Origin: Oscillospiraceae bacterium | GTDB taxonomy: Bacteria; Bacillota; Clostridia; Oscillospirales; Ruminococcaceae | Direction of reading: 5' to 3' | Assembly (NCBI GenBank): GCA_022768545.1 | Contig: JALELV010000022.1 | Span: 1 to 64,000 of the forward strand | Length of the DNA stretch: 64,000 nt | Shown here: one piece after another, positions 1 to 64,000 of the stretch | Numbering within the stretch: position 1 is the first letter of the stretch | Layout of the letters: the number at the start of each line of letters is the position of its first letter | Program-made: the position numbers and the translations under genes | The notes under the pieces: generated by a model | Databases searched by the model: none | What the model was told of the DNA's origin: nothing | What the model saw: the letters and a program-made list of their open reading frames with translations, nothing else

Positions 1-27
1 CCGCAGGCTGTTCTTCATTTTATTTCA

Positions 28-60
28 GGGCGCGGATATTGAATCCGCGCCCCCATTTTA
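28..60. terminator. Hairpin terminator at window start
   Basis: A perfect 10-bp stem (GGGCGCGGAT, 28-37, with ATCCGCGCCC, 43-52) closes a 5-nt loop. It is followed on the plus strand by a T-rich stretch. It lies downstream of the small minus-strand gene at 92-214 and could also end a plus-strand gene located left of the window. Confidence 0.7.
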
Positions 61-91
61 TTTTGCGGCTCAAAAAGGGAAGAACCGCCTT

Positions 92-214
92 TCAGGCGGC
101 GGGCGGGCGTTCCCCAAAGAAAAAACCGATCAGAATGAAAATGGCGACCATAGCCAGAGTCATCCAAAGCACCTTCCATTTGGAGGGCTCGTCTTTTTTA
201 TCTCGTCCAAACAT
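92..214 (-). CDS. Small single-pass membrane protein, 40 aa
   Basis: A 40-residue frame begins MFGRDKKDEPSKWK and continues into one hydrophobic segment (about residues 15-34), ending GERPPAA. A good Shine-Dalgarno (AAAGGAG) lies about nine bases before the ATG. A consensus minus-strand promoter sits about 150 bases upstream and a hairpin follows the stop, so the transcription unit looks complete. The charged N-terminus followed by a single membrane helix suggests a small inner-membrane protein with its N-terminus in the cytoplasm. I do not recognise the family and assign no function. It is divergent from the neighbouring Rrf2 regulator gene. Its short length makes it easy to miss in automatic annotation. 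Confidence 0.7.
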   Translation of the reverse strand: MFGRDKKDEPSKWKVLWMTLAMVAIFILIGFFFGERPPAA

Positions 215-339
215 GCGGCAGGCTCCTTTCGCATTGGGATTTGTTGCGTTGTATTTCTGGGAGGCGTTTGAAAACAGCCCCCCGCTGGCCTACGCCATCG
301 GCGTATACGCGCAAAAAAACAGCTCGAAGATTTGCTTTT

Positions 340-368
340 ATTATAGCAGGAGCGGGGGATACGGTCAA
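340..368 (-). promoter_or_regulatory. Sigma-A promoter for the 40-aa protein gene
   Basis: Read on the minus strand, the sequence is TTGACC, a 17-base spacer, then TATAAT. Transcription would start near 333, giving a leader of roughly 118 bases before the ATG at 214. Confidence 0.75.
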
Positions 369-410
369 AGGGTTTGCCAAAACAGGGGAGGAAAATACAG
401 CGGGGCCGCG

Positions 411-440
411 TTGCCTTGAACGCCGGAGATATGCTATAAT
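411..440 (+). promoter_or_regulatory. Promoter for the Rrf2-Smr-DUF3810 genes
   Basis: TTGCCT (411-416), an 18-base spacer and TATAAT (435-440). The -10 lies inside ATGCTATAATAT (431-442), which resembles the palindrome ATACTATAGTAT at the nifS promoter. It could be a binding site for the regulator itself; that is inference only. Confidence 0.6.
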
Positions 441-561
441 ATTTTAAATTATACTGTGCCCGGCCGCGGTTTTTGTGCCGCAGGGGATCCTCCTGGTGAA
501 GGCTTTTAAGCGGCGCCGGGTGGCCGGGGAAGCGGCGATGCGCCGCCGGAAAGGAAAAGGA

Positions 562-1050
562 ATGTGGATTTCGACAAAAGGCCGGTACGGCCTTCGCATG
601 ATGCTGGATATTGCGGTGAACTCCGGCTCCGGCCCTGTGCCGGTAAAGGATGTGGCCCGGCGGGAGCAGCTCAGCGATAAATATTTGGAGCAGATCATCA
701 CCTTGCTTGTAAAGGCGGGGCTGGTGCGCAGCGTCCGGGGCGCGGGCGGCGGATATCTGCTGTCGGCCCCGGCGGAGCAGATATCCGTAGGACAGATCCT
801 GCGCGCGGTGGAGGGAAGCCTTTCCCCCACCGACTGTGTGGGGGAGGGCCGGGAAAAGAGCTGCGTTCAGGCGCACCTCTGTGCCACCTATGAGCTTTAC
901 CGGGAGATGAAGGATGCGGTGGACCAGGTGGTGGACCGCTGGACCCTGCGGCGCCTGATGGAATCCTATTATCAAAAAGCCGCTGGAAGAATATGCCCGC
1001 CAAAGGACGGGAAAAGCCGGCGGGAGGCCGGAGAGGGGGGCGCGGGATGA
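562..1050 (+). CDS. Rrf2 family transcriptional regulator, IscR-like
   Basis: The 162-residue protein starts MWISTKGRYGLRMM, the typical Rrf2 N-terminus, followed by a winged helix-turn-helix (about residues 1-65). Three cysteines at C92, C101 and C107 sit where IscR carries its cluster ligands (C92, C98, C104 in E. coli), so a sensory Fe-S cluster is likely. The spacing between the first two is longer than in E. coli. The start at 562 was chosen over upstream in-frame codons because it follows AAGGAAAAGG and gives the canonical N-terminus. The ATG of the Smr-domain gene overlaps its stop. The cysteine desulfurase genes it might control are about 47 kb away in this window. Confidence 0.88.
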   Translation: MWISTKGRYGLRMMLDIAVNSGSGPVPVKDVARREQLSDKYLEQIITLLVKAGLVRSVRGAGGGYLLSAPAEQISVGQILRAVEGSLSPTDCVGEGREKSCVQAHLCATYELYREMKDAVDQVVDRWTLRRLMESYYQKAAGRICPPKDGKSRREAGEGGAG

Positions 1051-1388
1051 GCTGTCAAACGGTAAATTTGGAAACGGGGATGCCCACTGTGGAGGCTGCC
1101 AGGGCCCGCATGAGCCAGGCGCTGAGAATGGCAAGGGCCGGGCGGGTCAAGGTGGTCAAGCTGATCCATGGGTACGGCTCCAGCGGCAGCGGCGGCAGGA
1201 TTAAGGCCGATGTGCAGCTGCAGCTGGCCCGCAAAAAGCAGGCCGGGGAGATCCGGGAATATGTAAAAGGGGAGGACTTTTCCGCCTTCAGCCCCGCCGC
1301 CCGAAGGATCCTGGACGCCTGCCCTGAGATGGCCCGTGACAGGGACTACGCCCGCGCCAACCACGGCGTTACAGTGGTGCTGCTATGA
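1047..1388 (+). CDS. Smr domain-containing protein
   Basis: This 113-residue protein is mostly one Smr (small MutS-related) domain. The motif KLIHGYGSSGSGGRI around H41 matches the HGxG signature of Smr nucleases and nucleic-acid-binding domains. The start is the ATG that overlaps the rrf2 stop (ATGA), implying translational coupling; its own stop overlaps the next gene in the same way. Free-standing short Smr proteins are common in Clostridia but their substrate is usually unknown. A role in nucleic-acid processing is a family-level inference. Confidence 0.8.
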   Translation: MSCQTVNLETGMPTVEAARARMSQALRMARAGRVKVVKLIHGYGSSGSGGRIKADVQLQLARKKQAGEIREYVKGEDFSAFSPAARRILDACPEMARDRDYARANHGVTVVLL

Positions 1389-2515
1389 CGGCGGTGAGGG
1401 AAGCGGCCCTCGGGCTGCTGAGAAGAAAACGTTTTTGGGCTGTGCTGCTGGTGCCGCTTTCTCTGCTGCTGAACGGGCTGTGCATCCGCAGCCCGGAGTT
1501 TACAGAGCGCTTTATCTCCCGCGGCGTCTATCCGGCCGTGGCCCAGAGCATCTCCTTTGTGACAGGGCTGCTGCCTTTTTCGCTTGTTGAGGTATTTTTG
1601 GCGCTGGGGGTCCCTCTGCTGCTGGTGCTGCTGGCCAGGGGATGCTTCCGCTTTTTTCGCCGGCGGGAGGAGCGCAGGCGGATGGCGGCGGGGTTTGCTG
1701 CCACCCTCTGCTGCGCCGCGGGGATATTTTCCGCCCTGTACGTGCTGCTGTGCGGCGCCCAGTACAGCCGCCTGAGCTTTGCAGAGCTGGCGGGGCTCCC
1801 GGTGCGCCCCTCCACGGCGGAGGAGCTGGGGGATTTCTGCGAGGAGCTTACGGCTTTTACCGTAGCCCTGCGGGAACAGGTGCCGGAGGACGAAAACGGC
1901 GTGGCGCGCTGTACGGACAGCTCCTTTTACACCACCGCCCGCAAGGCCCGAACGGCCATGGACCTGCTGGCGGAGGAGTATCCGGTGCTGGAGGGGAAGT
2001 ATTCCGCCCCAAAACCGGTGTTCTTTTCGAGGGTACTCTCGGCGCTCGACCTGGAGGGAGTTTTCTGCCCCTTTACCATGGAGGCGAATGTCAACCGGGA
2101 CAGCATGGCGTTTTCCCGCGCCTCCACCATGTGCCACGAGCAGGCGCATCTGCGGGGGTTTATCCGGGAGGACGAGGCAAATTATATCGCCTGCCGTGCC
2201 TGCCTTCGGTCGGAGGATCCGTCTATCCGCTACAGCGGAGCAATCTTGGCGGTGATCTACAGTATGAATCAGCTCTATGAGGCGGACCGGGAGCGGTTCG
2301 ACGAGATCTATGCCGGGTATTCCGGGGGGATGCTGCGGGATCTGGCGGCCCACAGAGCCTACTGGAAACAGTTTGAAGGCCCCGTTTCCGACCTGGGCAG
2401 CAGCGTCAACGACGCCTACTTAAAGGCAAACCGTCAGCAGGACGGCGTGCAGAGCTACGGCCGCATGGTGGATCTGCTTCTGGCCGAATACCGGCAGAAA
2501 AAAAGCATTGGCTGA
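1385..2515 (+). CDS. DUF3810 family membrane zinc metallopeptidase-like protein
   Basis: The 376-residue protein has three hydrophobic segments in its first 125 residues (about 15-33, 54-86 and 100-122), then a large soluble domain. The zinc-peptidase motif HEQAH (H251, E252, H255) is followed by an acidic EDEANY that could supply the third ligand. This architecture matches DUF3810 proteins, which are predicted membrane-anchored metallopeptidases without a defined substrate. The ATG overlaps the stop of the Smr gene, so rrf2, smr and this gene form one transcription unit. Confidence 0.82.
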   Translation: MTAVREAALGLLRRKRFWAVLLVPLSLLLNGLCIRSPEFTERFISRGVYPAVAQSISFVTGLLPFSLVEVFLALGVPLLLVLLARGCFRFFRRREERRRMAAGFAATLCCAAGIFSALYVLLCGAQYSRLSFAELAGLPVRPSTAEELGDFCEELTAFTVALREQVPEDENGVARCTDSSFYTTARKARTAMDLLAEEYPVLEGKYSAPKPVFFSRVLSALDLEGVFCPFTMEANVNRDSMAFSRASTMCHEQAHLRGFIREDEANYIACRACLRSEDPSIRYSGAILAVIYSMNQLYEADRERFDEIYAGYSGGMLRDLAAHRAYWKQFEGPVSDLGSSVNDAYLKANRQQDGVQSYGRMVDLLLAEYRQKKSIG

Positions 2516-2532
2516 GTGCTCTGAGAATAAGC

Positions 2533-2561
2533 TTTTCCGCCGGAGGACATTGTGCTATAAT
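2533..2561 (+). promoter_or_regulatory. Promoter for the ydjI-like gene
   Basis: TTTTCC, a 17-base spacer, then TATAAT preceded by TGC (extended -10). It lies in the gap between the DUF3810 gene and the SPFH gene. The -35 is weak; the extended -10 compensates. Confidence 0.55.
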
Positions 2562-2665
2562 AGCCGCAGGAGCGGAGGCCTGCCCTTCGCGGCGGATACT
2601 TACTGAGCTTTTGAAACAGGCATGCGCCTGTATATACGAATTGACACAGCAAGGAGGATATTCTG

Positions 2666-3970
2666 ATGGGTATTATCAAGGCTCTTACAAGCGCTGTGGG
2701 CGGCGGCCTTGCCGACCAGTGGCTGGAAGTGATCCAGGCGGACGACATGGGAGACACCACAGTGATGGCGCCCGGTGTGACGGTGCGAAAAGGGGACAGC
2801 CGCAACCAGAACCGAAAGGGCACGGTTGAGGTGGTGAGCAACGGCTCCATGATCCAGGTGGGTCAGAACCAATTCATGCTGCTGGTGGACGGCGGTAAGG
2901 TGGTGGACTACACCGCAGAGCCCGGCTACTACAAGGTGGACAATTCCGCCGCACCTTCTCTGTTTAACGGGCAGTTTAAAGATACGCTGCTGGAGACCTT
3001 CAACCGCATCCGGTTCGGCGGCGTCACCCCCTATACGCAGAAGGTCTATTTCATCAATCTGCAGGAGATCAAAAACATTCCCTTCGGCACCATCAACCCG
3101 GTAAACTATTTTGACAATTTCTATAACTCCGAGCTGTTCCTCCGGGCCAACGGATATTTTTCCATCAAGATCACCAACCCTCTGCTCTTCTACGCAGAGG
3201 CCATCCCGCGCAACGCGGAGCATGTGGAGATCACTGATATCCACAAGCTCTACCTATCCGAGTTCCTCAACGCGCTGCAGTCCGCCATGAACCAGATGTC
3301 CGCGGATGGGATCCGGATCTCCCATGTCACTTCCAAGGGGACGGAGCTTGCCCGGTATATGTCCGGTGTGCTGGACGAGGAGTGGAACGCCAACCGCGGT
3401 ATGCAGGTGCAGTCGGTGGGCATCAACAGCATCTCCTATGACGATGAATCCAAAAAGCTGATCAACCTGCGCAACCAGGGCGCCATGCTCTCCGACCCCG
3501 GTGTGCGGGAAGGGTATGTACAGGGCGCCGTGGCCCGCGGGATGGAAGCGGCCGGCGGGAACAGCCAGGGCGCCGCGGCCGCCTTTATGGGGATGGGTGT
3601 GGGCATGCAGGCCGGCGGAGGCTTTGTGGGCGCCGCATCGGCCTCTAACCAGCAGCAGATGGCGGCGCAGCAGGCCGCCCGTGCGGCCGCTCCCGAGGCC
3701 CCTTCCGCCGGTGCCCCTTCCGGGCAGGACAGCTGGAAATGCTCCTGCGGCAGCGAGGCCGTGGGGAAATTCTGCGCCCAGTGCGGCGCGCCCCGCCCGG
3801 AGGCCAAAGCGGAGCCGGAGAGCTGGAAGTGCTCCTGCGGGCATCTGGCCACCGGGAAGTTCTGCAGCGAGTGCGGAAAAAAACGCCCGGAAGAGGGTGT
3901 GTGCCCCAAGTGCGGGGCCCGGCGGAAGCCGGGGGCCAAATTCTGCAGTGAGTGCGGAGAAAGGCTCTGA
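2666..3970 (+). CDS. SPFH domain protein with C-terminal zinc ribbons (YdjI-like)
   Basis: The 434-residue protein has an SPFH/virion-core-like region (about residues 20-245), an Ala/Gly/Gln-rich linker, and three consecutive zinc-ribbon modules (CSCG...CAQCG, CSCG...CSECG, CPKCG...CSECG) in the last 80 residues. This matches B. subtilis YdjI, which works with PspA, YdjG and YdjH in envelope-stress protection. The start at 2666 has a strong AAGGAGG about eight bases upstream. The two partner genes follow, but a strong terminator lies between. No pspA is visible here. Confidence 0.85.
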   Translation: MGIIKALTSAVGGGLADQWLEVIQADDMGDTTVMAPGVTVRKGDSRNQNRKGTVEVVSNGSMIQVGQNQFMLLVDGGKVVDYTAEPGYYKVDNSAAPSLFNGQFKDTLLETFNRIRFGGVTPYTQKVYFINLQEIKNIPFGTINPVNYFDNFYNSELFLRANGYFSIKITNPLLFYAEAIPRNAEHVEITDIHKLYLSEFLNALQSAMNQMSADGIRISHVTSKGTELARYMSGVLDEEWNANRGMQVQSVGINSISYDDESKKLINLRNQGAMLSDPGVREGYVQGAVARGMEAAGGNSQGAAAAFMGMGVGMQAGGGFVGAASASNQQQMAAQQAARAAAPEAPSAGAPSGQDSWKCSCGSEAVGKFCAQCGAPRPEAKAEPESWKCSCGHLATGKFCSECGKKRPEEGVCPKCGARRKPGAKFCSECGERL

Positions 3971-3993
3971 CCTCTGAAATACAGATAAAGGCT

Positions 3994-4035
3994 GGCACGC
4001 CGTTTTGTTTGCGCAGCAAAACGGCGTGCCTTTTT
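3994..4035 (+). terminator. Strong intrinsic terminator after the SPFH gene
   Basis: A 14-bp perfect stem (GGCACGCCGTTTTG with its complement, 3994-4007 and 4017-4030) with a 9-nt loop, followed by TTTTT. It lies inside the cluster, so the downstream YdjG/YdjH-like genes would depend on read-through or their own promoter. Confidence 0.88.
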
Positions 4036-4070
4036 CTACCTGCCGCGCCCTGTTCTGGAGAAGAAAGCCA

Positions 4071-5042
4071 ATGCCTTCTGCCGCTACTTATAAATGCCCC
4101 CGCTGCGGGGCGCCCCTTGCCTTTTCCAGCAAGACCCAGTCCTGGAGCTGTGCCTTCTGCCTGGGGGATTTCAGTCTAGAAGAGCTGGAAGCCATGGATA
4201 TCCCCGGGGAAAAAGAGGCGGACACCGCCGCGACCTTCTGTGCCTTCTGCCAGAACCCGGCGATTTTGACGGAACGCCTGTCCGGGGAGTTTCGCCCGGC
4301 AAAGCTCATCCCCTTCCGGCTGAGCCGGGAGGACGCCAAGGCGGCGCTGAAGGCCCTGTGCCGCCGCAAGCCGCTGCTTCCCGGAGATTTTGTACGCGAA
4401 AACCACATTGAAAAGCTGACGGGGGTATATGCCCCGTACTGGCTGTTCGACTGCTCCCTCTCCGCGGGGGAAACGGGGGAGGGGACCCGGGTGACCTGCT
4501 GGAGCGACTCCACCTACCGCTATACCAAAACCGACTATTACCGGGTGGTGCGGGAGGGAAACCTGCGTTTTGAAAAGGTGCCCGCCGACGGCTCCTCCCG
4601 GCTGGATGACCAGCTGATGGATGCCCTGGAGCCCTACGATTACGGGGAGCTGAGGGAATTTTCCATGCCCTATCTCTCGGGCTATCAGGCCCAGCGGTAT
4701 GACCGGAACGCGGATGCCGTGTTCCCCCGGGTGCTGGAGCGGATGCAGAACTATTCCCATCAGCTCCTGGAAGAGACGATCTCGGGCTACGCCACCTACC
4801 GGGAGACCGGGCGCAGAGCCGACGCCGACCATGTATCCAGCAGCTATACCTTGCTGCCGGTGTGGCTGCTGAGCACGCGCTATAAGGGGGAGGAGTACCT
4901 GTTTGCCATGAACGGGCAGACGGGAAAAACGGCGGGAAAGCTGCCGGTGAGTCCGCTGAGGGCCTTCCTGTGGGGAGCGGGGACCGCCCTGGCCGCGGCG
5001 GCTCTGGCTTTGATAGGAGGGATCCTGCTGTGGTGGTTTTAA
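4071..5042 (+). CDS. Zinc-ribbon membrane protein (YdjG-like)
   Basis: The 323-residue protein opens with a zinc ribbon (YKCPRCGAPL ... WSCAFC) and a further CAFC pair near residue 58. A soluble middle region follows, then one C-terminal transmembrane helix (about the last 25 residues). Its position between an SPFH/zinc-ribbon protein and a TPM-domain protein matches B. subtilis YdjG. The start at 4071 was chosen because it follows GGAGAAG and places the first zinc ribbon directly at the N-terminus; an earlier in-frame start would run through the terminator hairpin. It probably belongs to an envelope-stress complex. Confidence 0.78.
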   Translation: MPSAATYKCPRCGAPLAFSSKTQSWSCAFCLGDFSLEELEAMDIPGEKEADTAATFCAFCQNPAILTERLSGEFRPAKLIPFRLSREDAKAALKALCRRKPLLPGDFVRENHIEKLTGVYAPYWLFDCSLSAGETGEGTRVTCWSDSTYRYTKTDYYRVVREGNLRFEKVPADGSSRLDDQLMDALEPYDYGELREFSMPYLSGYQAQRYDRNADAVFPRVLERMQNYSHQLLEETISGYATYRETGRRADADHVSSSYTLLPVWLLSTRYKGEEYLFAMNGQTGKTAGKLPVSPLRAFLWGAGTALAAAALALIGGILLWWF

Positions 5043-5050
5043 AAAACGCA

Positions 5051-5926
5051 ATGAGGTATTTCCTTGCTTTTGCGGTGCTGCTGTGCGCTTCTCAGACGGC
5101 CTTGGCGGCAATCGAGCAGGCAGACCCGTCCCAGTTGGTGTATGACTATGCGGAGCTTCTCACCGAGGAGGAGCGGACGGCCCTGGCGGAGGAGTGCGTG
5201 CAGTTTGGCGCCGACACCGGCCTTACGGCTGCGGTGGTCACCATCGACGACACGGGCGGCCTTTCCGCCCGGGAATATGCCGACGGGTTTTACGACGGGA
5301 ACGGGTTCCCCGACGACGGCCTGCTCATGCTGATCGATATGGACAGCCGCACGGTATGGGTCTCCACCTGCGGCACCGCGGAGGCAGAGATCTCCGAGGG
5401 AGAGATCGAGCAGATCCTGGATGAAGTGTTTTTTTGGCTGCCGGACGGGGAATATGCGGCGGCGGGCTCCGCTTTTTTAAGTGCCGCCCGGGAGGCCTAC
5501 GCCCCGGAGAAAACGCCTGCGCCGGAGAGCCCGGAACCGGTCTCCCCGGAAGAGCCGGTGCCGGCCCCTCTGCAGCCCTCGCCCCCACAGGAGAAGGGCA
5601 GTGCCCTGGGGGAGGGGCTCCCCGGGATGTTGGGCTTTTCCGCGGTGTTCGGTCTTGCGGCGGGCGGCATCACGCTGTTTATCATGCTGGCGCTGCACGG
5701 GCGCTCGGCCCGAACTACCGTAGGCCGGAGGGATTACCTTGCCGGGGACGGCCTGCGGCTTACCCGCAGGGAGGACGATTTCCTGCGCTCCTACACCAGC
5801 CGGGTAAAGATCCTGCAAAATGACTCTCCGCCCAGGGGAGGCGGAGGCGTTCGCAGCGGGGGCGTTCGAAGCGGGGGCTTTTCCGGTGGGGGAAGGTCCC
5901 ACGGCGGCGGCGGGCGCAGTTTCTGA
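5051..5926 (+). CDS. TPM domain membrane protein (YdjH/YgcG-like)
   Basis: The 291-residue protein has a signal peptide (MRYFLAFAVLL...TALA), a TPM domain (about residues 25-150), a Pro/Glu-rich linker, one transmembrane helix (about 195-215) and a Gly/Ser/Arg-rich tail ending GGGGRSF, all typical of the family. It overlaps or abuts the YdjG-like gene. GTG codons at 5030 and 5033 lie in frame and have a better-placed GGAGG upstream, so the true N-terminus may be six or seven residues longer. By analogy with YdjH it would act with the two preceding proteins at the membrane. Confidence 0.82.
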   Translation: MRYFLAFAVLLCASQTALAAIEQADPSQLVYDYAELLTEEERTALAEECVQFGADTGLTAAVVTIDDTGGLSAREYADGFYDGNGFPDDGLLMLIDMDSRTVWVSTCGTAEAEISEGEIEQILDEVFFWLPDGEYAAAGSAFLSAAREAYAPEKTPAPESPEPVSPEEPVPAPLQPSPPQEKGSALGEGLPGMLGFSAVFGLAAGGITLFIMLALHGRSARTTVGRRDYLAGDGLRLTRREDDFLRSYTSRVKILQNDSPPRGGGGVRSGGVRSGGFSGGGRSHGGGGRSF

Positions 5927-5963
5927 GGCTTGGCGTTTTGAAGGATGGATCGCCCGGGGAGGT

Positions 5964-7395
5964 GTGCTTACGAACAAACTGAGAAGAAGAGCCGCAGTTT
6001 TTGCGGTACTGCTGTGTCTCTCCGGCTGCGCCCCGCGGGGCGGGGAGCTGCCCGTTCAGGCTCCTCCGGCGGGCCGGGAAGAACGGCAGCCGGAAAAACA
6101 GGCCGCCGGGGAGCGGCCCCCGGAGACGGAGGTTTTGAACCGGCTGGTTTGGCAGGTGATCGAGGAGGGCCGCTCCCGGGAATGGGAGGAGACGCTGGAA
6201 GCCTTTGGCGATGAGACGCCGGCTTTGCAGGCGTCGGGGGAGGCAGCGGCTGCGGCCAAGCTCTGTGAGATACTTTCGGAAGTATCCTGGGGGGGATGTC
6301 CCCTTTGCAAAGGCGCGGAAGAGGGCAGAGGGGGCCCTGAAAGAGCTGCCGGGCGCTCTGCTCTGGCCGGGTCAGTCCCAGCAGCTTTTAAAGGATGCCC
6401 CTGCGGATGCGCAGGTGTTTGACCTGGCTCTGGCCGCCTGTCACATGGCCTGCCTGCGGGAAGAGGAGCAGGCACAGGGGATACTTTCGGTCACGGCGGC
6501 GGGGGATACGACCTTTGGCGCCTACCCGGAGGTGGAACCATGGCTGTCTTTTTTCGTGAGTATTACGACCGGAGAGAGGACATGGGGTTTCCTCTGCGGT
6601 ATTGCCGTCCCTTTTTTTATCACGACAGCCTGACGGTGCTCAACTGCGAGGGGACCTTTACCGAAACCGGAGATATGGCGCATAAAAAATATCGGTTTAA
6701 AGGCCCGCCCACCTTTGCGGGCATGTTTTCTGCAGGCGGAGTGGAGCTGGTAAATCTTGCCAACAGCCATACCATGGATTATAAGCTCCCGGGTTTTGAG
6801 GACACGAAAAAGGCCCTTGAGGAGGCGGGAGTGGGATTTTTTGGAGAGGACAGCATTCGCTATGTGGAGGTCTGCGGGAAAACCGCCGCCTTTTGGGGGT
6901 ACGACCTGTTTGGAAGGGAACCGGGGGATCTTGCAGAACGGTTGGCGGAGGATATCGCCCGGGCGGAGAAAAACGGGGCGGAGCTGCTGAGCCCCTCTTT
7001 CCACTGGGGTGTGGAATATTCCCCCTACCCCACCGAGTTTCAGACCTGGTGATCGGGCACCACCCCCATGTACTGCAGGGGGTGGAAATATACCGGGGCA
7101 GGACGATCCTGTACAGTCTGGGAAACTTTGCGTTCGGCGGGGATGAGGACCTGAAAGACCCTGACACGATGATCTTTCGGCAGAGCTTTTCCTTCTGTGA
7201 TGGAGAGGCAAAAGCCTGGTCATCCCGGCAAAGGTCTCCACGGCGGCGGGCCGCAGCAACTATTCCCCTCTCCCGGTGTTCGGCAGGGAAGGGAAGGAAA
7301 TTCTGAGGAAGATCGAAGAACGCTCCGCTGTTTTGGAGGGGGCTTTTCCCCTTTCAGGGCTGGATGCCCGCAGGGAAAGCGGTGCGGCCCCGTAA
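5964..7395 (+). pseudogene. Decayed CapA-family lipoprotein gene
   Basis: Pieces of one CapA-type (PGA capsule/metallophosphatase fold) lipoprotein lie in order but in shifting frames. They are a lipobox N-terminus (CLSGC near 6029), GDTTFG near 6510, LTVLNCEGTFTE near 6640, NLANSHTMDY near 6760, [10 protein letters not shown] near 7010, and [13 protein letters not shown] plus [12 protein letters not shown] near 7050-7140. A final stretch runs to the TAA at 7393. At least four frame changes are needed. About 14 residues seem deleted between TEFQ and DLVIGHHPH. The usual LANNH reads LANSH. Several independent lesions argue for a true pseudogene. The start shown is a GTG. Confidence 0.8.
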
Positions 7396-7431
7396 GAGCT
7401 TTTGCCGCCTGGAGGGCACCGGGATGCAAAG

Positions 7432-7472
7432 GGAACAAACGGCAAAGCCTATTCGGCTTTGCCGTTTGTTCC
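7432..7472. repeat. Perfect 18-bp inverted repeat without T-tract
   Basis: GGAACAAACGGCAAAGCC (7432-7449) pairs perfectly with 7455-7472 around a 5-nt loop. Neither side has a run of T, so it is not a classical terminator. It sits just after the capA-like pseudogene and may have ended its transcript. Confidence 0.6.
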
Positions 7473-7555
7473 GGATGTTGAAAGACGCCCTCCGGCCCTT
7501 GAGGAGAGGGAAAAGCGCCGGGAAGAAAAAGGGCTTTCCGACTGTAAAAACAAAA

Positions 7556-7587
7556 GATGGCGGATGTCTGAAAAAACATCCGCCATC
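7556..7587 (-). terminator. Terminator of the tRNA-Thr transcript
   Basis: A 12-bp perfect stem (7556-7567 with 7576-7587) with an 8-nt loop. On the minus strand it is followed by TTTTGTTTTT. It lies immediately downstream of the tRNA. Confidence 0.85.
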
Positions 7588-7591
7588 CTGG

Positions 7592-7664
7592 AGCTGGTAG
7601 TCGGACTCGAACCGACGACCTGCGCATTACGAATGCGCTGCTCTACCAACTGAGCCATACCAGC
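7592..7664 (-). tRNA. tRNA-Thr (anticodon CGT)
   Basis: The minus strand folds into a complete cloverleaf. It has acceptor stem GCTGGTA/TACCAGC, a D arm GCTC...GAGC, an anticodon stem GCGCA/TGCGC with loop TTCGTAA, a T arm GTCGG-TTCGAGT-CCGAC, and discriminator T. The anticodon CGT reads ACG threonine codons. CCA is not encoded. It has its own promoter and terminator, so it is a single-gene transcript. The T-box leader of thrS elsewhere in this window senses tRNA-Thr. Confidence 0.97.
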
Positions 7665-7707
7665 AACTGAAGCCCCGACGAACCTAAAGGTCCAAGAGAC
7701 GCTTTCT

Positions 7708-7736
7708 ATTATATATCGGGAAAGGTCAGCCGTCAA
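7708..7736 (-). promoter_or_regulatory. Consensus promoter for tRNA-Thr
   Basis: On the minus strand: TTGACG, a 17-base spacer, TATAAT. The predicted start near 7701 leaves about 37 bases of 5' leader to be removed by RNase P. Confidence 0.85.
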
Positions 7737-8012
7737 GCAGAAAAAGCCTGTCTGGCCTTCCCTGCAATTTTTAAGAGAATGTAACAATTTGGAGAAGGAG
7801 AAGAAAAGGGATGAAAAGCGGGCGGCTTTGTAGTATAATAACTTAAAAACCAGCGGAACTTTCAGGCCGCACTGTTGAAAGCCTGTGGGGCGGGGGCTTT
7901 TCGTTTTGGCGGGAAGCCTGCGGCAGCAGGCCCGCGTGGGTGCCGCAATCCGATGAAAAATAAAAATTGGGGGAAGCGTTTGACCAGGACCCAGGAAAGA
8001 GAGACTGAAAAG

Positions 8013-8933
8013 ATGCAGAAGATCAAACGGAGCGCCTATCGGGAAGGGCGCGGAAAGAGCAGCGGGGGACTGATCGTTTTTATGATGCTCCTGTTGATCG
8101 TAGCCCTGGCTTTCGGTGGGGCATATTTATGGCAAAGCTATGAGGATAGCCGTGCGGAGCGGCCGTCAAAAAGCACCTCGGAGCCGCCGGAGAGCGTTTC
8201 GGGGCCGGAAGAAAGCGAAAACCCGGAGCAGTCGGAGCAAAGCACGTCCGAAACGCAGCCGTCCGGATCCTCCTCGGAAGAGAGCTCCGAACAGCAGGTT
8301 TCTTCCGCCGTTGCCTTTGGCCAGGCGGTTCCGGAATCCACCCGGGTGAACAGCGACTATTTTGACGACGCCCTCTTTGTGGGAGACTCGGTTACCGACG
8401 GTATCCAGGCCTATGCCATCATGAAAAACACCACGGTGATTGCCCATACCGGCATCAACCCGGAGACGATCCTGACCAAGGAGGTCATCCGCACCGACAG
8501 CGGGGATACCATTACAATGCCGGAGGCTATGGCACAGCACCCGGAAGCCAAAAAGATTTATATCATGCTGGGAGCTAACGGGATCGCCTGGATCGGGAAA
8601 GACTCCTTCATTGAACATTACGGTGAGTTTATCGACCTGGTCAAGGAGCAGCATCCGGACGCGTTGATCTATATTCAGTCCATCCTGCCGGTGACCAAAA
8701 CCAAACAGGACGGAGACGATCGCTACGCCAACAGCAAGATCGACGACTACAACACTGCCATCCGGAAGCTGACCAAGGAAAAAGAGGTTTACTACCTCGA
8801 CGTGGCGGAGGCCTTCAAGGACGAGGATGGGAACCTCCCGGAGGAGGCCAGCCCGGTGGATGGGATGCATTTTGGCCCCAAGTATTACGAGAAATGGTTT
8901 GAATATTTAAAGGTCCACACGGTGGAGCCCTGA
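8013..8933 (+). CDS. Membrane-anchored SGNH/GDSL-type hydrolase
   Basis: The 306-residue protein has one N-terminal membrane helix (about residues 15-37), a Ser/Glu/Pro-rich linker (to about 110) and an extracellular SGNH domain. The catalytic serine is in FVGDSVTDG (S126), the third block is LGANG, and the D/H pair is DGMHF (D283, H286). Such proteins often remove O-acyl groups from cell-wall or surface glycans. The start at 8013 was chosen for the AGGAAAGAG about ten bases upstream; an in-frame ATG at 7953 has no ribosome site. A TATAAT at 7834-7839 may be its promoter. The DUF4358 lipoprotein gene follows. Confidence 0.83.
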   Translation: MQKIKRSAYREGRGKSSGGLIVFMMLLLIVALAFGGAYLWQSYEDSRAERPSKSTSEPPESVSGPEESENPEQSEQSTSETQPSGSSSEESSEQQVSSAVAFGQAVPESTRVNSDYFDDALFVGDSVTDGIQAYAIMKNTTVIAHTGINPETILTKEVIRTDSGDTITMPEAMAQHPEAKKIYIMLGANGIAWIGKDSFIEHYGEFIDLVKEQHPDALIYIQSILPVTKTKQDGDDRYANSKIDDYNTAIRKLTKEKEVYYLDVAEAFKDEDGNLPEEASPVDGMHFGPKYYEKWFEYLKVHTVEP

Positions 8934-8990
8934 GAGGTGCCCTTTTGAGGGATCGTGACAAAAAACAAAACAGAACAGGAGGACGATGTG

Positions 8991-9455
8991 ATGAAAACGA
9001 GGATCTTGGCGGTATGGATGACGATTTGCTGTGCGGCGGCCCTGCTTGCCGGCTGCGGAGACGCCCAGGCGGCAGACGCGGGAAAGGTGGCAGATGAGCT
9101 CAAAACCTCCCTTGTTTTTCAGGACGACATGATGGAGATCGAAAAGGATGTGCTGGAAAACTACTACCGCGTCACCGATGAGGAGATCGAGGACTTTAAA
9201 GTGTACAAGAGCGCTTCCGGGGCCACTGCCGAGGAGATCGCGGTGTTCACGGCAAAAAGCGGAAAGACTGAAGCCGTCAAAAACGCTGTGGAGATGCGGG
9301 TGGAGGACCTGGGCCTTTCCTTTGAGGACTATGTGCCGGAGGAGATGGTCAAGATCAACAACGCGGTCATCGTCACCCGGGGCAGCACGGTGGCGCTGGT
9401 GGTGGCAGATGACAGCGACGGGGCGAAAAGCCTGCTGGATGACCTGCTGAAATAA
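8991..9455 (+). CDS. DUF4358 domain lipoprotein
   Basis: The 154-residue protein has a lipoprotein signal peptide with lipobox LLAGC (C22). The remainder is a DUF4358 domain, a small secreted Firmicutes domain of unknown function. The ATG at 8991 has AGGAGG eight bases upstream, better placed than the earlier GTG codons. It lies between an SGNH hydrolase and a small membrane protein on the same strand. In other genomes DUF4358 proteins often sit near SGNH or acyltransferase genes, which suggests a surface-modification role, but the function is not established. Confidence 0.82.
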   Translation: MKTRILAVWMTICCAAALLAGCGDAQAADAGKVADELKTSLVFQDDMMEIEKDVLENYYRVTDEEIEDFKVYKSASGATAEEIAVFTAKSGKTEAVKNAVEMRVEDLGLSFEDYVPEEMVKINNAVIVTRGSTVALVVADDSDGAKSLLDDLLK

Positions 9456-9473
9456 AACCGAGGAGGCGTATCT

Positions 9474-9827
9474 GTGGTCGTAGAATGCTGGGCGATCGTA
9501 ATTATCATTGCGGTCATGGCCTATATTATGGCGCGCAAAGGCCGCGTCGGCGCCGCGGTGGCTACCCTTCCGCTGGTTCTTGTGCCTTTTTGCCACATCA
9601 TTGCCCCGTTTTTGGCGGGGACGCTGGACTCCTGGTTCCAGAGCCTCAGCTATAATCTGTTCTACGCCGGTGTGATGACGACCGGGCTTGTGGTGTCCTG
9701 TGTGCTTTACGGCATGCTGGCGGGCAATATGGGCAAAAAGAAATCCCGTCGTGCGTATGTGCTGCTGTGCAGCGGGTTCAGCGCCATTTTAACGCTTGTA
9801 CTGCTCAACCACACCATCCATTTATAA
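9474..9827 (+). CDS. Small integral membrane protein, unknown function
   Basis: The 117-residue protein begins with GTG preceded by GAGGAGG. It has four likely transmembrane segments (about residues 4-19, 26-48, 60-82 and 96-113) and a short basic loop GKKKSRR before the last. I do not recognise a family. It is 18 bases downstream of the DUF4358 gene and is followed by a terminator, so it is the last gene of the SGNH-DUF4358 unit and may be functionally linked to it. Confidence 0.7.
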   Translation: MVVECWAIVIIIAVMAYIMARKGRVGAAVATLPLVLVPFCHIIAPFLAGTLDSWFQSLSYNLFYAGVMTTGLVVSCVLYGMLAGNMGKKKSRRAYVLLCSGFSAILTLVLLNHTIHL

Positions 9828-9854
9828 TGCGGGGCTCCGGTGGGGCCCCGGAGG

Positions 9855-9882
9855 GGCTGCCGGTTTTCCGGCGGCCTTTTTT
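9855..9882 (+). terminator. Intrinsic terminator
   Basis: A 9-bp stem with one G-T wobble (9855-9863 with 9868-9876), a TTTT loop and a six-T tail. It ends the SGNH-DUF4358-membrane protein unit. Confidence 0.85.
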
Positions 9883-9899
9883 AGAAAGGGGGAGACTGA

Positions 9900-10574
9900 A
9901 TGAAGATCCCAAAGGGGGCTATCTTTGACCTGGATGGCACGCTGCTCGATTCCATGGGCGTATGGCGGGAGATCGATGTGGAATTTTTGGCTCGGAGGGG
10001 CTTTTCGGTGCCGGATGACTATATCCGGGCCATCACGGCCATGCACTATCAGGCGGCGGCGGAATACACCATACAGCGCTTTGGCCTGCGGGAGCGGCCG
10101 GAGGACGTGGTGGCGGAGTGGAACCATATGGCGGAGGAGATCTACGCCCGGCATGTTTTCCTCAAGCCCTTTGCGAGGGAATATTTGGAGCTTTTAAAAA
10201 GCAGCGGCACCCGCATTGCGGCCGCCACCGCTTCCGCGGAGGGGCTGTACCTGCCCGCCCTGCAAAACAACGGTGCCCAGGGGTATTTCGACGCCTTTAC
10301 CACAGTGACGGAAGTCTCCCGGGGAAAGGGCTTCCCCGATATTTACCTTTTGACGGCCCGAAAGCTGGGCCTTGCCCCGGAGGACTGCGTGGTGTATGAG
10401 GACATTTTGGCGGGGGTGCGCGGCGCCAAGGCGGGCGGCTTTTTTGCCTGCGGGGTGTATGACCGCCATTCGGCCTATGAGTGGGAGGAGATCCGGCGTC
10501 TGGCGGACCGGAGCATCACCGGCTGGCAGGAGCTTTTGGGGGAGAGCCTCCGGAAAGGGGAAAAGGATACATGA
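9900..10574 (+). CDS. HAD-superfamily hydrolase, beta-phosphoglucomutase-like
   Basis: The 224-residue protein contains the HAD motif I DLDGTLLDS (D10, D12), motif II around AAATAS, and motif III/IV GFPDIYLLTARKLG...VVYED. A helical cap lies between motifs I and II, as in the beta-PGM/phosphatase subfamily. It probably dephosphorylates a small metabolite; the substrate cannot be read from sequence. The start has a GGGGGAG ribosome site. Its stop overlaps the ATG of the following M20 peptidase gene, implying co-translation. Confidence 0.85.
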   Translation: MKIPKGAIFDLDGTLLDSMGVWREIDVEFLARRGFSVPDDYIRAITAMHYQAAAEYTIQRFGLRERPEDVVAEWNHMAEEIYARHVFLKPFAREYLELLKSSGTRIAAATASAEGLYLPALQNNGAQGYFDAFTTVTEVSRGKGFPDIYLLTARKLGLAPEDCVVYEDILAGVRGAKAGGFFACGVYDRHSAYEWEEIRRLADRSITGWQELLGESLRKGEKDT

Positions 10575-12250
10575 TAGAAGCGGACAAAATTTTGCAGGGG
10601 ATCGACAGGGAGATCCGGGATATTCTCTACCCCTACGTGGCCACGGGCAGTATTTCCAATACGGCGGCGGAGCAAAACGCGGGAACGTTTTTGATGGAGC
10701 TGTTTTCCGGCGTCCCCTATTTTAAGGAGCACCCGGAGCTGTACGGCCTGAGGAGGATCCCGGGTGACCCTCACGGCCGCAGCGCCTTTTGGGCCATGCG
10801 GCGGGGACGGGGGGACCGTACCGTGGTGCTGGTGCACCACAGCGATGTGGTAAGCGTGGAGGATTATAAGCACCTGAAGCAGTGGGCGTTTGAACCGGAC
10901 CGCCTGCGGGAGGAGATGCTCCCCCTGGCGCAGATATTTCCGGAGGACGCCCGGAAGGACCTGGAGAGCGGGGAGTTTCTGTTCGGCCGCGGGTGTACCG
11001 ATATGAAGGGCGGCGGCTCCGTTCAGATCGCCCTGCTTTTGCGCTACGCCGCGCAGGAGGAGTTTGAGGGCAACGTGATCCTGCTGGCAGTGCCGGACGA
11101 AGAAAACCTCTCCGCGGGGATGCTCACCGCCGTGGAACTGCTGCGGGAGCTGAAGGAGCGCTGGGGCCTGAACTACCAAATGATGATCAACTCCGAGCCC
11201 CATCAGCGCAGAAGCCCGGACAAGGGGATGCTGTCCCTGGGTTCGGTGGGCAAAGTGCTGGTGTCCGTCTACGTCCGCGGCTTTCTGGCCCATGCGGGCA
11301 CGGTGTTCAAGGGGCTCAACCCCGTGAGCCTTTTAAGCCGGATCGTGGAAAAGACGGAGCTGAATATGGATTTTTCCGACCATGTGGGAACCGAATGTGC
11401 GCCGCCGCCCACCTGGCTGCAGATGTCTGACGGCAAGACAGGGTACGATGTCTCCCTGCCGCTGAACGCCTTTGGGCTGCTCAGCGTGCTCACCTACCGC
11501 AGCGGCCCCCAGGAGGTGCTGGACAGGGTCAGGATGCTCTCCGGGGAGGCCTTTGCGGAACTTATCGGAGACATGAACCGAAGCTACCGCAGGTTTGCAG
11601 AGATTACCGGGGAAAAGGAAAACGCTCTGCCCTGGGCCCCGGCGGTAGTCACCGTCCAGGAGCTATACCGGGAGGCCGAGGCTGCTTTCGGCAAGGAGTT
11701 TACCGACGATTATGCCGCTACCCTGCAGAAAGCTGCGGAACAGCTGCGGAGGGGAGAGATCACCTCCGCCCAGGCGCAGCTGCAGCTGATCGAACGCATC
11801 TATGTCTATATAGACGATCTTTCCCCCCGGGTGGTGCTGGGGCTCTGCTCCCCCTACTACCCCAACGTCTCCAGCCTGGACTGGAACGGGGAAGCGGAGG
11901 AGATGGCCGAAACCCTGCGGAAGTTTTCAAGTGAGACCTTCGGGCAGGACTATGAGACGGAGTATTTCTTTACCGGTATCTCCGATTTGAGCTACAGCGC
12001 CCTTAAGGACGGCGCCGGGGTGAGGCGGGTGCTGGAGGACGAAATGCTGCTCTTCGGCAGCGGATACCGGATCCCCCTGGAGGATATCGAGGCGGTTTCC
12101 ATGCCCTGCATCAATATCGGACCCTGGGGGAAAGATCTGCACCGCGCCACGGAGCGGGTTTGGAAGGAGGACCTCTATCGCAGGACTCCGGCTCTTTTAA
12201 ACCACGCTGTTCAAACGCTGCTGCGCAGGGAACCAGAGCATGATAGTTGA
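10571..12250 (+). CDS. M20 family peptidase, RocB-like
   Basis: The 559-residue protein matches the long RocB branch of M20 metallopeptidases in length and motifs. These are VLVHHSDVV, FGRGCTDMKGGG with the metal-binding D, DEENLSAGM with the catalytic/metal glutamates, SEPHQ, and GPWGKDLHRATERV near the C-terminus. RocB proteins are linked to arginine/peptide use in Bacillus but the exact reaction is not settled. The start is the ATG overlapping the HAD gene stop (ATGA). The two genes form an operon that ends before the adhE promoter. Confidence 0.85.
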   Translation: MIEADKILQGIDREIRDILYPYVATGSISNTAAEQNAGTFLMELFSGVPYFKEHPELYGLRRIPGDPHGRSAFWAMRRGRGDRTVVLVHHSDVVSVEDYKHLKQWAFEPDRLREEMLPLAQIFPEDARKDLESGEFLFGRGCTDMKGGGSVQIALLLRYAAQEEFEGNVILLAVPDEENLSAGMLTAVELLRELKERWGLNYQMMINSEPHQRRSPDKGMLSLGSVGKVLVSVYVRGFLAHAGTVFKGLNPVSLLSRIVEKTELNMDFSDHVGTECAPPPTWLQMSDGKTGYDVSLPLNAFGLLSVLTYRSGPQEVLDRVRMLSGEAFAELIGDMNRSYRRFAEITGEKENALPWAPAVVTVQELYREAEAAFGKEFTDDYAATLQKAAEQLRRGEITSAQAQLQLIERIYVYIDDLSPRVVLGLCSPYYPNVSSLDWNGEAEEMAETLRKFSSETFGQDYETEYFFTGISDLSYSALKDGAGVRRVLEDEMLLFGSGYRIPLEDIEAVSMPCINIGPWGKDLHRATERVWKEDLYRRTPALLNHAVQTLLRREPEHDS

Positions 12251-12322
12251 TTTTGCCAAAAAATAGCTTCGGAAAGGAGCGCTATTCTCCATAAAGTTTG
12301 ACAAAAATTTATCAAATAAAGC

Positions 12323-12351
12323 TTGACTTTGACAGTCATATTCCATATAAT
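12323..12351 (+). promoter_or_regulatory. adhE promoter
   Basis: TTGACT (12323-12328), a 17-base spacer and TATAAT (12346-12351), almost consensus. A Rex-type operator begins two bases after the -10, so a bound repressor would cover the start site. Confidence 0.9.
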
Positions 12352-12352
12352 A

Positions 12353-12370
12353 TTGTTAGAAAATTAACAA
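12353..12370 (+). promoter_or_regulatory. Rex-type redox operator at adhE
   Basis: TTGTTAGAAAATTAACAA is an 18-bp inverted repeat with TTGTTA and TAACAA arms, close to the clostridial Rex box. Rex represses fermentation genes when NADH is low and releases at high NADH/NAD+. Its position at the adhE start site fits this. No rex gene is in this window. Confidence 0.87.
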
Positions 12371-12408
12371 GCACAATGCCCCACAAACAATTTTGGGAGG
12401 TAATGAAT

Positions 12409-15024
12409 ATGGCAGAGAAAGCAAAGAAAGCACCCGCAGAGAGTTCCGTGGACGTTTCCGCCATGATCGACACACTGGTTGGCAAAGCGCAGAAAGCACT
12501 GGCCAAGTTTATGGAGATGGACCAGGAGACGGTGGACAGTATCGTCCACGAGATGTCCCTGGCCGGTCTGGATGCCCACGAGAAACTGGCCAAAATGGCA
12601 GTGGACGAGACCGGGCGGGGCGTCTACGAGGATAAAGTGATCAAAAATATGTTTGCCACCGAGTACATCTGGCACAGCATCAAGCACCAGCAGACGGTGG
12701 GCGTAGTGGACGAAAACGAGATGGAAGGCTATGTGGAAGTTGCGGAGCCGGTGGGCGTGATCTGCGGCGTCACCCCTACCACCAACCCAACCTCCACCAC
12801 TCTGTTTAAAAGCATCATCGCCATGAAGACCCGCAACCCCATCATCTTCGGGTTCCATCCTTCCGCGCAGAAGTGCTCCGCCGAAGCGGCGCGCATCGTC
12901 TATGAGGCGGCCCGGAAGGCGGGCGCCCCCGAGGACTGCATCCAGTGGATCGATACCCCCTCCGTGGAGGCCACCAATACCCTGATGCGCCACCCCGACG
13001 TGGCTACCATCCTGGCCACCGGCGGCCCCGGCATGGTGAAAGCGGCTTATTCCGCCGGAAAGCCCGCCCTGGGTGTGGGCCCCGGCAACGTTCCCTGCTA
13101 CATTGAAAAGACCTGCGACCTCAAACAGGCCTGCACCGATCTGATGATGTCCAAGACCTTCGACAACGGCATGATCTGCGCCTCCGAGCAGGCGGCCATC
13201 GTGGATCAGGAGATCAAGGATGAATTTGAAAAGATCATGAAGGCGAACAACTGCTACTTCCTGAACAAGGAGGAGACCGAAAAGCTGACCGCCTTCGCCA
13301 TGAACGCGGAAAAACAGGCGGTCAACCCCGTCATCGTGGGTAAATCCGCCAACTGGATCGCCGAGCAGGCGGGCCTCAAGGTGCCGGAAAAAACCAAGAT
13401 CCTGCTGGCGCCTCTGCCGGAGCCCAGCGAGAAATATCTTCTCTCCCGCGAGAAGCTCAGCCCCATCCTGGCCTACTTTGTGGCAAAGGACACCGAGGAG
13501 GGCTTCCGCTTTGCAAACAAGATGCTGGAGCTGGGCGGCCTGGGGCATTCCGCGGTCATCCACACCGGCAACAATGACCTGGCCGAGCGCTACGGGCAGG
13601 AGATGAAGGTGGGACGCATCATCGTCAACTCCCCCTCCTCCCAGGGTGCCATCGGCGATATCTACAACACCAACACGCCTTCTCTCACCCTGGGCTGCGG
13701 CTCCTATGGCGGAAACTCTGTTTCCCAGAACGTCTCCACGGTCAACCTGGTGAACAAAAAGCGCATTGCCAAGAGGAGAGTCAATATGCAGTGGTTCAAG
13801 ATCCCCCCGAAGATCTACTTTGAGGAGGACTCCATCCAATACCTGGAGAAGATGCCCGATATCAGCAGGGCCTTCATCGTTACCGACCCCATGATGGTGA
13901 AGCTGGGCAACATCGACAAGATCCTCTATTACCTCCGCAAACGCACCGAGTACTGCCACAGCGAAATCTATGCCGACGTGGAGCCGGACCCCTCCGTGGA
14001 GTGCATCATGAAGGGTGTGGCGGCCATGAACGCCTTCCAGCCCGATGTGATCATCGCCGTGGGCGGCGGCAGCGCCATCGATGCCGCCAAGGGGATGTGG
14101 CTGTTCTATGAGCACCCCGACACCTCTTTTGACGGCCTGCGGCTGCGGTTTTTGGATATCCGCAAGCGTACCTTCCAGTTCCCGAAGCTGGGCAAAAAGA
14201 CGCAGCTCGTGGCGATTCCCACCACCTCCGGCACCGGCTCCGAGGTGACCAGCTTCTCGGTAATCACCGACAAGGCAAACGGCAACATCAAGTACCCCCT
14301 GGCCGACTACGAACTCACCCCGGATGTGGCGATCATCGACCCGCAGTTCTGCATGTCCATGCCCAAATCCATCACCGCCGATACCGGCCTGGATGTTCTG
14401 ACCCATGCGCTGGAGGCCTATGTCTCCGTTATGGCGTCGGATTACACCGACGGCCTGGCCATCAAGGCCATCGAGCTGGTGTTCGACTATCTGAGAAGGG
14501 CTTATCGCAACGGCTCTGAGGACAAGGAGGCCCGCGAGAAGATGCACAACGCCTCCGCCATCGCCGGCATGGCTTTTACCAACGCCTTCCTGGGCCTCAA
14601 CCATTCCATGGCCCATAAGCTGGGAGGGGAATACCACATTCCCCACGGCCGCGCCAACGCCATCCTGCTGCCCTATGTCATCGCCTACAACGCCCAGAAG
14701 CCCACGAAATTTGCAGCCTTCCCCAAATACAAGGAGTTTGTGGCCGACCAAAAATATGCGAAGATAGCCCGCTACCTGGGCTTGCCCGCCCGCACCACCG
14801 AGGAGGGCGTGGCGTCCCTGATCCAGGCGGTGCGCGACCTGATGCGCGACCTGGAGCGCCCCATGAGCATTCGGGAGTGCGGCGTGGACGAAGCCCTTTG
14901 GAAGAGCCGGGTGGAGGAGCTCTCTTACCGCGCCTTTGAGGACCAGTGCACCACGGCAAACCCCCGCTACCCCCTGGTCAGCGAGATCGAAGAGATCTAC
15001 AACAAAGCTTATTTCGGAGAATAA
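12409..15024 (+). CDS. adhE: Bifunctional acetaldehyde-CoA/alcohol dehydrogenase
   Basis: The 871-residue protein has the usual AdhE two-domain layout. The N-terminal CoA-acylating aldehyde dehydrogenase (about residues 20-450) carries the catalytic cysteine in GMICASEQ (C257). The C-terminal iron-dependent alcohol dehydrogenase (about 465-871) has GGGSAID and the metal-binding His cluster in LNHSMAHKLGGEYHIPHG. It converts acetyl-CoA to ethanol, regenerating two NAD+. The ATG at 12409 is preferred over 12403 because GGGAGG then sits nine bases upstream. It is a single-gene unit with its own promoter and Rex box. Confidence 0.96.
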   Translation: MAEKAKKAPAESSVDVSAMIDTLVGKAQKALAKFMEMDQETVDSIVHEMSLAGLDAHEKLAKMAVDETGRGVYEDKVIKNMFATEYIWHSIKHQQTVGVVDENEMEGYVEVAEPVGVICGVTPTTNPTSTTLFKSIIAMKTRNPIIFGFHPSAQKCSAEAARIVYEAARKAGAPEDCIQWIDTPSVEATNTLMRHPDVATILATGGPGMVKAAYSAGKPALGVGPGNVPCYIEKTCDLKQACTDLMMSKTFDNGMICASEQAAIVDQEIKDEFEKIMKANNCYFLNKEETEKLTAFAMNAEKQAVNPVIVGKSANWIAEQAGLKVPEKTKILLAPLPEPSEKYLLSREKLSPILAYFVAKDTEEGFRFANKMLELGGLGHSAVIHTGNNDLAERYGQEMKVGRIIVNSPSSQGAIGDIYNTNTPSLTLGCGSYGGNSVSQNVSTVNLVNKKRIAKRRVNMQWFKIPPKIYFEEDSIQYLEKMPDISRAFIVTDPMMVKLGNIDKILYYLRKRTEYCHSEIYADVEPDPSVECIMKGVAAMNAFQPDVIIAVGGGSAIDAAKGMWLFYEHPDTSFDGLRLRFLDIRKRTFQFPKLGKKTQLVAIPTTSGTGSEVTSFSVITDKANGNIKYPLADYELTPDVAIIDPQFCMSMPKSITADTGLDVLTHALEAYVSVMASDYTDGLAIKAIELVFDYLRRAYRNGSEDKEAREKMHNASAIAGMAFTNAFLGLNHSMAHKLGGEYHIPHGRANAILLPYVIAYNAQKPTKFAAFPKYKEFVADQKYAKIARYLGLPARTTEEGVASLIQAVRDLMRDLERPMSIRECGVDEALWKSRVEELSYRAFEDQCTTANPRYPLVSEIEEIYNKAYFGE

Positions 15025-15063
15025 GCCCTTCCGGCTTAGCTTCATCATTTGGTTTATTGGGTA

Positions 15064-15098
15064 CCAAAGGCCCGCGGATATTTTCCGCGGGCCTTTGG
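15064..15098 (+). terminator. Hairpin after adhE, no T-tract
   Basis: A 15-bp perfect stem (CCAAAGGCCCGCGGA, 15064-15078, with 15084-15098) around a TATTT loop. No T-run follows directly, so termination may be inefficient or rely on the T-rich 3' arm. Confidence 0.6.
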
Positions 15099-15160
15099 CG
15101 TTCCGGCTGTTTTTAAAAGGAATAGGCTTTGAAAAACAAAGTGATTTATTAAATAAAATA

Positions 15161-15196
15161 TATATCCGCATTATTTGGCAATAATCGGCGGATATA
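15161..15196. repeat. AT-rich bulged hairpin upstream of the lysine leader
   Basis: TATATCCGC (15161-15169) pairs with GCGGATATA (15188-15196). The inner arms ATTATT and AATAAT also pair, leaving a TGGC loop and a 2-nt bulge. It lies about 25 bases before the riboswitch promoter. It could be a protein-binding site or a remnant terminator. Confidence 0.4.
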
Positions 15197-15220
15197 ACTT
15201 AATAAAATAAAGAAAATCTC

Positions 15221-15248
15221 TTGACTTTTGTGTAGGGGAAACTATAAT
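15221..15248 (+). promoter_or_regulatory. Promoter of the lysine riboswitch leader
   Basis: TTGACT (15221-15226), a 16-base spacer and TATAAT (15243-15248). Transcription would start about 15 bases before the aptamer. Confidence 0.85.
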
Positions 15249-15269
15249 GGGGGTGTCAAATGAATACAG

Positions 15270-15435
15270 TATGATAGAGGCGCGGCTGTCAGGAGTAGGC
15301 TTTCTCAGAGAGACAGGCATCGCAAAAGCCCAAAGGGGCTGCCGCCGAAGCGCCAAAGAAGTGCCTGCTTTTTTGGTTGCTGGTTCGTCGGATAAGATCC
15401 GCCGGACTGTCACAGAAATGTGGAGTGCTGTCACA
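15270..15435 (+). ncRNA. Lysine riboswitch (L box)
   Basis: The leader carries the conserved L-box blocks in order: ATAGAGGCGCG, TCAGGAGTA, AAAGGGGCTGCCGCCGAAGC, and the 3' block GGAGTGCTGTCA. The 5' TGATAG (15272-15277) pairs with CTGTCA (15428-15433) to form P1. A strong terminator follows at 15465, so lysine binding should stop transcription of the downstream transporter. The identification rests on motif order and P1 pairing seen by eye. Confidence 0.9.
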
Positions 15436-15464
15436 CGACGGGGCGGAGCAAAAGCTCCTCCGGC

Positions 15465-15506
15465 TTGTCATGATCAGTATCTGCTGTATCATGACAATTT
15501 TTTTTT
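15465..15506 (+). terminator. Riboswitch-controlled terminator
   Basis: TTGTCATGAT (15465-15474) pairs with ATCATGACAA (15488-15497) and is followed by nine T residues. It lies between the lysine aptamer and the transporter's ribosome site and is the expected OFF-state element. Confidence 0.9.
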
Positions 15507-15521
15507 GAGGAGTTTTGCGAA

Positions 15522-17168
15522 ATGAAGAGAAACCAAAGGCTGCTGGCCGCTGTACTGCTGGCTGCGGCGCTGGCGGCACTGCTTTCCCTCACCGCCTTTG
15601 CAGAAGGGGAGGGCACCGAGTATGCAAGCCCGATGTACGGTACCTTCTGGGCCCTGATCCCGCCGGTGGTGGCGATCGTGCTGGCCCTCATCACCAAGGA
15701 GGTCTATTCCTCCCTGTTTATCGGCATCCTCACCGGCGGCCTGTTTTACGCGGGCTTTTCCCCGGTGCGGGCTCTGGACACCATTGTAAACGACGGGCTG
15801 ATCGCCGGGGTATCCGACAGCTGGAACGCCGGCATTTTCCTGTTCCTGGTGCTGCTGGGTATTATGGTAGCCCTTATCAACAAGGCAGGCGGCTCCGCTG
15901 CCTTTGGGCGCTGGGCGCAGAGGAGGATCAAGACCCGGGTGGGCGCCATGCTGGCCACCTTTGTGCTGGGCGTGCTTATCTTTGTAGACGATTACTTTAA
16001 CTGCCTCACCGTGGGCTCCGTTATGCGCCCCGTCACCGACGGACACAAGGTCTCCCGGGCGAAGTTTGCTTATCTGATCGACGCCACGGCAGCCCCGGTG
16101 TGCATGATCGCCCCCATCTCATCCTGGGCGGCGGCGGTCTCCGGCATGGTGGACGAGGGGGTATACAGTGGTATTGAGCTGTTTGTCCGGGCCATCCCTT
16201 ATAATTTTTATTCGCTGCTCACTTTTGTCTTTATTGTGGCGATGGTGGCGCTGAAGGTGGACTACGGCCCCATGCGGCTGCACGAGTGGAACGCCCAGAA
16301 CAATGGAGATCTTTTCACCTCCGGCAGTGTCGTCGGGAATGACGAAGGGCTGGAGGCCTCTGAGAGAGGCCGGGTTTTCGACTTGCTCATCCCCATCCTG
16401 TTTTTGATCGTGTTCTGCGTGGTAGGAATGATCTATGTGGGCGGCTTCTGGGACGGCGCCGACTTTATCTCTGCCTTTGGCAATACCGACGCCTCCGTGG
16501 GCCTGCCCTGGGGCGCCCTGATTGCCCTCATGGCCACCTTTATCTATCTGATCGCCCGCCGGGTGGTCACCTTCAAGGAGGCCATGGGTTGTGTCACCAA
16601 GGGCTTTGTGGCCATGGTGCCCGCCCTTCTCATTCTCACCTTTGCCATCACGCTGAAAAATATGACCGGCCTGCTGGGGGCAGACGCCTTTGTGGCCGGC
16701 ATGATGGAGGGAGCCGCGGCCGGGCTGCAAAACTTCCTTCCCGCGGTGATCTTCCTGGTGGCCTGCGGCCTTGCCTTTGCCACCGGTACCAGCTGGGGTA
16801 CCTTCGGGATCCTGATCCCCATTGTGGTGGCAGTGTTCCCTGCCGGCGGTGAGCTGATGATCATCGGTATTTCGGCCTGTCTGGCGGGTGCCGTCTGCGG
16901 CGACCACTGCTCGCCCATTTCCGATACCACCATCATGTCTTCCGCGGGCGCCCAGTGCGACCACGTAAACCATGTATCCACCCAGCTGCCCTATGCCGTC
17001 ACGGTGGCAGCGGTGAGCTTTGTGTGCTTTATCGCGGCCGGCGTCATCCAAAACGCGGTGATTTGCCTTGCCATGGGCGTGGCGCTGATCGTGGGCACCC
17101 TGGTGCTGATCAAAGTGATCCTGGGCAGTTCCGAACCCAGGAGAAAAGCGGCTCCGGTAGGAAAATGA
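15522..17168 (+). CDS. NhaC-family transporter under lysine control (LysW-type)
   Basis: The 548-residue protein has an N-terminal signal-like helix and about a dozen transmembrane segments. It carries the NhaC-superfamily signature CGDHCSPISDTTIMSSAG near residue 460. By family it would be called an Na+/H+ antiporter. The lysine riboswitch directly upstream makes a lysine transporter much more likely, as proposed for riboswitch-linked NhaC proteins called LysW. The start has GAGGAG about ten bases upstream. It is a single-gene unit with its own terminator. The family assignment is firm; the substrate is inferred from regulation. Confidence 0.88.
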   Translation: MKRNQRLLAAVLLAAALAALLSLTAFAEGEGTEYASPMYGTFWALIPPVVAIVLALITKEVYSSLFIGILTGGLFYAGFSPVRALDTIVNDGLIAGVSDSWNAGIFLFLVLLGIMVALINKAGGSAAFGRWAQRRIKTRVGAMLATFVLGVLIFVDDYFNCLTVGSVMRPVTDGHKVSRAKFAYLIDATAAPVCMIAPISSWAAAVSGMVDEGVYSGIELFVRAIPYNFYSLLTFVFIVAMVALKVDYGPMRLHEWNAQNNGDLFTSGSVVGNDEGLEASERGRVFDLLIPILFLIVFCVVGMIYVGGFWDGADFISAFGNTDASVGLPWGALIALMATFIYLIARRVVTFKEAMGCVTKGFVAMVPALLILTFAITLKNMTGLLGADAFVAGMMEGAAAGLQNFLPAVIFLVACGLAFATGTSWGTFGILIPIVVAVFPAGGELMIIGISACLAGAVCGDHCSPISDTTIMSSAGAQCDHVNHVSTQLPYAVTVAAVSFVCFIAAGVIQNAVICLAMGVALIVGTLVLIKVILGSSEPRRKAAPVGK

Positions 17169-17186
17169 CTGGGCCCAAAAGGCAAA

Positions 17187-17218
17187 GAAGGCTTCCCCCG
17201 GAGGAAGCCTTCTTTTTT
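17187..17218 (+). terminator. Intrinsic terminator of the transporter gene
   Basis: A 10-bp perfect stem (GAAGGCTTCC with GGAAGCCTTC), a 6-nt loop and six T residues. Confidence 0.9.
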
Positions 17219-17251
17219 ATCTGTGTTCTTTTGCAGAGGCGAGGGCGGGCC

Positions 17252-17854
17252 TTAAAATTCTTCCTCGGGCTCCCGCCGCAGGGCGGGGAAACGGGAGAGC
17301 AGCTCCCGGCGGCGGAAGCAGCCCTCTGCATGGTCGTTGATGACGCCGCAGGCCTGCAGATGGGAATAAATGGTGACCGGGCCCAGATAGGAAAAGCCGC
17401 GCTTCTTCAGGTCCTTCCCAATGCGGGCGGAGAGGGCGTTCCCGGCGGGGAGTGCCCCGGAGGAGTGCCCGGCATACAGGATGGGGCGTTCTCCCGCAAA
17501 GCTTTGAAGATAGCGCTGAAAGGAGCCAAATTCCTCCTGCACCCGGCAGAAGCAGCGGGCGTTTTGGATGACAGCGCGGACCTTGCGTTCCGAGCGGATC
17601 ATTCCCTCTGCGGCAAGGATCCGGCAGATATCCTCCTCCCCGAAGTTGGCCACTTTATGGGGATCAAAGCCCGCGAAGCAGGCGCGGAAGATCTCCCGTT
17701 TCTGCAGCATCATGTTCCAGTTCAGGCCGCACTGCATGGCCTCCAGCATCAGGAACTCAAACTGCTTTGGGTCGTCCTCCAGGGGGACGCCCCACTCTTC
17801 ATCGTGATAGCGCAGCAGTTTTTCGTTGCCGAGGCACCATGTGCATCGCTCCAT
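17252..17854 (-). CDS. tag: DNA-3-methyladenine glycosylase I
   Basis: The 200-residue protein excises 3-methyladenine from alkylated DNA (base excision repair). It has the Tag signature MERCTWCLGNEKLLRYHDEEWG and GVINDHAEGCF. The structural zinc ligands C4, H17, H175 and C179 fall at exactly the same positions as in E. coli Tag. It is the last gene of a minus-strand run with a GNAT acetyltransferase just upstream (17-base gap). Confidence 0.95.
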   Translation of the reverse strand: MERCTWCLGNEKLLRYHDEEWGVPLEDDPKQFEFLMLEAMQCGLNWNMMLQKREIFRACFAGFDPHKVANFGEEDICRILAAEGMIRSERKVRAVIQNARCFCRVQEEFGSFQRYLQSFAGERPILYAGHSSGALPAGNALSARIGKDLKKRGFSYLGPVTIYSHLQACGVINDHAEGCFRRRELLSRFPALRREPEEEF

Positions 17855-17871
17855 CGGCTGCCCTCCTTTTG

Positions 17872-18363
17872 TTAAAACTGATCCCAGAAATCAGAGAATT
17901 CTTTGGAAGAGATATCTGCCCCGCAGACCAGGATCTCGTAATCCTCTCCCCGCCACCGGTAGGAGATGCCGGATGCTCGGTACCCGAGGCGCAGATAAAA
18001 ACGCTTGCGGGCAAGGCGCTCCTCCTCGTTGCGGCTTTTGCCGCCGGGGCTTTCAATATCCGCCAAAAGGCGCTGGCCGGGAAACAGCTCCCGGACAAGG
18101 CTCAGGGCCCGTGTCCCATAGCCCCGGCCGCGAAACTCCTCCTCCACCGCAAAGAAAAGGATATGGGTGATGTCCCGCCAGGTGAGCAGCGAGAGAAAAC
18201 CGCAGAAGGTATCATCCGTATAGAGGGCAAAAAAGCTGCTGCCGGGCCGCTTTAAAAGCACCGGAAGGGGCATTCGCTCGTTTGCGGGAAAGTTGCGCTC
18301 CATGAGGGCGGATATTTTGGGCAGGTCGGAAAAGCTTTCGTCAACAGGCACTGCCTGAAGCAT
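17872..18363 (-). CDS. GNAT family N-acetyltransferase
   Basis: The 163-residue protein shows the GNAT acetyl-CoA-binding motif in FFAVEEEFRGRGYGTRALSL (about residues 69-88) and the following beta-alpha elements ending in ARKRFYLRLGY. The substrate is not predictable. The GAGGAG upstream of the ATG is good. It lies between the MATE pump and tag on the minus strand, probably in the same transcript. Confidence 0.82.
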   Translation of the reverse strand: MLQAVPVDESFSDLPKISALMERNFPANERMPLPVLLKRPGSSFFALYTDDTFCGFLSLLTWRDITHILFFAVEEEFRGRGYGTRALSLVRELFPGQRLLADIESPGGKSRNEEERLARKRFYLRLGYRASGISYRWRGEDYEILVCGADISSKEFSDFWDQF

Positions 18364-18384
18364 GGGAATCCTCCTCTTTTAACT

Positions 18385-19716
18385 TTAAAAGTATTGATAC
18401 CGGCCCCGCTTGAAAAGCAGAAAGGCCACGGTGATGGTGAGGGCGGCAAGCTCTGCCGCGATGGTGGCGGCCCAGATCCCGTCCATTCCCCAGAGATAGG
18501 GGAGGATGATCACGCTGCCCGACTCAAAAACCAGGGTGCGCAGAAAGGAAATAGCGGCCGACGCCGCCCCGTTGTTGAGGGCGGTAAAGAAGGCGGAGCC
18601 AAAGATATTGAAACCGGAAAACAAAAAGGAAATGGCGTAGATCCGCATACCGTGGACGGTGATACGGAGAAGCCCCTCGTCGTACCCCACAAAAACGCCG
18701 GAGATAGATGGGGAGAGCAGAAAGCAGGAAAGGGCCATAGCCACGCCGATGGAACCCATGAGAAGGAGGCTTTTGCGCAGGAGATTCTGCAGCTCCCCGG
18801 TGTTGCCGGCGCCGAAATGGAAGCTGACGAGCGGCGCGCTTCCCACGGAATAGCCGATAAAAACGGCGGCGAAGGCAAAGCTGATGTACATCACCACGCC
18901 GAAGGCCGCCACACCGTCCTCCCCGGCCAGCCGCAGGAGCTGGAAGTTGTACAGGGTGGTCACCACCGAGGCGGCGATATTGCTCATCAGCTCGGAGGAA
19001 CCGTTGGCGCAGGTATGAAGAAGCACACTGCCGTAAAAGCGGGTTTTGCCCAGGCGGAGCAGGCTGCTGTTTTTTCGGGCAAAATAAAAAACAGGGATCA
19101 GTCCCCCGGCAGTCTGGCTCAGGGCGGTGGCAATTGCCGCGCCTGCAAGGCCCCAGTGGAATATCGCCACAAAAAGGGCGTCCAGCACGATGTTGGTGCA
19201 GCCCGCGGTCACAGTGACCGCAAGGCCCAGCTTGGGCTTCTCCGCCGTGACAAAAAAGCTTTGGAATACATTTTGAAGGATGAAAAAGGGAAGGGCAAGC
19301 AGAATGATCCTTCCATAGAGAATACAGTTTTCCAGCATTTCCCCTTCGGCTCCCAGCAGGACAGCGACGGGCCGCACCAGAAAAAAGCCCAGGGCGGCGA
19401 GCAGCACACCCCCGGCCGCCGCAGTGTATACCAGCAGAGAAAAATAGCGGTTTGCTTCGACGGGCTCTCCCGCACCCAGAGTTTTGCCCACAATGGCGGA
19501 GCCGCCGGTGCCGACCATGAAGCCCAGTGCCCCCAGCACCATCAGCAGAGGGAAGATGAGGTTGACAGCTGCAAATGGGGTCTTGCCCACAAAGTTGGAG
19601 ACAAAAAGCCCGTCCACCACGCTGTAGATGGAGGTGAAGATCATCATGACAATGGAAGGCAGCACAAAGCGGAGCAGGCGGGAATAGGTAAAATGGTCGG
19701 ATAAACGGATCCTCAT
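18385..19716 (-). CDS. MATE family efflux transporter
   Basis: The 443-residue protein has about twelve transmembrane helices in the two-fold MATE arrangement, including the early ITS-like segment YSVVDGLFVSNFVG and the motif GTGGSAIVGKTLGAG. It would export drugs or cationic metabolites using a Na+ or H+ gradient. The start at 19716 has AAGGAG upstream and lies four bases after the stop of the MarR gene, so regulator and pump are co-transcribed. A much longer in-frame extension upstream would overlap marR and was rejected. Confidence 0.88.
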   Translation of the reverse strand: MRIRLSDHFTYSRLLRFVLPSIVMMIFTSIYSVVDGLFVSNFVGKTPFAAVNLIFPLLMVLGALGFMVGTGGSAIVGKTLGAGEPVEANRYFSLLVYTAAAGGVLLAALGFFLVRPVAVLLGAEGEMLENCILYGRIILLALPFFILQNVFQSFFVTAEKPKLGLAVTVTAGCTNIVLDALFVAIFHWGLAGAAIATALSQTAGGLIPVFYFARKNSSLLRLGKTRFYGSVLLHTCANGSSELMSNIAASVVTTLYNFQLLRLAGEDGVAAFGVVMYISFAFAAVFIGYSVGSAPLVSFHFGAGNTGELQNLLRKSLLLMGSIGVAMALSCFLLSPSISGVFVGYDEGLLRITVHGMRIYAISFLFSGFNIFGSAFFTALNNGAASAAISFLRTLVFESGSVIILPYLWGMDGIWAATIAAELAALTITVAFLLFKRGRYQYF

Positions 19717-19720
19717 ACAT

Positions 19721-20182
19721 TTACTCCTTGCATTTGGAAGATTTACTGCGGGTCTCGAAGGAGACACACAGGCTGTCGCTGAAGCTTTCCAGGGCAGAGA
19801 CGAAGGCGGGGTCGTGGCTTTGCAGGGTGTCGGACATGGCCTCACTTTCCGCCGCATAAAGCTCGGCCAGCTTCTCACGGGCCAGAGCACGCCCGGAAGG
19901 GGTCAGGCAGATCCGGCGTTCCCGCTTTTGTCCGGGCACAGCCTGCAGGACGACGTACCCGGAGGCCTCACACTCCTTGATGATGGTATTCAGGGTGGTT
20001 TTGGGGATCAGCCATTCCTCACAGATCTGCTTTTGGGAATGGACGCGCCCGTCGTCCAATGCATACAGCAGATCCAGCGTATTGCTTTTAAGGCCCAGAT
20101 CCTTGGAAAAACGGTAATAGGCACCGTCGATACGGTTGACGGCGATCATGACGCGGCGGATGAGGTCACGGGTCCCGGGCAT
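19721..20182 (-). CDS. MarR family transcriptional regulator
   Basis: The 153-residue protein has a central winged helix-turn-helix (HSQKQICEEWLIPKTTLNTIIKECEASG region, about residues 48-75) and a wing with GQKRERRICLTPSG (about 83-96). These are typical of MarR dimers that repress drug-efflux genes until a ligand binds. It is the first gene of a MarR-MATE operon. Its promoter is bracketed by two related palindromes that are very likely its own operators. The start at 20182 has GGGGGGAG upstream. Confidence 0.88.
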   Translation of the reverse strand: MPGTRDLIRRVMIAVNRIDGAYYRFSKDLGLKSNTLDLLYALDDGRVHSQKQICEEWLIPKTTLNTIIKECEASGYVVLQAVPGQKRERRICLTPSGRALAREKLAELYAAESEAMSDTLQSHDPAFVSALESFSDSLCVSFETRSKSSKCKE

Positions 20183-20201
20183 ATCGCTCCCCCCTTTTAA
20201 T

Positions 20202-20217
20202 AATCCGAATTCGGATT
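20202..20217 (-). promoter_or_regulatory. Downstream MarR operator palindrome
   Basis: AATCCGAATTCGGATT is a perfect 16-bp palindrome between the predicted start site and the marR ATG. It shares the core CGAATTCG with the second site, and the centres are 31 bp apart, about three helical turns, so two dimers would bind the same DNA face. Confidence 0.78.
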
Positions 20218-20227
20218 TGATGAGTGG

Positions 20228-20256
20228 ATTATAGTACGAATTCGTACCAATGTCAA
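20228..20256 (-). promoter_or_regulatory. Consensus promoter for marR-MATE
   Basis: On the minus strand: TTGACA, a 17-base spacer, TATAAT, a perfect sigma-A consensus. Strong promoters of this kind usually need repression, which fits the palindromes in the spacer and just downstream. Confidence 0.93.
20234..20247 (-). promoter_or_regulatory. Spacer MarR operator palindrome
   Basis: GTACGAATTCGTAC is a perfect 14-bp palindrome lying entirely between the -35 and -10 boxes. A bound regulator would block RNA polymerase directly. Confidence 0.8.
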
Positions 20257-20270
20257 GAAGGATTTGAGAC

Positions 20271-20304
20271 AAAAAAGGAGCCGCCGCCCAAAGGCGGCAG
20301 CTCC
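20271..20304 (-). terminator. ychF terminator
   Basis: On the minus strand, GGAGCTGCCGCC pairs with GGCGGCGGCTCC (one mismatch) across a TTTG loop and is followed by TTTTTT. It ends ychF only about 15 bases before the marR -35 box, insulating the two units. Confidence 0.87.
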
Positions 20305-20342
20305 ACGGCTGTTTCAGGAAGGTCTTTGGATGGAAACGGCGC

Positions 20343-21437
20343 TTACACGTTAAACCTGAAGAGCACCACGTCGCCATCCTGGAATACATATTCTTTGCCC
20401 TCGGAGCGGACAAGCCCTTTTTCCTTGGCGGCGGCCATGCTTCCGCAGGCGATGAGGTCGTCGTAGGCGATCACCTCCGCCCGGATGAAGCCGCGCTCGA
20501 AGTCGGAATGGATCTTTCCGGCGGCCTGGGGGGCCTTGGTACCCTTTTTGATGGTCCAGGCCCGAACCTCCTGCTTGCCGGCGGTGAGGAAGGAGATGAG
20601 CCCCAACAGCTCGTAGCCTGCCTGGATCAAGCGGTCGAGGCCGGACTGGTGCAGCCCCAGATCCTCCAAAAACATGGCTTTGTCTTCTTTGGACATGTCG
20701 CTGATCTCTTCCTCCAGGCGAGCACAGATGGGCAGCACCTTGGAGCCCTCGGCCTCGGCGATGCGGCAGACCTCCCGATAGTAACGGTTATCCTCCATGG
20801 CGCCGGAAAAATCCTCCTCGCTCATGTTGGCGGCGTAGATCACCGGCTTGCCGGAGAGCAGGGATACGGAGGACACGATGGCCTGGGCGTCCTCGTCGCA
20901 CTGGAAGGTGCGGGCGGTTTTTCCCTCCTCCAGGTGGGTCTTGAGGGCGGTGAGGACCTCTGCCTCGTAGAGGTATTTTTTATCGGCTTTGGCGGCCTTT
21001 TGGGCCTTGTCGATGCGGCGCTCCAGGATTTCGATATCGGAGAAGATAAGCTCCAGGTTGATGGTCTCAATATCCCGGGCAGGGCCGATCTCCCCGTCCA
21101 CGTGGATGATCTCGGTGCTCTCGAAGCAGCGCACCACATGGATAATGGCGTCCACCTCCCGGATATGGGAGAGGAACTTGTTGCCCAGGCCCTCGCCTTT
21201 GGAGGCGCCCTTTACCAGGCCGGCAATATCGACAAACTCGATGACGGCGGGGGTGTATTTGTCCGGGTCGTACATTTTTGCCAGCACATCCAGGCGGGCG
21301 TCCGGTACGGCTACAACGCCCACATTGGGCTCGATGGTGCAGAAGGGGTAGTTGGCGGATTCCGCACCGGCATTGGTGATGGCATTGAAAAGGGTGCTTT
21401 TCCCTACATTGGGAAGGCCCACGATACCTAATTTCAT
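20343..21437 (-). CDS. ychF: Redox-regulated ATPase/GTPase YchF
   Basis: The 364-residue protein is a YchF (OLA1) family P-loop NTPase. It starts MKLGIVGLPNVGKSTLFNAI (G1 loop), continues with the DIAGLVKGASKGEGLGNKFL block, a helical insertion (about residues 130-180), and ends with the TGS-like domain containing RAWTIKKGTKAPQAAGKIHSDFERGFIRAEV. YchF preferentially uses ATP and associates with ribosomes. The ATG at 21437 gives the canonical N-terminus and has AAAGGA upstream. It is a monocistronic minus-strand unit. Confidence 0.96.
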   Translation of the reverse strand: MKLGIVGLPNVGKSTLFNAITNAGAESANYPFCTIEPNVGVVAVPDARLDVLAKMYDPDKYTPAVIEFVDIAGLVKGASKGEGLGNKFLSHIREVDAIIHVVRCFESTEIIHVDGEIGPARDIETINLELIFSDIEILERRIDKAQKAAKADKKYLYEAEVLTALKTHLEEGKTARTFQCDEDAQAIVSSVSLLSGKPVIYAANMSEEDFSGAMEDNRYYREVCRIAEAEGSKVLPICARLEEEISDMSKEDKAMFLEDLGLHQSGLDRLIQAGYELLGLISFLTAGKQEVRAWTIKKGTKAPQAAGKIHSDFERGFIRAEVIAYDDLIACGSMAAAKEKGLVRSEGKEYVFQDGDVVLFRFNV

Positions 21438-21533
21438 GGCAATGATCCTTTCTTTTTGCGGAACACGCCGTCCCGCGGGATATTTTTGATTTTTGCCCAA
21501 AGTGGCTGTACAAAAGGGCTTTTCTAAACTATA

Positions 21534-21562
21534 ATTATACATAGAACCGCCGGGTCAGACAA
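21534..21562 (-). promoter_or_regulatory. ychF promoter
   Basis: On the minus strand: TTGTCT, a 17-base spacer, TATAAT. It lies about 100 bases upstream of the ychF ATG. Confidence 0.75.
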
Positions 21563-21718
21563 GGGGAGTTTACGAAATCTCCCGAAAAGGTTTAAGATTT
21601 TTTAACCTTTCCTGGGCGGGGAAAGGTATAATGAAAAACAGAATGGGCACCTGCCGTGCCCGCGGCCGCCGGCCGGGGCGGGGATGGGCGAAAGATAAGA
21701 ATACAGGAGGGCGAGGAC

Positions 21719-22411
21719 ATGTCAATGGGAAAGATCATGGTGGCAGATGACGATAAGAACATCTGCGAGCTGCTGAGGCTGTACCTGGAAAAGGAAGGAT
21801 ATCAGGTGATTTTGGCAAACGACGGAGAAGAAGCTCTGGAGCGGTTTTCCGCCGAGACGCCGGACATCATTCTGCTGGATGTGATGATGCCGAAGCTGGA
21901 CGGCTGGCAGGTGTGCAGGGAGATCCGCAAAAAATCCGACTGCCCGATCATCATGATCACCGCAAAGGGCGAGACCTTTGACAAGGTTCTGGGCCTGGAA
22001 CTGGGGGCGGATGACTATGTGGTGAAGCCCTTCGACGCAAAGGAAATCGTGGCCCGCATCAAAGCAGTGCTCCGCCGCACGGGCAAATCCACCGCGGAAA
22101 ACAACATCAAGGAAGTTTCCTACGATAAGCTGGTGGTCAATATGACCAAGTACGAACTCAAGGTGGATGGCAAGGTGGTGGATACTCCGCCCAAGGAACT
22201 GGAGCTTTTGTTCCATCTGGCCAGCAACCCCAACCGGGTGTATACCCGGGATCAGCTTCTGGACGAGGTGTGGGGCTTTGAATATTACGGAGATTCCCGC
22301 ACGGTGGATGTCCATGTCAAGCGCCTTCGGGAAAAGCTGGAGGGCGTTTCGGATAAATGGAGCCTCAAGACCGTGTGGGGCGTGGGATACAAATTTGAAG
22401 TGAAGGAATGA
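21719..22411 (+). CDS. Response regulator, OmpR/PhoB family
   Basis: The 230-residue protein has an N-terminal receiver domain (acidic pocket D10-D12, phospho-acceptor D54 in LLDVMMP, lysine in VVKPF). Its C-terminal winged-helix DNA-binding domain has the OmpR hallmark PPKELELLFHL and SRTVDVHVKRLREKL. The ATG at 21719 has AGGAGG eight bases upstream. The sensor kinase gene follows 106 bases later, so the pair forms a two-component system. A TATAAT at 21627-21632 is a plausible -10. The signal and regulon are not visible. Confidence 0.93.
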   Translation: MSMGKIMVADDDKNICELLRLYLEKEGYQVILANDGEEALERFSAETPDIILLDVMMPKLDGWQVCREIRKKSDCPIIMITAKGETFDKVLGLELGADDYVVKPFDAKEIVARIKAVLRRTGKSTAENNIKEVSYDKLVVNMTKYELKVDGKVVDTPPKELELLFHLASNPNRVYTRDQLLDEVWGFEYYGDSRTVDVHVKRLREKLEGVSDKWSLKTVWGVGYKFEVKE

Positions 22412-22517
22412 CGCCGGCCGGTTTGGGGCCGGACGGCCCAAAGCCTGTCTGCAGTGTCCGGCTTTGATCCGCCCGGCCCCATATTTTGGCCGTTCCGGAA
22501 CGAGGAGAGAACGGGCT

Positions 22518-23972
22518 ATGCAAAAAAATTTATTTACCAAATGGTTTTCCATCTGCGCCTCCATTATTTTAGCCAGTATCCTGGTGCTGGGGGTCATCCT
22601 GTTGGCTTTTGCCTCCCGGTATTTCAAGATGGATAAGCTCAAGGTGCTCTCCCGCTACGCGGGCCAGGCGGCGACGCTTACAACTCTGGACTATCAGCAG
22701 TACGACTATCAATATGTTAACCAGAACACCATCTACACGGGCTTTTCTATTTTGGGGGACGCCATCGAAGCCACCATTTTTCTGACCGACTCCACCGGAA
22801 AGACCCTTGTCTGTACGGAAAACGAGGCTGCCTGTCCTCATCTGCAGTATCTCGTGCCGTCGGATATTCTGGCCCAGGCGAAGAAGGGGGAGTACCGGGA
22901 GACCGGGAAGCTGGGCGGGATCTATAAAAACACCATGTATACCGTTGGGGTTCCGGTCACTGTGCCGGGCGGGCAGACGGCGGGATATGTGTTCGTATCC
23001 TCTTCCGCGGAGGCACTTACTTTTTTTCTCATTGAGATCCTCAATATGTTTGCCATCAGCTCCCTTACCATTATCGTCATTGCGTTTATCGTCATTTATT
23101 TTGTCACAGCCAAAATGGTGAAGCCCCTGCGGGATATGCTCAAGGCCACCAAGAGCTTCTCCGACGGAGATTTTTCCATCCGGGTGCCGATACAGAGCTA
23201 CGACGAGATCGGCCAGCTTGCGATTGCTTTCAACAACATGGCGGGGTCTCTGGCAAGCTTGGAATCGGTGCGCCGGAGTTTTGTGGCCAATGTGTCCCAC
23301 GAGCTCAAAACGCCCATGACCACCATCGCCGGCTTTATCGACGGGATCCTGGACGGGACCATCCCTCCGGAGAAGCAGGACTATTACCTGAGGATCGTAT
23401 CGGAGGAGGTCAAGCGCCTGGCGCGGCTGGTGCGCTCCATGCTCAACATCGCCAAGATAGAGGCGGGGGAAATGAGCATCAACCTCTCAGATTTTGACAT
23501 CAACGAAGTGGTCTGCCGTGTCATTTTCAGCTTTGAGCAGAAAATAGAGGCCAAGCATCTGGAGGTGCGGGGGCTCGATGTGGAAAAGACCATGGTCACG
23601 GCGGACCCGGACCTGATGCATCAGGTGGTATACAACCTGATGGACAACGCCGTCAAGTTTGTCAACGAGGGTGGCTATATCGAGATCCTCTACGCCAAAG
23701 AGGGCGGGATGATCTTTACCACGGTGCGCAACTCCGGGCAGGGGATCTCCAAGGAGGACCTGCCAAAGGTGTTTGAACGGTTTTATAAAACCGATAAATC
23801 CCGCAGTATCGATAAAAACGGCGTGGGGCTGGGGCTGCACATCGTGCGCTCCATTGTCAAGCTCCATGGCGGGGACATCTTTGTCCGCAGTGAGGAAGGG
23901 CAGTACTGTGAGTTTGTGTTCTCTCTTCCCGCGGCGTCCTCTGCGCCCCATGCCAAGCGCAAAACGGAATGA
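22518..23972 (+). CDS. Sensor histidine kinase
   Basis: The 484-residue protein has a transmembrane helix at residues 10-33, an extracellular sensor domain (about 34-170), a second helix (about 175-200) and a HAMP linker. The dimerisation/phospho-acceptor segment is ANVSHELKTPMT (H261) and the HATPase domain carries N, G1 and G2 boxes (NLMDNAVKF, GQGIS, GVGLGLHIV). It would phosphorylate the adjacent OmpR-type regulator. The start at 22518 follows GGAGAG. The extracellular domain is not one I recognise. Confidence 0.92.
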   Translation: MQKNLFTKWFSICASIILASILVLGVILLAFASRYFKMDKLKVLSRYAGQAATLTTLDYQQYDYQYVNQNTIYTGFSILGDAIEATIFLTDSTGKTLVCTENEAACPHLQYLVPSDILAQAKKGEYRETGKLGGIYKNTMYTVGVPVTVPGGQTAGYVFVSSSAEALTFFLIEILNMFAISSLTIIVIAFIVIYFVTAKMVKPLRDMLKATKSFSDGDFSIRVPIQSYDEIGQLAIAFNNMAGSLASLESVRRSFVANVSHELKTPMTTIAGFIDGILDGTIPPEKQDYYLRIVSEEVKRLARLVRSMLNIAKIEAGEMSINLSDFDINEVVCRVIFSFEQKIEAKHLEVRGLDVEKTMVTADPDLMHQVVYNLMDNAVKFVNEGGYIEILYAKEGGMIFTTVRNSGQGISKEDLPKVFERFYKTDKSRSIDKNGVGLGLHIVRSIVKLHGGDIFVRSEEGQYCEFVFSLPAASSAPHAKRKTE

Positions 23973-24164
23973 CCGGCCTTTGTACAAAAAATACCCGGCG
24001 GCAGGTTAAAAACCGTTCACAAAAGCAATAAAAGATTTAAGCGGTGTTTATTTTATTTTCATAAATGCTCTGTATAATAAAGCCACAGTTTGAAAAGGAT
24101 ACAAAAAACCGCCGGCCGGACAGCGGCAAACAGCCTGGCCGCGATGCACAGGAGGAACCTGATT

Positions 24165-25748
24165 ATGAGTGAACTTTATCATAATACCCCCAAAACCCCG
24201 GAGGAGGCTGCGGCTTTCGGCGGGGAACAGAACCGTCAGCCGGGCGCGGAGCAGGCGTCGAATCCCCAGCAGACCCAGCAGACCCAGCAGACCCAGGCGG
24301 GCCAGAGCGGATGGAATTACCAGTATCAGCCCCCCAAGACCGGGCCGCAGCAGGGTACCTGGAACGGCTACGGCGCCCCCCGTCAAAACTATCAGCAGCA
24401 GTATCAGCAGGGTGCCTGGAACGGCGCGTATAACGGCTACGGCACCCCCGTGCCGCCCCAGGCACCGAAGGCGGAGGAAAACTGGAATTTCCAGAGCTAC
24501 GATCATCTGGACGCGGCTAAAGGCGGAAAAGGCGGCCGCAAAAAGCACAGAGTTCTCAAAACCCTGGGCGCGGTGCTCTGTTGCGTCCTGGCGGTGTCCG
24601 TGATCGGTTTTGCGGGCTTTGGCGTTTACAGCTTTATCGCGGCGCCGGCGGCCGGCGGGGAAATATCCTCTTCGCAGCCGGCTCCCGAGCCTGGCACTTC
24701 GGAAGGTGTCCCGGCGGACGGTGCGGCAACGGACCCGGGCCTGGTGCTGGCGGATAAGCCGGAGACACAGGCCACCGCTTCTGCGGACGGGGAACTCACC
24801 ACGCCGGAGATCGCCAAAAAAGTGGCCCCCTCCGTAGTGGGCATCGTTCAGTACCAGAGCAACCAGCTCAGCGCCACCGGGGAGGGCTCCGGCATCATTC
24901 TCACTGCCGACGGCTACATTGTCACCAACGCCCATGTGATCAGCGGGGCGGACAGCATCAAGGTAGTGCTGAACAACGGCGACAACTACGAGGGCCGCAT
25001 TATCGGCTCCGACCCCAAGACCGATCTGGCTGTAATCAAGATCGACGCAGAAAACCTCACCTATGCGGAGTTGGGCGATTCCTCTGCCATGGAGGTGGGT
25101 GAGCGGGTGATCGCCATTGGCAACCCCGGCGGCCTTACCCTGGCAGGCTCTGTTACCCAGGGCATTGTCTCCGCGGTGGACCGCCCCGTACGGGTGACCG
25201 ACGGCTATACCATGAACTTTCTGCAGATCGACGCGGCCATCAACCCCGGGAACTCCGGCGGAGCCCTGGTCAACGCCTTTGGGCAGGTCGTCGGCATCAA
25301 CTCCCAGAAGATCGCCGCCACTGATTATGAAGGCATCGGCTTTGCCATTCCCACTGCGGAGGCAAAACCCATTATTGACGACCTGATCTCCCACGGGCGG
25401 GTGACCGGCCGCGTAAAGCTGGGCATCACCGCTTATGCCATCGATGAGTATGCCGCCCGCATGACCGGTCTCCCTGCGGGGATCCGGGTGGGGAGCACCG
25501 AGAGCGGCTCTGATGTCGCCGCCAAAGGGATCGTCCCGGGCGACATCATCACCGCCATCAACGGGGAGTCCATCGCGAGCTTTTCCGACGTGGCGGATGT
25601 GCTCAAGGGCTTTAAGCCCGGCGATATAGTCACGCTGGATGTCACCCGTATCAGCTCGGCCAGCACCCGGATGCAGACCTTCCAGGTACAGGTGGAGCTG
25701 ATGGAGGATACCGGAGAGGCGGTGGTGACCCCTCAGTACAACAACTAA
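24165..25748 (+). CDS. htrA: HtrA/DegP-type membrane serine protease
   Basis: The 527-residue protein has a Gln/Asn/Tyr-rich cytoplasmic N-terminus (about 1-125), one transmembrane helix (about 131-152), an acidic/Pro linker and a trypsin-like protease domain with catalytic H257 (TNAHV), D287 (KTDLAV) and S364 (GNSGGALV). A single C-terminal PDZ domain (about 420-515) completes it. Such proteases degrade or refold damaged proteins outside the membrane. The ATG has AGGAGG nine bases upstream. It follows the two-component genes, whose system could regulate it, as CssRS does for htrA in Bacillus; that link is inference. Confidence 0.93.
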   Translation: MSELYHNTPKTPEEAAAFGGEQNRQPGAEQASNPQQTQQTQQTQAGQSGWNYQYQPPKTGPQQGTWNGYGAPRQNYQQQYQQGAWNGAYNGYGTPVPPQAPKAEENWNFQSYDHLDAAKGGKGGRKKHRVLKTLGAVLCCVLAVSVIGFAGFGVYSFIAAPAAGGEISSSQPAPEPGTSEGVPADGAATDPGLVLADKPETQATASADGELTTPEIAKKVAPSVVGIVQYQSNQLSATGEGSGIILTADGYIVTNAHVISGADSIKVVLNNGDNYEGRIIGSDPKTDLAVIKIDAENLTYAELGDSSAMEVGERVIAIGNPGGLTLAGSVTQGIVSAVDRPVRVTDGYTMNFLQIDAAINPGNSGGALVNAFGQVVGINSQKIAATDYEGIGFAIPTAEAKPIIDDLISHGRVTGRVKLGITAYAIDEYAARMTGLPAGIRVGSTESGSDVAAKGIVPGDIITAINGESIASFSDVADVLKGFKPGDIVTLDVTRISSASTRMQTFQVQVELMEDTGEAVVTPQYNN

Positions 25749-25773
25749 AAAGTACTTTGTTTTCAAGCTTTCA

Positions 25774-25818
25774 AAAAGGCGTCAGAGCCCGGCGGTCTGC
25801 CGGCCCGGCGCCTTTTCC
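25774..25818 (+). terminator. htrA terminator
   Basis: Outer stem AAAAGGCG with CGCCTTTT (25774-25781 and 25809-25816) encloses an inner stem CCGGC/GCCGG. The 3' arm ends in TTTT. Confidence 0.65.
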
Positions 25819-25930
25819 CTTTGCGGCGGAGCGCCGGCTCCTCTGTGTGGGGCAGCGCCGCCTGCGCCTTTTACAGAAAAGGCACAGACGGAACAATGTA
25901 AGGAAAACAGGGGCGGCAGAGGAAAAAGCC

Positions 25931-25959
25931 TTGTATCTTTTCCACGCTTATACTAAAAT
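25931..25959 (+). promoter_or_regulatory. Promoter of the AEC permease gene
   Basis: TTGTAT, a 17-base spacer and TAAAAT, about 57 bases upstream of the ATG. Confidence 0.6.
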
Positions 25960-26015
25960 AAAGGCATTACGGCTCTGCCCGGCTGCGGACGGGGCCTGTG
26001 GAGAGGGTAAGTGCT

Positions 26016-26966
26016 ATGGAACTGTCTTTGATCGTGCTGGGCCGGGTGCTCGTGATGTTCGGGCTCATGCTGGTGGGTATTGGATACGCCAAGTGGAAAA
26101 AGCTTACGCCGGATCAGACCGGGCGTATTTCGGACCTTTTGCTTACCATCGTAGTGCCCTGTATGCTGGTGGATTCCTTTCAGATCCCCTATGACAGCGA
26201 GGCCGCCCGGGACCTGCTTTTTTCCGCGGGCCTCGCGGTGTTTGCCAGTATCCTCTCCATTTTGCTGACGCACTTTATCTTTACCCGAAAAAACCCGGGC
26301 CCGGAGGGCCGGGTGGGGCGCTTCGGCATGGCCTTTGGGAATGTAGGCTTTATCGGGGTGCCGCTGATCTCCGGGGTGTTTGGGGATGAAGCGATCATAT
26401 TTGCGGCGGCCTACATGGTGGCCTTCAATATTTTTTCCTGGACCTACGGCGTCGTGGTGCTCAAGGGCTCGGCCAGGGCGCTTTCCTTCCGGCAGGCCGT
26501 TCTGAACCCCGGCGTTATCGGGACCGTCGTGGCTGTTCCCCTCTTTGCCTTCGGCATCATGCTGCCCGACGCGGTGGGGACGGTCGTCCGCTACATCGGC
26601 AGTATGCAGACGCCGCTGGCCATGTTGGTCTGCGGGTTTTTCCTCTCAAAGGTGGATTTCCGGAAGATCTTTACCGGGCGCATTCTGTATATTTCCTTTG
26701 TCCGGCTGCTGGCCATTCCTCTTGTGACCCTGGGGGTCTACTGGCTTGCGGGCGCCCATACCTGGATGCCCTCGGGGGAATACCTGCTCATCATCAATCT
26801 TATTGCATCGGCCTGCCCCAGTGCCATCACCACCAGCCTGATGGCGGACCGCTTTGGTCTGGACGGTGAATACGGCGCCAAGATCGTGGCGGTGACCACC
26901 CTTTGCAGCATTATCACGGTGCCGCTGCTGGTCTACCTTTCTCAAATGGCCTTCGGAGTGCTGTAA
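26016..26966 (+). CDS. AEC family transporter
   Basis: The 316-residue protein has ten predicted transmembrane helices in two five-helix halves, as in auxin efflux carrier (AEC) transporters. Bacterial members export or take up organic acids such as malate. Conserved features include FGNVGFIGVPL in the first half and ACPSAITTSLMADRFG in the second. The ATG at 26016 has GAGAGGG nine bases upstream and is preferred over the GTG at 25998. It is a single-gene unit with a promoter and terminator. Confidence 0.88.
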   Translation: MELSLIVLGRVLVMFGLMLVGIGYAKWKKLTPDQTGRISDLLLTIVVPCMLVDSFQIPYDSEAARDLLFSAGLAVFASILSILLTHFIFTRKNPGPEGRVGRFGMAFGNVGFIGVPLISGVFGDEAIIFAAAYMVAFNIFSWTYGVVVLKGSARALSFRQAVLNPGVIGTVVAVPLFAFGIMLPDAVGTVVRYIGSMQTPLAMLVCGFFLSKVDFRKIFTGRILYISFVRLLAIPLVTLGVYWLAGAHTWMPSGEYLLIINLIASACPSAITTSLMADRFGLDGEYGAKIVAVTTLCSIITVPLLVYLSQMAFGVL

Positions 26967-26981
26967 GGGCTCTTTGCACCT

Positions 26982-27014
26982 CCCCGTCGTCTGTCCGGAC
27001 GGCGGGGATTTTTT
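26982..27014 (+). terminator. Terminator of the AEC gene
   Basis: CCCCGTCGTC (26982-26991) pairs with GACGGCGGGG (26998-27007) with one wobble, followed by ATTTTTT. Confidence 0.87.
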
Positions 27015-27397
27015 ATCCGATGCGCCGGGGGCGCTGAAAAAATTTTCAAAGAAAAAAGCGGGGAGCCCCGCCCGCCCGGAGCCGAAGCAGGGGGAAAAGC
27101 AGATTTTTAAAAAATACCGCGTCTGAGGCAGGGGAAGGAGCTGTGACAGGGCGGGGATGGCACACATAAGATGGGAAAGAGCGGAAAACAAGCGCACCGC
27201 TGGGGAAAGGGTGGCGCGGGGGCACCGCGCCCTCAGAACAGCCCGATCCGGTTCCCGGGCGCATTCAATAGGGGGGGGAGCCCGGCCCTGTCCGGCCGGG
27301 CTTCACTCCCGCTTTCCGTTCCGGAAGCCCGTAAAAGCCCCGGAGCAGATGGCATAGAGGGCGCATATTGCCAATTTGTGAATTTATGGCGATTTAA
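27015..27397. other. Intergenic stretch without recognisable gene
   Basis: I see no convincing coding region or known RNA family in this roughly 380-base GC-rich gap. It contains a 9-bp hairpin (AGCCCGGCC...GGCCGGGCT, 27279-27302) lacking a T-tail. Short open frames exist on both strands but have no good ribosome site or recognisable product. A decayed gene or an unannotated RNA cannot be excluded. Confidence 0.5.
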
Positions 27398-27426
27398 TTG
27401 ACCTTTTCGGGGGATTCGTTTACAAT
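27398..27426 (+). promoter_or_regulatory. Promoter of the rpe-rnf operon
   Basis: TTGACC (27398-27403), a 17-base spacer and TACAAT (27421-27426). It is the only clear promoter upstream of rpe and the Rnf-like genes, which follow with minimal gaps. Confidence 0.82.
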
Positions 27427-27540
27427 AAATAAGATGAAAATGTGAAATTGCGTCGTTTTTTGCGGCTGCAGTGTCTGCCCGGGGCGGTTTGAGCTCTGGA
27501 AGGGCGTTAAGGACTCAAGTTGGAAAAGGAGCATGCTGTT

Positions 27541-28233
27541 TTGATTAAAATATCGCCATCGGTGCTGGCGGCGGATTTTTCCGTTTTGCGCCGGGAAGTA
27601 CAGGACATGGAGCGGGCGGGGGTCTCGATGATCCATCTGGACGTGATGGATGGGCATTTTGTTCCGAACCTCAGCTTTGGAGCACCAGTGATCCGGTCAC
27701 TCAGGCCGCACAGCGGTCTTGTTTTTGATGTGCATCTGATGATCTCGGACCCGCTTCGCTATGTGGAGGACTATGCCGCCGCAGGGGCGGACATCATCAC
27801 CTTTCATTTGGAATCGGACAGCGGCCCTGCAGAGACGATCCGGAAGATCAAGGGCCTTGGCAAGAAGGCGGGCCTTGCCCTGAAGCCCGCTACGCCCTGG
27901 CAGGAAGCGCTGCCCTATCTGGATGAGCTGGACATGGCGGTGGTCATGACGGTGGAGCCCGGCTTTGGCGGGCAGAAATTTATGGCAGACATGATGCCGA
28001 AGGTAAAGGCCCTCCGTGAGGAGGCCGTAAAACGCGGCCTGCCGCTGGATATTTTAGTGGACGGGGGCATCGCCCCCGGCACGGCTGCCCAGGCGGTGGA
28101 AAACGGCGCCAATGTACTGGTGGCCGGGTCCGCCCTGTTTGGCAGGCCCGATTATTCCGCCGCGGTGCGGGAGCTTTTGCAGGCGGCGCAGCCGGGCGCG
28201 GCCGGGGGGAGAGGTCAGACAGAGAAAGAGTAG
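27541..28233 (+). CDS. rpe: Ribulose-phosphate 3-epimerase
   Basis: The 230-residue TIM-barrel enzyme interconverts ribulose-5-phosphate and xylulose-5-phosphate in the pentose phosphate pathway. Hallmarks are ISPSVLAADF, HLDVMDGHFVPN (metal ligands and catalytic D), VHLMI, VEPGFGGQKF and LVDGGI (catalytic D). The TTG at 27541 was chosen because AAAGGAG lies nine bases upstream and it yields the standard MIKISPS start; a TTG at 27520 would place the ribosome site inside the gene. It is the first gene of the operon that continues into the Rnf-like genes eight bases later. Confidence 0.95.
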   Translation: MIKISPSVLAADFSVLRREVQDMERAGVSMIHLDVMDGHFVPNLSFGAPVIRSLRPHSGLVFDVHLMISDPLRYVEDYAAAGADIITFHLESDSGPAETIRKIKGLGKKAGLALKPATPWQEALPYLDELDMAVVMTVEPGFGGQKFMADMMPKVKALREEAVKRGLPLDILVDGGIAPGTAAQAVENGANVLVAGSALFGRPDYSAAVRELLQAAQPGAAGGRGQTEKE

Positions 28234-28241
28234 GTGATACC

Positions 28242-29315
28242 ATGCCGGGAATATTGACCCGAGGCATTATATTGGAACAATACAAGGAGCCGGCTTTGAA
28301 CCGGCCGGTGAGGGAGTTTTTCAGCTCCAGCTACCCCGGGATGCTGTTTGAAAGCAGCCTGCCCCGGGAGGCGGAGGAGCTCGGACCGGAGAATATCATC
28401 CGTCTGGCGGAGCTTGCGGGCATTGTGGACGAGCGGGACGGAGAGCCCTTGTATCGGAAGCTGCGTCAGGCGGCGGAGCAGAAGGTTCAGATCATTGTGG
28501 CCGACGCCATTGACGACGAGCCCTATGTTTCCAGCCAGCTTGGCCCCATGCTGAAATGCTCGGAGGAGGCGGCCGCGGGGCTGCGCTTGGCGGTGAAGGC
28601 CGCCGGGGCCCAGAAGCCGTATTTCGCCGTCTATAAAAATATTACAGACCTGATGAACAAGATCCCCCGTACTCTGGAGGGGATCACAGTCAAGCGGATC
28701 CGGGGGAGATATCCGGCGGAGTTCCGCACCACCGACGATTTTGAACGGGGCACCTCCCTTGCGGTGCTGGGCGTCTGTTCGCTGATCCATCTCTGCCGGG
28801 CTGTTCGGGATCATCGGATCCAGTCCACCTGCTTTGTGACGGTGGCGGGCAACTGCGTGGCAAACCCCATGAACCTGGAGGCTTCCGTGGGGATGACAGT
28901 GGCCCAGCTGCTGGAGCGCTGCGGCCTGGCGGACGACCCGGGCCGGGTGATCGTAGGGGGGCCCATGACGGGGGTGGCCTGCCGGGATACCGAGGCGACG
29001 GTGATCTCCGCCGGGACCAGAGCAGTGCTGGCCTTTAGGGAGGACACAAAGGATCGGCGTTACCAGTGCATCGGCTGCGGAAAATGTGTGGAGTGCTGTC
29101 CGGAAAATCTGACTCCCTTTTACATCAACAAATATATTGAAAAAGGCCGTATGGAAATGCTGGATTTTTATGAGATCGACCGCTGCATCAGCTGTGGGAC
29201 ATGCTCTTATGTCTGCCCGGCAAAGCTGGACATTGCGGACAACATCAAGGCGGCCAAGGCCGCCAGAAGGAAAAATACGACAGGGGGGGCTGGGCGATGC
29301 AAGATAAAGAGCTGA
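28242..29315 (+). CDS. RnfC-like protein, truncated and lacking the flavin/NADH motif
   Basis: The 357-residue protein aligns to the C-terminal three quarters of RnfC. Recognisable blocks are DDEPY (RnfC ECEPY), VTVAGNCVANPMN, VIVGGPMTG, and two intact ferredoxin-type 4Fe-4S motifs (CIGCGKCVECCP from C276, CISCGTCSYVCP from C315). The usual N-terminal barrel-sandwich domain is absent. The GxGGAGFPT glycine loop that binds flavin/NADH is replaced by AGIVDERDGEPLY (residues 59-71). The YPxGGxK segment is also lost. Electron entry from NADH is therefore doubtful. It overlaps rnfD by 19 bases. Confidence 0.82.
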   Translation: MPGILTRGIILEQYKEPALNRPVREFFSSSYPGMLFESSLPREAEELGPENIIRLAELAGIVDERDGEPLYRKLRQAAEQKVQIIVADAIDDEPYVSSQLGPMLKCSEEAAAGLRLAVKAAGAQKPYFAVYKNITDLMNKIPRTLEGITVKRIRGRYPAEFRTTDDFERGTSLAVLGVCSLIHLCRAVRDHRIQSTCFVTVAGNCVANPMNLEASVGMTVAQLLERCGLADDPGRVIVGGPMTGVACRDTEATVISAGTRAVLAFREDTKDRRYQCIGCGKCVECCPENLTPFYINKYIEKGRMEMLDFYEIDRCISCGTCSYVCPAKLDIADNIKAAKAARRKNTTGGAGRCKIKS

Positions 29316-30310
29316 AGGCTCCTCATATCCGGATGCGGGAATCCGCCCGGTCCGCCATGCTGGACGTGGTGATCGCGCTGCTGCCGCTTTACTTTATGGC
29401 CGCGTATTTTTACGGGATGCGGGCGGTGGCTTTGGGGGCGGTGTCCGCGGCCTCCGCGGTGGCTGCAGACATGCTCTGTGTGCTGGTCTCCGGCCGGCTG
29501 CCTAACCTGCGGGATCTTTCCGCTCTGGTCACCGGGCTTCTTCTGCCGTTGATGCTTCCCGCCTCCATTCCCTATTACGTGGTGATTACAGCGGCGGTGT
29601 TCGCCATCGCGGTGGTTAAGCATCCTTTTGGCGGGGTGGGGCAGAATATCTTTAACCCTGCGGCGGGTGGCTTTGCCTTTATCAGTGTGTGCTGGCCATC
29701 CCTGGTGTTTTCTTATCCGCAGCCCATGTTTCCGCTGCCCATTGCGGGGGAGCTCACTGCACGGCTGGCGGAGAGCCCCGCCCATGCCCTGATGCTGGGT
29801 GCGGTGCCTACGATCGACACGCTGGACCTGGTGCTGGGAAGGTTTGCAGGGCCCATGGGGGTCACCAACATTCTGGTGCTGGGCACCTGCTTTATCTACC
29901 TGCTGTTTCGAAAGGTGATCTCCTGGCAGGCCCCGGTAGCTTTTTTGGCCGCGGCCGCGGCCACGGCGTATTTTTCTCCCCGTATTCCCGCCTCCCGGTG
30001 GGAGTCGGTGGTGTTTGAACTGCTCTCCGGGACCCTTGTGTTTGCGGGGGTGTTCCTTCTGGGAGACCCGGTGACCTCCCCCAAACGGGGGCTTTCCCGG
30101 TTTTTATACGGCGCGCTGGCGGGCGGGGCTACCATGCTGTTCCGCTACTGCGGCGGGTTTGAGCAGGCGGCGGCCTTTGCGCTGCTGCTGGTAAACAGCT
30201 TTACCCTGCTGATCGATCATGAGGCAGAGAGACTTTTCAGAATTGTAAGGAGGGGTATCCTTGGCTTCAGAGCGTACCGCCGCAGCCGGCGGATTGTTAA
30301 AAAGGTGTAA
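29297..30310 (+). CDS. RnfD-like membrane protein without the FMN-attachment motif
   Basis: The 337-residue protein has about nine to ten transmembrane helices and the RnfD/NqrB family block HPFGGVGQNIFNPAAGGFAF (about residues 109-128), plus LGDPVTSPKRG and the C-terminal LLVNSFTLLIDHEAER. In ordinary RnfD an S-x-A-T motif carries covalently bound FMN. The corresponding region here reads LGAVPTID (167-174), without that pattern. The start is an ATG inside the end of the rnfC-like gene. The usual next gene, rnfG, is missing; the rnfE-like gene overlaps instead. Confidence 0.82.
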   Translation: MQDKELKAPHIRMRESARSAMLDVVIALLPLYFMAAYFYGMRAVALGAVSAASAVAADMLCVLVSGRLPNLRDLSALVTGLLLPLMLPASIPYYVVITAAVFAIAVVKHPFGGVGQNIFNPAAGGFAFISVCWPSLVFSYPQPMFPLPIAGELTARLAESPAHALMLGAVPTIDTLDLVLGRFAGPMGVTNILVLGTCFIYLLFRKVISWQAPVAFLAAAAATAYFSPRIPASRWESVVFELLSGTLVFAGVFLLGDPVTSPKRGLSRFLYGALAGGATMLFRYCGGFEQAAAFALLLVNSFTLLIDHEAERLFRIVRRGILGFRAYRRSRRIVKKV

Positions 30311-30905
30311 ACAGGCCCTGGCGGAGAACCCCGTCCTTTTTGGGGGGCTTGCCCTGGCGCCGGTGGTGATGGTGGCTACCACGGTCAAAAATGCCGTGGC
30401 GCTGATGATCGTCATGGCTTGTACGCTGGTCCCCGTCATGCTGCTGGAGGCGGTGCTGGCAAGGTATCTGCCCATGGTGCCCGATTTTGCGAGGATGGCG
30501 CTCTGCGCTGTTTTTGCCGCGGCCATGCTGATGCCGGCCAGACTGGCGGTAGCCCCTCTGGCACAGAATATATTCGACTCCCTCGGCATGTACTTTGCCC
30601 TGACTGGGGTGAGCGCGCTGATGTTTCTGCACAGCCCCGGCAGAGAGCCGGAGGGCCCGCGCTTTGCGGTGACAGACGCCGTCTGCGGGACTCTGGGCTT
30701 TGCACTGGCGGTGTTTTTGACAGGTGCGGTGCGGGAGGCGCTCTCGCTTGGCACCTTCTGGGGGGTTCCCCTGGGCTTTTCCGTGAAATTTCCCGCCATG
30801 GCCATGCCCTTTGCGGGCTTCTTCACAGCGGCGTTCTGGGCGGCGGCCTGGAACAGCCTGTCCCGGCTGATCGGCCGGATGGGCGGCGGAAGGGAGGTAG
30901 AATAG
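30261..30905 (+). CDS. RnfE-like membrane protein lacking the Fe-S cysteines
   Basis: The 214-residue protein has six predicted transmembrane helices and aligns with RnfE/NqrD throughout, for example AENPVLFGGLALAPVVMVATT and GAVREALSLGTFWG. In working Rnf/Nqr a conserved LGxCP half-helix cysteine and a TNC cysteine ligate the intramembrane 2Fe-2S cluster. Here those positions are A33 (LALAP) and about A119 (SLGMYFALTGVSA). The TTG start has a perfect AAGGAGGGG five bases upstream and overlaps the end of the rnfD-like gene by 50 bases. The frame is intact over its full length. Confidence 0.8.
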   Translation: MASERTAAAGGLLKRCKQALAENPVLFGGLALAPVVMVATTVKNAVALMIVMACTLVPVMLLEAVLARYLPMVPDFARMALCAVFAAAMLMPARLAVAPLAQNIFDSLGMYFALTGVSALMFLHSPGREPEGPRFAVTDAVCGTLGFALAVFLTGAVREALSLGTFWGVPLGFSVKFPAMAMPFAGFFTAAFWAAAWNSLSRLIGRMGGGREVE

Positions 30906-30907
30906 GG

Positions 30908-31495
30908 ATGACTTCGTTTTTGCTGGTGGCCGCCGTTGCGGTCTTTTTGGAAAACGCATTGTTTGCCCGGGCGCTGGATATCAGTGTCCTTCTTCCTGCT
31001 CTTCACAGCCGCAGGACGATCTGGATCTATGGCCTTGCCGTTACCCTCTCCAGCTCCGCGGCGGGCGGGGTGGCCTGGGGGCTGCACAGCCTTCTGCAGG
31101 GCGGGGGATGGTATGCCTCTTACGGGCAGCCATTTTTGTTCCTCACGGCGCAGGCGTTTCTGTATGCGGTGGTGTGCGCCGGGCTGCGTGCTTACAAAAA
31201 AGAACTTTACCGCGCCATCCGGGTGCCGCTGACCATTTCCTTCTTTAACTGTGCCGCGCTGGGCTCCATGTTTTTGGCGGTGTATAAAGCCGGAAGCTTC
31301 TGGGGCGCGGTGGGAACAGGGGCCGGGGTGGGCGTTGGGTTTTTGCTGGCGTGTGCGCTGGTGCGGGTGGAGGAGGGGCGCCTTGCCATCTGCAATGTGC
31401 CCAGAGCTTTTCAGGGGCTTCCCATCCGCCTGATGTATATCGGCCTGCTGGCGCTTGCCACCTACGGCCTGATCGGGCATCAGCTTCCTGTTTGA
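30908..31495 (+). CDS. RnfA-like membrane protein with one of two Fe-S cysteines
   Basis: The 195-residue protein aligns with RnfA/RsxA (six helices). The second cluster cysteine is kept in FFNCAALG (C115, compare TNCAVLG). The C-terminal RLAICNVPRAFQGLPI matches RLAVADVPAPFRGNAI of E. coli RsxA. The first cysteine, normally in GLCPFMGVS, is replaced by DISVLLPAL (S26). Three of the four ligands of the shared RnfA/RnfE cluster are therefore lost. It starts two bases after the rnfE-like stop. rnfB, usually next, is absent. Confidence 0.82.
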   Translation: MTSFLLVAAVAVFLENALFARALDISVLLPALHSRRTIWIYGLAVTLSSSAAGGVAWGLHSLLQGGGWYASYGQPFLFLTAQAFLYAVVCAGLRAYKKELYRAIRVPLTISFFNCAALGSMFLAVYKAGSFWGAVGTGAGVGVGFLLACALVRVEEGRLAICNVPRAFQGLPIRLMYIGLLALATYGLIGHQLPV

Positions 31496-31584
31496 CCGGC
31501 ATGAAAGGGCAGGGAGAGGACATACTATGACAGAGGTCCGGAGCTTTTCGGATGGCTTGACAGAATAAGGGGGCTGCAAAGGGG

Positions 31585-32859
31585 ATGGCAAAAAAATATA
31601 AGATCAAGCGCTACCGCAGGATCTACCGTTCCAACCGGAATTCCCGGGTGACGGCGGGCGGCGTGATCCTGGCGGCACTGGGGCTTTTGGCGGTGGCCTT
31701 TATCGGCTGGAGCGTTTACGGCCCGGTCTCCGATTTTATCAGCGGAAGGCTGAGCGCAGGCCCTTCGTCTTCCTCCGCTTCAGAGAGTGAGAGGGAGGAG
31801 GAGACGCCGTCCTCTGCGCCGGATGGTTCCCAGCCGGAGCAGACACCGGAACCGGCCGGGACGGACTTTCGGAACCTGCGGGTGGCTTACCTGCCTGCCG
31901 CCTTTCTGGCGGACGAGACTGCGCTGCAAAGCACGCTGGAGCGCCTGCAGGCCAAAGGGATAAATGCGGTGGTGTATGACGCAAAGGACGCGGTGGGGCA
32001 GGTGCTTTATACCTCCGGCAATGAACGGGTGGCAGCGGCGGAGGCCATGGCCGCAGCCCCCTATGACCTGGAAAAGGTCAGTTCGCTCTTAAAGAAAAAC
32101 GGCTTTACCGGTATTGCCCGGGTGTATGCGTTTAAAGATCACACAGCCTCCCGCACCCTGGTGGAAGCGGGGGTAAAATATATGGATACCGACTGGCTCT
32201 GGCTGGATAACTCCCGTGAAGCGGGCGGCCGCAGCTGGCTCAACCCCTACTCCGAGCTGGCGCGCATGTATGTGGCGGATGTCGCGCTGGAATGTGTGGA
32301 AAAGGGCGCAGACGCGGTAATGCTGGATGGAGTACACTTCCCCACAGGGCTGGGCCTGGAGCTTGCCTCTTATGGGAGCGGGAGTGCCTCCAAAACAAGG
32401 CAGGAAGTCTTATCCGGCTTTGTGGAGGACACGCGGGAGCTGGTGGAGGAAAATGGCGGGGAACTGATCGTCTCGGCCTCGGGCTCCGCCATGCTGCTTG
32501 CAAACGCCGCGGAGTACCCGGACAGCCCGCTGAAGTTTCCGGCGGATATTTTTGCGCCGGATGTGACCCCGGCTTCCTTTGGCTTGGGAGTGGAGAGCGG
32601 CACCCTTACCCTGGCCGACCCGGTGCTTTCCCCCTACGACACGGTCTATTCCGTGGCGAAGCGCATTACGGCGGGAAAAACGGAGAGCAAGGTGTTTCTG
32701 CCCTTTATCCAGGCTTACAGCACGCCGGATTACGGCCGCGCCTATACGGAGACGGATGTGGAGGAGCAGCTCCGGGCTCTGAAGGACCTGGGCATCTCCG
32801 GCTATATTCTGTACGATCCCTCCGGCGCCTACGATCTGGTGCCCGTTTTGGACCAATAA
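31585..32859 (+). CDS. Putative glycoside hydrolase, DUF4015 family
   Basis: The 424-residue protein has a basic cytoplasmic N-terminus, one membrane anchor (about residues 26-50), a Ser/Glu/Pro linker (to about 92) and an extracellular TIM-barrel-like domain. It matches the DUF4015 putative glycosyl hydrolase family (INAVVYDAKDAVG, DTDWLWLD, GADAVMLDGVHFP, DIFAPDVTP, FLPFIQAYS). Activity is unproven for most members. The start has AAGGGGG eleven bases upstream. It follows the rnfA-like gene by 89 bases on the same strand and is closed by a terminator, so it may be the last gene of the rpe-rnf unit. Confidence 0.83.
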   Translation: MAKKYKIKRYRRIYRSNRNSRVTAGGVILAALGLLAVAFIGWSVYGPVSDFISGRLSAGPSSSSASESEREEETPSSAPDGSQPEQTPEPAGTDFRNLRVAYLPAAFLADETALQSTLERLQAKGINAVVYDAKDAVGQVLYTSGNERVAAAEAMAAAPYDLEKVSSLLKKNGFTGIARVYAFKDHTASRTLVEAGVKYMDTDWLWLDNSREAGGRSWLNPYSELARMYVADVALECVEKGADAVMLDGVHFPTGLGLELASYGSGSASKTRQEVLSGFVEDTRELVEENGGELIVSASGSAMLLANAAEYPDSPLKFPADIFAPDVTPASFGLGVESGTLTLADPVLSPYDTVYSVAKRITAGKTESKVFLPFIQAYSTPDYGRAYTETDVEEQLRALKDLGISGYILYDPSGAYDLVPVLDQ

Positions 32860-32894
32860 AGAAAAATCACAGATTTCATCCGCGGATATCAAAT

Positions 32895-32934
32895 GCAAAA
32901 ATGCCCTGCTCGCTTGCGAGCAGGGCATTTTTGC
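32895..32934. terminator. Bidirectional terminator
   Basis: A nearly loopless 19-bp inverted repeat (GCAAAAATGCCCTGCTCGC, 32895-32913, with 32916-32934) has A-rich 5' and T-rich 3' arms. It ends the DUF4015 gene transcript and could stop minus-strand transcripts too. Confidence 0.85.
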
Positions 32935-33217
32935 AAGAAGATGATAGGAGTGCAATCTATGAAGAACGATGAAACCGGAGTATTTGGTCTGTCCCATCTG
33001 CCGGGCTGGTGTTCCATCCACCCGGCAGACTGACAGCTGTTCTTGTTTTCGTGAAAAAGAACCTGTGAAGAAAAAGCTTTTGTGCACGGAGGGCTGGGCC
33101 CCCGGTTTGCTTGTCTTATCTGACTGTCTTTATGATACACCGGGATTATGATTTCCCTATGAAAGTCCCGCAAACGATCTGCAAATAAACCGTGAAAAAA
33201 TTGTGTCCGTCAAATTC

Positions 33218-33256
33218 AAAAGGGGCCCGAAGATTTTTATCTTCGGGCCCCTTTTT
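33218..33256. terminator. thrS terminator
   Basis: A 17-bp perfect stem (AAAAGGGGCCCGAAGAT, 33218-33234, with 33239-33255) around a 4-nt loop, symmetrical in A/T ends. It lies just after the thrS stop on the minus strand. Confidence 0.88.
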
Positions 33257-33269
33257 GACATAATTCCGA

Positions 33270-35174
33270 TCAGAGAGCTTTGGAGCGGATCTCGTCCAGA
33301 ACCTGGCCGAGGAATTCCTCCACCGGCTTGACGCCGGAGTTTTCTTCCTTGCGGGCGCGGACAGATACCGTGCCCTCCTCCATTTCCTTGTCGCCGACCA
33401 CCAGCATATACGGGATCTTCTGCAGCTGCGCCTCCCGGATCTTGTAGCCGATCTTCTCGTTGCGCAGGTCGGTCTCCGTGCGGATGCCCTGCTCCTCCAG
33501 ACGGGCGGCAACCTCCTTGGCGTACTGGGCGGCCCGGTCGGTGATGGGCAGGACGCAGACCTGCACAGGAGCAAGCCAGGTGGGGAACGCGCCGGCAAAA
33601 TGCTCGGTGATGACGCCGATGAACCGCTCGACGGAACCCAGCACCACCCGATGGATCATCACAGGGCACTGCTTTTCGCCGTCCCGGTCGGTGTATTCCA
33701 GATGGAAGCGGCCGGGGAGCTGGTAATCCAGCTGAATGGTACCGCACTGCCAGGTGCGGCCCAGGGAATCCTGAATATGGAAGTCCAGCTTGGGTCCGTA
33801 GAAGGCGCCGTCACCGGGGTTGACGATATATTCCTTGCCGATGGAGGTGATGGCGTCCGCCAGAGCAGCGGTGGCGATGTCCCAGTCCTCCTCGGTGCCG
33901 ATGTGGTCGTCGGGCATGGTGGAGAGCTCGATGGTGTAAGGAAGGTTAAACAGGGAGTACACCTCGTCGAACAGGCGGGCGATGCGGATGACCTCGTCCT
34001 TGATCTGATCCTTCGCCAGCAGGATATGGGCGTCGTCCTGGGTAAGGCAGCGCACACGGAAGAGGCCGTGGAGGGCGCCGGAGAGCTCGTGGCGGTGGAC
34101 ACAGCCCAACTCCCCGTACCGCAGGGGAAGTTCCCGGTAGGAGTGGGGCTCCAGCTCATACACCAGAATGCTGCCGGGGCAGTTCATGGGCTTGATGGCG
34201 AAGTCCTCGTCATCGATGACGGTGGTGTACATGTTGTCCTTGTAGTGATCCCAGTGGCCGGAGGTCTCCCAGAGGGTACGCTTCATGATCTGGGGGGTGG
34301 AGATCTCCACGTAGTCGTGCTGTTTATGCACTTGGCGCCAGTAGTCAATCAGGGTGTTTTTCAGCACCATGCCCTTGGGGAGGTAGAAGGGGAAGCCGGG
34401 GGCCTCGTCGCGGAAGGCAAAGAGCCCCAGCTCCTTGCCCAGCTTGCGGTGATCCCGCTTTTTGGCCTCTTCGATGGCGGCCAGATGGGCCTCCAGCAGG
34501 GAAGCCTTGGGGAAAGAGACGCCGTAGAGGCGGGTGAGCATGGCGTTGTTTGCATCCCCGCGCCAGTAGGCGCCGGTGCACTGAGTGAGTTTAAAGGCCT
34601 TTACGGTGCCGGTGCGCATCAAATGGGGACCGGCGCACAGGTCGGTAAAATCCCCCTGGGTGTAGACGGTGAGATCCCACCCTTTCGCGGCGTATTCTTC
34701 CAACAGCTCCAGCTTATAGGGCTGGTCCGAGAACAGGGCTCGGCCCTCCTCCACGGTGATATGCCTTTTCTCGACGGGGATGTCTTCTTTGACGATCTTT
34801 TTCATCTCGGCCTCGATGGCGGCAAAATCGTCGGTGGTAAAGGCGCGGGTGTATTTCATATCGTAGTAAAAGCCGTCGTCCAGGGCAGGGCCGATGCCGA
34901 AAGCCGTGCCGGGGAACAGACGCTGCACCGCCTGGGCCATGATGTGGGCAGAGGTGTGCCAGAAGGCCTTTTTGCCCGCCTCGTCGTCAAAGGTGAGGAT
35001 CGAGACCTCGGCGTCCTGTTCAATGGGGGTGCGAAGGTCGGTGACCTCGCCGTTTACTTCGACGGCACAGGCGGCTTTGGCAAGGCCGGCGCCCAGCTCT
35101 TTGGCAATGTCCATGGCGGATACGGGGGAGCCGTACTCCCTGACCGCGCCGCCTTTCAGCGTGATTCGGATCAT
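33270..35174 (-). CDS. thrS: Threonine-tRNA ligase
   Basis: The 634-residue protein charges tRNA-Thr. It has an N-terminal TGS domain (about 1-60), the editing domain with HTSAHIMAQAVQR (compare HxxxH zinc/editing motif) and the class II core with motif 2 FRVRCLTQDDAHI and zinc-ligand region NCPGS. The C-terminal anticodon-binding domain starts near residue 535. The ATG at 35174 has GGAGG eight bases upstream; an in-frame TTG at 35189 contains the ribosome site and was rejected. Expression is controlled by a T-box leader upstream. A tRNA-Thr(CGT) gene lies at 7.6 kb. Confidence 0.97.
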   Translation of the reverse strand: MIRITLKGGAVREYGSPVSAMDIAKELGAGLAKAACAVEVNGEVTDLRTPIEQDAEVSILTFDDEAGKKAFWHTSAHIMAQAVQRLFPGTAFGIGPALDDGFYYDMKYTRAFTTDDFAAIEAEMKKIVKEDIPVEKRHITVEEGRALFSDQPYKLELLEEYAAKGWDLTVYTQGDFTDLCAGPHLMRTGTVKAFKLTQCTGAYWRGDANNAMLTRLYGVSFPKASLLEAHLAAIEEAKKRDHRKLGKELGLFAFRDEAPGFPFYLPKGMVLKNTLIDYWRQVHKQHDYVEISTPQIMKRTLWETSGHWDHYKDNMYTTVIDDEDFAIKPMNCPGSILVYELEPHSYRELPLRYGELGCVHRHELSGALHGLFRVRCLTQDDAHILLAKDQIKDEVIRIARLFDEVYSLFNLPYTIELSTMPDDHIGTEEDWDIATAALADAITSIGKEYIVNPGDGAFYGPKLDFHIQDSLGRTWQCGTIQLDYQLPGRFHLEYTDRDGEKQCPVMIHRVVLGSVERFIGVITEHFAGAFPTWLAPVQVCVLPITDRAAQYAKEVAARLEEQGIRTETDLRNEKIGYKIREAQLQKIPYMLVVGDKEMEEGTVSVRARKEENSGVKPVEEFLGQVLDEIRSKAL

Positions 35175-35237
35175 GTTTTTTTCCTCCAATCTTTTCTGCT
35201 ATCCGGTTTGACAGACAAAACGCAGGAGAGAGCCAAT

Positions 35238-35273
35238 AAAAAAGCTCCACCCCCGACTGATCAGGGGTGAAGC
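35238..35273 (-). terminator. T-box-controlled terminator of thrS
   Basis: On the minus strand GCTTCACCCC pairs with GGGGTGGAGC (one wobble) and is followed by TTTTTT. Its 5' side lies just after the T-box sequence, so pairing is exclusive with the antiterminator. Confidence 0.9.
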
Positions 35274-35280
35274 AAAAGAA

Positions 35281-35491
35281 GCTCCACGGTTCCACCCTTG
35301 TTGCGGAAAAATTCCGCCGCTCTCAAGAACCGGTGATAACGGGCCGGGGCCCGGCGGTTTTTCCCCGCACTCGGGAGCTGGTACCGGACAAAATACCTTT
35401 AGGCGGCTTTACAGCTCACGGGCCGGCCCTCTCTGAAAAGGCGTGTTTTTGTACGGTGTCTCCGTCAACGATTTGCGACAGCATTGAAATT
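35281..35491 (-). ncRNA. T-box leader of thrS
   Basis: The minus strand carries AGGGTGGAACCGTGGAGC (35281-35298), an almost perfect T-box consensus, followed by a terminator and then thrS. The leader from the predicted start near 35491 gives space for stem I. An ACC triplet at 35455-35457 (minus) is a possible specifier codon, though I could not fold stem I fully. Uncharged tRNA-Thr would stabilise the antiterminator and raise thrS expression. Confidence 0.93.
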
Positions 35492-35498
35492 TGGCTTT

Positions 35499-35527
35499 AT
35501 GATAGCACCTGCCGACGGGAATGTCAA
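35499..35527 (-). promoter_or_regulatory. thrS leader promoter
   Basis: On the minus strand: TTGACA, a 17-base spacer, TATCAT. Confidence 0.87.
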
Positions 35528-35654
35528 TGCGTTTTGCCGATAAAAGGGCTATTTTCGGCGGGAAAATACCCGGCAGGCCTCTGAAGCAGAAGGGATCCCT
35601 AAGGTGCAGTTTATAGAAAAATAAACGAAATCATACAATATATATCCAAATTTC

Positions 35655-35683
35655 TTGACAGATTCTTTGACAAGCTATAAAAT
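35655..35683 (+). promoter_or_regulatory. Promoter upstream of rny
   Basis: TTGACA (35655-35660), a 17-base spacer and TAAAAT (35678-35683) in an AT-rich region. Confidence 0.72.
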
Positions 35684-35714
35684 ATATCTAATGTGCGATA
35701 GTGTGCAAAAGTAA

Positions 35715-35742
35715 TTTGCGTTAACGATAATTCGCGTATAAT
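35715..35742 (+). promoter_or_regulatory. Second possible rny promoter
   Basis: TTTGCG, a 16-base spacer and TATAAT (35737-35742), close to the ribosome site of rny. The -35 is weak. Confidence 0.45.
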
Positions 35743-35770
35743 TTAAAAGAAGGAGGCATTATCTGCAGCG

Positions 35771-37333
35771 ATGGATCCGAAAACAATATTGGCATGCGTT
35801 ATTTCTGCGGTCATTGCTTTTGCCCTTGGCGGTATCCTGTGCTTTTTCATGGGCGTTGCATATAGACGGAAAGTAGCGGAAGCGGAGCTCGGTTCTGCCG
35901 AGGAAGAAGCAAAAAGAATTCTCAGTGAGGCCATCAAATCGGCCGAAAGCAAGAAAAAAGAGGCCCTGGTGGAGGCCAAGGACGAAATTTACAAAATGCG
36001 CAGCGAGGCGGACAAGGACATAAAGGAGCGCCGCAGCGAGGTGCAGCGCCAGGAACGGCGTTTGGTCCAGAAGGAAGAATCCATGGACCGGAAGATCGAA
36101 AACCTGGAGAAGAAGGATGAACAGCTCCAGAGCAAGCTCAAGGAGGCCGACGCCAGGCTGGCGGAGTCCGACGAGATCAAAAAGCGTCAGTTCGAAATGC
36201 TGGAGAGGATCTCCGGGCTCACCTCCGAGCAGGCCAAGGAATACCTCCTGGCCAACCTGGAAAACGAGCTGGTCCACGAAAAGGCGGTCAAGATCAACCA
36301 GTACGAGACCACTCTGAAGGAAGAGGCGGAGCAGAAGGCCAGGGAGATCATCTCCACCGCCATTCAGCGCTGCGCCGCGGACCATGTGGCGGAGGCCACC
36401 GTGTCGGTGGTGCCGCTGCCCAACGATGAAATGAAAGGCCGCATCATCGGCCGCGAGGGAAGAAACATCCGCACCCTGGAGACCCTGACCGGGGTGGATC
36501 TCATCATCGACGATACCCCGGAGGCCATTACCCTCTCCTCCTACGACCCGGTGCGCCGGGAGGTGGCCCGCATCGCCCTGGAGCGCCTGATCCAGGACGG
36601 CCGCATCCACCCCGCCCGCATTGAGGAGATGGTGGAGAAAGCCCGCCGGGAGGTGGACGCCAAGATCAAGCAGGATGGTGAGCGCGCTGTGCTGGATACC
36701 GGGGTGCACGGGATGCATCCGGAGCTGGTCAAACTGCTGGGACGCATGCGCTACCGCACCAGTTACGGCCAGAATGTGCTGGATCATTCCATCGAGGTTT
36801 CCCATATTGCGGGGATGATGGCTGCTGAGATCGGCGCCGACGTAAATTCCGCCAAACGCGCGGGCCTTATTCACGATATCGGCAAGGCGCTCACCCACGA
36901 GATCGAGGGTTCCCATGTCGCCATCGGTGTGGACGTGGCCAAGAAATACAAAGAGAACGCCAATATCCTTCACGCCATCGAGGCGCACCACGGAGATGTG
37001 GAGCCCAAGACCATCGTGGCCTGCCTAGTGCAGGCGGCGGACGCCATTTCGGCGGCCCGTCCCGGCGCGCGGCGTGAGAATGTGGAGAACTACATCAAGC
37101 GCCTGGAGAAGCTGGAGGAGATCGCCAACTCCTTTGACGGCGTGGAAAAATGCTTTGCCATTCAGGCGGGCCGTGAGATCCGCATTATGGTCAAGCCGGA
37201 GGTTATTCGGGACGACCAAACCACCCTGGTGGCCCGGGAGATCGCCAAAAAAATCGAAGCCGAGCTGGATTACCCCGGCCAGATCAAAGTACATGTGGTA
37301 CGGGAAAGCCGCGCCATCGAGTTTGCCAAGTAA
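35771..37333 (+). CDS. rny: Ribonuclease Y
   Basis: The 520-residue endoribonuclease initiates mRNA decay in Firmicutes. It has an N-terminal membrane anchor (about residues 4-26), a long coiled coil (about 30-180), a KH domain with the [12 protein letters not shown] motif, and an HD domain ([10 protein letters not shown]). The length matches the family. AGGAGG sits a rather long 14 bases upstream of the ATG, but no better in-frame start exists. The paired ymdB gene follows after a terminator, the same order as in many Firmicutes. Confidence 0.97.
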
Positions 37334-37343
37334 GACACGCTGG

Positions 37344-37375
37344 CGGCCCGCGCTGATATGGCGCGGGCCGTTTTT
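37344..37375 (+). terminator. Terminator between rny and ymdB
   Basis: A 10-bp perfect stem (CGGCCCGCGC, 37344-37353, with 37361-37370) and TTTTT. It may let rny be made in excess of ymdB. Confidence 0.82.
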
Positions 37376-37442
37376 GACGGCGGGCGGGGCTGGAAGCGCC
37401 TGCTCTGCCAGCCCCATGCCGGGCGTGAAAACAGGAGAGATT

Positions 37443-38210
37443 ATGAGAGCATTAGTGATAGGAGATGTTGTGGGACAGGCCGGATGTGAATTTCTGCGCC
37501 GGGAGCTTCCGCGGCTCAAGCGGGAATACAGCGTTGACCTGACAGTGGTAAATGGAGAAAACTCCGCCGAGGGAAACGGGATCCTGCCCCACAGCGCCAA
37601 GGCAATTTTTGACTGCGGAGCGGATGTGATCACCACGGGGAACCACGGCCTGCGCCGCCGGGAGATCAATGATCTGATGGACCGGGGGGAGGGGCTGCTG
37701 CGCCCCGCGAACTATCATCCCTCCGCCCACGGCCGAGGGTGGTATGTCTACGACGCCATGGCCTGGAAAGCCTGCGTCATCAATCTGCAGGGTTCGGTTT
37801 ATCTGGACACCTATGAGAACCCCTTTGTCTGCATCGACCGAATTTTGGAGCAGGTCGACACCCCCATCATCCTGGTGGACCTGCACGGCGAGGCCACCAG
37901 CGAGAAGGAGGCCATGGGCTATTATCTGGACGGCAGGGTCTCCGCGGTGTTCGGCACCCATACCCATGTCCAGACAGCGGATGAACAGATCCTTCCCAAG
38001 GGGACGGCTTATCTCTCCGACCTGGGGATGTGCGGGCCGTTTTACTCGGTGCTGGGCGTTTCGCCGGAGCTTGCCATCCGGCGGCTTTCCACCGGGCTGC
38101 CCACCCGGTTTGAGAACGCCGAAGGGCCCTGTGCCCTGGGCGGCGCGGTGATAGAGATAGACGAGAAGACCGGCCGCGCAAAATCGATCTTCCGGGTGCA
38201 GGTGCGCTGA
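37443..38210 (+). CDS. ymdB: YmdB-family metallophosphoesterase (2',3'-cyclic phosphodiesterase)
   Basis: The 255-residue protein belongs to the TIGR00282/YmdB family of metal-dependent cyclic-nucleotide phosphodiesterases. Metal ligands lie in GDVVGQ, NGENSAEG, TTGNH, DLHGEATSEKEA and GTHTHVQTADE. In B. subtilis YmdB influences biofilm and motility decisions. The start at 37443 has AGGAGAG upstream. Genomic pairing with rny supports the assignment and suggests a shared RNA-turnover context. Confidence 0.93.
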   Translation: MRALVIGDVVGQAGCEFLRRELPRLKREYSVDLTVVNGENSAEGNGILPHSAKAIFDCGADVITTGNHGLRRREINDLMDRGEGLLRPANYHPSAHGRGWYVYDAMAWKACVINLQGSVYLDTYENPFVCIDRILEQVDTPIILVDLHGEATSEKEAMGYYLDGRVSAVFGTHTHVQTADEQILPKGTAYLSDLGMCGPFYSVLGVSPELAIRRLSTGLPTRFENAEGPCALGGAVIEIDEKTGRAKSIFRVQVR

Positions 38211-38242
38211 CCGGGGCGCGGAGAAGGAAGGAGGAAGGGTAC

Positions 38243-39772
38243 ATGACCCGTTTTTCTGGCCGGATGGGAAGGCTGGCGGCCCCGGCGGTCTGCCTGATGC
38301 TTCTCTGCGGCTGTATGCAGCAGATCACCTCCGACAGCACGCTTTTTACCACCCTGCTCCCTGAGAGCAGCGCCGCCTCAGGGGCGGCGGAGGAGCCGGA
38401 GGACATCAGCTCCCTGAGGGTGGCATACAATGAGGACGACGGACTAAACCCCTATAAGATGAAGAGCGAGATCAATTTAAAGCTGGTACCGCTGCTGTAC
38501 GATTCGCTTTTCAAGTTGGACGGGAATTTCTCTCCGGAGCCCTGTATCGCGCGCAGCTGCACGCGGGAGGGCGGCGTGTGCACGGTGGAGCTGCGGGAAG
38601 ATATCCGCTTCTCCGATGGGACCGCCCTGACCGCGGAAGATGTTCTGTATTCCGCCGGGCTGGCCATGTCGGAGGAGTCTTACTGGCAGCAGTCGCTGAA
38701 GGATATCACAGAGGTTTCGGCCTCCGGAAGCCGGGTGGTTTTTGTGTTTGAAGAGGCGGATGCATTCTGTTCCTCCCTGCTCACCTTCCCGGTCATCAAA
38801 AAGGGAACGGAAGAGGCCCCGGTGGGAAGCGGGCGATACCGCCGGGGGACAGAGGAAGGGCAGCTTGTTTTAAACGAAAACTGGTACGGCGGGGGGCTCC
38901 AGCGGATCAAAACGATCCAATTAATTTCGCAGCCCGACAAGGAAACATTGATTTATAGCCTGAAAGTTGGTACAATAGATTATATCTATTCCAGCCTTTC
39001 TGAAAATACCGATTCCGCGGCGGGGGGAAGCTTTCAGTACGTTTCTCTGCCGAACCTGATCTATCTGGGAATGAACCGGCAAAACAGTCTGCTGGCTCAG
39101 CCCGCTTTCCGCCAGGCGCTGGAGGCGGCCATCGACCGGGAGGATGCGGTGGAGAATTCCTACTACGAGCGGGCACAGGCCGCCCCCGCCCCTTTTCCTT
39201 CCGGGTGGGGGGCTTTGTCCGGCCTGGATTACAGCCGGCAGCCGGACACCGAGACGGCGTACAGCCTTTTGGCGGGGCTTGGGCTTTCGGCCCGCAATGA
39301 AGAGGGCAGGCTGCTCTCCTCCGGCGGGGAGATCGACCTGACGCTGCTGGTCAACGCGGAGAACAGCTACCGCTGCGAGGCGGCCCGGCAGATTGAGGCC
39401 CAGTTGGAGCGGGCGGGTATCGGCGTCACGGTGGAGGAGGCCGATTTTGCCGCCTATCAAAGCCGTATTTCCGCCGGGGATTACGACCTGTTTTTAGCTG
39501 AGACCAGGCTTGAGGCAGATATGGATCTTTCCGCGCTGCTCTCCCCGGAGGGGGCCTTGGCCTATGGGGGCAGGGATGAAGCGCTTTGGAATATCTATCT
39601 GCAGTTTCGGGCCGGAACGGTGCCGGCGGAGGATTTTTTGGCCGCTTTTTACGAAAGCGTTCCACTGATCCCCATTGCATACCGGCGCGGGGTGGTTTTT
39701 TTCACCCGGGAGATCTATTACGGGGTGGAGACCACGGAACAGGATATTTTTTACAACATTCAGGACTGGTGA
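38243..39772 (+). CDS. Extracellular solute-binding lipoprotein, family 5
   Basis: The 509-residue lipoprotein has a lipobox (LLCGC, about residue 24) and the family 5 (peptide/nickel/oligopeptide) binding fold. That fold is seen in LNPYKMKSEINLKLVPLLYDSLFKLD, LREDIRFSDGTALTAEDVLYS and the LGMNRQNSLLAQPAFRQALEAAIDRE block. No permease or ATPase gene is adjacent, so it is an orphan binding protein. It sits between ymdB and the yloU-yloV pair. It may serve a distant transporter or act as a sensor; the ligand is unknown. Confidence 0.88.
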   Translation: MTRFSGRMGRLAAPAVCLMLLCGCMQQITSDSTLFTTLLPESSAASGAAEEPEDISSLRVAYNEDDGLNPYKMKSEINLKLVPLLYDSLFKLDGNFSPEPCIARSCTREGGVCTVELREDIRFSDGTALTAEDVLYSAGLAMSEESYWQQSLKDITEVSASGSRVVFVFEEADAFCSSLLTFPVIKKGTEEAPVGSGRYRRGTEEGQLVLNENWYGGGLQRIKTIQLISQPDKETLIYSLKVGTIDYIYSSLSENTDSAAGGSFQYVSLPNLIYLGMNRQNSLLAQPAFRQALEAAIDREDAVENSYYERAQAAPAPFPSGWGALSGLDYSRQPDTETAYSLLAGLGLSARNEEGRLLSSGGEIDLTLLVNAENSYRCEAARQIEAQLERAGIGVTVEEADFAAYQSRISAGDYDLFLAETRLEADMDLSALLSPEGALAYGGRDEALWNIYLQFRAGTVPAEDFLAAFYESVPLIPIAYRRGVVFFTREIYYGVETTEQDIFYNIQDW

Positions 39773-39886
39773 CAGGTACGGCCCAGCTGAAAAAACACGC
39801 TGTGCCTTTTAATGACATACCGCCTAAAGGCGATTTCCCGTGAAGCGGCCAAGCGGATCGGGCCAAGAAAAAGGGAGGGATTATCC

Positions 39887-40240
39887 TTGATCAAAGTAGA
39901 AAATCATCTGGGCGCAACCAATATTTCTCAGGAGTATTTTGCAAGCCTGGTGGGCCGCGCCGCGTCGGAGTGCTTCGGCGTGTCGGGCATGGTGAATACC
40001 ACCCCTTCCCAGGGCATCCGCACCATGCTCTCCCGAAAGGATGTGCCGGACAAGGGGGTTCGGGTACACATCGCGGGGGGAAAATTAGTGGTGGATCTCC
40101 ATATCATCGTAACTTACGGAGTCAATATCTCCGCTATTGTTAAAAGTATTGTCAACAAAGTCCGCTACGTCATTGAGGATGCGACCTCCATGGAGGTTGC
40201 CCGGGTGAACGTCTATGTGGACGGGATGCGGGCGGAATGA
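39887..40240 (+). CDS. Asp23/Gls24 family envelope stress response protein (YloU-like)
   Basis: The 117-residue protein has the Asp23/Gls24 fold, with the SQEYFASLVGRAASECFGVSGM start and the IVTYGVNISAIVKSIVNKVRYVIEDAT core. The TTG at 39887 was chosen because GGGAGGG lies seven bases upstream and the encoded N-terminus MIKVENHLGATNIS matches the family; an ATG at 39812 would add 25 unrelated residues. It precedes the DAK2 kinase gene, the usual YloU-YloV pair of Firmicutes. Confidence 0.9.
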   Translation: MIKVENHLGATNISQEYFASLVGRAASECFGVSGMVNTTPSQGIRTMLSRKDVPDKGVRVHIAGGKLVVDLHIIVTYGVNISAIVKSIVNKVRYVIEDATSMEVARVNVYVDGMRAE

Positions 40241-40342
40241 TCCGGCTGCGGCGGCTGGAGCCCGCTGGATAAGCGGCGGTGTGCTGTCACTTAGAAATTT
40301 TGCCGCGCCGGAATATGGTCGGCAATCAGGAGGTTATTCACT

Positions 40343-42001
40343 GTGATAGAAGGAAAGCAGCTGCGGGACGCCTATATTTCCGCGGCAAACAACATTGGCA
40401 ACAGGCGCCAGGAAGTAGACGCGCTCAATGTTTTCCCCGTGCCGGACGGAGATACCGGTACCAACATGTCCATGACCATGGGGGCCTCGGTGCGGGAGCT
40501 GGCCTTGATGGAAGAGCCCACAGTGGCTGCGGTGGCCCAGACGGCGGCATCAGCCCTTCTGCGGGGGGCGCGGGGTAACTCCGGCGTGATCCTCTCCCTG
40601 CTGTTCCGCGGCTTTGCCAAAGGCCTGGCGGGAAAGACGGCGGCCAATGGGGCTGATTTTGCAAATGCCCTCTCCCTGGGGGTGGAGGCCGCTTACAAAG
40701 CGGTGATGAAGCCCACCGAGGGAACCATCCTTACGGTATCCAGAGTGGCGGCGGAACGCGCCCGCCTGATGGCAAAGAAGACCGATGATCCCCTGGCGGT
40801 ATGGGAAGAGATCCTCTCCGCGGCCGGGGAGGCCCTGGAGGAGACCCCGGAGCTGCTGCCCGTCCTGAAAAAAGCCGGAGTGGTGGATGCGGGCGGACGC
40901 GGCCTGGTGGTGATCTTTGAAGGGATGCTCAGCGTCCTGCGGGATGGAAAGATCATCCAGAACGTGGAGCAGAAGGAGAGCGCCCCCGAAGAAAACGACC
41001 TGTTCCGCAACGCCGCGGGTGAGTTTGACGACGATATTCGGTTTACATACTGTACCGAATTTATCGTGGAGAAAAAAGAGGACTGCGGCGATTCTCTGAA
41101 GCTCAGAGCCTATCTGGAATCCATCGGCGACTGCGTGGTGGTGGTGGATGACGACGAGATCATCAAATGCCATGTGCACACCAATAACCCGGGCAAGGCG
41201 CTGGAGGAGGCCATCTGTTACGGTATGCTCTCCAAGATGAAGATCGAAAACATGCAGGAGCAGCACGCCCAGCGCAAAGCCGCTGTGGCTTCCCAGGAAA
41301 AGAAGGCCAAGCAGCCGGAATATGCTCCGGTGGACCCGGAGATCCCCTATGGCATTGTGGCTGTGGCGGCTGGGGACGGCATACAGACCTTGTTTAAGGA
41401 CCTGGGCGCCAGCGGCATCGTCAGCGGCGGACAGACCATGAATCCCTCCACCGATGATATCCTCAAAGCGGTGCAGTCGGTGCCGGCTCAGACGGTGTTT
41501 GTTCTGCCCAACAATAAAAATATCATTATGGCGGCGGAGCAGGCCATCGGCCTGGCGGACCGCAAGGTCTGCGTCCTTCCCACCCGCACCATCCCCCAGG
41601 GCATCGCGGCCATGCTGGCTTTCGACCCGGAGATGGAGCTGGAAGACAACCAGATGAATATGACAAACGCCATTTCCACCGTCTCCACCGGGCAGATCAC
41701 CTTTGCCGCCCGCGATTCCGATTACGACGGGCACGAGATCAAGGAAGGGGAACTGCTTGCCCTGGACAACGGTAAGCTGGCCTTTACCAGCCGGGACCTC
41801 AACCGCGCCTGCACCAAGCTGGTGCGCCAGATGCTCGGGCGGGACAGTGCCTTTGTGACCATGTACTACGGCTCCGACGTCACGGAGGAGCAGGCCGCCG
41901 CGGTGGAGGAGGCCGTCAAGGCAAAGCTGCCGGATTCCGTAGAGCTCACCATGCTCCGCGGCGGGCAGCCGGTGTACTATTTTATCATTGCGGTGGAATA
42001 G
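40343..42001 (+). CDS. fakA: DAK2 domain fatty acid kinase subunit (YloV/FakA-like)
   Basis: The 552-residue protein has an N-terminal DAK2/DhaL ATP-binding domain (NVFPVPDGDTGTNMSMTM and RGARGNSGVILS, about residues 1-200) and a C-terminal EDD/FakA domain. FakA phosphorylates fatty acids presented by FakB proteins for phospholipid synthesis. No fakB is in the window. The GTG start has AGGAGG upstream. It lies about 100 bases after yloU and ends in a strong terminator. Confidence 0.9.
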   Translation: MIEGKQLRDAYISAANNIGNRRQEVDALNVFPVPDGDTGTNMSMTMGASVRELALMEEPTVAAVAQTAASALLRGARGNSGVILSLLFRGFAKGLAGKTAANGADFANALSLGVEAAYKAVMKPTEGTILTVSRVAAERARLMAKKTDDPLAVWEEILSAAGEALEETPELLPVLKKAGVVDAGGRGLVVIFEGMLSVLRDGKIIQNVEQKESAPEENDLFRNAAGEFDDDIRFTYCTEFIVEKKEDCGDSLKLRAYLESIGDCVVVVDDDEIIKCHVHTNNPGKALEEAICYGMLSKMKIENMQEQHAQRKAAVASQEKKAKQPEYAPVDPEIPYGIVAVAAGDGIQTLFKDLGASGIVSGGQTMNPSTDDILKAVQSVPAQTVFVLPNNKNIIMAAEQAIGLADRKVCVLPTRTIPQGIAAMLAFDPEMELEDNQMNMTNAISTVSTGQITFAARDSDYDGHEIKEGELLALDNGKLAFTSRDLNRACTKLVRQMLGRDSAFVTMYYGSDVTEEQAAAVEEAVKAKLPDSVELTMLRGGQPVYYFIIAVE

Positions 42002-42023
42002 CTTTATCCTGAACGGTTTTGGG

Positions 42024-42051
42024 AAAAAGGCCCCTTAAGGGGCCTTTTTTT
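42024..42051 (+). terminator. fakA terminator
   Basis: An 11-bp stem AAAAAGGCCCC with GGGGCCTTTTT around TTAA, extended by further T residues. Confidence 0.9.
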
Positions 42052-42071
42052 GTGAAAGGGGGATGGCGGTT

Positions 42072-42512
42072 ATGGAAAAGGCTGCCCTGCAGGTCTGCCC
42101 TGCCCGGGCGGAGGACGAGGCGGAAGTTTACCGGCTGCTCTGTCTTTTGGAGGAAAAGGACTTTGACCGGGAGGGCTTTTCCCGGCGGTATCAGGCGGCT
42201 CTGCGGGAAAGCCGGGTGCGTCTTTTTACCGCGCGGGGGCCGGACGGGACGATGGGATTTTTGAGCCTTTTGTTTCAGCGTTACCTGCACCACGAGGGGG
42301 AGGTCGCCGAGATCGGCGAACTGGTGGTGGACCCGGCATCCCGGGGCGGCGGAGCGGGAGGCGCGCTGTTTGCCCAGGCGGTGCGGGCAGCGAAGAGCCG
42401 GGGCTGCGAGACACTGGAGGTGCACTGCGGTGTTTTCAGGGGGCGGGCCCACGCCTTTTATGAGGGACGCGGCATGACAAAGACCCACAGCAAATTCACG
42501 ATGGAGCTTTGA
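42072..42512 (+). CDS. GNAT family N-acetyltransferase
   Basis: The 146-residue protein has the GNAT fold with acetyl-CoA motif ELVVDPASRGGGAGGALFAQA (about residues 83-103) and the C-terminal HAFYEGRGM. The substrate is unknown. An ATG at 42063 is in frame, but AAAGGGGG would then be only two bases away; the ATG at 42072 gives nine bases and was chosen. It is convergent with recG and shares a bidirectional terminator with it. Confidence 0.83.
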   Translation: MEKAALQVCPARAEDEAEVYRLLCLLEEKDFDREGFSRRYQAALRESRVRLFTARGPDGTMGFLSLLFQRYLHHEGEVAEIGELVVDPASRGGGAGGALFAQAVRAAKSRGCETLEVHCGVFRGRAHAFYEGRGMTKTHSKFTMEL

Positions 42513-42540
42513 CTGTTCCGAAAATTTCGAGCTCTATACC

Positions 42541-42578
42541 AAAAGACCTCCGCGTGGTGTGCAATGCGGAGGTCTTTT
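42541..42578. terminator. Bidirectional terminator between GNAT gene and recG
   Basis: A 13-bp stem (AAAAGACCTCCGC, 42541-42553, with 42566-42578) around a 12-nt loop has A-rich and T-rich ends that serve both strands. Confidence 0.87.
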
Positions 42579-42617
42579 ATATACTAAAAGTATAAAAATG
42601 CTTAAAATACAAAAAAC

Positions 42618-44648
42618 TCACCCGGTGGTGACCTTTTGAAGCATCTGAAGCACCTGTCCGCCCAGGGCGCGGTTTTCGGGGGCGGAGAGCTCCGGGTCCT
42701 CCCGCAGGAGCCAGGCGGCGGCGTCCTGGGTGGTGCGCACCAACTCCATATCCCCGGCCATGTCTGCGATCTTGAGCCGGGGCAGCCCGTGCTGCCGGGT
42801 ACCAAAGAAATCCCCGGGGCCGCGGAGCTTTAAGTCCTCCTCCGCAATAGCGAAACCGTCGTTTGTCCTGCAGATGGCCCGCAGGCGGGGGGAAGGCGTC
42901 TCCGATACCAGGATGCAGTGGGACTGGGCCTCCCCGCGGCCCACCCGGCCGCGCAGCTGGTGCAGCTGGCTCAGGCCAAAGCGCTCCGCGTTTTCGATCA
43001 TCATCACGACGGCGTTTGGCACGTCCACCCCTACTTCGATGACGGTGGTGGCCACCAAAAGCTGGATCTCCCCCGAGGCAAAGCGGGCCATGACGCTGTC
43101 TTTTTCGGCGCCCTTCATGCGCCCGTGCAGCAGCCCCACCCGGTAGCCGGCAAACTCCCGAGCGGAGAGCTGTTCGGCGTACTCCTGGGCGGCTAAAAGG
43201 CCCGGGGCGGTTTCTTCCCCTTGTTCTACCAGAGGGCAGACAATATAGGCCTGATACCCCTCGTCCAAATATTTGCGGATAAAGCCGCAGGCCCGCTGAC
43301 GCTTGGGCGGGTCGATCAGATAGGTCTTGATGGACTTGCGCCCGGCGGGCAGTTCATCGATGACGGAGATGTCCAGATCGCCGTAGATGATGAAGGCGAG
43401 GGTGCGGGGGATCGGGGTGGCAGAGAGCACCAGCACGTGGGGGGCCTCCCCCTTTTGGGAGAGGGCTGTGCGCTGCGAAACGCCAAAGCGGTGCTGTTCA
43501 TCTGTGACCACCAGCCCCAGACGGTGGAAATCCACGCCGCTTTGGATGAGGGCATGGGTGCCGATCAGAAGGGAGATGTCCCCCTGACGGAGTTCCCTCA
43601 GCAGCAGCTCCCGCTGTGCCGCGCGGACAGAGCCGGTGAGCAGGGCAACTTTCAGACCGCTGCCTTCAAACAGGCGGGAGAGGGTGGAAAAATGCTGCTC
43701 CGCCAAAATTTCGGTGGGTACCATCAGGGCAGATTGATAGCCGTTTTGCGCGGCAAACCACACGGCGGCGGCCGCTACCATGGTTTTGCCGGAGCCCACG
43801 TCCCCCTGTACCAGACGGTTCATGGGGCGGGGGCCGGCCAGGTCGGCAAAGCATTCCCCAATGGCGCGCCGCTGGGCCCCGGTGAGGGAAAAGGGGAGCA
43901 GCCGCTCGAAGCCGGAGAGCTCTGCCGGGCGCATGGGGGCCCCGGTGGTCTGGCCACTGTGCTGTTTTAGGCGGGTAAGGGCCAGGGCCAGCACAAACAG
44001 CTCCTCGAATATCAGGCGGCGGCGGGCCTGCTCCAGTGCCCCGGCGGAGGGAGGTAGATGGACACAGCGCAGCGCCTCCTCCAGGCCGCACAGGCCAAAG
44101 CGCTCCCGCAGGGCGGGGGGCAGCGTTTCGGGGATCCTTCCTTCCAGGAGGGAGAGCGCCTGCCGGATGTTGGCTCCCACCGACCGGGAGGTGAGCCCCT
44201 CGGTGAGGGGATAGACCGGGGAGAACGCCTCCTCCCCCTCGGGGGAGATCACCAGAGGGGACGCCATCTCCCGGCGGGTGAATTTTCCCCCCATCCTCCC
44301 GTAAAAGAGGTATTCCTCCTCCGTCTTTAAGGCAGACACGGTGTAGCGCGCGTTAAAAAAGGTGAGGTACAGGTCGGCGCTGCCGTCTGTCACCAGTACC
44401 TTGAAGAGGGAGAGCCCCTTGCGGATGCGCTGCTCACCGGACTTGGACACCACCCGGGCACGGACAGCGCAGTTTTCTCCAAAGGGGGCGGCGGAGATGG
44501 GAAACGGTGCGGAATGATCGATATAGTTTCTGGGATAGTGGCGCAGCAGATCCTCTAAAGTAAAGAGCCCAAGCTTGGCGTACAGGGAGGCCCGTTTTTC
44601 CCCCACACCTTTCAGATAGCGCAGATCGGTCTGCAGCGAAGCCTCCAT
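42618..44648 (-). CDS. recG: ATP-dependent DNA helicase RecG
   Basis: The 676-residue protein remodels stalled replication forks and Holliday junctions. It contains an N-terminal wedge/OB domain (about 1-230), helicase motif I GDVGSGKTMVA, the RecG-typical Walker B DEQHRFG, motif III LSATPIPRT, and motif VI QLRGRVGRG. The C-terminal TRG region (FFGTRQHG) follows. Length is typical. The ATG at 44648 follows AAGGATGTG. It is a single minus-strand gene. Confidence 0.97.
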   Translation of the reverse strand: MEASLQTDLRYLKGVGEKRASLYAKLGLFTLEDLLRHYPRNYIDHSAPFPISAAPFGENCAVRARVVSKSGEQRIRKGLSLFKVLVTDGSADLYLTFFNARYTVSALKTEEEYLFYGRMGGKFTRREMASPLVISPEGEEAFSPVYPLTEGLTSRSVGANIRQALSLLEGRIPETLPPALRERFGLCGLEEALRCVHLPPSAGALEQARRRLIFEELFVLALALTRLKQHSGQTTGAPMRPAELSGFERLLPFSLTGAQRRAIGECFADLAGPRPMNRLVQGDVGSGKTMVAAAAVWFAAQNGYQSALMVPTEILAEQHFSTLSRLFEGSGLKVALLTGSVRAAQRELLLRELRQGDISLLIGTHALIQSGVDFHRLGLVVTDEQHRFGVSQRTALSQKGEAPHVLVLSATPIPRTLAFIIYGDLDISVIDELPAGRKSIKTYLIDPPKRQRACGFIRKYLDEGYQAYIVCPLVEQGEETAPGLLAAQEYAEQLSAREFAGYRVGLLHGRMKGAEKDSVMARFASGEIQLLVATTVIEVGVDVPNAVVMMIENAERFGLSQLHQLRGRVGRGEAQSHCILVSETPSPRLRAICRTNDGFAIAEEDLKLRGPGDFFGTRQHGLPRLKIADMAGDMELVRTTQDAAAWLLREDPELSAPENRALGGQVLQMLQKVTTG

Positions 44649-44781
44649 TTTTTAACACATCCTTTGCGGCGGGAGCTGCCTCCCTCAGATAGGCTTATTT
44701 TACCTCCGCACGGTCATTTTGTCCACCGGGGGCCGAAAACAATAGGAGAAGAAAGAAGGGCAAAAAAGGAGCTTTTTGTCC

Positions 44782-44810
44782 TTTTCAAGCAGAAAAAGCT
44801 GTGATACAAT
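44782..44810 (+). promoter_or_regulatory. Promoter of the Tim44-like gene
   Basis: TTTTCA, a 17-base spacer and TACAAT, about 30 bases upstream of the ATG. Confidence 0.6.
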
Positions 44811-44839
44811 GACATAAGAATATGCTGAGGAGGGAAAAT

Positions 44840-45742
44840 ATGAAGCATTGGAGAGGCTTTTTGGCCCTTATCGTGGCGGCGGCGGCGGTCTGCGCCCTTT
44901 CCCTGATCGCGCCGGCCGATTTTGGAGATTTTTCCGGAGATACGGATTTCGGCGGAGGGGATTCCGATTGGGGCGGCGGTGACTGGGACAGTGACTGGGA
45001 CAGCGACTGGGACAGCGGCGGAGGAGGCGTCGGTCTCGGCATCCCGGTCCCGGTCGTCATCGCGATCATTGTGATCGTGTTGGTGGTCCGTTCCGGAAAG
45101 TCCGGCGGAAAAAGCTCCGGGGGAGGCAGGCCCCAGGGGGCAGCCCCCACGCCGGCTTCTGTCCTGCGGCCTTTGGCGGAGTTTCAGACAATAGACCCTG
45201 GCTTCAGCGAGGCTGCCATGACAGAAAAGATCTCGAACCTCTATGTCCAGTTCCAGAACAGCTGGCAGAATAAGGATCTTGCCCCGGTAAGGCCCTACCT
45301 GACCGACGCCCTTTACGCTCAAATGGACCGCCAGCTGCAGACAGCCTATGTGCAGAAGGGGCTTACCAACCGTATCGAGCGCATCGCGGTGCTGGGCGTG
45401 GAACTGCGGGGTTTCCGCCAGGACGAAGTAAACGACGTGATGGTGGCCAATGTGCGCACCCGCATGGTGGACTATGTTGTAAACGACGCCACGGGCCAGG
45501 TGGTGCGCGGCAGTGCGGATCAGGAGTTGTTTATGACCTATGAGTGGACGCTTGTCCGTTCCAAGGGCATGACAACCCGGCAAAGCGGCGGCACCACAAC
45601 GGTGCACTGCCCCAACTGCGGCGCAGCGGTGGATCTCAACCAGTCGGCCCAGTGCCGGTTCTGCGGCGGGGTGCTTCAGGCCTCGGAGTATGACTGGGTG
45701 GTCTCCCAGATCAAGGGCCTTTCCCAGAGCGGGCGGCAGTAA
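44840..45742 (+). CDS. Tim44-like domain membrane protein with zinc ribbon
   Basis: The 300-residue protein has an N-terminal membrane segment or signal (about 5-24). An unusual Gly/Asp/Trp-rich stretch follows with three consecutive DSDW-type repeats (about 38-62), then a second membrane helix (about 68-86). A Tim44-like domain (about 110-255) and a C-terminal zinc ribbon (CPNCGA...CRFCGG) complete it. Bacterial Tim44-like proteins are predicted envelope proteins of unknown role. The ATG at 44840 has GAGGAGGG upstream and is preferred over the ATG at 44822, which contains the ribosome site. Confidence 0.83.
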   Translation: MKHWRGFLALIVAAAAVCALSLIAPADFGDFSGDTDFGGGDSDWGGGDWDSDWDSDWDSGGGGVGLGIPVPVVIAIIVIVLVVRSGKSGGKSSGGGRPQGAAPTPASVLRPLAEFQTIDPGFSEAAMTEKISNLYVQFQNSWQNKDLAPVRPYLTDALYAQMDRQLQTAYVQKGLTNRIERIAVLGVELRGFRQDEVNDVMVANVRTRMVDYVVNDATGQVVRGSADQELFMTYEWTLVRSKGMTTRQSGGTTTVHCPNCGAAVDLNQSAQCRFCGGVLQASEYDWVVSQIKGLSQSGRQ

Positions 45743-45851
45743 GCCGTTTTCCTCCTCGGCGGACGGCCTTAGGGGCAGAGGGGCCATGCTTTTTCCGCAC
45801 CCGCCGGCCGAAAGTGTGCGATTTTGACCCATCCTTAAAAATTGGCAGTGC

Positions 45852-45875
45852 ATGCCGCCCCCTCCGGGGCGGCAT
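45852..45875 (+). other. Hairpin just before the YbaK-family ribosome site
   Basis: ATGCCGCCCC (45852-45861) and GGGGCGGCAT (45866-45875) form a perfect 10-bp stem six bases before the GGGAGG of the next gene. It might modulate translation or be a remnant terminator. Confidence 0.5.
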
Positions 45876-45895
45876 ACGGTTGGGAGGAAATGGAA

Positions 45896-46378
45896 TTGTC
45901 GGTCAATACAGTAAAGGAATATCTCAAACGGTGGGGCATGGAGGGCCGGGTGCTGGAGTTTGACGTCTCCAGCGCCACGGTGGAGCTGGCGGCGGAGGCC
46001 CTGGGATGCGAGCCCTGCCGTATTGCCAAGACGCTCTCCTTTGACCTTGCCGGGCAGACACTGCTCATTGTGGCGGCGGGGGACGCCAAAATAGACAACC
46101 CCCGCTATAAGGCGCGGTTTTGCGGAAAGGCGAAAATGCTTTCGCCGGACCAGGTGGAGGAGCGCACCGGCCACCGGGTGGGGGGCGTCTGCCCCTTTGC
46201 TGTCCGGGAAGGAGTACAGGTCTTTTTGGACGAGTCACTCCGGCGCTTTCCCACGGTCTACCCGGCCTGCGGCAGCGCGAACAGCGCCATTGAGCTCACC
46301 TGCTCCCAGTTGGAGGAATTGACAGAGGGCGCGGAATGGGTGGATGTCTGTAAAGGATGGCGCCCGGAGGAGGCGTAA
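45896..46378 (+). CDS. YbaK/EbsC family aminoacyl-tRNA deacylase-like protein
   Basis: The 160-residue protein has the YbaK/ProX editing fold, with the FDVSSATVELAAEALGCEPCRIAKTLSF start, the K45 in AKTL, and the VGGVCPFAVREGVQVFLDESL block. Members hydrolyse misacylated Cys- or Ala-tRNAPro. The TTG at 45896 was chosen because GGGAGG sits eight bases upstream and it gives the usual MSVxxVKEYL start; the ATG at 45890 would be too close to the ribosome site. Confidence 0.9.
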   Translation: MSVNTVKEYLKRWGMEGRVLEFDVSSATVELAAEALGCEPCRIAKTLSFDLAGQTLLIVAAGDAKIDNPRYKARFCGKAKMLSPDQVEERTGHRVGGVCPFAVREGVQVFLDESLRRFPTVYPACGSANSAIELTCSQLEELTEGAEWVDVCKGWRPEEA

Positions 46379-46393
46379 GGGCTACAAAACATC

Positions 46394-46429
46394 AAAAGCG
46401 GGCCTGTCTTTCGGACAGGCCCGCTTTTT
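46394..46429. terminator. Bidirectional terminator between YbaK-family gene and mnmA
   Basis: A 15-bp stem (AAAAGCGGGCCTGTC, 46394-46408, with 46414-46428) around a 5-nt loop. Its symmetrical A/T ends serve both converging genes. Confidence 0.92.
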
Positions 46430-46437
46430 GCAGGCTT

Positions 46438-47493
46438 TTATTTTGTCAGTTGTTTGGCGATGAAGCCGCCGCCGAGCAGAAACTCTCCGTCGTAGCACAC
46501 GGCGGACTGCCCCGGCGCGGGGGCGCGCTGGGGGGCGTCGAAATCCACCCGGGCGGCCCCGCCCTCCAGCGGGGTGACAAGGGCGGGGGCCTCCTTTGCC
46601 ATGGAGCGGATCCTCACGCCGCAGCGGAAGGGACGCTCCGGGGCGGAGAAGGCGGGCCAAAGGCAATTTTCCAGCAATATGCCGCCGGCGTACTCCCGGC
46701 CGGAATCGGCAAGGTAGATGCGGTTTGTTTCGGCGTCCATGCTCTGGATAAACACCGGGCGGCCCAGAGCGATGCCAAGGCCCTTTCTCTGGCCCACGGT
46801 GTAGTGCAGCAGGCCTTTATGCCTGCCGCAGGGCTCCCCTTCCGGGGAGATAAAATCCCCTTCCTCCATGGGGCCAAAGCGGTGCTCTAAGTAGGCAGGG
46901 TAGTCGTTGTCCGGTACAAAGCAGATCTCCTGGCTGTCGGGGGAGGCGGCGCAGGGGAGCCCTGCCTCCCGGGCGATGGCGCGCACGTCATCCTTGGGCA
47001 GCGCCTCCAAGGGCAGGATCAGAGTGGAGAGCTGCTCCTGCGTCAGGCGATAGAGCATATAGGACTGATCCCGGGCAAGGCAGCCCGCTTTGCGGATCCG
47101 GTACCGGCCGTCCGCCTGGAAAAGACCGGCGTAATGGCCGGTGGCAGTCTTGCCGCAGCCCAGCTCCCGGGCCTTTTGGGAGAGAATGGCGAATTTGGTG
47201 GTGGGGTTGCAGATGACGCAGGGGTTGGGCGTTCTGCCCCGGCGGTACTCCCGGTCAAAGGGAAGGATGACATTTTGCGTAAACAGCTCCTCCTCCTCCG
47301 CCACGTACAGGGGGATGCCGAGGGCATCCGCCGCCAGTTCGGCGGCTTCCACCGCCGATGCGTGACAGGGGGAGAGCTTCAGCACCAGGCCGCTTACCTC
47401 GTACCCCGCTCGCTGCAGTAAAAGCGCGCATACAGAAGAATCCACCCCGCCGCTGAGCGCTACCAGAACGCGGCGGGAGGGATCAGTGGACAT
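46438..47493 (-). CDS. mnmA: tRNA-specific 2-thiouridylase MnmA
   Basis: The 351-residue enzyme thiolates U34 of Lys, Glu and Gln tRNAs. It has the PP-loop ALSGGVDSSVCALLL, the catalytic cysteines in NPCVICN (first) and SQEICFV (second), and the conserved GxxTVGQRKGLG block (LLHYTVGQRKGLGIA). The ATG at 47493 lies inside the end of nifU, so the genes are translationally coupled. NifS upstream supplies the persulfide sulfur, which explains the operon order nifS-nifU-mnmA. Confidence 0.96.
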   Translation of the reverse strand: MSTDPSRRVLVALSGGVDSSVCALLLQRAGYEVSGLVLKLSPCHASAVEAAELAADALGIPLYVAEEEELFTQNVILPFDREYRRGRTPNPCVICNPTTKFAILSQKARELGCGKTATGHYAGLFQADGRYRIRKAGCLARDQSYMLYRLTQEQLSTLILPLEALPKDDVRAIAREAGLPCAASPDSQEICFVPDNDYPAYLEHRFGPMEEGDFISPEGEPCGRHKGLLHYTVGQRKGLGIALGRPVFIQSMDAETNRIYLADSGREYAGGILLENCLWPAFSAPERPFRCGVRIRSMAKEAPALVTPLEGGAARVDFDAPQRAPAPGQSAVCYDGEFLLGGGFIAKQLTK

Positions 47494-47911
47494 GGCAGGC
47501 CTCGCAGTCCCCGACCGTTCCCACAATGGGGGTCGGGTCGACGCCGAGCCGGGTGTAATAGTCGGACAGGGCAGCCTTGACAGCCTGCTCCGCCAAAACG
47601 GAACAGTGGATCTTTGCGGGCGGCAGCCCCTCCAGAGCCTCTACCACCGCTTTGTTGGAGAGCTTCAAGGCTTCCCCGATGGTTTTGCCCTTGATCATCT
47701 CGGTGGCCATGGAGCTGGTGGCAATGGCGGCTCCACAGCCGAAGGTTTTAAACTTGACGTCCTCGATGACGCCGTTTTTGATCTTCAGATACATCTTCAT
47801 GATGTCGCCGCACTTGGCGTTGCCCACCTCGCCCACTCCGTCTGCGTCGGTGATTTCCCCCACGTTGCGGGGGTTGGCGAAATGATCCATTACTTTTTCA
47901 GTATACAGCAT
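47483..47911 (-). CDS. nifU: Fe-S cluster scaffold protein NifU/IscU-type
   Basis: The 142-residue protein is a single IscU-like scaffold domain, starting MLYTEKVMDHFANPRNVG. Its three cluster-ligand cysteines are in NAKCGD, FGCGAA and IHCSVLAE. It receives sulfur from the NifS gene product encoded upstream. A C-terminal GDCEACHVH adds two further cysteines and a histidine. AAGGAGG precedes the ATG. The stop overlaps mnmA. Confidence 0.95.
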   Translation of the reverse strand: MLYTEKVMDHFANPRNVGEITDADGVGEVGNAKCGDIMKMYLKIKNGVIEDVKFKTFGCGAAIATSSMATEMIKGKTIGEALKLSNKAVVEALEGLPPAKIHCSVLAEQAVKAALSDYYTRLGVDPTPIVGTVGDCEACHVH

Positions 47912-47930
47912 GGTTTTTCCCTCCTTGGTT

Positions 47931-49133
47931 TTACTGGTTGGCGGTGATCTTCTCCCACAGGGGCGACATGGCGCGCAGGCGGCCGATGACGCCGGGGAGC
48001 ACCTGGATGATATAGTCGGCGTCAGCCTCGGTGTTTTCGTCCGAAAAACTGATGCGCAGCGAACCGTGAGCCCACTCGTGGGTGAGGCCCAGGGACAGAA
48101 GAACATGGCTGGGGTCCAGGGAGCCGGAGGTGCAGGCGGAACCGGAGGAGGCCGCGATGCCCATGGCGTCCAGGCTCAGCAGAAGGGATTCCCCCTCCAC
48201 CCCGAGAAAGGAGAAGTTGACGCTGCCGGGCAGGCGCCGCACCGGGTCGCCGTTGAGTCGGGCGTGGTCGAAGCCCTCGAAAGCGTGGATGAGCTTGTCC
48301 CGCAGTACCCGCAGCCGGGCGGCGCGGGCGGGGATGTCGGCACAGGCGTCCTCGATGGCCTGCCCGAGGCCGACGATGCCGGCGATGTTTTCGGTGCCGG
48401 CCCGGCGTCCCCGCTCCTGTCCGCCGCCGTCGATGAGGTTCGGCAGGCGGATACCCTTGCGGCAATACAGCACCCCTACCCCTTTCGGCCCGTGGATCTT
48501 GTGGGCGGAGAGGGAGAGCAGGTCGATATTCTGGGCCTTGACGTCGATCTCCACATTGCCCACAGCCTGTACGGCGTCGGTGTGGAACAGCACGCCCTTT
48601 CTGCGGCAGACGGCGCCGATTTCGGCGATGGGCTGGATGGTGCCGATCTCGTTATTGGCGTACATGATGGATACCAGGGCGGTATCCTCACGGATGGCCT
48701 TTTCCACATCCTCCGCCCGGAGGAGCCCCGCGGTGTCCACGGGGAGATAAGTGACCTCAAAGCCCTCTTTTTCCAGAGCGGCGCAGGTATGCAGAACCGC
48801 ATGGTGCTCAAACACCGAGGTCACGATGTGCTTCTTCCCCTTGAGGGCCAGGGAATGGGCGACGCCTTTGATGGCCCAGTTGTCGGCCTCGGATCCCCCG
48901 GAGGTAAAATAGACCTCTGTGGGGCCCTCGTGCCGGGAGAGCTCCGCCCCCAGGGCGCGTTCCACCTGGTTGCGGGCGTGTTCCATGGCGGCGCAGGCCT
49001 CCCGCCCTTTACGGTAGATGCTGGAGGCGTTGCCGTAGCCCTCCTGAAGCCAGGGCAGCATGGCCTCCAGCACCGGGCCGGAGATACGGGTGGTGGCGGA
49101 ATTATCCGCATATACAAATTTTTTTTCTTCCAT
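47931..49133 (-). CDS. nifS: Cysteine desulfurase NifS
   Basis: The 400-residue PLP enzyme converts cysteine to alanine and a protein persulfide. The PLP lysine is in [12 protein letters not shown], and the active cysteine is in [12 protein letters not shown], the short NifS/IscS-type loop. It supplies sulfur to NifU for cluster assembly and to MnmA for tRNA thiolation. The start at 49133 follows AGGAGG; an earlier in-frame start would precede the ribosome site. Its promoter contains a perfect palindrome that could bind an IscR-like regulator. Confidence 0.96.
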
Positions 49134-49195
49134 AAGATACCTCCTGTGCAGCAGCGACAAATGGAGTGAATGAGTGTATTTTGGGGTCCGACTCT

Positions 49196-49224
49196 ATACT
49201 ATAGTATTTTGCTGGGAATTACAA
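49196..49224 (-). promoter_or_regulatory. nifS promoter with overlapping palindrome
   Basis: On the minus strand: TTGTAA, a 17-base spacer, TAGTAT. The perfect palindrome ATACTATAGTAT (49196-49207) covers the -10 box, a typical position for a repressor. A similar ATGCTATAATAT lies at the rrf2 promoter. Confidence 0.6.
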
Positions 49225-49273
49225 GCCCTATCCGGAAAAAAGAAGAAAATTCACAGTTTTTTGGCGAAAGGGC

Positions 49274-49720
49274 TCATAAAAACCTCTGGTAGAACGCCAC
49301 GGCCAGGCGGTCACAGCGCTCGTTTTCCGGGTGCCCGGCGTGCCCCTTTACCCAGCAAAAGGACACCTGGTGGGTCTCACACAGGGCAAGCAGCTCCTGC
49401 CACAGGTCGGCGTTGAGGGCGGGCTCCCGGTTGCTCTTTTTCCAGCCGTTGGCCCGCCATTTTTTGGCCCAACCCTTTTCGATCCCGTTGACCACGTACT
49501 GCGAATCGGTGGTGAGGGTGACCTGGCAGGGGCGTTTGAGGGCGGAGAGGGCGCTGATGACCGCAGTGAGCTCCATACGGTTGTTGGTGGTGACGGCCTC
49601 GCCGCCGGAGAGCTCCTTTTCCACCCCCCGGCAGCGGAGCACCGCCCCCCAGCCCCCTGGGCCGGGGTTGCCGGAGCAGGCGCCGTCGGTGAAAATCTCG
49701 ATCTGCTGCAGCTTTGCCAT
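49274..49720 (-). CDS. rnhA: Ribonuclease HI
   Basis: The 148-residue protein degrades RNA in RNA-DNA hybrids. It has the full DEDD-type active site: D in [17 protein letters not shown] in [10 protein letters not shown] in [12 protein letters not shown], and the final D/H region [17 protein letters not shown]. Length is that of E. coli RNase HI. It lies upstream of nifS on the minus strand with its own promoter. The ATG follows GGGAGGAAAGC. Confidence 0.95.
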
Positions 49721-49765
49721 ATTGCTTTCCTCCCTGGGGGCCCGCCCCGGCGTAATATTACTGAC

Positions 49766-49794
49766 ATTATAATATGTCCCGCCGCAAAACACAA
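49766..49794 (-). promoter_or_regulatory. rnhA promoter
   Basis: On the minus strand: TTGTGT, a 17-base spacer, TATAAT, about 45 bases from the ATG. Confidence 0.75.
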
Positions 49795-49902
49795 GAAAAG
49801 CAAAGGGGAAGGGAACGGTGTTTGAGCGGGCTGTTTCCGGGCAGAATAAAAGAGGCGCCCCGGAAAGAAAAGAGCCGGCCCGGTGCTTTTCCGAGAGTAT
49901 AC

Positions 49903-49932
49903 TTGACAAAGGGCATACGGAGAGTATAAAAT
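49903..49932 (+). promoter_or_regulatory. rnj promoter
   Basis: TTGACA (49903-49908) with TATAAA at a 16-base or TAAAAT at an 18-base spacing. Confidence 0.75.
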
Positions 49933-50247
49933 TAAACACAAGGTTCGTGTTCGTATCAGTGCTCAAAGACCGGAATGGACGGTGCGGTGATCCCGTCCCT
50001 GCCGCCTGATGTGCGGCTCCGGAAGTTTGAGCGGTACAGCTTTCTGGGCGCCCCGAGGGACGTGGCGGCGGCGTCAGAGGCTGTTGGCGTTTTCCGGATA
50101 CGGAAAGGCGGAAGAGGAAGCCGGCAGAGCATGCACGGCAGCTTGTTTGTACGGATAAAACCGAATATCACTGGGTGATTTCCTGCCCTTATGGATCAAA
50201 AGGGGCGGGCTTGTATTTTGTACGTGAATTTAATGGAGGTAACAAAA

Positions 50248-52155
50248 GTGTCAACAGAACAGAAAAGCGGTGCGGCTCTCAAGGAGCAGAAACCCGCAAA
50301 GCGGAACTATTACCGCAGACCGAAGAGTTCCGCGGCGGCCCAAGGGGCCGACCAGGGGGCAGAGAAGGCCCCCAAAGCGCCCAAGACCCGGGCAAAGAGC
50401 GCGGTGGCGGCGCAGGAGAAGGCGGCCCCTGTAAAAGCGGCGGAGCAGAAGCCGCGGCGGGGACGCGGCAGAAGCCAGAAGGAGGCCCGCAAGACGCCTG
50501 TCAAGATCATTTCCCTGGGAGGCCTGGGGGAGATCGGCAAAAACATCACCGTCTACGAATGCCAGAACGACATTCTCTTGGTGGACTGCGGCGTGGCGTT
50601 CCCGGACGAGGAAATGCTGGGTGTAGACCTGGTCATTCCGGATTTTACCTATCTTGAGCGCAACCGGGACAAGATCCGCGGCATCGTGCTCACCCACGGG
50701 CACGAGGACCACATTGGGGCTCTGCCCTATCTGCTCAAGACCATCAACATCCCGGTGTACGGCACCCGCCTTACCCTGGGCCTGGTGGAGGGAAAGCTCA
50801 AGGAGCACGGCATGCTGGGCAAGGTGAAGCTCAATGTGGTAAAGGCCGGCGACAGCGTGAAGCTCGGCTGTATGTCGGTGGAGTTTATCCGGGTCAACCA
50901 CTCCATCCCGGACGCCGTGGCCATGGCTATCACCACTCCGGCGGGCGTGATCATCCAGACCGGAGACTTTAAGATCGACTTCACCCCCATCGAGGGCGAG
51001 GTGATTGACCTGGGGCGCTTTGGAGAGCTGGGCAACCACGGGGTGCTGGCCCTCCTGCCGGACTCCACCAACGCGGAGAAGCCCGGCCGCACCGACAGCG
51101 AGCGCAAGGTGGGCGAATCCTTCAGTACCTTGTTTGCCCGGGCGGAGGGACGGCGTATCATCGTGGCCACCTTCGCCTCCAATATCCACCGCGTCCAGCA
51201 GATCATCGATTTTTCCGCCAAATACGGCAGAAAAGTGGCGGTCTCCGGCCGCAGCATGATCAACGTGGTGGGCAAGGCCCTGGAGCTGGGGTATTTGCAC
51301 ATCCCCGACGGCATCCTCATCGATGTGGATGAGATCAGCCGTTACCGTCCGGATCAGATCACTCTGATCACCACCGGCAGCCAGGGAGAGCCTATGAGCG
51401 CCCTGACCCGCATGGCCATGGGGGATCACCGCAAGGTGACCGTGACCCGGGACGACTATATCATCATCTCCGCCAATCCTATCCCCGGCAACGAAAAACT
51501 GGTGGGCCGTGTGGTCAACGAGCTGATGAAGCTCGGCGCCGAGGTGGTGTATGAGAAGATGTACGAAGTACATGTCTCCGGCCACGCCTGCCAGGAGGAG
51601 CTCAAGACCATCGTTGCCCTGACCAAGCCGAAATTCTTTATCCCGATGCACGGGGAGTATAAGCATCTGTGCAAAAACGCCGGGCTGGCCCGTTCCATGG
51701 GCATCCCGGAAAAGAACATCTTCATCAGCGAGATCGGAAAGGTCATGGAGCTCGACGGAGTGGACCTCAAATGCACCGGGACGGTGCCCGCCGGGCAGGT
51801 GATGGTGGATGGTCTGGGCGTGGGAGATGTGGGAAGCATCGTCCTGCGGGACCGCAAGCACCTGGCCGAGGATGGCCTGATCATTCTGGTGACCACCATC
51901 GACGCCGAGAACGGCGGGATCCTCACCGGGCCGGATATCGTGTCCCGCGGGTTTGTCTATGTGCGGGAGGCCGAGACCATGATGAACGGCGTGCGCAAGA
52001 TCGCCCGGGAGGTCATCGAGGAGTGTATGGACAAAAACATCCGGGAGTGGGGCAACATCAAGACCAAGCTCAAGGACCGGGTGGGGGATTACCTCTACCA
52101 CATGACCAAACGCAGCCCCATGATCCTGCCCATCATCCAGGAAGTGCATCTGTAA
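50248..52155 (+). CDS. rnj: Ribonuclease J
   Basis: The 635-residue protein combines endo- and 5'-exoribonuclease activity in mRNA and rRNA maturation. The metallo-beta-lactamase core begins near residue 85 (KIISLGGLGEIGKN) with the zinc motif HGHEDHIG, and the beta-CASP region follows. The first 80 residues are a basic Ala/Lys/Pro-rich extension, probably disordered, longer than in B. subtilis RNase J1. The GTG at 50248 was chosen because TGGAGG sits seven bases upstream; the ATG at 50233 contains that ribosome site. With rny and ymdB, the window encodes much of the RNA-decay machinery. Confidence 0.95.
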   Translation: MSTEQKSGAALKEQKPAKRNYYRRPKSSAAAQGADQGAEKAPKAPKTRAKSAVAAQEKAAPVKAAEQKPRRGRGRSQKEARKTPVKIISLGGLGEIGKNITVYECQNDILLVDCGVAFPDEEMLGVDLVIPDFTYLERNRDKIRGIVLTHGHEDHIGALPYLLKTINIPVYGTRLTLGLVEGKLKEHGMLGKVKLNVVKAGDSVKLGCMSVEFIRVNHSIPDAVAMAITTPAGVIIQTGDFKIDFTPIEGEVIDLGRFGELGNHGVLALLPDSTNAEKPGRTDSERKVGESFSTLFARAEGRRIIVATFASNIHRVQQIIDFSAKYGRKVAVSGRSMINVVGKALELGYLHIPDGILIDVDEISRYRPDQITLITTGSQGEPMSALTRMAMGDHRKVTVTRDDYIIISANPIPGNEKLVGRVVNELMKLGAEVVYEKMYEVHVSGHACQEELKTIVALTKPKFFIPMHGEYKHLCKNAGLARSMGIPEKNIFISEIGKVMELDGVDLKCTGTVPAGQVMVDGLGVGDVGSIVLRDRKHLAEDGLIILVTTIDAENGGILTGPDIVSRGFVYVREAETMMNGVRKIAREVIEECMDKNIREWGNIKTKLKDRVGDYLYHMTKRSPMILPIIQEVHL

Positions 52156-52160
52156 TTTTA

Positions 52161-52193
52161 AAAAGGCCGGGGCGGGCTGCCCCGGCCTTTTTT
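52161..52193 (+). terminator. rnj terminator
   Basis: A 13-bp stem (AAAAGGCCGGGGC, 52161-52173) pairs with GCCCCGGCCTTTT and continues into further T residues. Confidence 0.92.
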
Positions 52194-52254
52194 GCCTCTG
52201 TGCCGGGAAAGCCCATCTGCCCTTTTGCCTCTAAAACCGATTGGATGTATCAAG

Positions 52255-52287
52255 AGCTTCCCTCCGTCATTTCGGCGGAGGGAAGCT
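52255..52287 (+). repeat. Inverted repeat upstream of the 110-aa gene
   Basis: AGCTTCCCTCCG (52255-52266) pairs perfectly with CGGAGGGAAGCT (52276-52287). No T-tract follows. It lies about 45 bases before the ATG of the next gene and could be a leader structure. Confidence 0.5.
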
Positions 52288-52333
52288 TTGACGCACGGCC
52301 GCCCGACGAAGTGAAATTTGTACAGGAGGACAT

Positions 52334-52666
52334 ATGGCAAATCACGAATTTGGAATCATGTCCGTTGCTCCGCAGCATGGGGAACGGTTTGACAGTTACG
52401 CCCCATGGAATTATGATGATGTGATCTCGGTAGACGATGACGATATTGAACCTGTCCTGGACGAGTTATCAAAGGTAAAAATGTACGCTCATACAATTGA
52501 CGTCCCCTGTTCTGGTTTGGCTTATTGCGGAATCACACTGATCCCGCCTTCCGAAATGGAAGCATTTATCGAGATCGCCGCAAGTTCTGAGGCGTTGGCC
52601 CCTTTAAAGGGCCTGCTCATCAAAGCGAAAGAACAGCGTAAATATATCATCCATTTTGGATTATAA
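52334..52666 (+). CDS. Conserved-looking hypothetical protein, 110 aa
   Basis: The 110-residue protein begins MANHEFGIMSVAPQHGERFDSY and ends KYIIHFGL. It is acidic in the middle (SVDDDDIEPVLDEL) and has no membrane segment or signal. The ATG has a strong AGGAGG upstream. I recall similar short proteins in Firmicutes but know no function. Its base composition is visibly less GC-rich than the genes around it, with A/T-ending codons, so recent acquisition is possible. It sits alone between the rnj terminator and the gdpP promoter. Confidence 0.8.
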   Translation: MANHEFGIMSVAPQHGERFDSYAPWNYDDVISVDDDDIEPVLDELSKVKMYAHTIDVPCSGLAYCGITLIPPSEMEAFIEIAASSEALAPLKGLLIKAKEQRKYIIHFGL

Positions 52667-52774
52667 ATTTCAGCCGGTTACCCCTTGTCAAGGGAGGGTA
52701 TGGATAACATTTGATGAGATCGGCGGAATTGGGATCTGTCGCCCAAAAGTAAAAGGGAAAACCCATTCGCCCGC

Positions 52775-52804
52775 TTGTGTTTTCTGCGGTAGTTATGCTA
52801 TAAT
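52775..52804 (+). promoter_or_regulatory. Promoter of the gdpP-rplI-dnaB run
   Basis: TTGTGT (52775-52780), an 18-base spacer and TATAAT preceded by TGC (extended -10). Confidence 0.7.
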
Positions 52805-52913
52805 AAATTTGTATATCTATTTCTGCATTTAAAGGCGCTGCGGCATGCCGGAAACTGCCGCCCCGCGAAAGGCGCCGGCGCTTTGTGCCGCGGGTGTGAA
52901 AAGGAGGTGCGGT

Positions 52914-54884
52914 ATGGGGAAGCGAATTTGGTGGCTGCGGTCGGTGTTTATTGTCCCGATGGCGCTCTGTGTGGCCCTGACGGTCTTTTCCCTGTTTGTC
53001 AATATCTATCTTTTCTATATCGAGGCGGCTTTGTGCATTGCAATGGTCATTTACGTGATGATCAAGCTCCGGAATTTCCAGCAGGATATTCACGCCTTTC
53101 TGCAGTATATGGGGGATTCGCTCACCCTGAGCCAGAAAGAGACCCTCGATTCCTTTCCTCTGCCGGTGTTCGTGGTGGGGGAGCGGGGAGAGATCATCTG
53201 GTACAACGACCTTGCCAAGCACAACGTGCTGATGGACGAAAACCAATACGGGGCCGCTATTTCGGATATCGTCCGGGGGGTGAACCTGGAAAGCCAGACC
53301 GCCGAGCAAGCCATGGCGGTGCGCTACAAAGACCGCTTGTACACGGTGTTTGTGGCCGCCTCCCACGCAGGGGAAAAGCCTCTGTATCTCTATTACTTTT
53401 TCGACGATACCCAGCTGAAAAAATATATGCTGGAGTACAAGGAATCCCGCCCGTCGGTGGCGATCATGGTGATCGACAACTATGAGGAGATCATGCAGAG
53501 CGCCAAGGAGAGCGAAAAGGCCCAGACCATCGGGGAACTGGAGTACGTCATTGAACAGTATGTGGCGGAGGGGAACTCCCTGATGCGCAAGCTGGACCGG
53601 GACCGCTTCCTTATGGTGGCGGAGGAACGGCACCTGCGCCAGATGGTGGAGAAACGCTTTGATATTCTGGATAAGGTGCGTTCGGTCTCTGTGTCCGACC
53701 GAATTCCCTGCACCCTCTCCATGGGGATCGGGCGGGGAGCCGCCAATCTCCACGAGGCGGAGCATATGGCGCAGCAGGCGCTGGAGATGGCCCTGGGGCG
53801 CGGCGGAGACCAGGTGGCAATCAAATCCCCCTCCGGGTACGAGTTTTACGGCGGTGTCTCCAAGGGAATTGAAAAACGCACCAAGGTAAAAACCCGTATC
53901 GTGGCGTCCGCCATGATCGAGCTAATCCAGAGCAGTGATAATGTGCTGATCATGGGGCATAAGTTTGCCGACCTCGACTGTCTCGGCTCCGCGGTGGGCC
54001 TCTATAAGGGGGTGCGGTTGCTGGGCAAACCGGCGGCCATCGTTTTGAACCGGGGAAAGAACCTGGCCTATCCGCTCTATGACCGCCTTGCGGACAACGG
54101 ATATGAAGACGCCTTTTTGGAGCCGGAGGCCGCCATGGGCCTTGTGGGGCGCAAGACCCTGCTCATCGTAACCGACACCCATATCCCCCATATTCTGGAG
54201 TCGGAGGAGCTCTACCGCCAGTGCAAGAGCGTGGTGGTGGTGGACCACCACCGCAAGATGGTAAACCACATCGACAACGCCGTGATCTTTTATCATGAGC
54301 CCTACGCCTCCTCCGCTTCGGAAATGGTGACGGAGCTGCTGCAGTATTTCGGCGATAAGATCAAGATCGGCCGCATGGAGGCAGAGGCGCTGCTCTCCGG
54401 CATCATGCTGGACACCAAGAATTTTGTCATCCGCACCGGTGTGCGCACCTTTGAGGCCGCGGCCTACCTGCGCAAGCTGGGGGCGGACACGGTGGAGGTG
54501 CGCAAGCTCTTCTCCAATTCCATGGATTCCTATCAGCGCAAGACACGGCTGGTCTCCTCAGCGGAGATCTACCGCAGCTGTGCCATCGCCTGCGGAAGCT
54601 CCAGCGACGATATCAAGATCGTGGCGCCCCAGGCGGCGGATGAGCTGCTGGGCATCAGCGGAGTGGACGCATCCTTTGTGCTGTATGAATACGACGGCGG
54701 CGTTTCCCTTTCCGCCCGCTCCATGGGGGCGCTGAACGTCCAGATCATTATGGAGAAGCTGGGCGGCGGCGGCCACCACACCATGGCGGGCGCCCAGATC
54801 GAGGGGATCAACATGGAGGATGCCCGGCAGAAGCTGCTGGAGGCCATTGACAGCTATTACGACGAGAAAAACGGGATCAGCTGA
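52914..54884 (+). CDS. gdpP: Cyclic-di-AMP phosphodiesterase GdpP
   Basis: The 656-residue protein has two N-terminal transmembrane helices (about 8-28 and 34-54), a PAS-like region, a degenerate GGDEF domain (about 170-300) and a DHH-DHHA1 phosphodiesterase. The catalytic motifs are HKFADLDCLGS, VVDHHRK and GGGGHHTMAGAQ. GdpP hydrolyses c-di-AMP and so controls potassium and osmotic balance. The ATG at 52914 has AAGGAGG upstream. It leads the conserved cluster gdpP-rplI-dnaB, a standard Firmicutes arrangement. Confidence 0.96.
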   Translation: MGKRIWWLRSVFIVPMALCVALTVFSLFVNIYLFYIEAALCIAMVIYVMIKLRNFQQDIHAFLQYMGDSLTLSQKETLDSFPLPVFVVGERGEIIWYNDLAKHNVLMDENQYGAAISDIVRGVNLESQTAEQAMAVRYKDRLYTVFVAASHAGEKPLYLYYFFDDTQLKKYMLEYKESRPSVAIMVIDNYEEIMQSAKESEKAQTIGELEYVIEQYVAEGNSLMRKLDRDRFLMVAEERHLRQMVEKRFDILDKVRSVSVSDRIPCTLSMGIGRGAANLHEAEHMAQQALEMALGRGGDQVAIKSPSGYEFYGGVSKGIEKRTKVKTRIVASAMIELIQSSDNVLIMGHKFADLDCLGSAVGLYKGVRLLGKPAAIVLNRGKNLAYPLYDRLADNGYEDAFLEPEAAMGLVGRKTLLIVTDTHIPHILESEELYRQCKSVVVVDHHRKMVNHIDNAVIFYHEPYASSASEMVTELLQYFGDKIKIGRMEAEALLSGIMLDTKNFVIRTGVRTFEAAAYLRKLGADTVEVRKLFSNSMDSYQRKTRLVSSAEIYRSCAIACGSSSDDIKIVAPQAADELLGISGVDASFVLYEYDGGVSLSARSMGALNVQIIMEKLGGGGHHTMAGAQIEGINMEDARQKLLEAIDSYYDEKNGIS

Positions 54885-54910
54885 TACCGATAAAGTGAGG
54901 TTAAACTGCA

Positions 54911-55357
54911 ATGAAAGTAATTCTGACAAAAGACGTGAAGGGCTCAGGGAAAAAGGGCCAGCTGGTGGAGGTTTCCGACGGCTACGCCCGCAACTTCCTG
55001 CTCAAAAACGGCTCCGCCATCGAGGCGACCGCCCAGGCGATGAACGAGCTGAAAAACCGTGAGGCATCCTTAAAGCACAAGGCTGAGGTGGAAAAACAGG
55101 CCGCGGTGGACGCGGGAAAGGTCATCGAGGGAAAGACCGTGAAGATCCACGCCAAGGCCGGCGCCGCGGGAAAGCTCTTTGGCTCGGTCACCAGCAAGGA
55201 GATCGCCGAGGCCATGGAGAAACAGCTTGCGGTAAAGGTGGATAAAAAGAAGATCACCCTGGACACCGATATCAAGGCTTACGGCACCTATAAGACTGAG
55301 GTGCGGCTGCACCCTGAGGTGAAGGCGGCGTTTTTTGTAGCGGTGGTAGAGGAATAA
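54911..55357 (+). CDS. rplI: 50S ribosomal protein bL9
   Basis: The 148-residue protein starts [31 protein letters not shown], the bL9 N-terminal domain. A long connecting helix and the C-terminal rRNA-binding domain ([15 protein letters not shown]) follow. The length is canonical. It follows gdpP by 26 bases. Confidence 0.97.
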
Positions 55358-55381
55358 AAGCATATGTTTCTGCCTGGCTCT

Positions 55382-55404
55382 TCCCGCCCCGGAAAGGGGC
55401 GGGA
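55382..55404 (+). other. Hairpin between rplI and dnaB
   Basis: TCCCGCCCC (55382-55390) pairs with GGGGCGGGA (55396-55404) around GGAAA. There is no T-run, so it may stabilise the upstream mRNA end or reduce read-through into dnaB. Confidence 0.5.
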
Positions 55405-55472
55405 CATTGCCGGGCTTTTGCCGTTTTATGGCGCGCCCGCGGGGCGGGCCGTATTCAGAGGAGGAAAGCACT

Positions 55473-56837
55473 ATGCCCACGGAGAGAAGAAATGACCCCT
55501 TTGCGGGGGAGAATATCGCGAATATCCCTTTCAGCCTGGAGGCGGAGCAGTCCGTCCTGGGGGCGGTGATCGCCGACTCTTCCTGCCTGCTGCGGGTAAT
55601 GGAATATGTCAAGGCGGAGTGCTTCTACAAGCCGCAGCACCAGGAAATTTTCTCCATCATGGTGCGGATGTTTACCTCCGGAGAGCCTATCGACATTGTG
55701 ACGGTGCTGGAAAATGTGCGGGCGGAAGAGGTATTTGAGAGCGAGCAGGATGCCAAGGTGTATCTGGCGGGGCTGGTGCAGGTGGTGCCCTCGGTGGCCA
55801 ACGTGGAGGCCTACGCCAGGATCATTCAGGAAAAATTTTACATCCGTTCCCTGGCCGTGGCGGCTCGGGAAATTATCGAAAACACCCAGGACCCGCAGAA
55901 CGAGGCTAAGTTCCTGCTGGATTCCGCCGAGCAGAAGATCTTTGACATCCGCCAGGGCAGGGACGCCCTGGGGCTGCAGCGCATCGACGAGATCATTATC
56001 GATACCTACGACCGGCTGCAGAAGCTCTCCGGCGCAGACCGGGAAAAATACCTGGGTATCCCCACCGGGTTTACCCAGCTCGATCAGATCACCACGGGGC
56101 TCAACAAGTCGGACCTGATCTTTGTGGCGGCCCGCCCCGGTATGGGCAAAACGGCCTTCGCTCTCAACATTGCCACCTATGTGGCGAAAAAAGGGGGCAA
56201 GGTGGCTATTTTTTCACTGGAGATGTCCCGGGAACAGCTGGTATCCCGTATCCTCTCCAGCGAGGCGAGGATCCCCAGCAACGCCCTGCGCACCGGCATG
56301 CTGGAGGCGGACGACTGGAACCGCCTGGCAGAGGCCGCGGGGAACCTCTCCAAGGCAGGAATTTATATCGACGATTCCACCGGCATTGCCGTGGGGGAGA
56401 TGAAGGCACGGCTGCGCCGGATGAAGGGGCTCTCGCTGGTTATCATCGACTATCTGCAGCTGATGAATTCCGGCCGGGGCATCGACAACCGCGTGCAGGA
56501 GGTGTCGGAGATCACCCGAAACCTCAAGATCATGGCCAAGGAGCTCAACGTTCCGGTCATCACCTTGTCCCAGCTCTCCCGGGGGCCGGAGAGCCGCAAG
56601 GAGAATCACCGTCCCATGCTCTCCGACCTGCGTGAATCCGGGTCCATCGAGCAGGACGCCGACTCGGTGCTGATGCTGTACCGGGATGCCTACTACAACA
56701 AGGAAACCGAAGAACAGAATATCGCCGAGTGCATCGTGGCCAAAAACCGCCACGGCGAGACCGACACGGTCAAGCTGGCGTGGGACGGCCACTACACTCT
56801 GTTCAGCAACCTGGAGCTGTACCGCAATGAGGGATAA
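55473..56837 (+). CDS. dnaB: Replicative DNA helicase DnaB
   Basis: The 454-residue hexameric helicase unwinds DNA at the replication fork. It has the N-terminal DnaB domain (about 15-120), then the RecA-like core with Walker A RPGMGKTAFAL, FSLEMSREQL, Walker B LVIIDYLQLM, and the motif LSQLSRGPESR. The ATG at 55473 follows GAGGAGG; an in-frame start 22 codons earlier lacks a ribosome site. It overlaps tilS by 11 bases. In Bacillus-type naming this gene is dnaC. Confidence 0.96.
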   Translation: MPTERRNDPFAGENIANIPFSLEAEQSVLGAVIADSSCLLRVMEYVKAECFYKPQHQEIFSIMVRMFTSGEPIDIVTVLENVRAEEVFESEQDAKVYLAGLVQVVPSVANVEAYARIIQEKFYIRSLAVAAREIIENTQDPQNEAKFLLDSAEQKIFDIRQGRDALGLQRIDEIIIDTYDRLQKLSGADREKYLGIPTGFTQLDQITTGLNKSDLIFVAARPGMGKTAFALNIATYVAKKGGKVAIFSLEMSREQLVSRILSSEARIPSNALRTGMLEADDWNRLAEAAGNLSKAGIYIDDSTGIAVGEMKARLRRMKGLSLVIIDYLQLMNSGRGIDNRVQEVSEITRNLKIMAKELNVPVITLSQLSRGPESRKENHRPMLSDLRESGSIEQDADSVLMLYRDAYYNKETEEQNIAECIVAKNRHGETDTVKLAWDGHYTLFSNLELYRNEG

Positions 56838-58215
56838 AGTGCTGAGGCTCATCCAAAAAGAGGGGCTGTTTCCCCAAAAGAGCCGGGTGGTGGCGGCCTT
56901 TTCTGGCGGGGCGGATTCTTCCGCCCTGCTGCATCTGCTGTGGAGCATGCGGGAGGAGCTGGGGATCTCCCTCTCGGCCTGTCATGTCAACCATCTGCTC
57001 CGCGGGGCGGAGAGCTTCCGGGACGAGGAGTTCTGCAGAAACTTTTGCCGGGAGCTGGAGATCCCCCTTGCAGTGTACCGTGCCGATGTGGCCGCGGCGG
57101 CCCGGGAGAGCGGGGAATCGGTGGAGCTTGCCGCCCGCCGGATGCGGGGAGGCTTTTTGGAGCGGGAGGCGGCGGGAGGCTTTGCGGCCACCGCCCACAC
57201 CCTCGATGACCGGGTGGAAACGGCCCTGATCAATTTGAGCCGGGGCACCGGGCTTAAAGGGCTCTGCTCCATCCCCCTGCGGCGGGGCGTGTTTGTGCGC
57301 CCGCTGCTGGAGTGTACCCGGGAGGAAACGGAGGAATACTGCCGCGCCCATAAGATCGCATATGTGACGGACAGCAGTAACCTGAGCCGGAACTATACCC
57401 GCAACCGCATCCGCCTGGATGTGGTGCCGGTGCTGCGGGAGCAGAGCCCCGGCTTTCTGCGCTGTGCCGCCCGCACCTTTGAAAACCTCTCCCAGGATGA
57501 GGAATACCTGGAAAGCCGGGCGGACGATGCCCTGAAGGAGCTCTCCCGCGGGGAGGGGCTCGACTGCCGGGGCCTTGCCGGGCTGCATCCGGCGGTATCC
57601 TTCCGGGTGCTGCGGCGGTTTCTGGGGCGGGCGGGCCTGCCCTATGATGAGCAGAAGATATCCCTGCTGCTGCAATTTTCCGGAAAAGGGCAGGGCGCTC
57701 TGCAGCTGACGGAGCGCTTTAAAGCCTCGGTGAGGGGCGGCGCTCTGGTGCTGGAACAGGTTTTCCCTCCGCTGAAGGAAGGGTTTTGCCTCCCGGTGCG
57801 GGAAGGGGAATACACGGTTCCCGGCTGTTTCCGCCTGCGGCTTTTGAAGATGGACTATGAAGAATTTGAAAAAACGGTAAATAATGATAGAAACCTATTA
57901 AAAAACGCAGTGGATTATGATAAAATAATGGGTACCCTGCTGCTTCGCCAAAAAAGGCCGGGAGATGTGTTTCATCCCGCGGGCCGGGGCGTGGGGAAAA
58001 GCCTGAAGAAGCTGTTTCAGGAAAGCGGCCTTCCGCCGACGCTCCGGGAGAGAGTTCCGGTGCTGTCAGACGACAAAGGGATCGTCTGGGTGGGAGGGTT
58101 TGGCTGTGACGAACGGGTCCTTCCGGGGCGGGGCTGCCGCCGTGTGCTGGCGGCGGAGATATCGCTTTTATACCATAAAAACGCGGAAAAAACCGGCGAA
58201 GGAGAACGGATATGA
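56827..58215 (+). CDS. tilS: tRNA(Ile)-lysidine synthetase
   Basis: The 462-residue enzyme modifies C34 of tRNA-Ile2 to lysidine. The N-terminal PP-loop is [15 protein letters not shown], followed by NHLLRG and [10 protein letters not shown] (the family usually has AHHxDDQxET). The C-terminal domain includes [23 protein letters not shown]. The ATG lies inside the end of dnaB. The order tilS-hpt-ftsH downstream is widely conserved in Firmicutes and supports the call. Confidence 0.94.
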
Positions 58216-58751
58216 AAAACGACATTTTAAAAGTGCTTATCACAGAACAGGAGCTGGCGGAGAAGGTCTCCCTGCTGGGCCGGCAGATCAGCGCCGATTA
58301 TGCGGGTAAAAACCTGCTGCTCGTCAGTGTGCTCAAGGGCTCCGTGGTCTTTATGGCGGATCTGATGCGCGCCATCGAGATCCCCGCCCGGGTGGATTTT
58401 ATGTCGGTCTCCAGCTACGGGGCCGGGGTAAAAAGCACCGGCGTGGTTAAAATAGTGAAGGACCTGGACCTTCCGCTGGATGGCTACGACCTTTTGATCG
58501 TGGAGGATATTTTGGACAGCGGAAAGACCCTGAGCTACCTGAAAAAGATCCTCAAGGAGAGAAACCCCAAGAGCGTGCGGATCGTCACTCTTCTGGACAA
58601 ACCGGAGCGCCGGGAGGCGGATATCACGCCGGACTATTTCGGCTTTACCGTGCCGGACGAGTTTGTGGTGGGATACGGCCTGGATTACGCGGAGAAATAT
58701 CGCAACCTGCCCTATGTGGGCGTTTTAAAGCCGGAGGTCTACAGCAAGTAG
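58212..58751 (+). CDS. hpt: Hypoxanthine phosphoribosyltransferase
   Basis: The 179-residue purine-salvage enzyme makes IMP or GMP from the base and PRPP. It has the PRPP-binding loop [17 protein letters not shown], the flexible-loop residues [13 protein letters not shown] and the C-terminal [23 protein letters not shown]. The ATG overlaps the tilS stop (ATGA). Length is normal. Confidence 0.96.
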
Positions 58752-58794
58752 TTCCCCCCGGACATCATATTGAGACACAAGGAGTGAGATTCGT

Positions 58795-60759
58795 TTGCAG
58801 AATAAAAGATCGGCAAAGGGCTTTGGAATCTATTTGGCGGTCCTGGCTCTTTTGCTGCTGGGTGTTTACTTTGTGCTCAACACCCTCAACGAACAGGTAC
58901 AGCCCAAATATTACGAGATCATCAACCTGTTTAAGGAAGAAAAGGTCAAGGACTATTCCATCAACATGGGCACCGGCGAGCTCACTATGACGGTGCGGGG
59001 CGAAAACGGCAGGGACGCCGCCATTGCCTACCGGGTGGCCAGCGTTTCGGTATTCCTGGAGGACACCAGAGAGCTGGTGGAAACCTACAACGAGGCGCAC
59101 CCCGATGCGCCGATCACCTACGATTATGTCAAGGCCAAGGAGCCGCCCTGGTGGGTGGGGATGATCCCCTATGTGCTGCTGATCGGCGTCATGGTGGCCT
59201 TCTGGGTGATGATGATGCGCCAGGCAGGCGGCGGAGGCGGCAAAGCCATGAGCTTTGCCAAGGCCAAGATCCGCACGGCGGAGGACGGCAAAAAAACCAC
59301 CTTTTCCGACGTGGCGGGCGCGGATGAGGAAAAAGCGGAGCTTGTGGAGATCGTGGATTTTCTGCGCAACCCACGCAAGTTCAACGACCTGGGCGCCCGT
59401 ATTCCCAAGGGCGTCATGCTGATGGGCCCTCCCGGAACCGGAAAGACCCTGCTTGCCCGCGCGGTGGCGGGGGAGGCGGGAGTCCCCTTCTTCTCCATCT
59501 CCGGCTCCGACTTCGTAGAGATGTTTGTGGGCGTGGGCGCCTCCCGTGTCCGCGACCTGTTTGAGCAGGCGAAGAAAAACGCGCCTTCCATCGTGTTTAT
59601 CGACGAGATCGACGCCGTGGGACGTCACCGCGGCGCGGGCCTCGGCGGCGGGCACGATGAGCGGGAGCAGACGCTCAACCAGCTGCTGGTTGAGATGGAC
59701 GGCTTTGGCAATAATACAGGTGTCATCGTCATCGCCGCTACCAACCGCATCGATATTCTGGACCCCGCCCTGCTGCGCCCCGGCCGCTTTGACCGGCAGA
59801 TCGTGGTGGGCTACCCGGACGTCAAGGGCCGGGAGGAGATCTTAAAAGTACACACCCGCAACAAACCCATCGGCCCGGATGTGGATCTGGCGGTCATCGC
59901 AAAATCCACCGTGGGCTTTACCGGAGCGGACCTGGAGAACCTGACCAACGAGGCCGCGCTGCTGGCTGCCCGGAAGAATAAAAAAGCGATCACCATGGAG
60001 GAGATCGAGGAGGCCACCATCAAGGTGGTGGCGGGCCCCGAGAAAAAATCTCACAAGGTGTCCGACAAAGATAAAAAGCTCACCGCTTATCACGAGGCGG
60101 GCCACGCTATTTGCACCTACTACTGTCCCACGCAGGACCCGGTGCATCAGATCTCCATTGTTCCCCGCGGTATGGCGGGCGGCTACACCATGTCCCTGCC
60201 GGTGGAGGATACCAGCTATACCACCCGCACCCGGATGCAGGAAAACCTGGTGACCCTGCTGGGCGGCCGCATGGCAGAAAAGCTGGTGCTGGACGACATT
60301 TCCACCGGCGCTTCCAACGACCTGGAGCGCGCCTCCAAGCTGGCGCGCAGCATGGTGACACGCTACGGCTTCAGCGAGAAGCTGGGCCCGGTGGTGTACG
60401 GCCAGGAACACGACGAGGTGTTTTTGGGCAGAGATTTCTCCCAGAGCCGCAACTACTCTGAGAACGTGGCGGCCGAGATCGATTCCGAGATTCGGGAAGT
60501 GATCGACAGCGCTTACGAGCGCGCGGGAGAGATTTTGGAGCAGCATATGGATCAGCTGCATATGGTCTCCGCTTACGTGTTCCAGCACGAGAAGATTGAC
60601 GGGGATGTATTTAAAAAGCTTATGACCGGGGAGCTTTTCCCCGGCGACCTGCCGGATCTCTCCCGGATCGGAGGAAATACCGGGGATGCCGCCGGAGGCT
60701 TTGGGCCTTTGGGGGAGGAGCCCCACGGCGAGCGGCCTCTGGGCGATCTGGGCGTTTGA
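58795..60759 (+). CDS. ftsH: ATP-dependent zinc metalloprotease FtsH
   Basis: The 654-residue membrane AAA+ protease degrades membrane and regulatory proteins. It has an N-terminal helix (about 10-31), an extracellular domain, a second helix (about 120-142), an AAA module with GPPGTGKT and [10 protein letters not shown] plus the second region of homology, and the zinc-binding HEAGH. The C-terminal tail is Gly/Pro-rich. The start is a TTG with AAGGAG about ten bases upstream. It closes the tilS-hpt-ftsH run. Confidence 0.97.
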
Positions 60760-60776
60760 CGGTGACTCTGGCGGGA

Positions 60777-60819
60777 CAAAGCAAAGGGACGGGGCGGAGC
60801 GCCCCGTCCCTTTGCTTTG
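60777..60819 (+). terminator. Long hairpin after ftsH without T-tail
   Basis: A perfect 19-bp stem (CAAAGCAAAGGGACGGGGC, 60777-60795, with 60801-60819) has a GGAGC loop. The 3' arm contains CTTTGCTTTG but no T-run follows. It probably ends the long gdpP-ftsH transcript. Confidence 0.65.
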
Positions 60820-60861
60820 GGAGAGGAAAAGCAGAGGTGCTTCCCCTGAAAAACGGATGTT

Positions 60862-60890
60862 TTGCAACTTTCTGTTTTTTATGATAGAAT
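60862..60890 (+). promoter_or_regulatory. Promoter of the topoisomerase genes
   Basis: TTGCAA (60862-60867), a 17-base spacer and TAGAAT (60885-60890), leaving a leader of about 125 bases. Confidence 0.7.
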
Positions 60891-61019
60891 ATCTGCAGGG
60901 TGCTTTGCGGACAGAGCGCAAAAGCACGGCACCGTGGGCCAAAGGCAGGCCCGCAGTACAAAGCACAACAACGGCGCGGCCGCCATTTGGCCCGCGCCGG
61001 CGACAGGGAGGACCCTTCT

Positions 61020-63002
61020 ATGGCAAAACGTGCCCCCAAAGACTACGACAACGACAGCATTATTTCCCTGAAAGGAGCCGACCGGGTGCGCAAGCGTCCC
61101 GGCGTTATTTTTGGCTCCGACGGGCTGGAAGGCTGTGAACATTCCGCCTTTGAGATCCTCTCCAACGCCATCGACGAGGCGAGGGAGGGGCATGGCGACA
61201 GGATCATCATCACCCGCTACCTCGACCGTTCCATCGAGGTGGAAGATTTCGGCCGCGGGATCCCGGTGGACTACAACAGCGCGGAGCAGCGCTACAACTG
61301 GGAGCTCTGCTTCTGTGAGCTGTACGCCGGCGGAAAATACAAGACCAACGAAGGAGAAGGCTACGAGTATTCCCTGGGCCTCAACGGCCTGGGCCTCTGC
61401 GCCACCCAGTACTCCTCCGAATACATGGATGCGGAGGTATACCGGGATGGCTTCCGCTATACCCTTCACTTTGAAAAGGGTGAAAACAAGGGCGGGCTGC
61501 ACAAAGAGCCCACCACCCGCAAAAAGACCGGGAGCCGTTTTCGCTGGAAGCCGGACCTGGACGTCTTTACCGATATCGCGATCCCCGCAGAGTATTTCCA
61601 CGAAGTGCTCAAACGCCAGGCGGTGGTCAATGCGGGGCTGCTGTTTCTCTTCCGGGACCAGACCGAAAAGGGCTTTGATGAGACGGAGTACCGCTATGAC
61701 AACGGCATCACCGACTATGTGCAGGAGCTGGCCGGGGAGGATACCCTGACGCCGGTGCAGTACTGGCAGGCGGAGCGCCGGGGCCGGGACCGGGAGGACA
61801 AGCCCGAATACAAGGTGAAGCTTCAGGTGGCCTGCTGCTTCTCCAACAAGGTAAAGGTTATGGAGTACTACCACAACTCCAGCCATCTGGAGTATGGCGG
61901 CGTGCCGGAAAAGGCGGTCAAGGTGGCCTTCGTGGCGCAGATAGACGCGGTGCTCAAGCAGGGCGGCAAGTACCTGAAAAATGAGAGCAAGATCACCTTC
62001 CAGGATGTGGAGGACTGTCTGGTGCTGGTGTCCTCGTCTTTTTCCACCCAGACTTCCTATGAGAACCAGACCAAAAAATCCATCACCAACCGTTTTATCT
62101 ACGAGGCGATGGCGGATTTCCTCAAGCACCAGCTGGAGGTCTATTTCATCGAGAACCCCGACGACGCCGCCCGGGTGGCGGAGCAGGTGCTCATCAACAA
62201 GCGCAGCCGTGAAAACGCGGAAAAGACCCGTCTGAACCTGAAGAAGAAGCTGGCGGGCTCTGTCGATATGACCAACCGCATCCAAAAATTTGTGGACTGC
62301 CGCACCAAGGACACCTCCCGCCGGGAGATCTTCATTGTGGAGGGGGACTCCGCCCTGGGCGCCTGTAAGCTCAGCCGCGACGCGGAGTTCCAGGCCATCA
62401 TCCCGGTGCGGGGCAAGATCCTCAACTGCTTAAAGGCGGAATACGATAAGATCTTTAAAAATGAGATCATCACCGATATCATCAAGGTGCTGGGCTGCGG
62501 GGTGGAGGTAAAGACCAAGTCGAACAAGGAGCTCTCCTCCTTCGATCTGGACGGCCTGCGCTGGAACAAGGTGATCATCTGCACCGATGCCGACGTGGAC
62601 GGCTTCCAGATCCGGACGCTGATTTTGACCATGCTCTACCGCCTCACCCCCACCCTCATTGAGAAGGGATATGTCTATATCGCCGAATCCCCCCTGTATG
62701 AGATCCATGACAAGGAAAAGGTGTACTTTGCTTATACCGAGGCGGAAAAGGCGCAGATCCTCGCCAAGGCGAAGGGGAAGGTGACCATCCAGCGCTCCAA
62801 GGGGTTGGGCGAGAACGAGCCGGATATGATGTGGCTTACCACCATGAACCCGGAGACCCGCCGGCTGATCCAGGTGCTTCCTGCCGACGTGGAGCAGACC
62901 GCGGCGGTGTTCGACCTGCTGCTGGGGGACAACCTGGCCGGACGGAAGGAACACATTGCCCAGAACGGGCACCTGTACCTTGACGCCGCCGATATTTCTT
63001 GA
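61020..63002 (+). CDS. Type IIA DNA topoisomerase subunit B (GyrB/ParE-like)
   Basis: The 660-residue protein has a GHKL ATPase domain (LSNAIDEAREGH, EDFGRGIPVDY, GLNGLGLCA), the transducer region and a TOPRIM domain (EGDSALGAC, PVRGKILNC, TDADVDGFQIRTL), ending in a GyrB-type C-terminal domain. The ATPase region differs noticeably from canonical GyrB, for example GGKYKTNEGEGYEYSLGLNGLG. This suggests the divergent second gyrase/topo IV pair found in some Clostridia. The A subunit gene follows 17 bases later. Whether it decatenates or supercoils cannot be told here. Confidence 0.88.
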   Translation: MAKRAPKDYDNDSIISLKGADRVRKRPGVIFGSDGLEGCEHSAFEILSNAIDEAREGHGDRIIITRYLDRSIEVEDFGRGIPVDYNSAEQRYNWELCFCELYAGGKYKTNEGEGYEYSLGLNGLGLCATQYSSEYMDAEVYRDGFRYTLHFEKGENKGGLHKEPTTRKKTGSRFRWKPDLDVFTDIAIPAEYFHEVLKRQAVVNAGLLFLFRDQTEKGFDETEYRYDNGITDYVQELAGEDTLTPVQYWQAERRGRDREDKPEYKVKLQVACCFSNKVKVMEYYHNSSHLEYGGVPEKAVKVAFVAQIDAVLKQGGKYLKNESKITFQDVEDCLVLVSSSFSTQTSYENQTKKSITNRFIYEAMADFLKHQLEVYFIENPDDAARVAEQVLINKRSRENAEKTRLNLKKKLAGSVDMTNRIQKFVDCRTKDTSRREIFIVEGDSALGACKLSRDAEFQAIIPVRGKILNCLKAEYDKIFKNEIITDIIKVLGCGVEVKTKSNKELSSFDLDGLRWNKVIICTDADVDGFQIRTLILTMLYRLTPTLIEKGYVYIAESPLYEIHDKEKVYFAYTEAEKAQILAKAKGKVTIQRSKGLGENEPDMMWLTTMNPETRRLIQVLPADVEQTAAVFDLLLGDNLAGRKEHIAQNGHLYLDAADIS

Positions 63003-63019
63003 GAAAGGGGAGAGGACCC

Positions 63020-64000
63020 ATGGCACCCAAAAAGAAAAAAGAGCCGAAGGCCGCAAAGCTGCCGGCCAGCGCCGCGGAGATCGAAAACGCCGGCGTGGTG
63101 ATGGAGCAGAAGATCACCGATACTTTGGAGACCAACTACATGCCCTACGCCATGAGCGTGATCGTCTCCCGCGCCATTCCGGAGATCGACGGCTTTAAGC
63201 CGGCTCACCGGAAACTTTTATACACAATGTATAAAATGGGGCTTTTATCCGGAGCAAAGACCAAATCCGCCAACATCGTGGGCCAGACCATGCGACTCAA
63301 CCCCCACGGGGACGCCGCCATCTACGAGACGATGGTGCGGCTCTCCCGGGGGAACCAGGCCCTGCTGCACCCGTATGTGGATTCCAAGGGAAACTTCGGC
63401 AAGGCCTATTCCCGCGACATGGCCTACGCTGCCTCCCGTTATACCGAGGCAAAGCTCGACGCCATCGCCGCGGAGCTGTTTGGAGATATCGACCGTGACA
63501 CGGTGGATTTTGTGGACAACTACGACGGCACCATGAAGGAGCCCACCCTTTTCCCGGTGAGCTTCCCGTCGGTGCTGGTCAACTCCAACATCGGTATTGC
63601 CGTGGGCATGGCAAGCTCTATCTGCCCTTTTAACCTCAGGGAGCTGTGCGAGGCCACCATCGGCCTGCTGCGCCGGAAAGACTTCGACGTTTCCTCCGTG
63701 ATGAGCGGGCCGGATTTTCCCGGCGGCGGCATGATCCTCTACCAGCCGGAGGAGATGGAACGGATCTACCGTACCGGGCGCGGCTCGGTGCGGGTGCGTT
63801 CCCGCTGGAAATACGACAGGGAAAACAACTGCATCGACGTGACGGAGATCCCCCCCAGTACCACGGTGGAGGCCATCATCGACAAGATCGTGGAGCTGGT
63901 GAAGGGCGGAAAGATCCGGGAGATCGCGGATATCCGGGATGAGACGGATCTCTCCGGCCTCAAGATCACGCTGGATCTAAAGCGGGGGACCGACCCGGAT
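63020..64000 (+). CDS. Type IIA DNA topoisomerase subunit A (GyrA/ParC-like), partial
   Basis: The first 327 residues are present; the gene runs off the window end. A lysine-rich N-terminus (MAPKKKKEPKAAKLP) precedes the breakage-reunion domain with YAMSVIVSRAIPEIDGFKPAHRKLL. The catalytic tyrosine is in AASRYTEAKLDAI and the ...GKAYSRDMAYAASRYTEA context is intact. It is co-transcribed with the B subunit gene (17-base gap, GGGGAGAGG ribosome site). It is probably a topo IV-like or second gyrase A subunit. Confidence 0.9.
   Translation, partial: MAPKKKKEPKAAKLPASAAEIENAGVVMEQKITDTLETNYMPYAMSVIVSRAIPEIDGFKPAHRKLLYTMYKMGLLSGAKTKSANIVGQTMRLNPHGDAAIYETMVRLSRGNQALLHPYVDSKGNFGKAYSRDMAYAASRYTEAKLDAIAAELFGDIDRDTVDFVDNYDGTMKEPTLFPVSFPSVLVNSNIGIAVGMASSICPFNLRELCEATIGLLRRKDFDVSSVMSGPDFPGGGMILYQPEEMERIYRTGRGSVRVRSRWKYDRENNCIDVTEIPPSTTVEAIIDKIVELVKGGKIREIADIRDETDLSGLKITLDLKRGTDPD

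Follow-up and report, generated by a model that had tools for sequence, protein, structure and literature searches.

A lysine riboswitch before an NhaC-superfamily gene of an Oscillospiraceae bacterium: a predicted lysW-type lysine transporter

The closest described system is lysW (COG1757), listed as 'na+ h+ antiporter (nhaC)', a lysine-riboswitch-controlled transporter known from earlier work. The passages of PMC5584792 (Mukherjee et al. 2017) that deal with lysW report it from Vibrionales, state about 11 transmembrane segments for transporters of this type and repeat a suggested role in pH control. The prediction that it transports lysine is credited to Rodionov et al. 2003 in the relevant passage of PMC2211319. 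In Clostridioides difficile, CD1655 likewise combines a lysine riboswitch with an NhaC-like gene, and the part of a 2024 review that covers it treats both lysine transport and Na+/H+ antiport as possible for a gene of unknown function (PMC11477304). For Exiguobacterium, passages of PMC5399880 annotate one NhaC-family protein as a lysine transporter on the ground of its riboswitch; a second, whose gene follows a SAM riboswitch, is annotated there as transporting methionine. In PMC12186487 an NhaC gene of Fusobacterium is named solely as the target of a regulator, and PMC12764776 mentions neither NhaC nor LysW. A lysine transport assay for LysW was not found in the literature searched, in which subscription papers were few, and one may exist.

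The unit described here occupies positions 15221-17168 of a 64-kb stretch of DNA from a gut-type Oscillospiraceae bacterium (the window, 64,000 nucleotides). It has the same RNA class directly upstream and the same protein superfamily as lysW, with no essential difference: an NhaC-superfamily gene lies directly behind a lysine riboswitch, the arrangement by which a lysW-type unit is recognised. The same arrangement is seen in CD1655, as likened by its published description (passages of PMC11477304). The metT gene, an NhaC-superfamily gene controlled by a SAM riboswitch and predicted to transport methionine (passages of PMC2940859 and PMC5399880), is alike in superfamily and in regulation-based annotation logic, but differs in riboswitch and predicted substrate. 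The unit is well-formed and ordinary, and pairings of this kind have long been taken in print as the mark of a predicted lysine transporter. It is probably a lysW-type lysine uptake gene that is switched off by lysine.

The riboswitch leader and its control elements

When the 64-kb window was searched against 4227 Rfam families (cmscan), the lysine riboswitch was the only riboswitch found at gathering thresholds, the other Rfam match being a tRNA. The match at 15267-15438 (+) spans the whole RF00168 model (1-182). A covariance search of this kind was among the checks proposed in a preliminary description of the locus, and at 94 bits, compared with a gathering score of 30 bits, the result is far beyond chance. 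Aligned to the Rfam consensus, the aptamer shows the five-helix junction and the conserved core, with P1 formed by 15272-15277 paired with 15428-15433. Together with 23 other lysine riboswitches from the source genome and its relatives, it has 33 invariant columns, and two-sided changes occur in 34 of the 44 consensus pairs. The covariation score of this 24-sequence alignment is 0.70, compared with 0.24 in shuffles and 0.15-0.19 with slid partners. The structure used for these counts came from the alignment itself, a choice that works in favour of covariation; the independent evidence is the Rfam match.

Table 1. Features of the riboswitch-transporter unit, in window coordinates
Feature	Position	Strand	Basis
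Sigma-70-like promoter, TTGACT - 16 nt - TATAAT	15221-15248	+	11/12 consensus positions
Lysine riboswitch aptamer (L-box), full length	15267-15438	+	RF00168, cmscan 94 bits, E 1.4e-23
Candidate antiterminator hairpin (predicted)	15434-15472	+	Folding only, -17.4 kcal/mol alone
Intrinsic terminator: 10-bp perfect stem 15465-15474 / 15488-15497, nine T 15498-15506	15465-15506	+	Sequence, folding
Shine-Dalgarno-like GAGGAG, directly behind the terminator T-run	15507-15512	+	Sequence
lysW-type NhaC-superfamily transporter, 548 aa (predicted), ATG at 15522	15522-17168	+	PF03553, 170.4 bits, E 7e-50
Terminator-like hairpin, 13-pair stem and T tail, ending the transcription unit	17184-17215	+	Terminator scan

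Promoter-like sites of the grade listed in Table 1 numbered 4 in the 2.4 kb scanned, compared with 1.4 expected. The preliminary description began the unit at 15221, where the -35 hexamer opens; the aptamer proper begins at 15267. The open reading frame lies where that description placed it, its coordinates are right, and its view that aptamer, terminator and transporter form a single regulatory unit is borne out by the promoter-like site upstream and by the hairpin that closes a single gene downstream. In a same-genus relative (L006), TTGACT and TATAAT are found by eye at a like place, and the aptamer and terminator recur. The terminator stem of this relative, also compared by eye, has one two-sided change, from T-A to C-G, that keeps the pairing.

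The terminator hairpin has a folding energy of -16.0 kcal/mol; it was absent from a simple terminator scan because its loop exceeds the 3-8 bases that the scan covers. The candidate antiterminator overlaps the 5' arm of the terminator at 15465-15472 and an extension of P1 at part of 15434-15436. In simple folding, the free-energy minimum contains the terminator whether or not P1 is formed, and P1 and the antiterminator hairpin are compatible; the OFF direction proposed below follows the known behaviour of the riboswitch class, not these leader folds. When P1 is forced, a CTCC stretch in the leader pairs with the Shine-Dalgarno region, and translational control through sequestration of the ribosome-binding site was considered as an alternative, although a perfect hairpin followed by nine T is the simpler reading. 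Across homologues, 59 of the 67 leaders with a riboswitch (counting the window's) contain a terminator-like hairpin; the figure is 4.8% for 670 base-shuffled leaders and 4 of 69 for leaders that have no riboswitch.

Just upstream, at 12298-15024 (+), lies a gene for an AdhE-like bifunctional aldehyde/alcohol dehydrogenase (PF00171, PF00465, PF25137), separated from the riboswitch unit by a strong GC hairpin near 15069-15098 that was recognised by eye. Further upstream, a 589-aa frame at 10481-12250 (+) has no Pfam match at E 1e-10, though its sequence resembles an M20-type peptidase.

The carrier protein and its family

The 548-aa protein is a member of PF03553 (Na_H_antiporter), scoring 170.4 bits with a gathering score of 23. 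NCBIfam gave three matches, none of which reaches its cut-off. The highest is to Tet(35) (NF000013), a tetracycline efflux transporter of the Na+/H+ antiporter family, at 202.6 bits over residues 193-532 with a curated cut-off of 750, and with a sequence score of this size no resistance claim is made for the protein. The arginine/ornithine antiporter family ArcD follows at 32.9 bits (E 3e-8, cut-off 650), and the NhaC equivalog TIGR00931 at 29.1 bits, compared with a cut-off of 370. NhaC and MleN belong to the same superfamily as the window protein. As a side observation, Tet(35) was described in Vibrionales, the group from which lysW is also reported, and it is the best NCBIfam match of these proteins; Tet(35) itself may be a lysW-type gene.

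A search of the PDB for solved structures related by sequence to the 548-aa protein found none. An AlphaFold2 model built from 37 sequences (pLDDT 84.2, pTM 0.82) is all-helical, and Foldseek matched it to 36 PDB chains at E <= 0.001. Comparisons with this model (VIA) gave Z 23.4 for human NaS1 (405 residues, rmsd 4.0), Z 22.6 for NaDC3 (419 residues, rmsd 4.1), Z 20.1 for ArsB (397 residues, rmsd 5.1) and Z 20.0 for MleN (PDB 9a59, an integrative model; 417 residues, rmsd 4.5), the last with a like fold at 15% identity. With matches across most of the chain, the model has the fold of the IT superfamily, which we take to group DASS, TRAP, AbgT, ArsB and MleN. ArsB and MleN themselves exchange ions. 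The predicted fold is thus common to carriers of organic and inorganic solutes; it would fit solute carriage and names no substrate. The preliminary description had warned that a 'Na+/H+ antiporter' label would be misleading, and the label does appear weakly founded, as the NhaC equivalog is missed widely and the fold is common to solute carriers. A search for a lysine-specific residue signature found none, the invariant residues being common to riboswitch-free outer relatives.

Residues 1-31 resemble a signal peptide or an extra helix. Within the clade of 125 homologues that holds the riboswitch-bearing genes (see below), 95 carry such a hydrophobic, signal-peptide-like N-terminal extension, compared with none of 14 outer relatives; it is found in 53 of the 67 members with the switch and in 42 of the 58 that have no switch or too short an upstream sequence. 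This is a possible point of difference from lysW, for which the passages of PMC5584792 do not mention an N-terminal segment of this kind. Some of the more distant homologues, with and without the switch, also carry the extension.

A separate observation concerns 25 of 139 homologues (L016, L019, L067, L068, L075, L089 and 19 more), in which at least two CxxC motifs follow the hydrophobic segment of the N-terminus and precede the carrier. A lysine riboswitch accompanies 15 of these 25, and the window protein has no such motifs. The segment is like a DnaJ zinc finger, with PF00684 scores of 31.8 bits (L067) and 28.0 bits (L068), compared with a cut-off of 32.7, and 14 bits in L089, while L016 and L119 gave no match. 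This cysteine-rich domain perhaps faces outside.

The riboswitch across genomes and homologues

The source genome is a draft (128 contigs, 89% complete) in which two lysine riboswitches were found, one here and one before asd (aspartate-semialdehyde dehydrogenase), which encodes a lysine-pathway enzyme. Since lysA is also present, lysine is probably made by the source organism, and the lysine regulon reads as 'make lysine' plus an NhaC-like transporter. A paralogue on another contig, 45% identical, has no Rfam match in front of it. The draft also holds one OKR_DC_1-family decarboxylase gene and two AA_permease genes.

Across 118 genomes of the family, lysine riboswitches sum to 134, and 15 of these lie directly before an NhaC-like gene (coordinates matched by eye); the family and class scans used stricter filters, and may have missed weak riboswitches. 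The genes behind this RNA class were surveyed in 65 sampled riboswitch loci, grouped by the sequence of the first frame downstream; 60 of the loci were among the best-scoring matches listed in the family and class scans (the others were L001, L002 and three more). Eight loci, including the window's, have an NhaC-like gene. The other 57 comprise 37 asd, 6 dapA, 5 amino-acid ABC uptake, 3 lysP-like permease, 1 YfcC-like and 1 APC-type transporter loci, and 4 left unclassified (L050 among them), so that 53 of the 57 head lysine-biosynthesis or transporter genes. Each group was named from one member: asd and dapA pass curated NCBIfam cut-offs, whereas the transporter names have NCBIfam scores below cut-off, backed by Pfam. 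As classified by sequence, the company of the NhaC-like gene behind lysine riboswitches is lysine biosynthesis and amino-acid-type transporters.

Among homologues of the transporter itself, a search with our own covariance model found the riboswitch before 67 of 140 genes, the window's included. These comprise 39 of 80 named loci, which are the closest 80 of at least 592 confirmed, 15 of 29 from a class sample (L145-L173, the best of that sample) and 13 from the family; no locus set here is a random sample. All 67 riboswitches are on the strand of the gene, 56-280 nt before its predicted start. On a tree of 139 of these homologues, built from quick searches and omitting L172 for its in-frame stop, every riboswitch-bearing gene falls inside one clade of 125, which also contains 55 genes without a lysine riboswitch and 3 whose upstream DNA is too short. 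The riboswitch label changes 28 times on this tree, and at least 18 times as judged by starred branches. Two pairs of proteins in the set are identical (L013/L115 and L068/L148). Beyond this clade, the switch precedes four genes that are 44-50% identical, two of them grouping with otherwise riboswitch-free outer relatives, as well as NhaC-like genes of a separate nine-gene clade at 32-37% identity. Twenty regions were picked in the knowledge of which had a riboswitch nearby, so the 13 of 20 with one is not a frequency. The association between the lysine riboswitch and the NhaC-like gene is wide, and readily lost or gained. The 55 switch-free members and 28 label changes indicate that lysine control is dispensable for the transporter. 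L007, for example, has an orthologue that lacks the switch at 70% identity.

For 18 of the riboswitch-free homologues, a search with filters off found nothing above 9 bits, the remaining ones having been searched with default filters only. In several of ten such leaders inspected by eye, an aptamer would not fit beside an upstream gene or a promoter-like site. No lysine T-box or other known RNA, which would have pointed to lysine independently, replaces it in the 31 loci searched, which gave only lysine riboswitches and tRNAs. A hand-made aptamer motif pattern was also tried, and dropped in favour of the covariance model because it was too insensitive and missed riboswitches found by Rfam. As a separate observation, the leader of L152 contains lysine-aptamer-like fragments at about 1240-1470 (AAAGGGATTTTGCCGAA, and CTGTCAT twice) with no score from Rfam or our own model; they may represent a switch that has decayed or changed strongly, or may be coincidental.

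Neighbouring genes were compared by clustering 491 frames from 108 loci and reading by eye the first residues of 22 cluster representatives. No conserved neighbour from lysine metabolism was recognised in this way, nor one from arginine, ornithine or cadaverine metabolism, and the largest cluster, ABC-ATPase-like by eye, covers 9 of the 108 loci.

Predicted function and competing explanations

In the proposed mechanism, RNA polymerase would start just downstream of 15248 and make the lysine aptamer first. With plentiful lysine, the aptamer would close P1, the hairpin at 15465-15497 would form, and transcription would stop before the coding sequence. When lysine is scarce, the terminator would be kept from forming, perhaps through the hairpin at 15434-15472; the 548-aa carrier of the NhaC superfamily would then be made and import lysine, with Na+ or H+ as the presumed coupling ion. 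The known properties of the riboswitch class suggest that the RNA binds lysine and turns expression off, and context suggests lysine as the substrate and import as the direction; switching off in the presence of lysine suits an importer better than an exporter. Four observations favour lysine uptake, namely the missed NhaC equivalog, the solute-carrier fold, the recurrence of the switch in the clade at 32-37% identity, and the genes that 53 of 57 other lysine riboswitches head.

In an unlikely alternative, the protein would exchange basic amino acids or polyamines, for example swapping lysine for ornithine, arginine or cadaverine, and lysine would be just one of its substrates. The weak profile similarity to ArcD points to it, as does the higher ArcD score of a member of the distant riboswitch clade (L207, 52.8 bits), and a broader role would fit the many orthologues that lack the switch. 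However, these ArcD scores are far below the curated cut-off, and no neighbour from such metabolism was recognised in the clustered loci.

It is quite improbable that the protein serves pH control as a genuine Na+/H+ (or K+/H+) antiporter, made when lysine is scarce. Under this explanation, lysine decarboxylation could not consume protons in scarcity, and the antiporter would be made in its place. The Pfam family name agrees with it, as does the decarboxylase gene in the genome, although this was placed by family only. It is also a published alternative (passages of PMC11477304), and the pH role has been repeated (passages of PMC5584792). Against it stand the NhaC equivalog score, far below its cut-off, and the classified non-NhaC genes behind the sampled riboswitches, which are for lysine biosynthesis or amino-acid-type transporters; the best fold matches (DASS carriers, ArsB and MleN) also argue against it, although ion exchange by ArsB and MleN keeps the fold from deciding. 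Little weight is likewise given to a broader version, in which the NhaC clade consists of ion/proton or basic-amino-acid exchangers with an indirect link to lysine, and the switch is a plug-in regulator of ion or pH balance that is gained and lost often and marks no substrate. Finally, the many orthologues without a riboswitch might suggest that the one here has degenerated or lies beside the transporter gene by chance and does not control it. This is hardly credible: the aptamer is full-length and scores well above threshold, the promoter-like site, the terminator and the ribosome-binding site are correctly ordered, and 66 homologues share the layout, most leaders having a terminator-like hairpin.

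With lysine uptake as the preferred reading, the claim of the preliminary description that the riboswitch reassigns an antiporter to lysine transport stands in part. The evidence favours lysine uptake, but the link to lysine is regulatory only and is missing from the switch-free part of the clade, the prediction dates from 2003, and the section of the review on CD1655 leaves Na+/H+ antiport possible (PMC11477304). The findings support relabelling such genes from 'Na+/H+ antiporter' to 'NhaC-superfamily transporter, predicted lysine (LysW-type)', and close orthologues that differ in whether they have the switch provide natural pairs for testing lysine transport by LysW.

Follow-up and report, generated by a model that had tools for sequence, protein, structure and literature searches.

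A reduced operon derived from Rnf encodes a barrel-less RnfC paralogue with two intact 4Fe-4S motifs in an Oscillospiraceae bacterium

The window (the whole stretch of 64,000 nucleotides analysed here) contains an operon in the order rpe-C'-D'-E'-A'-DUF4015, in which C' (28242..29315, + strand; 357 residues) is a paralogue of RnfC that lacks the barrel and the FMN/NADH loop, as indicated by profiles, alignment and a predicted model, and is directly followed at its 3' side by paralogues of RnfD, RnfE and RnfA. The trees and the synteny show that this operon arose through one stepwise reduction, in which a canonical rnf operon located between rpe and DUF4015 lost RnfG, RnfB and the FMN loop, and then the barrel; in a sister branch, C' was wholly lost and D'E'A' were kept. 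We tentatively propose, giving this reading somewhat less than an even chance, that C' is a two-cluster relay sitting on a riboflavin-bearing D', in a redox-gated C'D'E'A' complex derived stepwise from canonical Rnf.

Profile search revealed that the best curated family of C' is TIGR01945 (rnfC), with 161 bits and an E-value of 2.6e-47, which lies below the curated cut-off of 246 bits. C' shares a NuoF-like/SLBB core with PduS and PrdC, the SLBB-type relatives of RnfC; however, in the comparison suggested by the earlier note, PrdC gave a far weaker match of 42 bits, and membership in the PduS/PrdC group was thus rejected. Sequence search against solved structures found the nearest chains in RnfC of A. 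woodii, C. tetanomorphum and A. vinelandii, and RnfC chains were the only near-full-length relatives. The predicted model of C' (pLDDT 80.3) also matches RnfC best, with a TMq of 0.72 to 8ahx_C and 0.71 to 9eri_C (range over RnfC 0.69-0.73), followed by NqrA at about 0.56. C' possesses two features of RnfC, the fold, as seen in the predicted model, and two C-terminal 4Fe-4S motifs.

The first 4Fe-4S motif, CIGCGKCVECCP (C276-P287; 29067..29102, + strand), and the second, CISCGTCSYVCP (C315-P326; 29184..29219, + strand), are complete CxxCxxCxxxCP motifs, and all eight cysteines are invariant among 41 C' sequences, the relatives being 37-81% identical. The FMN/NADH motifs of RnfC, GxGGAGFPT, ECEPY and YPxGxxK, are replaced in C' of the window and in its relatives. 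Pairwise alignment against the canonical RnfC of the same genome, a control with intact FMN sites, placed DERD-GEPL at GLGGAGFPT, DAIDDEPY at NGAECEPY and YPAEFR at YPQGAEK; these results bear out the earlier note, which had described two perfect 4Fe-4S motifs next to an absent glycine loop, an ECEPY reading DDEPY and a lost YPxGGxK segment. The three replacements are located at residues 63-70 (DERDGEPL; 28428..28451, + strand), 88-95 (28503..28526, + strand) and 155-162 (GRYPAEFR for SYPQGAEK by alignment; 28704..28727, + strand). Residues D63, E64, D66, G67 and L70 of the first, D88, A89 and D91-Y95 of the second (some positions of D91-Y95 being common to RnfC and hence not new), and Y157 and P158 of the third are invariant in the 41 sequences, and every C'-type sequence aligned with the canonical RnfC of this genome carries a D-rich loop instead of the glycine loop. 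As the new residues are invariant across this set, the change of motifs is fixed rather than noise.

The loss at the N-terminus differs from that first described, namely a missing N-terminal domain with the protein starting at the second domain of RnfC. The barrel (RnfC_N) is gone, but an arm of ~25 residues is kept, in which G8, Q13, K15, E16 and P17 are invariant; alignment bridged by barrel-keeping intermediates assigns the start of C' to the N-terminal arm of RnfC, not to the second domain. The arm of C. tetanomorphum RnfC comprises residues 1-30 and its first subdomain residues 30-101 (PMC9588780); C' jumps from the arm straight to the NuoF-like domain, with the barrel alone deleted. The RnfC_N profile (PF13375) scores 104 bits in the canonical RnfC of this genome, 55 bits in the intermediate L121 and 25 bits in L083, and gives no match in L080 or in C' of the window. 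An upstream frame for the missing domain was also looked for, and the 74 open codons found there overlap rpe and do not match RnfC_N. Judged from the alignment, the deletion is internal, not a plain N-terminal truncation. At the other end of the protein, C' is elongated up to 1015 residues in Anaerotruncus and others (L042:5875-8922, L044:5875-8931, L049, L053, L040, L041, L071, L072 and L011). These C-terminal extensions are charged, Ala-rich or coiled-coil-like, somewhat similar to the C-terminal extension of some RnfC/RsxC proteins; a search for an extra catalytic domain in them gave no confident Pfam domain, only charged or coiled-coil-like repeats.

The genes of the operon overlap or are closely spaced. 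Upstream lies rpe (27538..28233, + strand), encoding ribulose-phosphate 3-epimerase (TIGR01163, 247 bits), preceded by a weak sigma-70-like match to 10 of 12 consensus positions (27398..27426, + strand) that might be the operon promoter; four such matches were found against 2.0 expected in shuffles. Downstream of C' follow D' (29297..30310, + strand; PF03116, 256 bits), E' (30261..30905, + strand; PF02508), A' (30908..31495, + strand; PF02508) and the DUF4015 gene (31585..32859, + strand; PF13200, 150 bits), and a strong terminator-like palindrome with a 19-pair stem (32894..32935) closes the operon. This hairpin, which separates the operon from the genes beyond, has A- and T-rich flanks and is possibly bidirectional. 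D', E' and A' are similar in hydropathy to the canonical subunits. The order C'-D'-E'-A'-DUF4015 is found in 41/41 loci with flanks examined, 40 of which also have rpe upstream, and RnfG and RnfB are encoded at none of the C' loci examined, which hold only C, D, E and A of the six Rnf subunits. An assembly or frameshift artefact was rejected, as the closely related locus L033, at 81% identity, and some 40 others have the same layout.

The DUF4015 protein has an N-terminal hydrophobic helix and a TIM barrel; its model (pLDDT 88.5) presents one long helix ahead of a barrel that resembles Cwp19 and the glycoside hydrolase domain of PgaB, which makes a glycan-active role in the envelope probable. 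Since DUF4015 is also found next to canonical rnf, and persists where rnf is absent, its link to C'D'E'A' may reflect inherited synteny, and it was not accepted as an obligatory partner. At L152-L155 and L130, rpe sits beside or near DUF4015 with no rnf genes between them.

To evaluate the membrane subunits, residue roles for the cofactor sites were taken from PMC9588780 and PMC12174285, and every ligand was kept in the 14/14 canonical control sequences. The RnfD FMN-threonine is kept in 0/67 reduced relatives; its column holds Ser in many rows, including the window, in addition to N, G and R, which leaves a small doubt, since by sequence flavinylation of D' would not be strictly barred where Ser replaces Thr. 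The FMN-pocket Arg130 equivalent is lost in all reduced forms, and that of Glu185 in all except the intermediate L121; D' of the window has lost all three. Both cluster cysteines of RnfE are kept in 0/67 and 0/67 reduced relatives, and the first cysteine of RnfA in 1/61, the second being kept in part; accordingly in the window E' lacks both and A' only the first, and at most one of the four cysteines of the RnfA/RnfE [2Fe-2S] site remains. The riboflavin/Na+ residues of D' are preserved, with Asn120 and Asp257 of the window equivalent to Ct Asn124 and Asp248, and Asn124 and Asp/Glu248 kept in 47/47 loci each where C' is present. Where C' is missing, Asn124 survives in just 5/14 loci, counts that are not phylogenetically independent, and the position is often His in these C'-less loci (L138-L151).

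C' lacks the residues for NADH and FMN, RnfG and RnfB are absent, D' has lost its FMN site and A'/E' their [2Fe-2S] site; by its sequence C'D'E'A' should therefore not receive electrons from RnfB, run ferredoxin:NAD+ oxidoreduction or perform transmembrane electron transfer along the known Rnf route. The idea of an iron-sulfur adaptor that no longer oxidises NADH is thus upheld in one half: the FMN/NADH residues are absent beside invariant Fe-S cysteines, which points to a loss of NADH oxidation. The other half has to be revised, as the whole complex is reduced and C' cannot feed a working Rnf membrane path. A hybrid in which C'D'E'A' borrow canonical RnfB and RnfG to form an alternative Rnf appears quite improbable. 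Canonical Rnf does occur in nearly every genome with a reduced operon, including this one, where a complete rnfCDGEAB with all motifs intact lies on another contig; but E'A' have no cluster for RnfB/RnfG to reach, D' has no FMN site, and G042, the genome with the L121 form, has no RnfB anywhere. A hidden second RnfB was rejected, since nearly every relative encodes just one RnfB, which belongs to the canonical locus and never adjoins the reduced one. The canonical RnfG of this genome (L077:4665-5978, - strand) is unusually long (437 residues), with what look by eye like two or three FMN-binding repeats.

The elements that are kept, a pair of 4Fe-4S sites on C' and the residues for riboflavin/Na+ on D', are neighbours in the Rnf electron path, in which the clusters of RnfC receive electrons from the riboflavin of RnfD, a subunit resembling ammonium/urea transporters (PMC9588780, PMC12174285). 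The simplest functional reading we can infer is that a short relay in the cytoplasm ends at the riboflavin of a protein with an ammonium/urea-transporter-like fold. C' would pass electrons between a cytosolic partner other than NADH and the riboflavin in D', whose redox state would gate D' for the passage of an ion or solute; E'A' would serve as a cluster-free helical partner, and D'E'A' would run without the redox gate in lineages that lost C'. The joint loss of C' and erosion of the riboflavin residues, with D'E'A' persisting, fits this reading. Against it, the conserved Fe-S cysteines could be structural, cluster assembly and riboflavin binding are predicted features, and the lineages without C' show that some members can do without redox input. 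If electrons instead left the complex, C' might hand them from D'-riboflavin or ferredoxin to a cytosolic redox sensor or Fe-S enzyme, like the E. coli RSX, which is thought to reduce SoxR (PMC12174285). The two clusters and the invariant acidic site do suggest a protein or ion partner, but without [2Fe-2S], FMN, RnfG and RnfB there is no membrane electron supply, and the operon has no conserved redox partner gene, so that such a reducing device seems improbable.

The main rival to the redox gate is a purely structural role, in which C' would be an NqrA-like pseudo-subunit with structural or vestigial clusters that does no more than stabilise D', and C'D'E'A' would form a redox-independent transporter or scaffold, perhaps with the extracellular DUF4015 protein; we consider it rather doubtful, though well ahead of the reducing device. 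NqrA is a cofactor-free homologue of RnfC to which no direct function is assigned (PMC12174285), and C' is likewise an RnfC-derived subunit without an FMN/NADH site. They differ in what else was lost: NqrA keeps the barrel and lost the Fe-S motifs, whereas C' lacks the barrel and keeps its eight cysteines invariant. Of the marks of NqrA, namely absent Fe-S motifs, a full-length barrel and nqrF in the operon, none is seen at the C' locus, and across the 41 C' loci there is no conserved nqrF-like gene, rpe and DUF4015 being the conserved neighbours. The persistence of D'E'A' without C' in 14 genomes and the presence of the glycan-enzyme-like TIM barrel of DUF4015 at the 3' side in 41/41 loci agree with the structural role, but the riboflavin/Na+ residues are fully kept wherever C' is present, and the linkage to DUF4015, which flanks canonical rnf and survives without it, may be inherited.

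Loci found through DUF4015 and compared by neighbourhood form a graded series that occupies a single syntenic position. Canonical rnfCDGEAB is followed by DUF4015 in families of the order other than this one (L118, L119, L120 and L122; also with rpe in L120), and so it is in L133, whose DUF4015, at the end of the contig, is partial. In L121 the barrel is still there, but G and B are missing, together with the FMN loop and the majority of the membrane ligands; in L083 and L084 the new loop coexists with barrel-like sequence; L080 and L082 retain remnants; and the locus in the window lacks the barrel, as do some 50 others. Another 14 genomes (L138-L151) have D'E'A'-DUF4015 and no RnfC, with rpe upstream in 13 (L150 begins at D'), and L152-L155 retain rpe and DUF4015 only. 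The L121 locus also encodes an RnfE-like protein (L121:5857-7374) with a charged, disordered-looking N-terminal extension of ~290 residues; an RnfG hidden in this 505-residue frame was rejected, given no FMN_bind match and a charged extension of low complexity.

The phylogeny proposed for the truncated form grouped the reduced forms without exception in a single clade inside canonical Rnf, with SH-aLRT support of 99 (D+E+A) and 95 (C). Within this clade L121 is the first branch; L083 and L084 come next in the D+E+A tree, after which the C'-less and the C'-bearing forms separate. The trees were rooted on Thiobacillus Rnf and carry SH-aLRT support only, with several weak inner branches (81-94) and some long rows. 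These successive losses, which in some genomes go as far as total absence, could be taken as decay of a pseudo-operon with no present function, which is nevertheless very improbable and largely refuted by conservation. The dN/dS of C' against its closest relative is 0.13, and all measurable pairs of all four genes lie at 0.04-0.33, well below 1, indicating purifying selection; the new motifs are invariant; and a C' profile search found one copy each in 71/299 genomes and 37/126 genera of the family, with a single internal stop among them. In a class-wide sample of 291 genomes, scores of at least 200 bits occurred in members of the order only, and among the matches listed, those outside the order had 171-184 bits, the level of canonical RnfC.

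As relatives without C' retain D'E'A', this membrane module may be the functional core. A bolder form of this view, which we regard as unlikely though not far behind the redox gate, is that D'E'A' turned into a transporter or gate free of redox cofactors. C' would then be a detachable regulator with iron-sulfur clusters, in which the NADH pocket was remodelled into an invariant acidic site made up of D63, E64, D66, D88, D91, D92 and E93.

Compared to Rnf (RnfABCDGE), the complex shares homologous C, D, E and A, the RnfC fold, two 4Fe-4S motifs and the riboflavin/Na+ residues of RnfD, and is without the barrel, the FMN/NADH residues, RnfG, RnfB, the FMN site of D and the [2Fe-2S] site of A/E. 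NQR was proposed to have arisen from an rnf duplicate after loss of rnfB (PMC4014512), and the present operon looks like a second, separate case of an rnf copy that lost rnfB and the NADH site of RnfC; however, NQR kept its membrane cofactors and gained NqrF, whereas C'D'E'A' lost the membrane cofactors. The two-subunit NQR/RNF-like systems are also partial descendants of Rnf with an unconserved RnfD-like flavinylation site (PMC8238504, PMC10979944), but they have an RnfG-like flavoprotein and an NAD-binding NqrF domain and no RnfA/E, the reverse of the situation here. A derivative keeping C, D, E and A minus the membrane cofactors was not found described in the open-access papers searched, and a description may exist elsewhere.

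For annotation, such loci should not be called Rnf complexes or credited with ferredoxin oxidation. For Rnf and NQR, in which electron flow is coupled to Na+ movement, the ion path has been proposed to lie either in RnfD or between or within RnfA/E (PMC12174285). The reduced operon provides a natural separation-of-function experiment, as D, E and A have remained under selection after losing FMN and [2Fe-2S], and whatever D'E'A' do needs neither the FMN of D nor the [2Fe-2S] cluster of A/E. Graded intermediates of this reduction are still alive and cultured hosts exist, such as Anaerotruncus colihominis DSM 17241 (L044); if the membrane core did become a transporter or gate free of redox cofactors, they would form a living graded series from redox pump to non-redox transporter. 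Altogether, this conserved operon of gut bacteria descends from an old Rnf copy, and its membrane parts remain under selection despite having lost nearly all of their electron-carrying groups, suggesting a new role for the membrane core of the pump.
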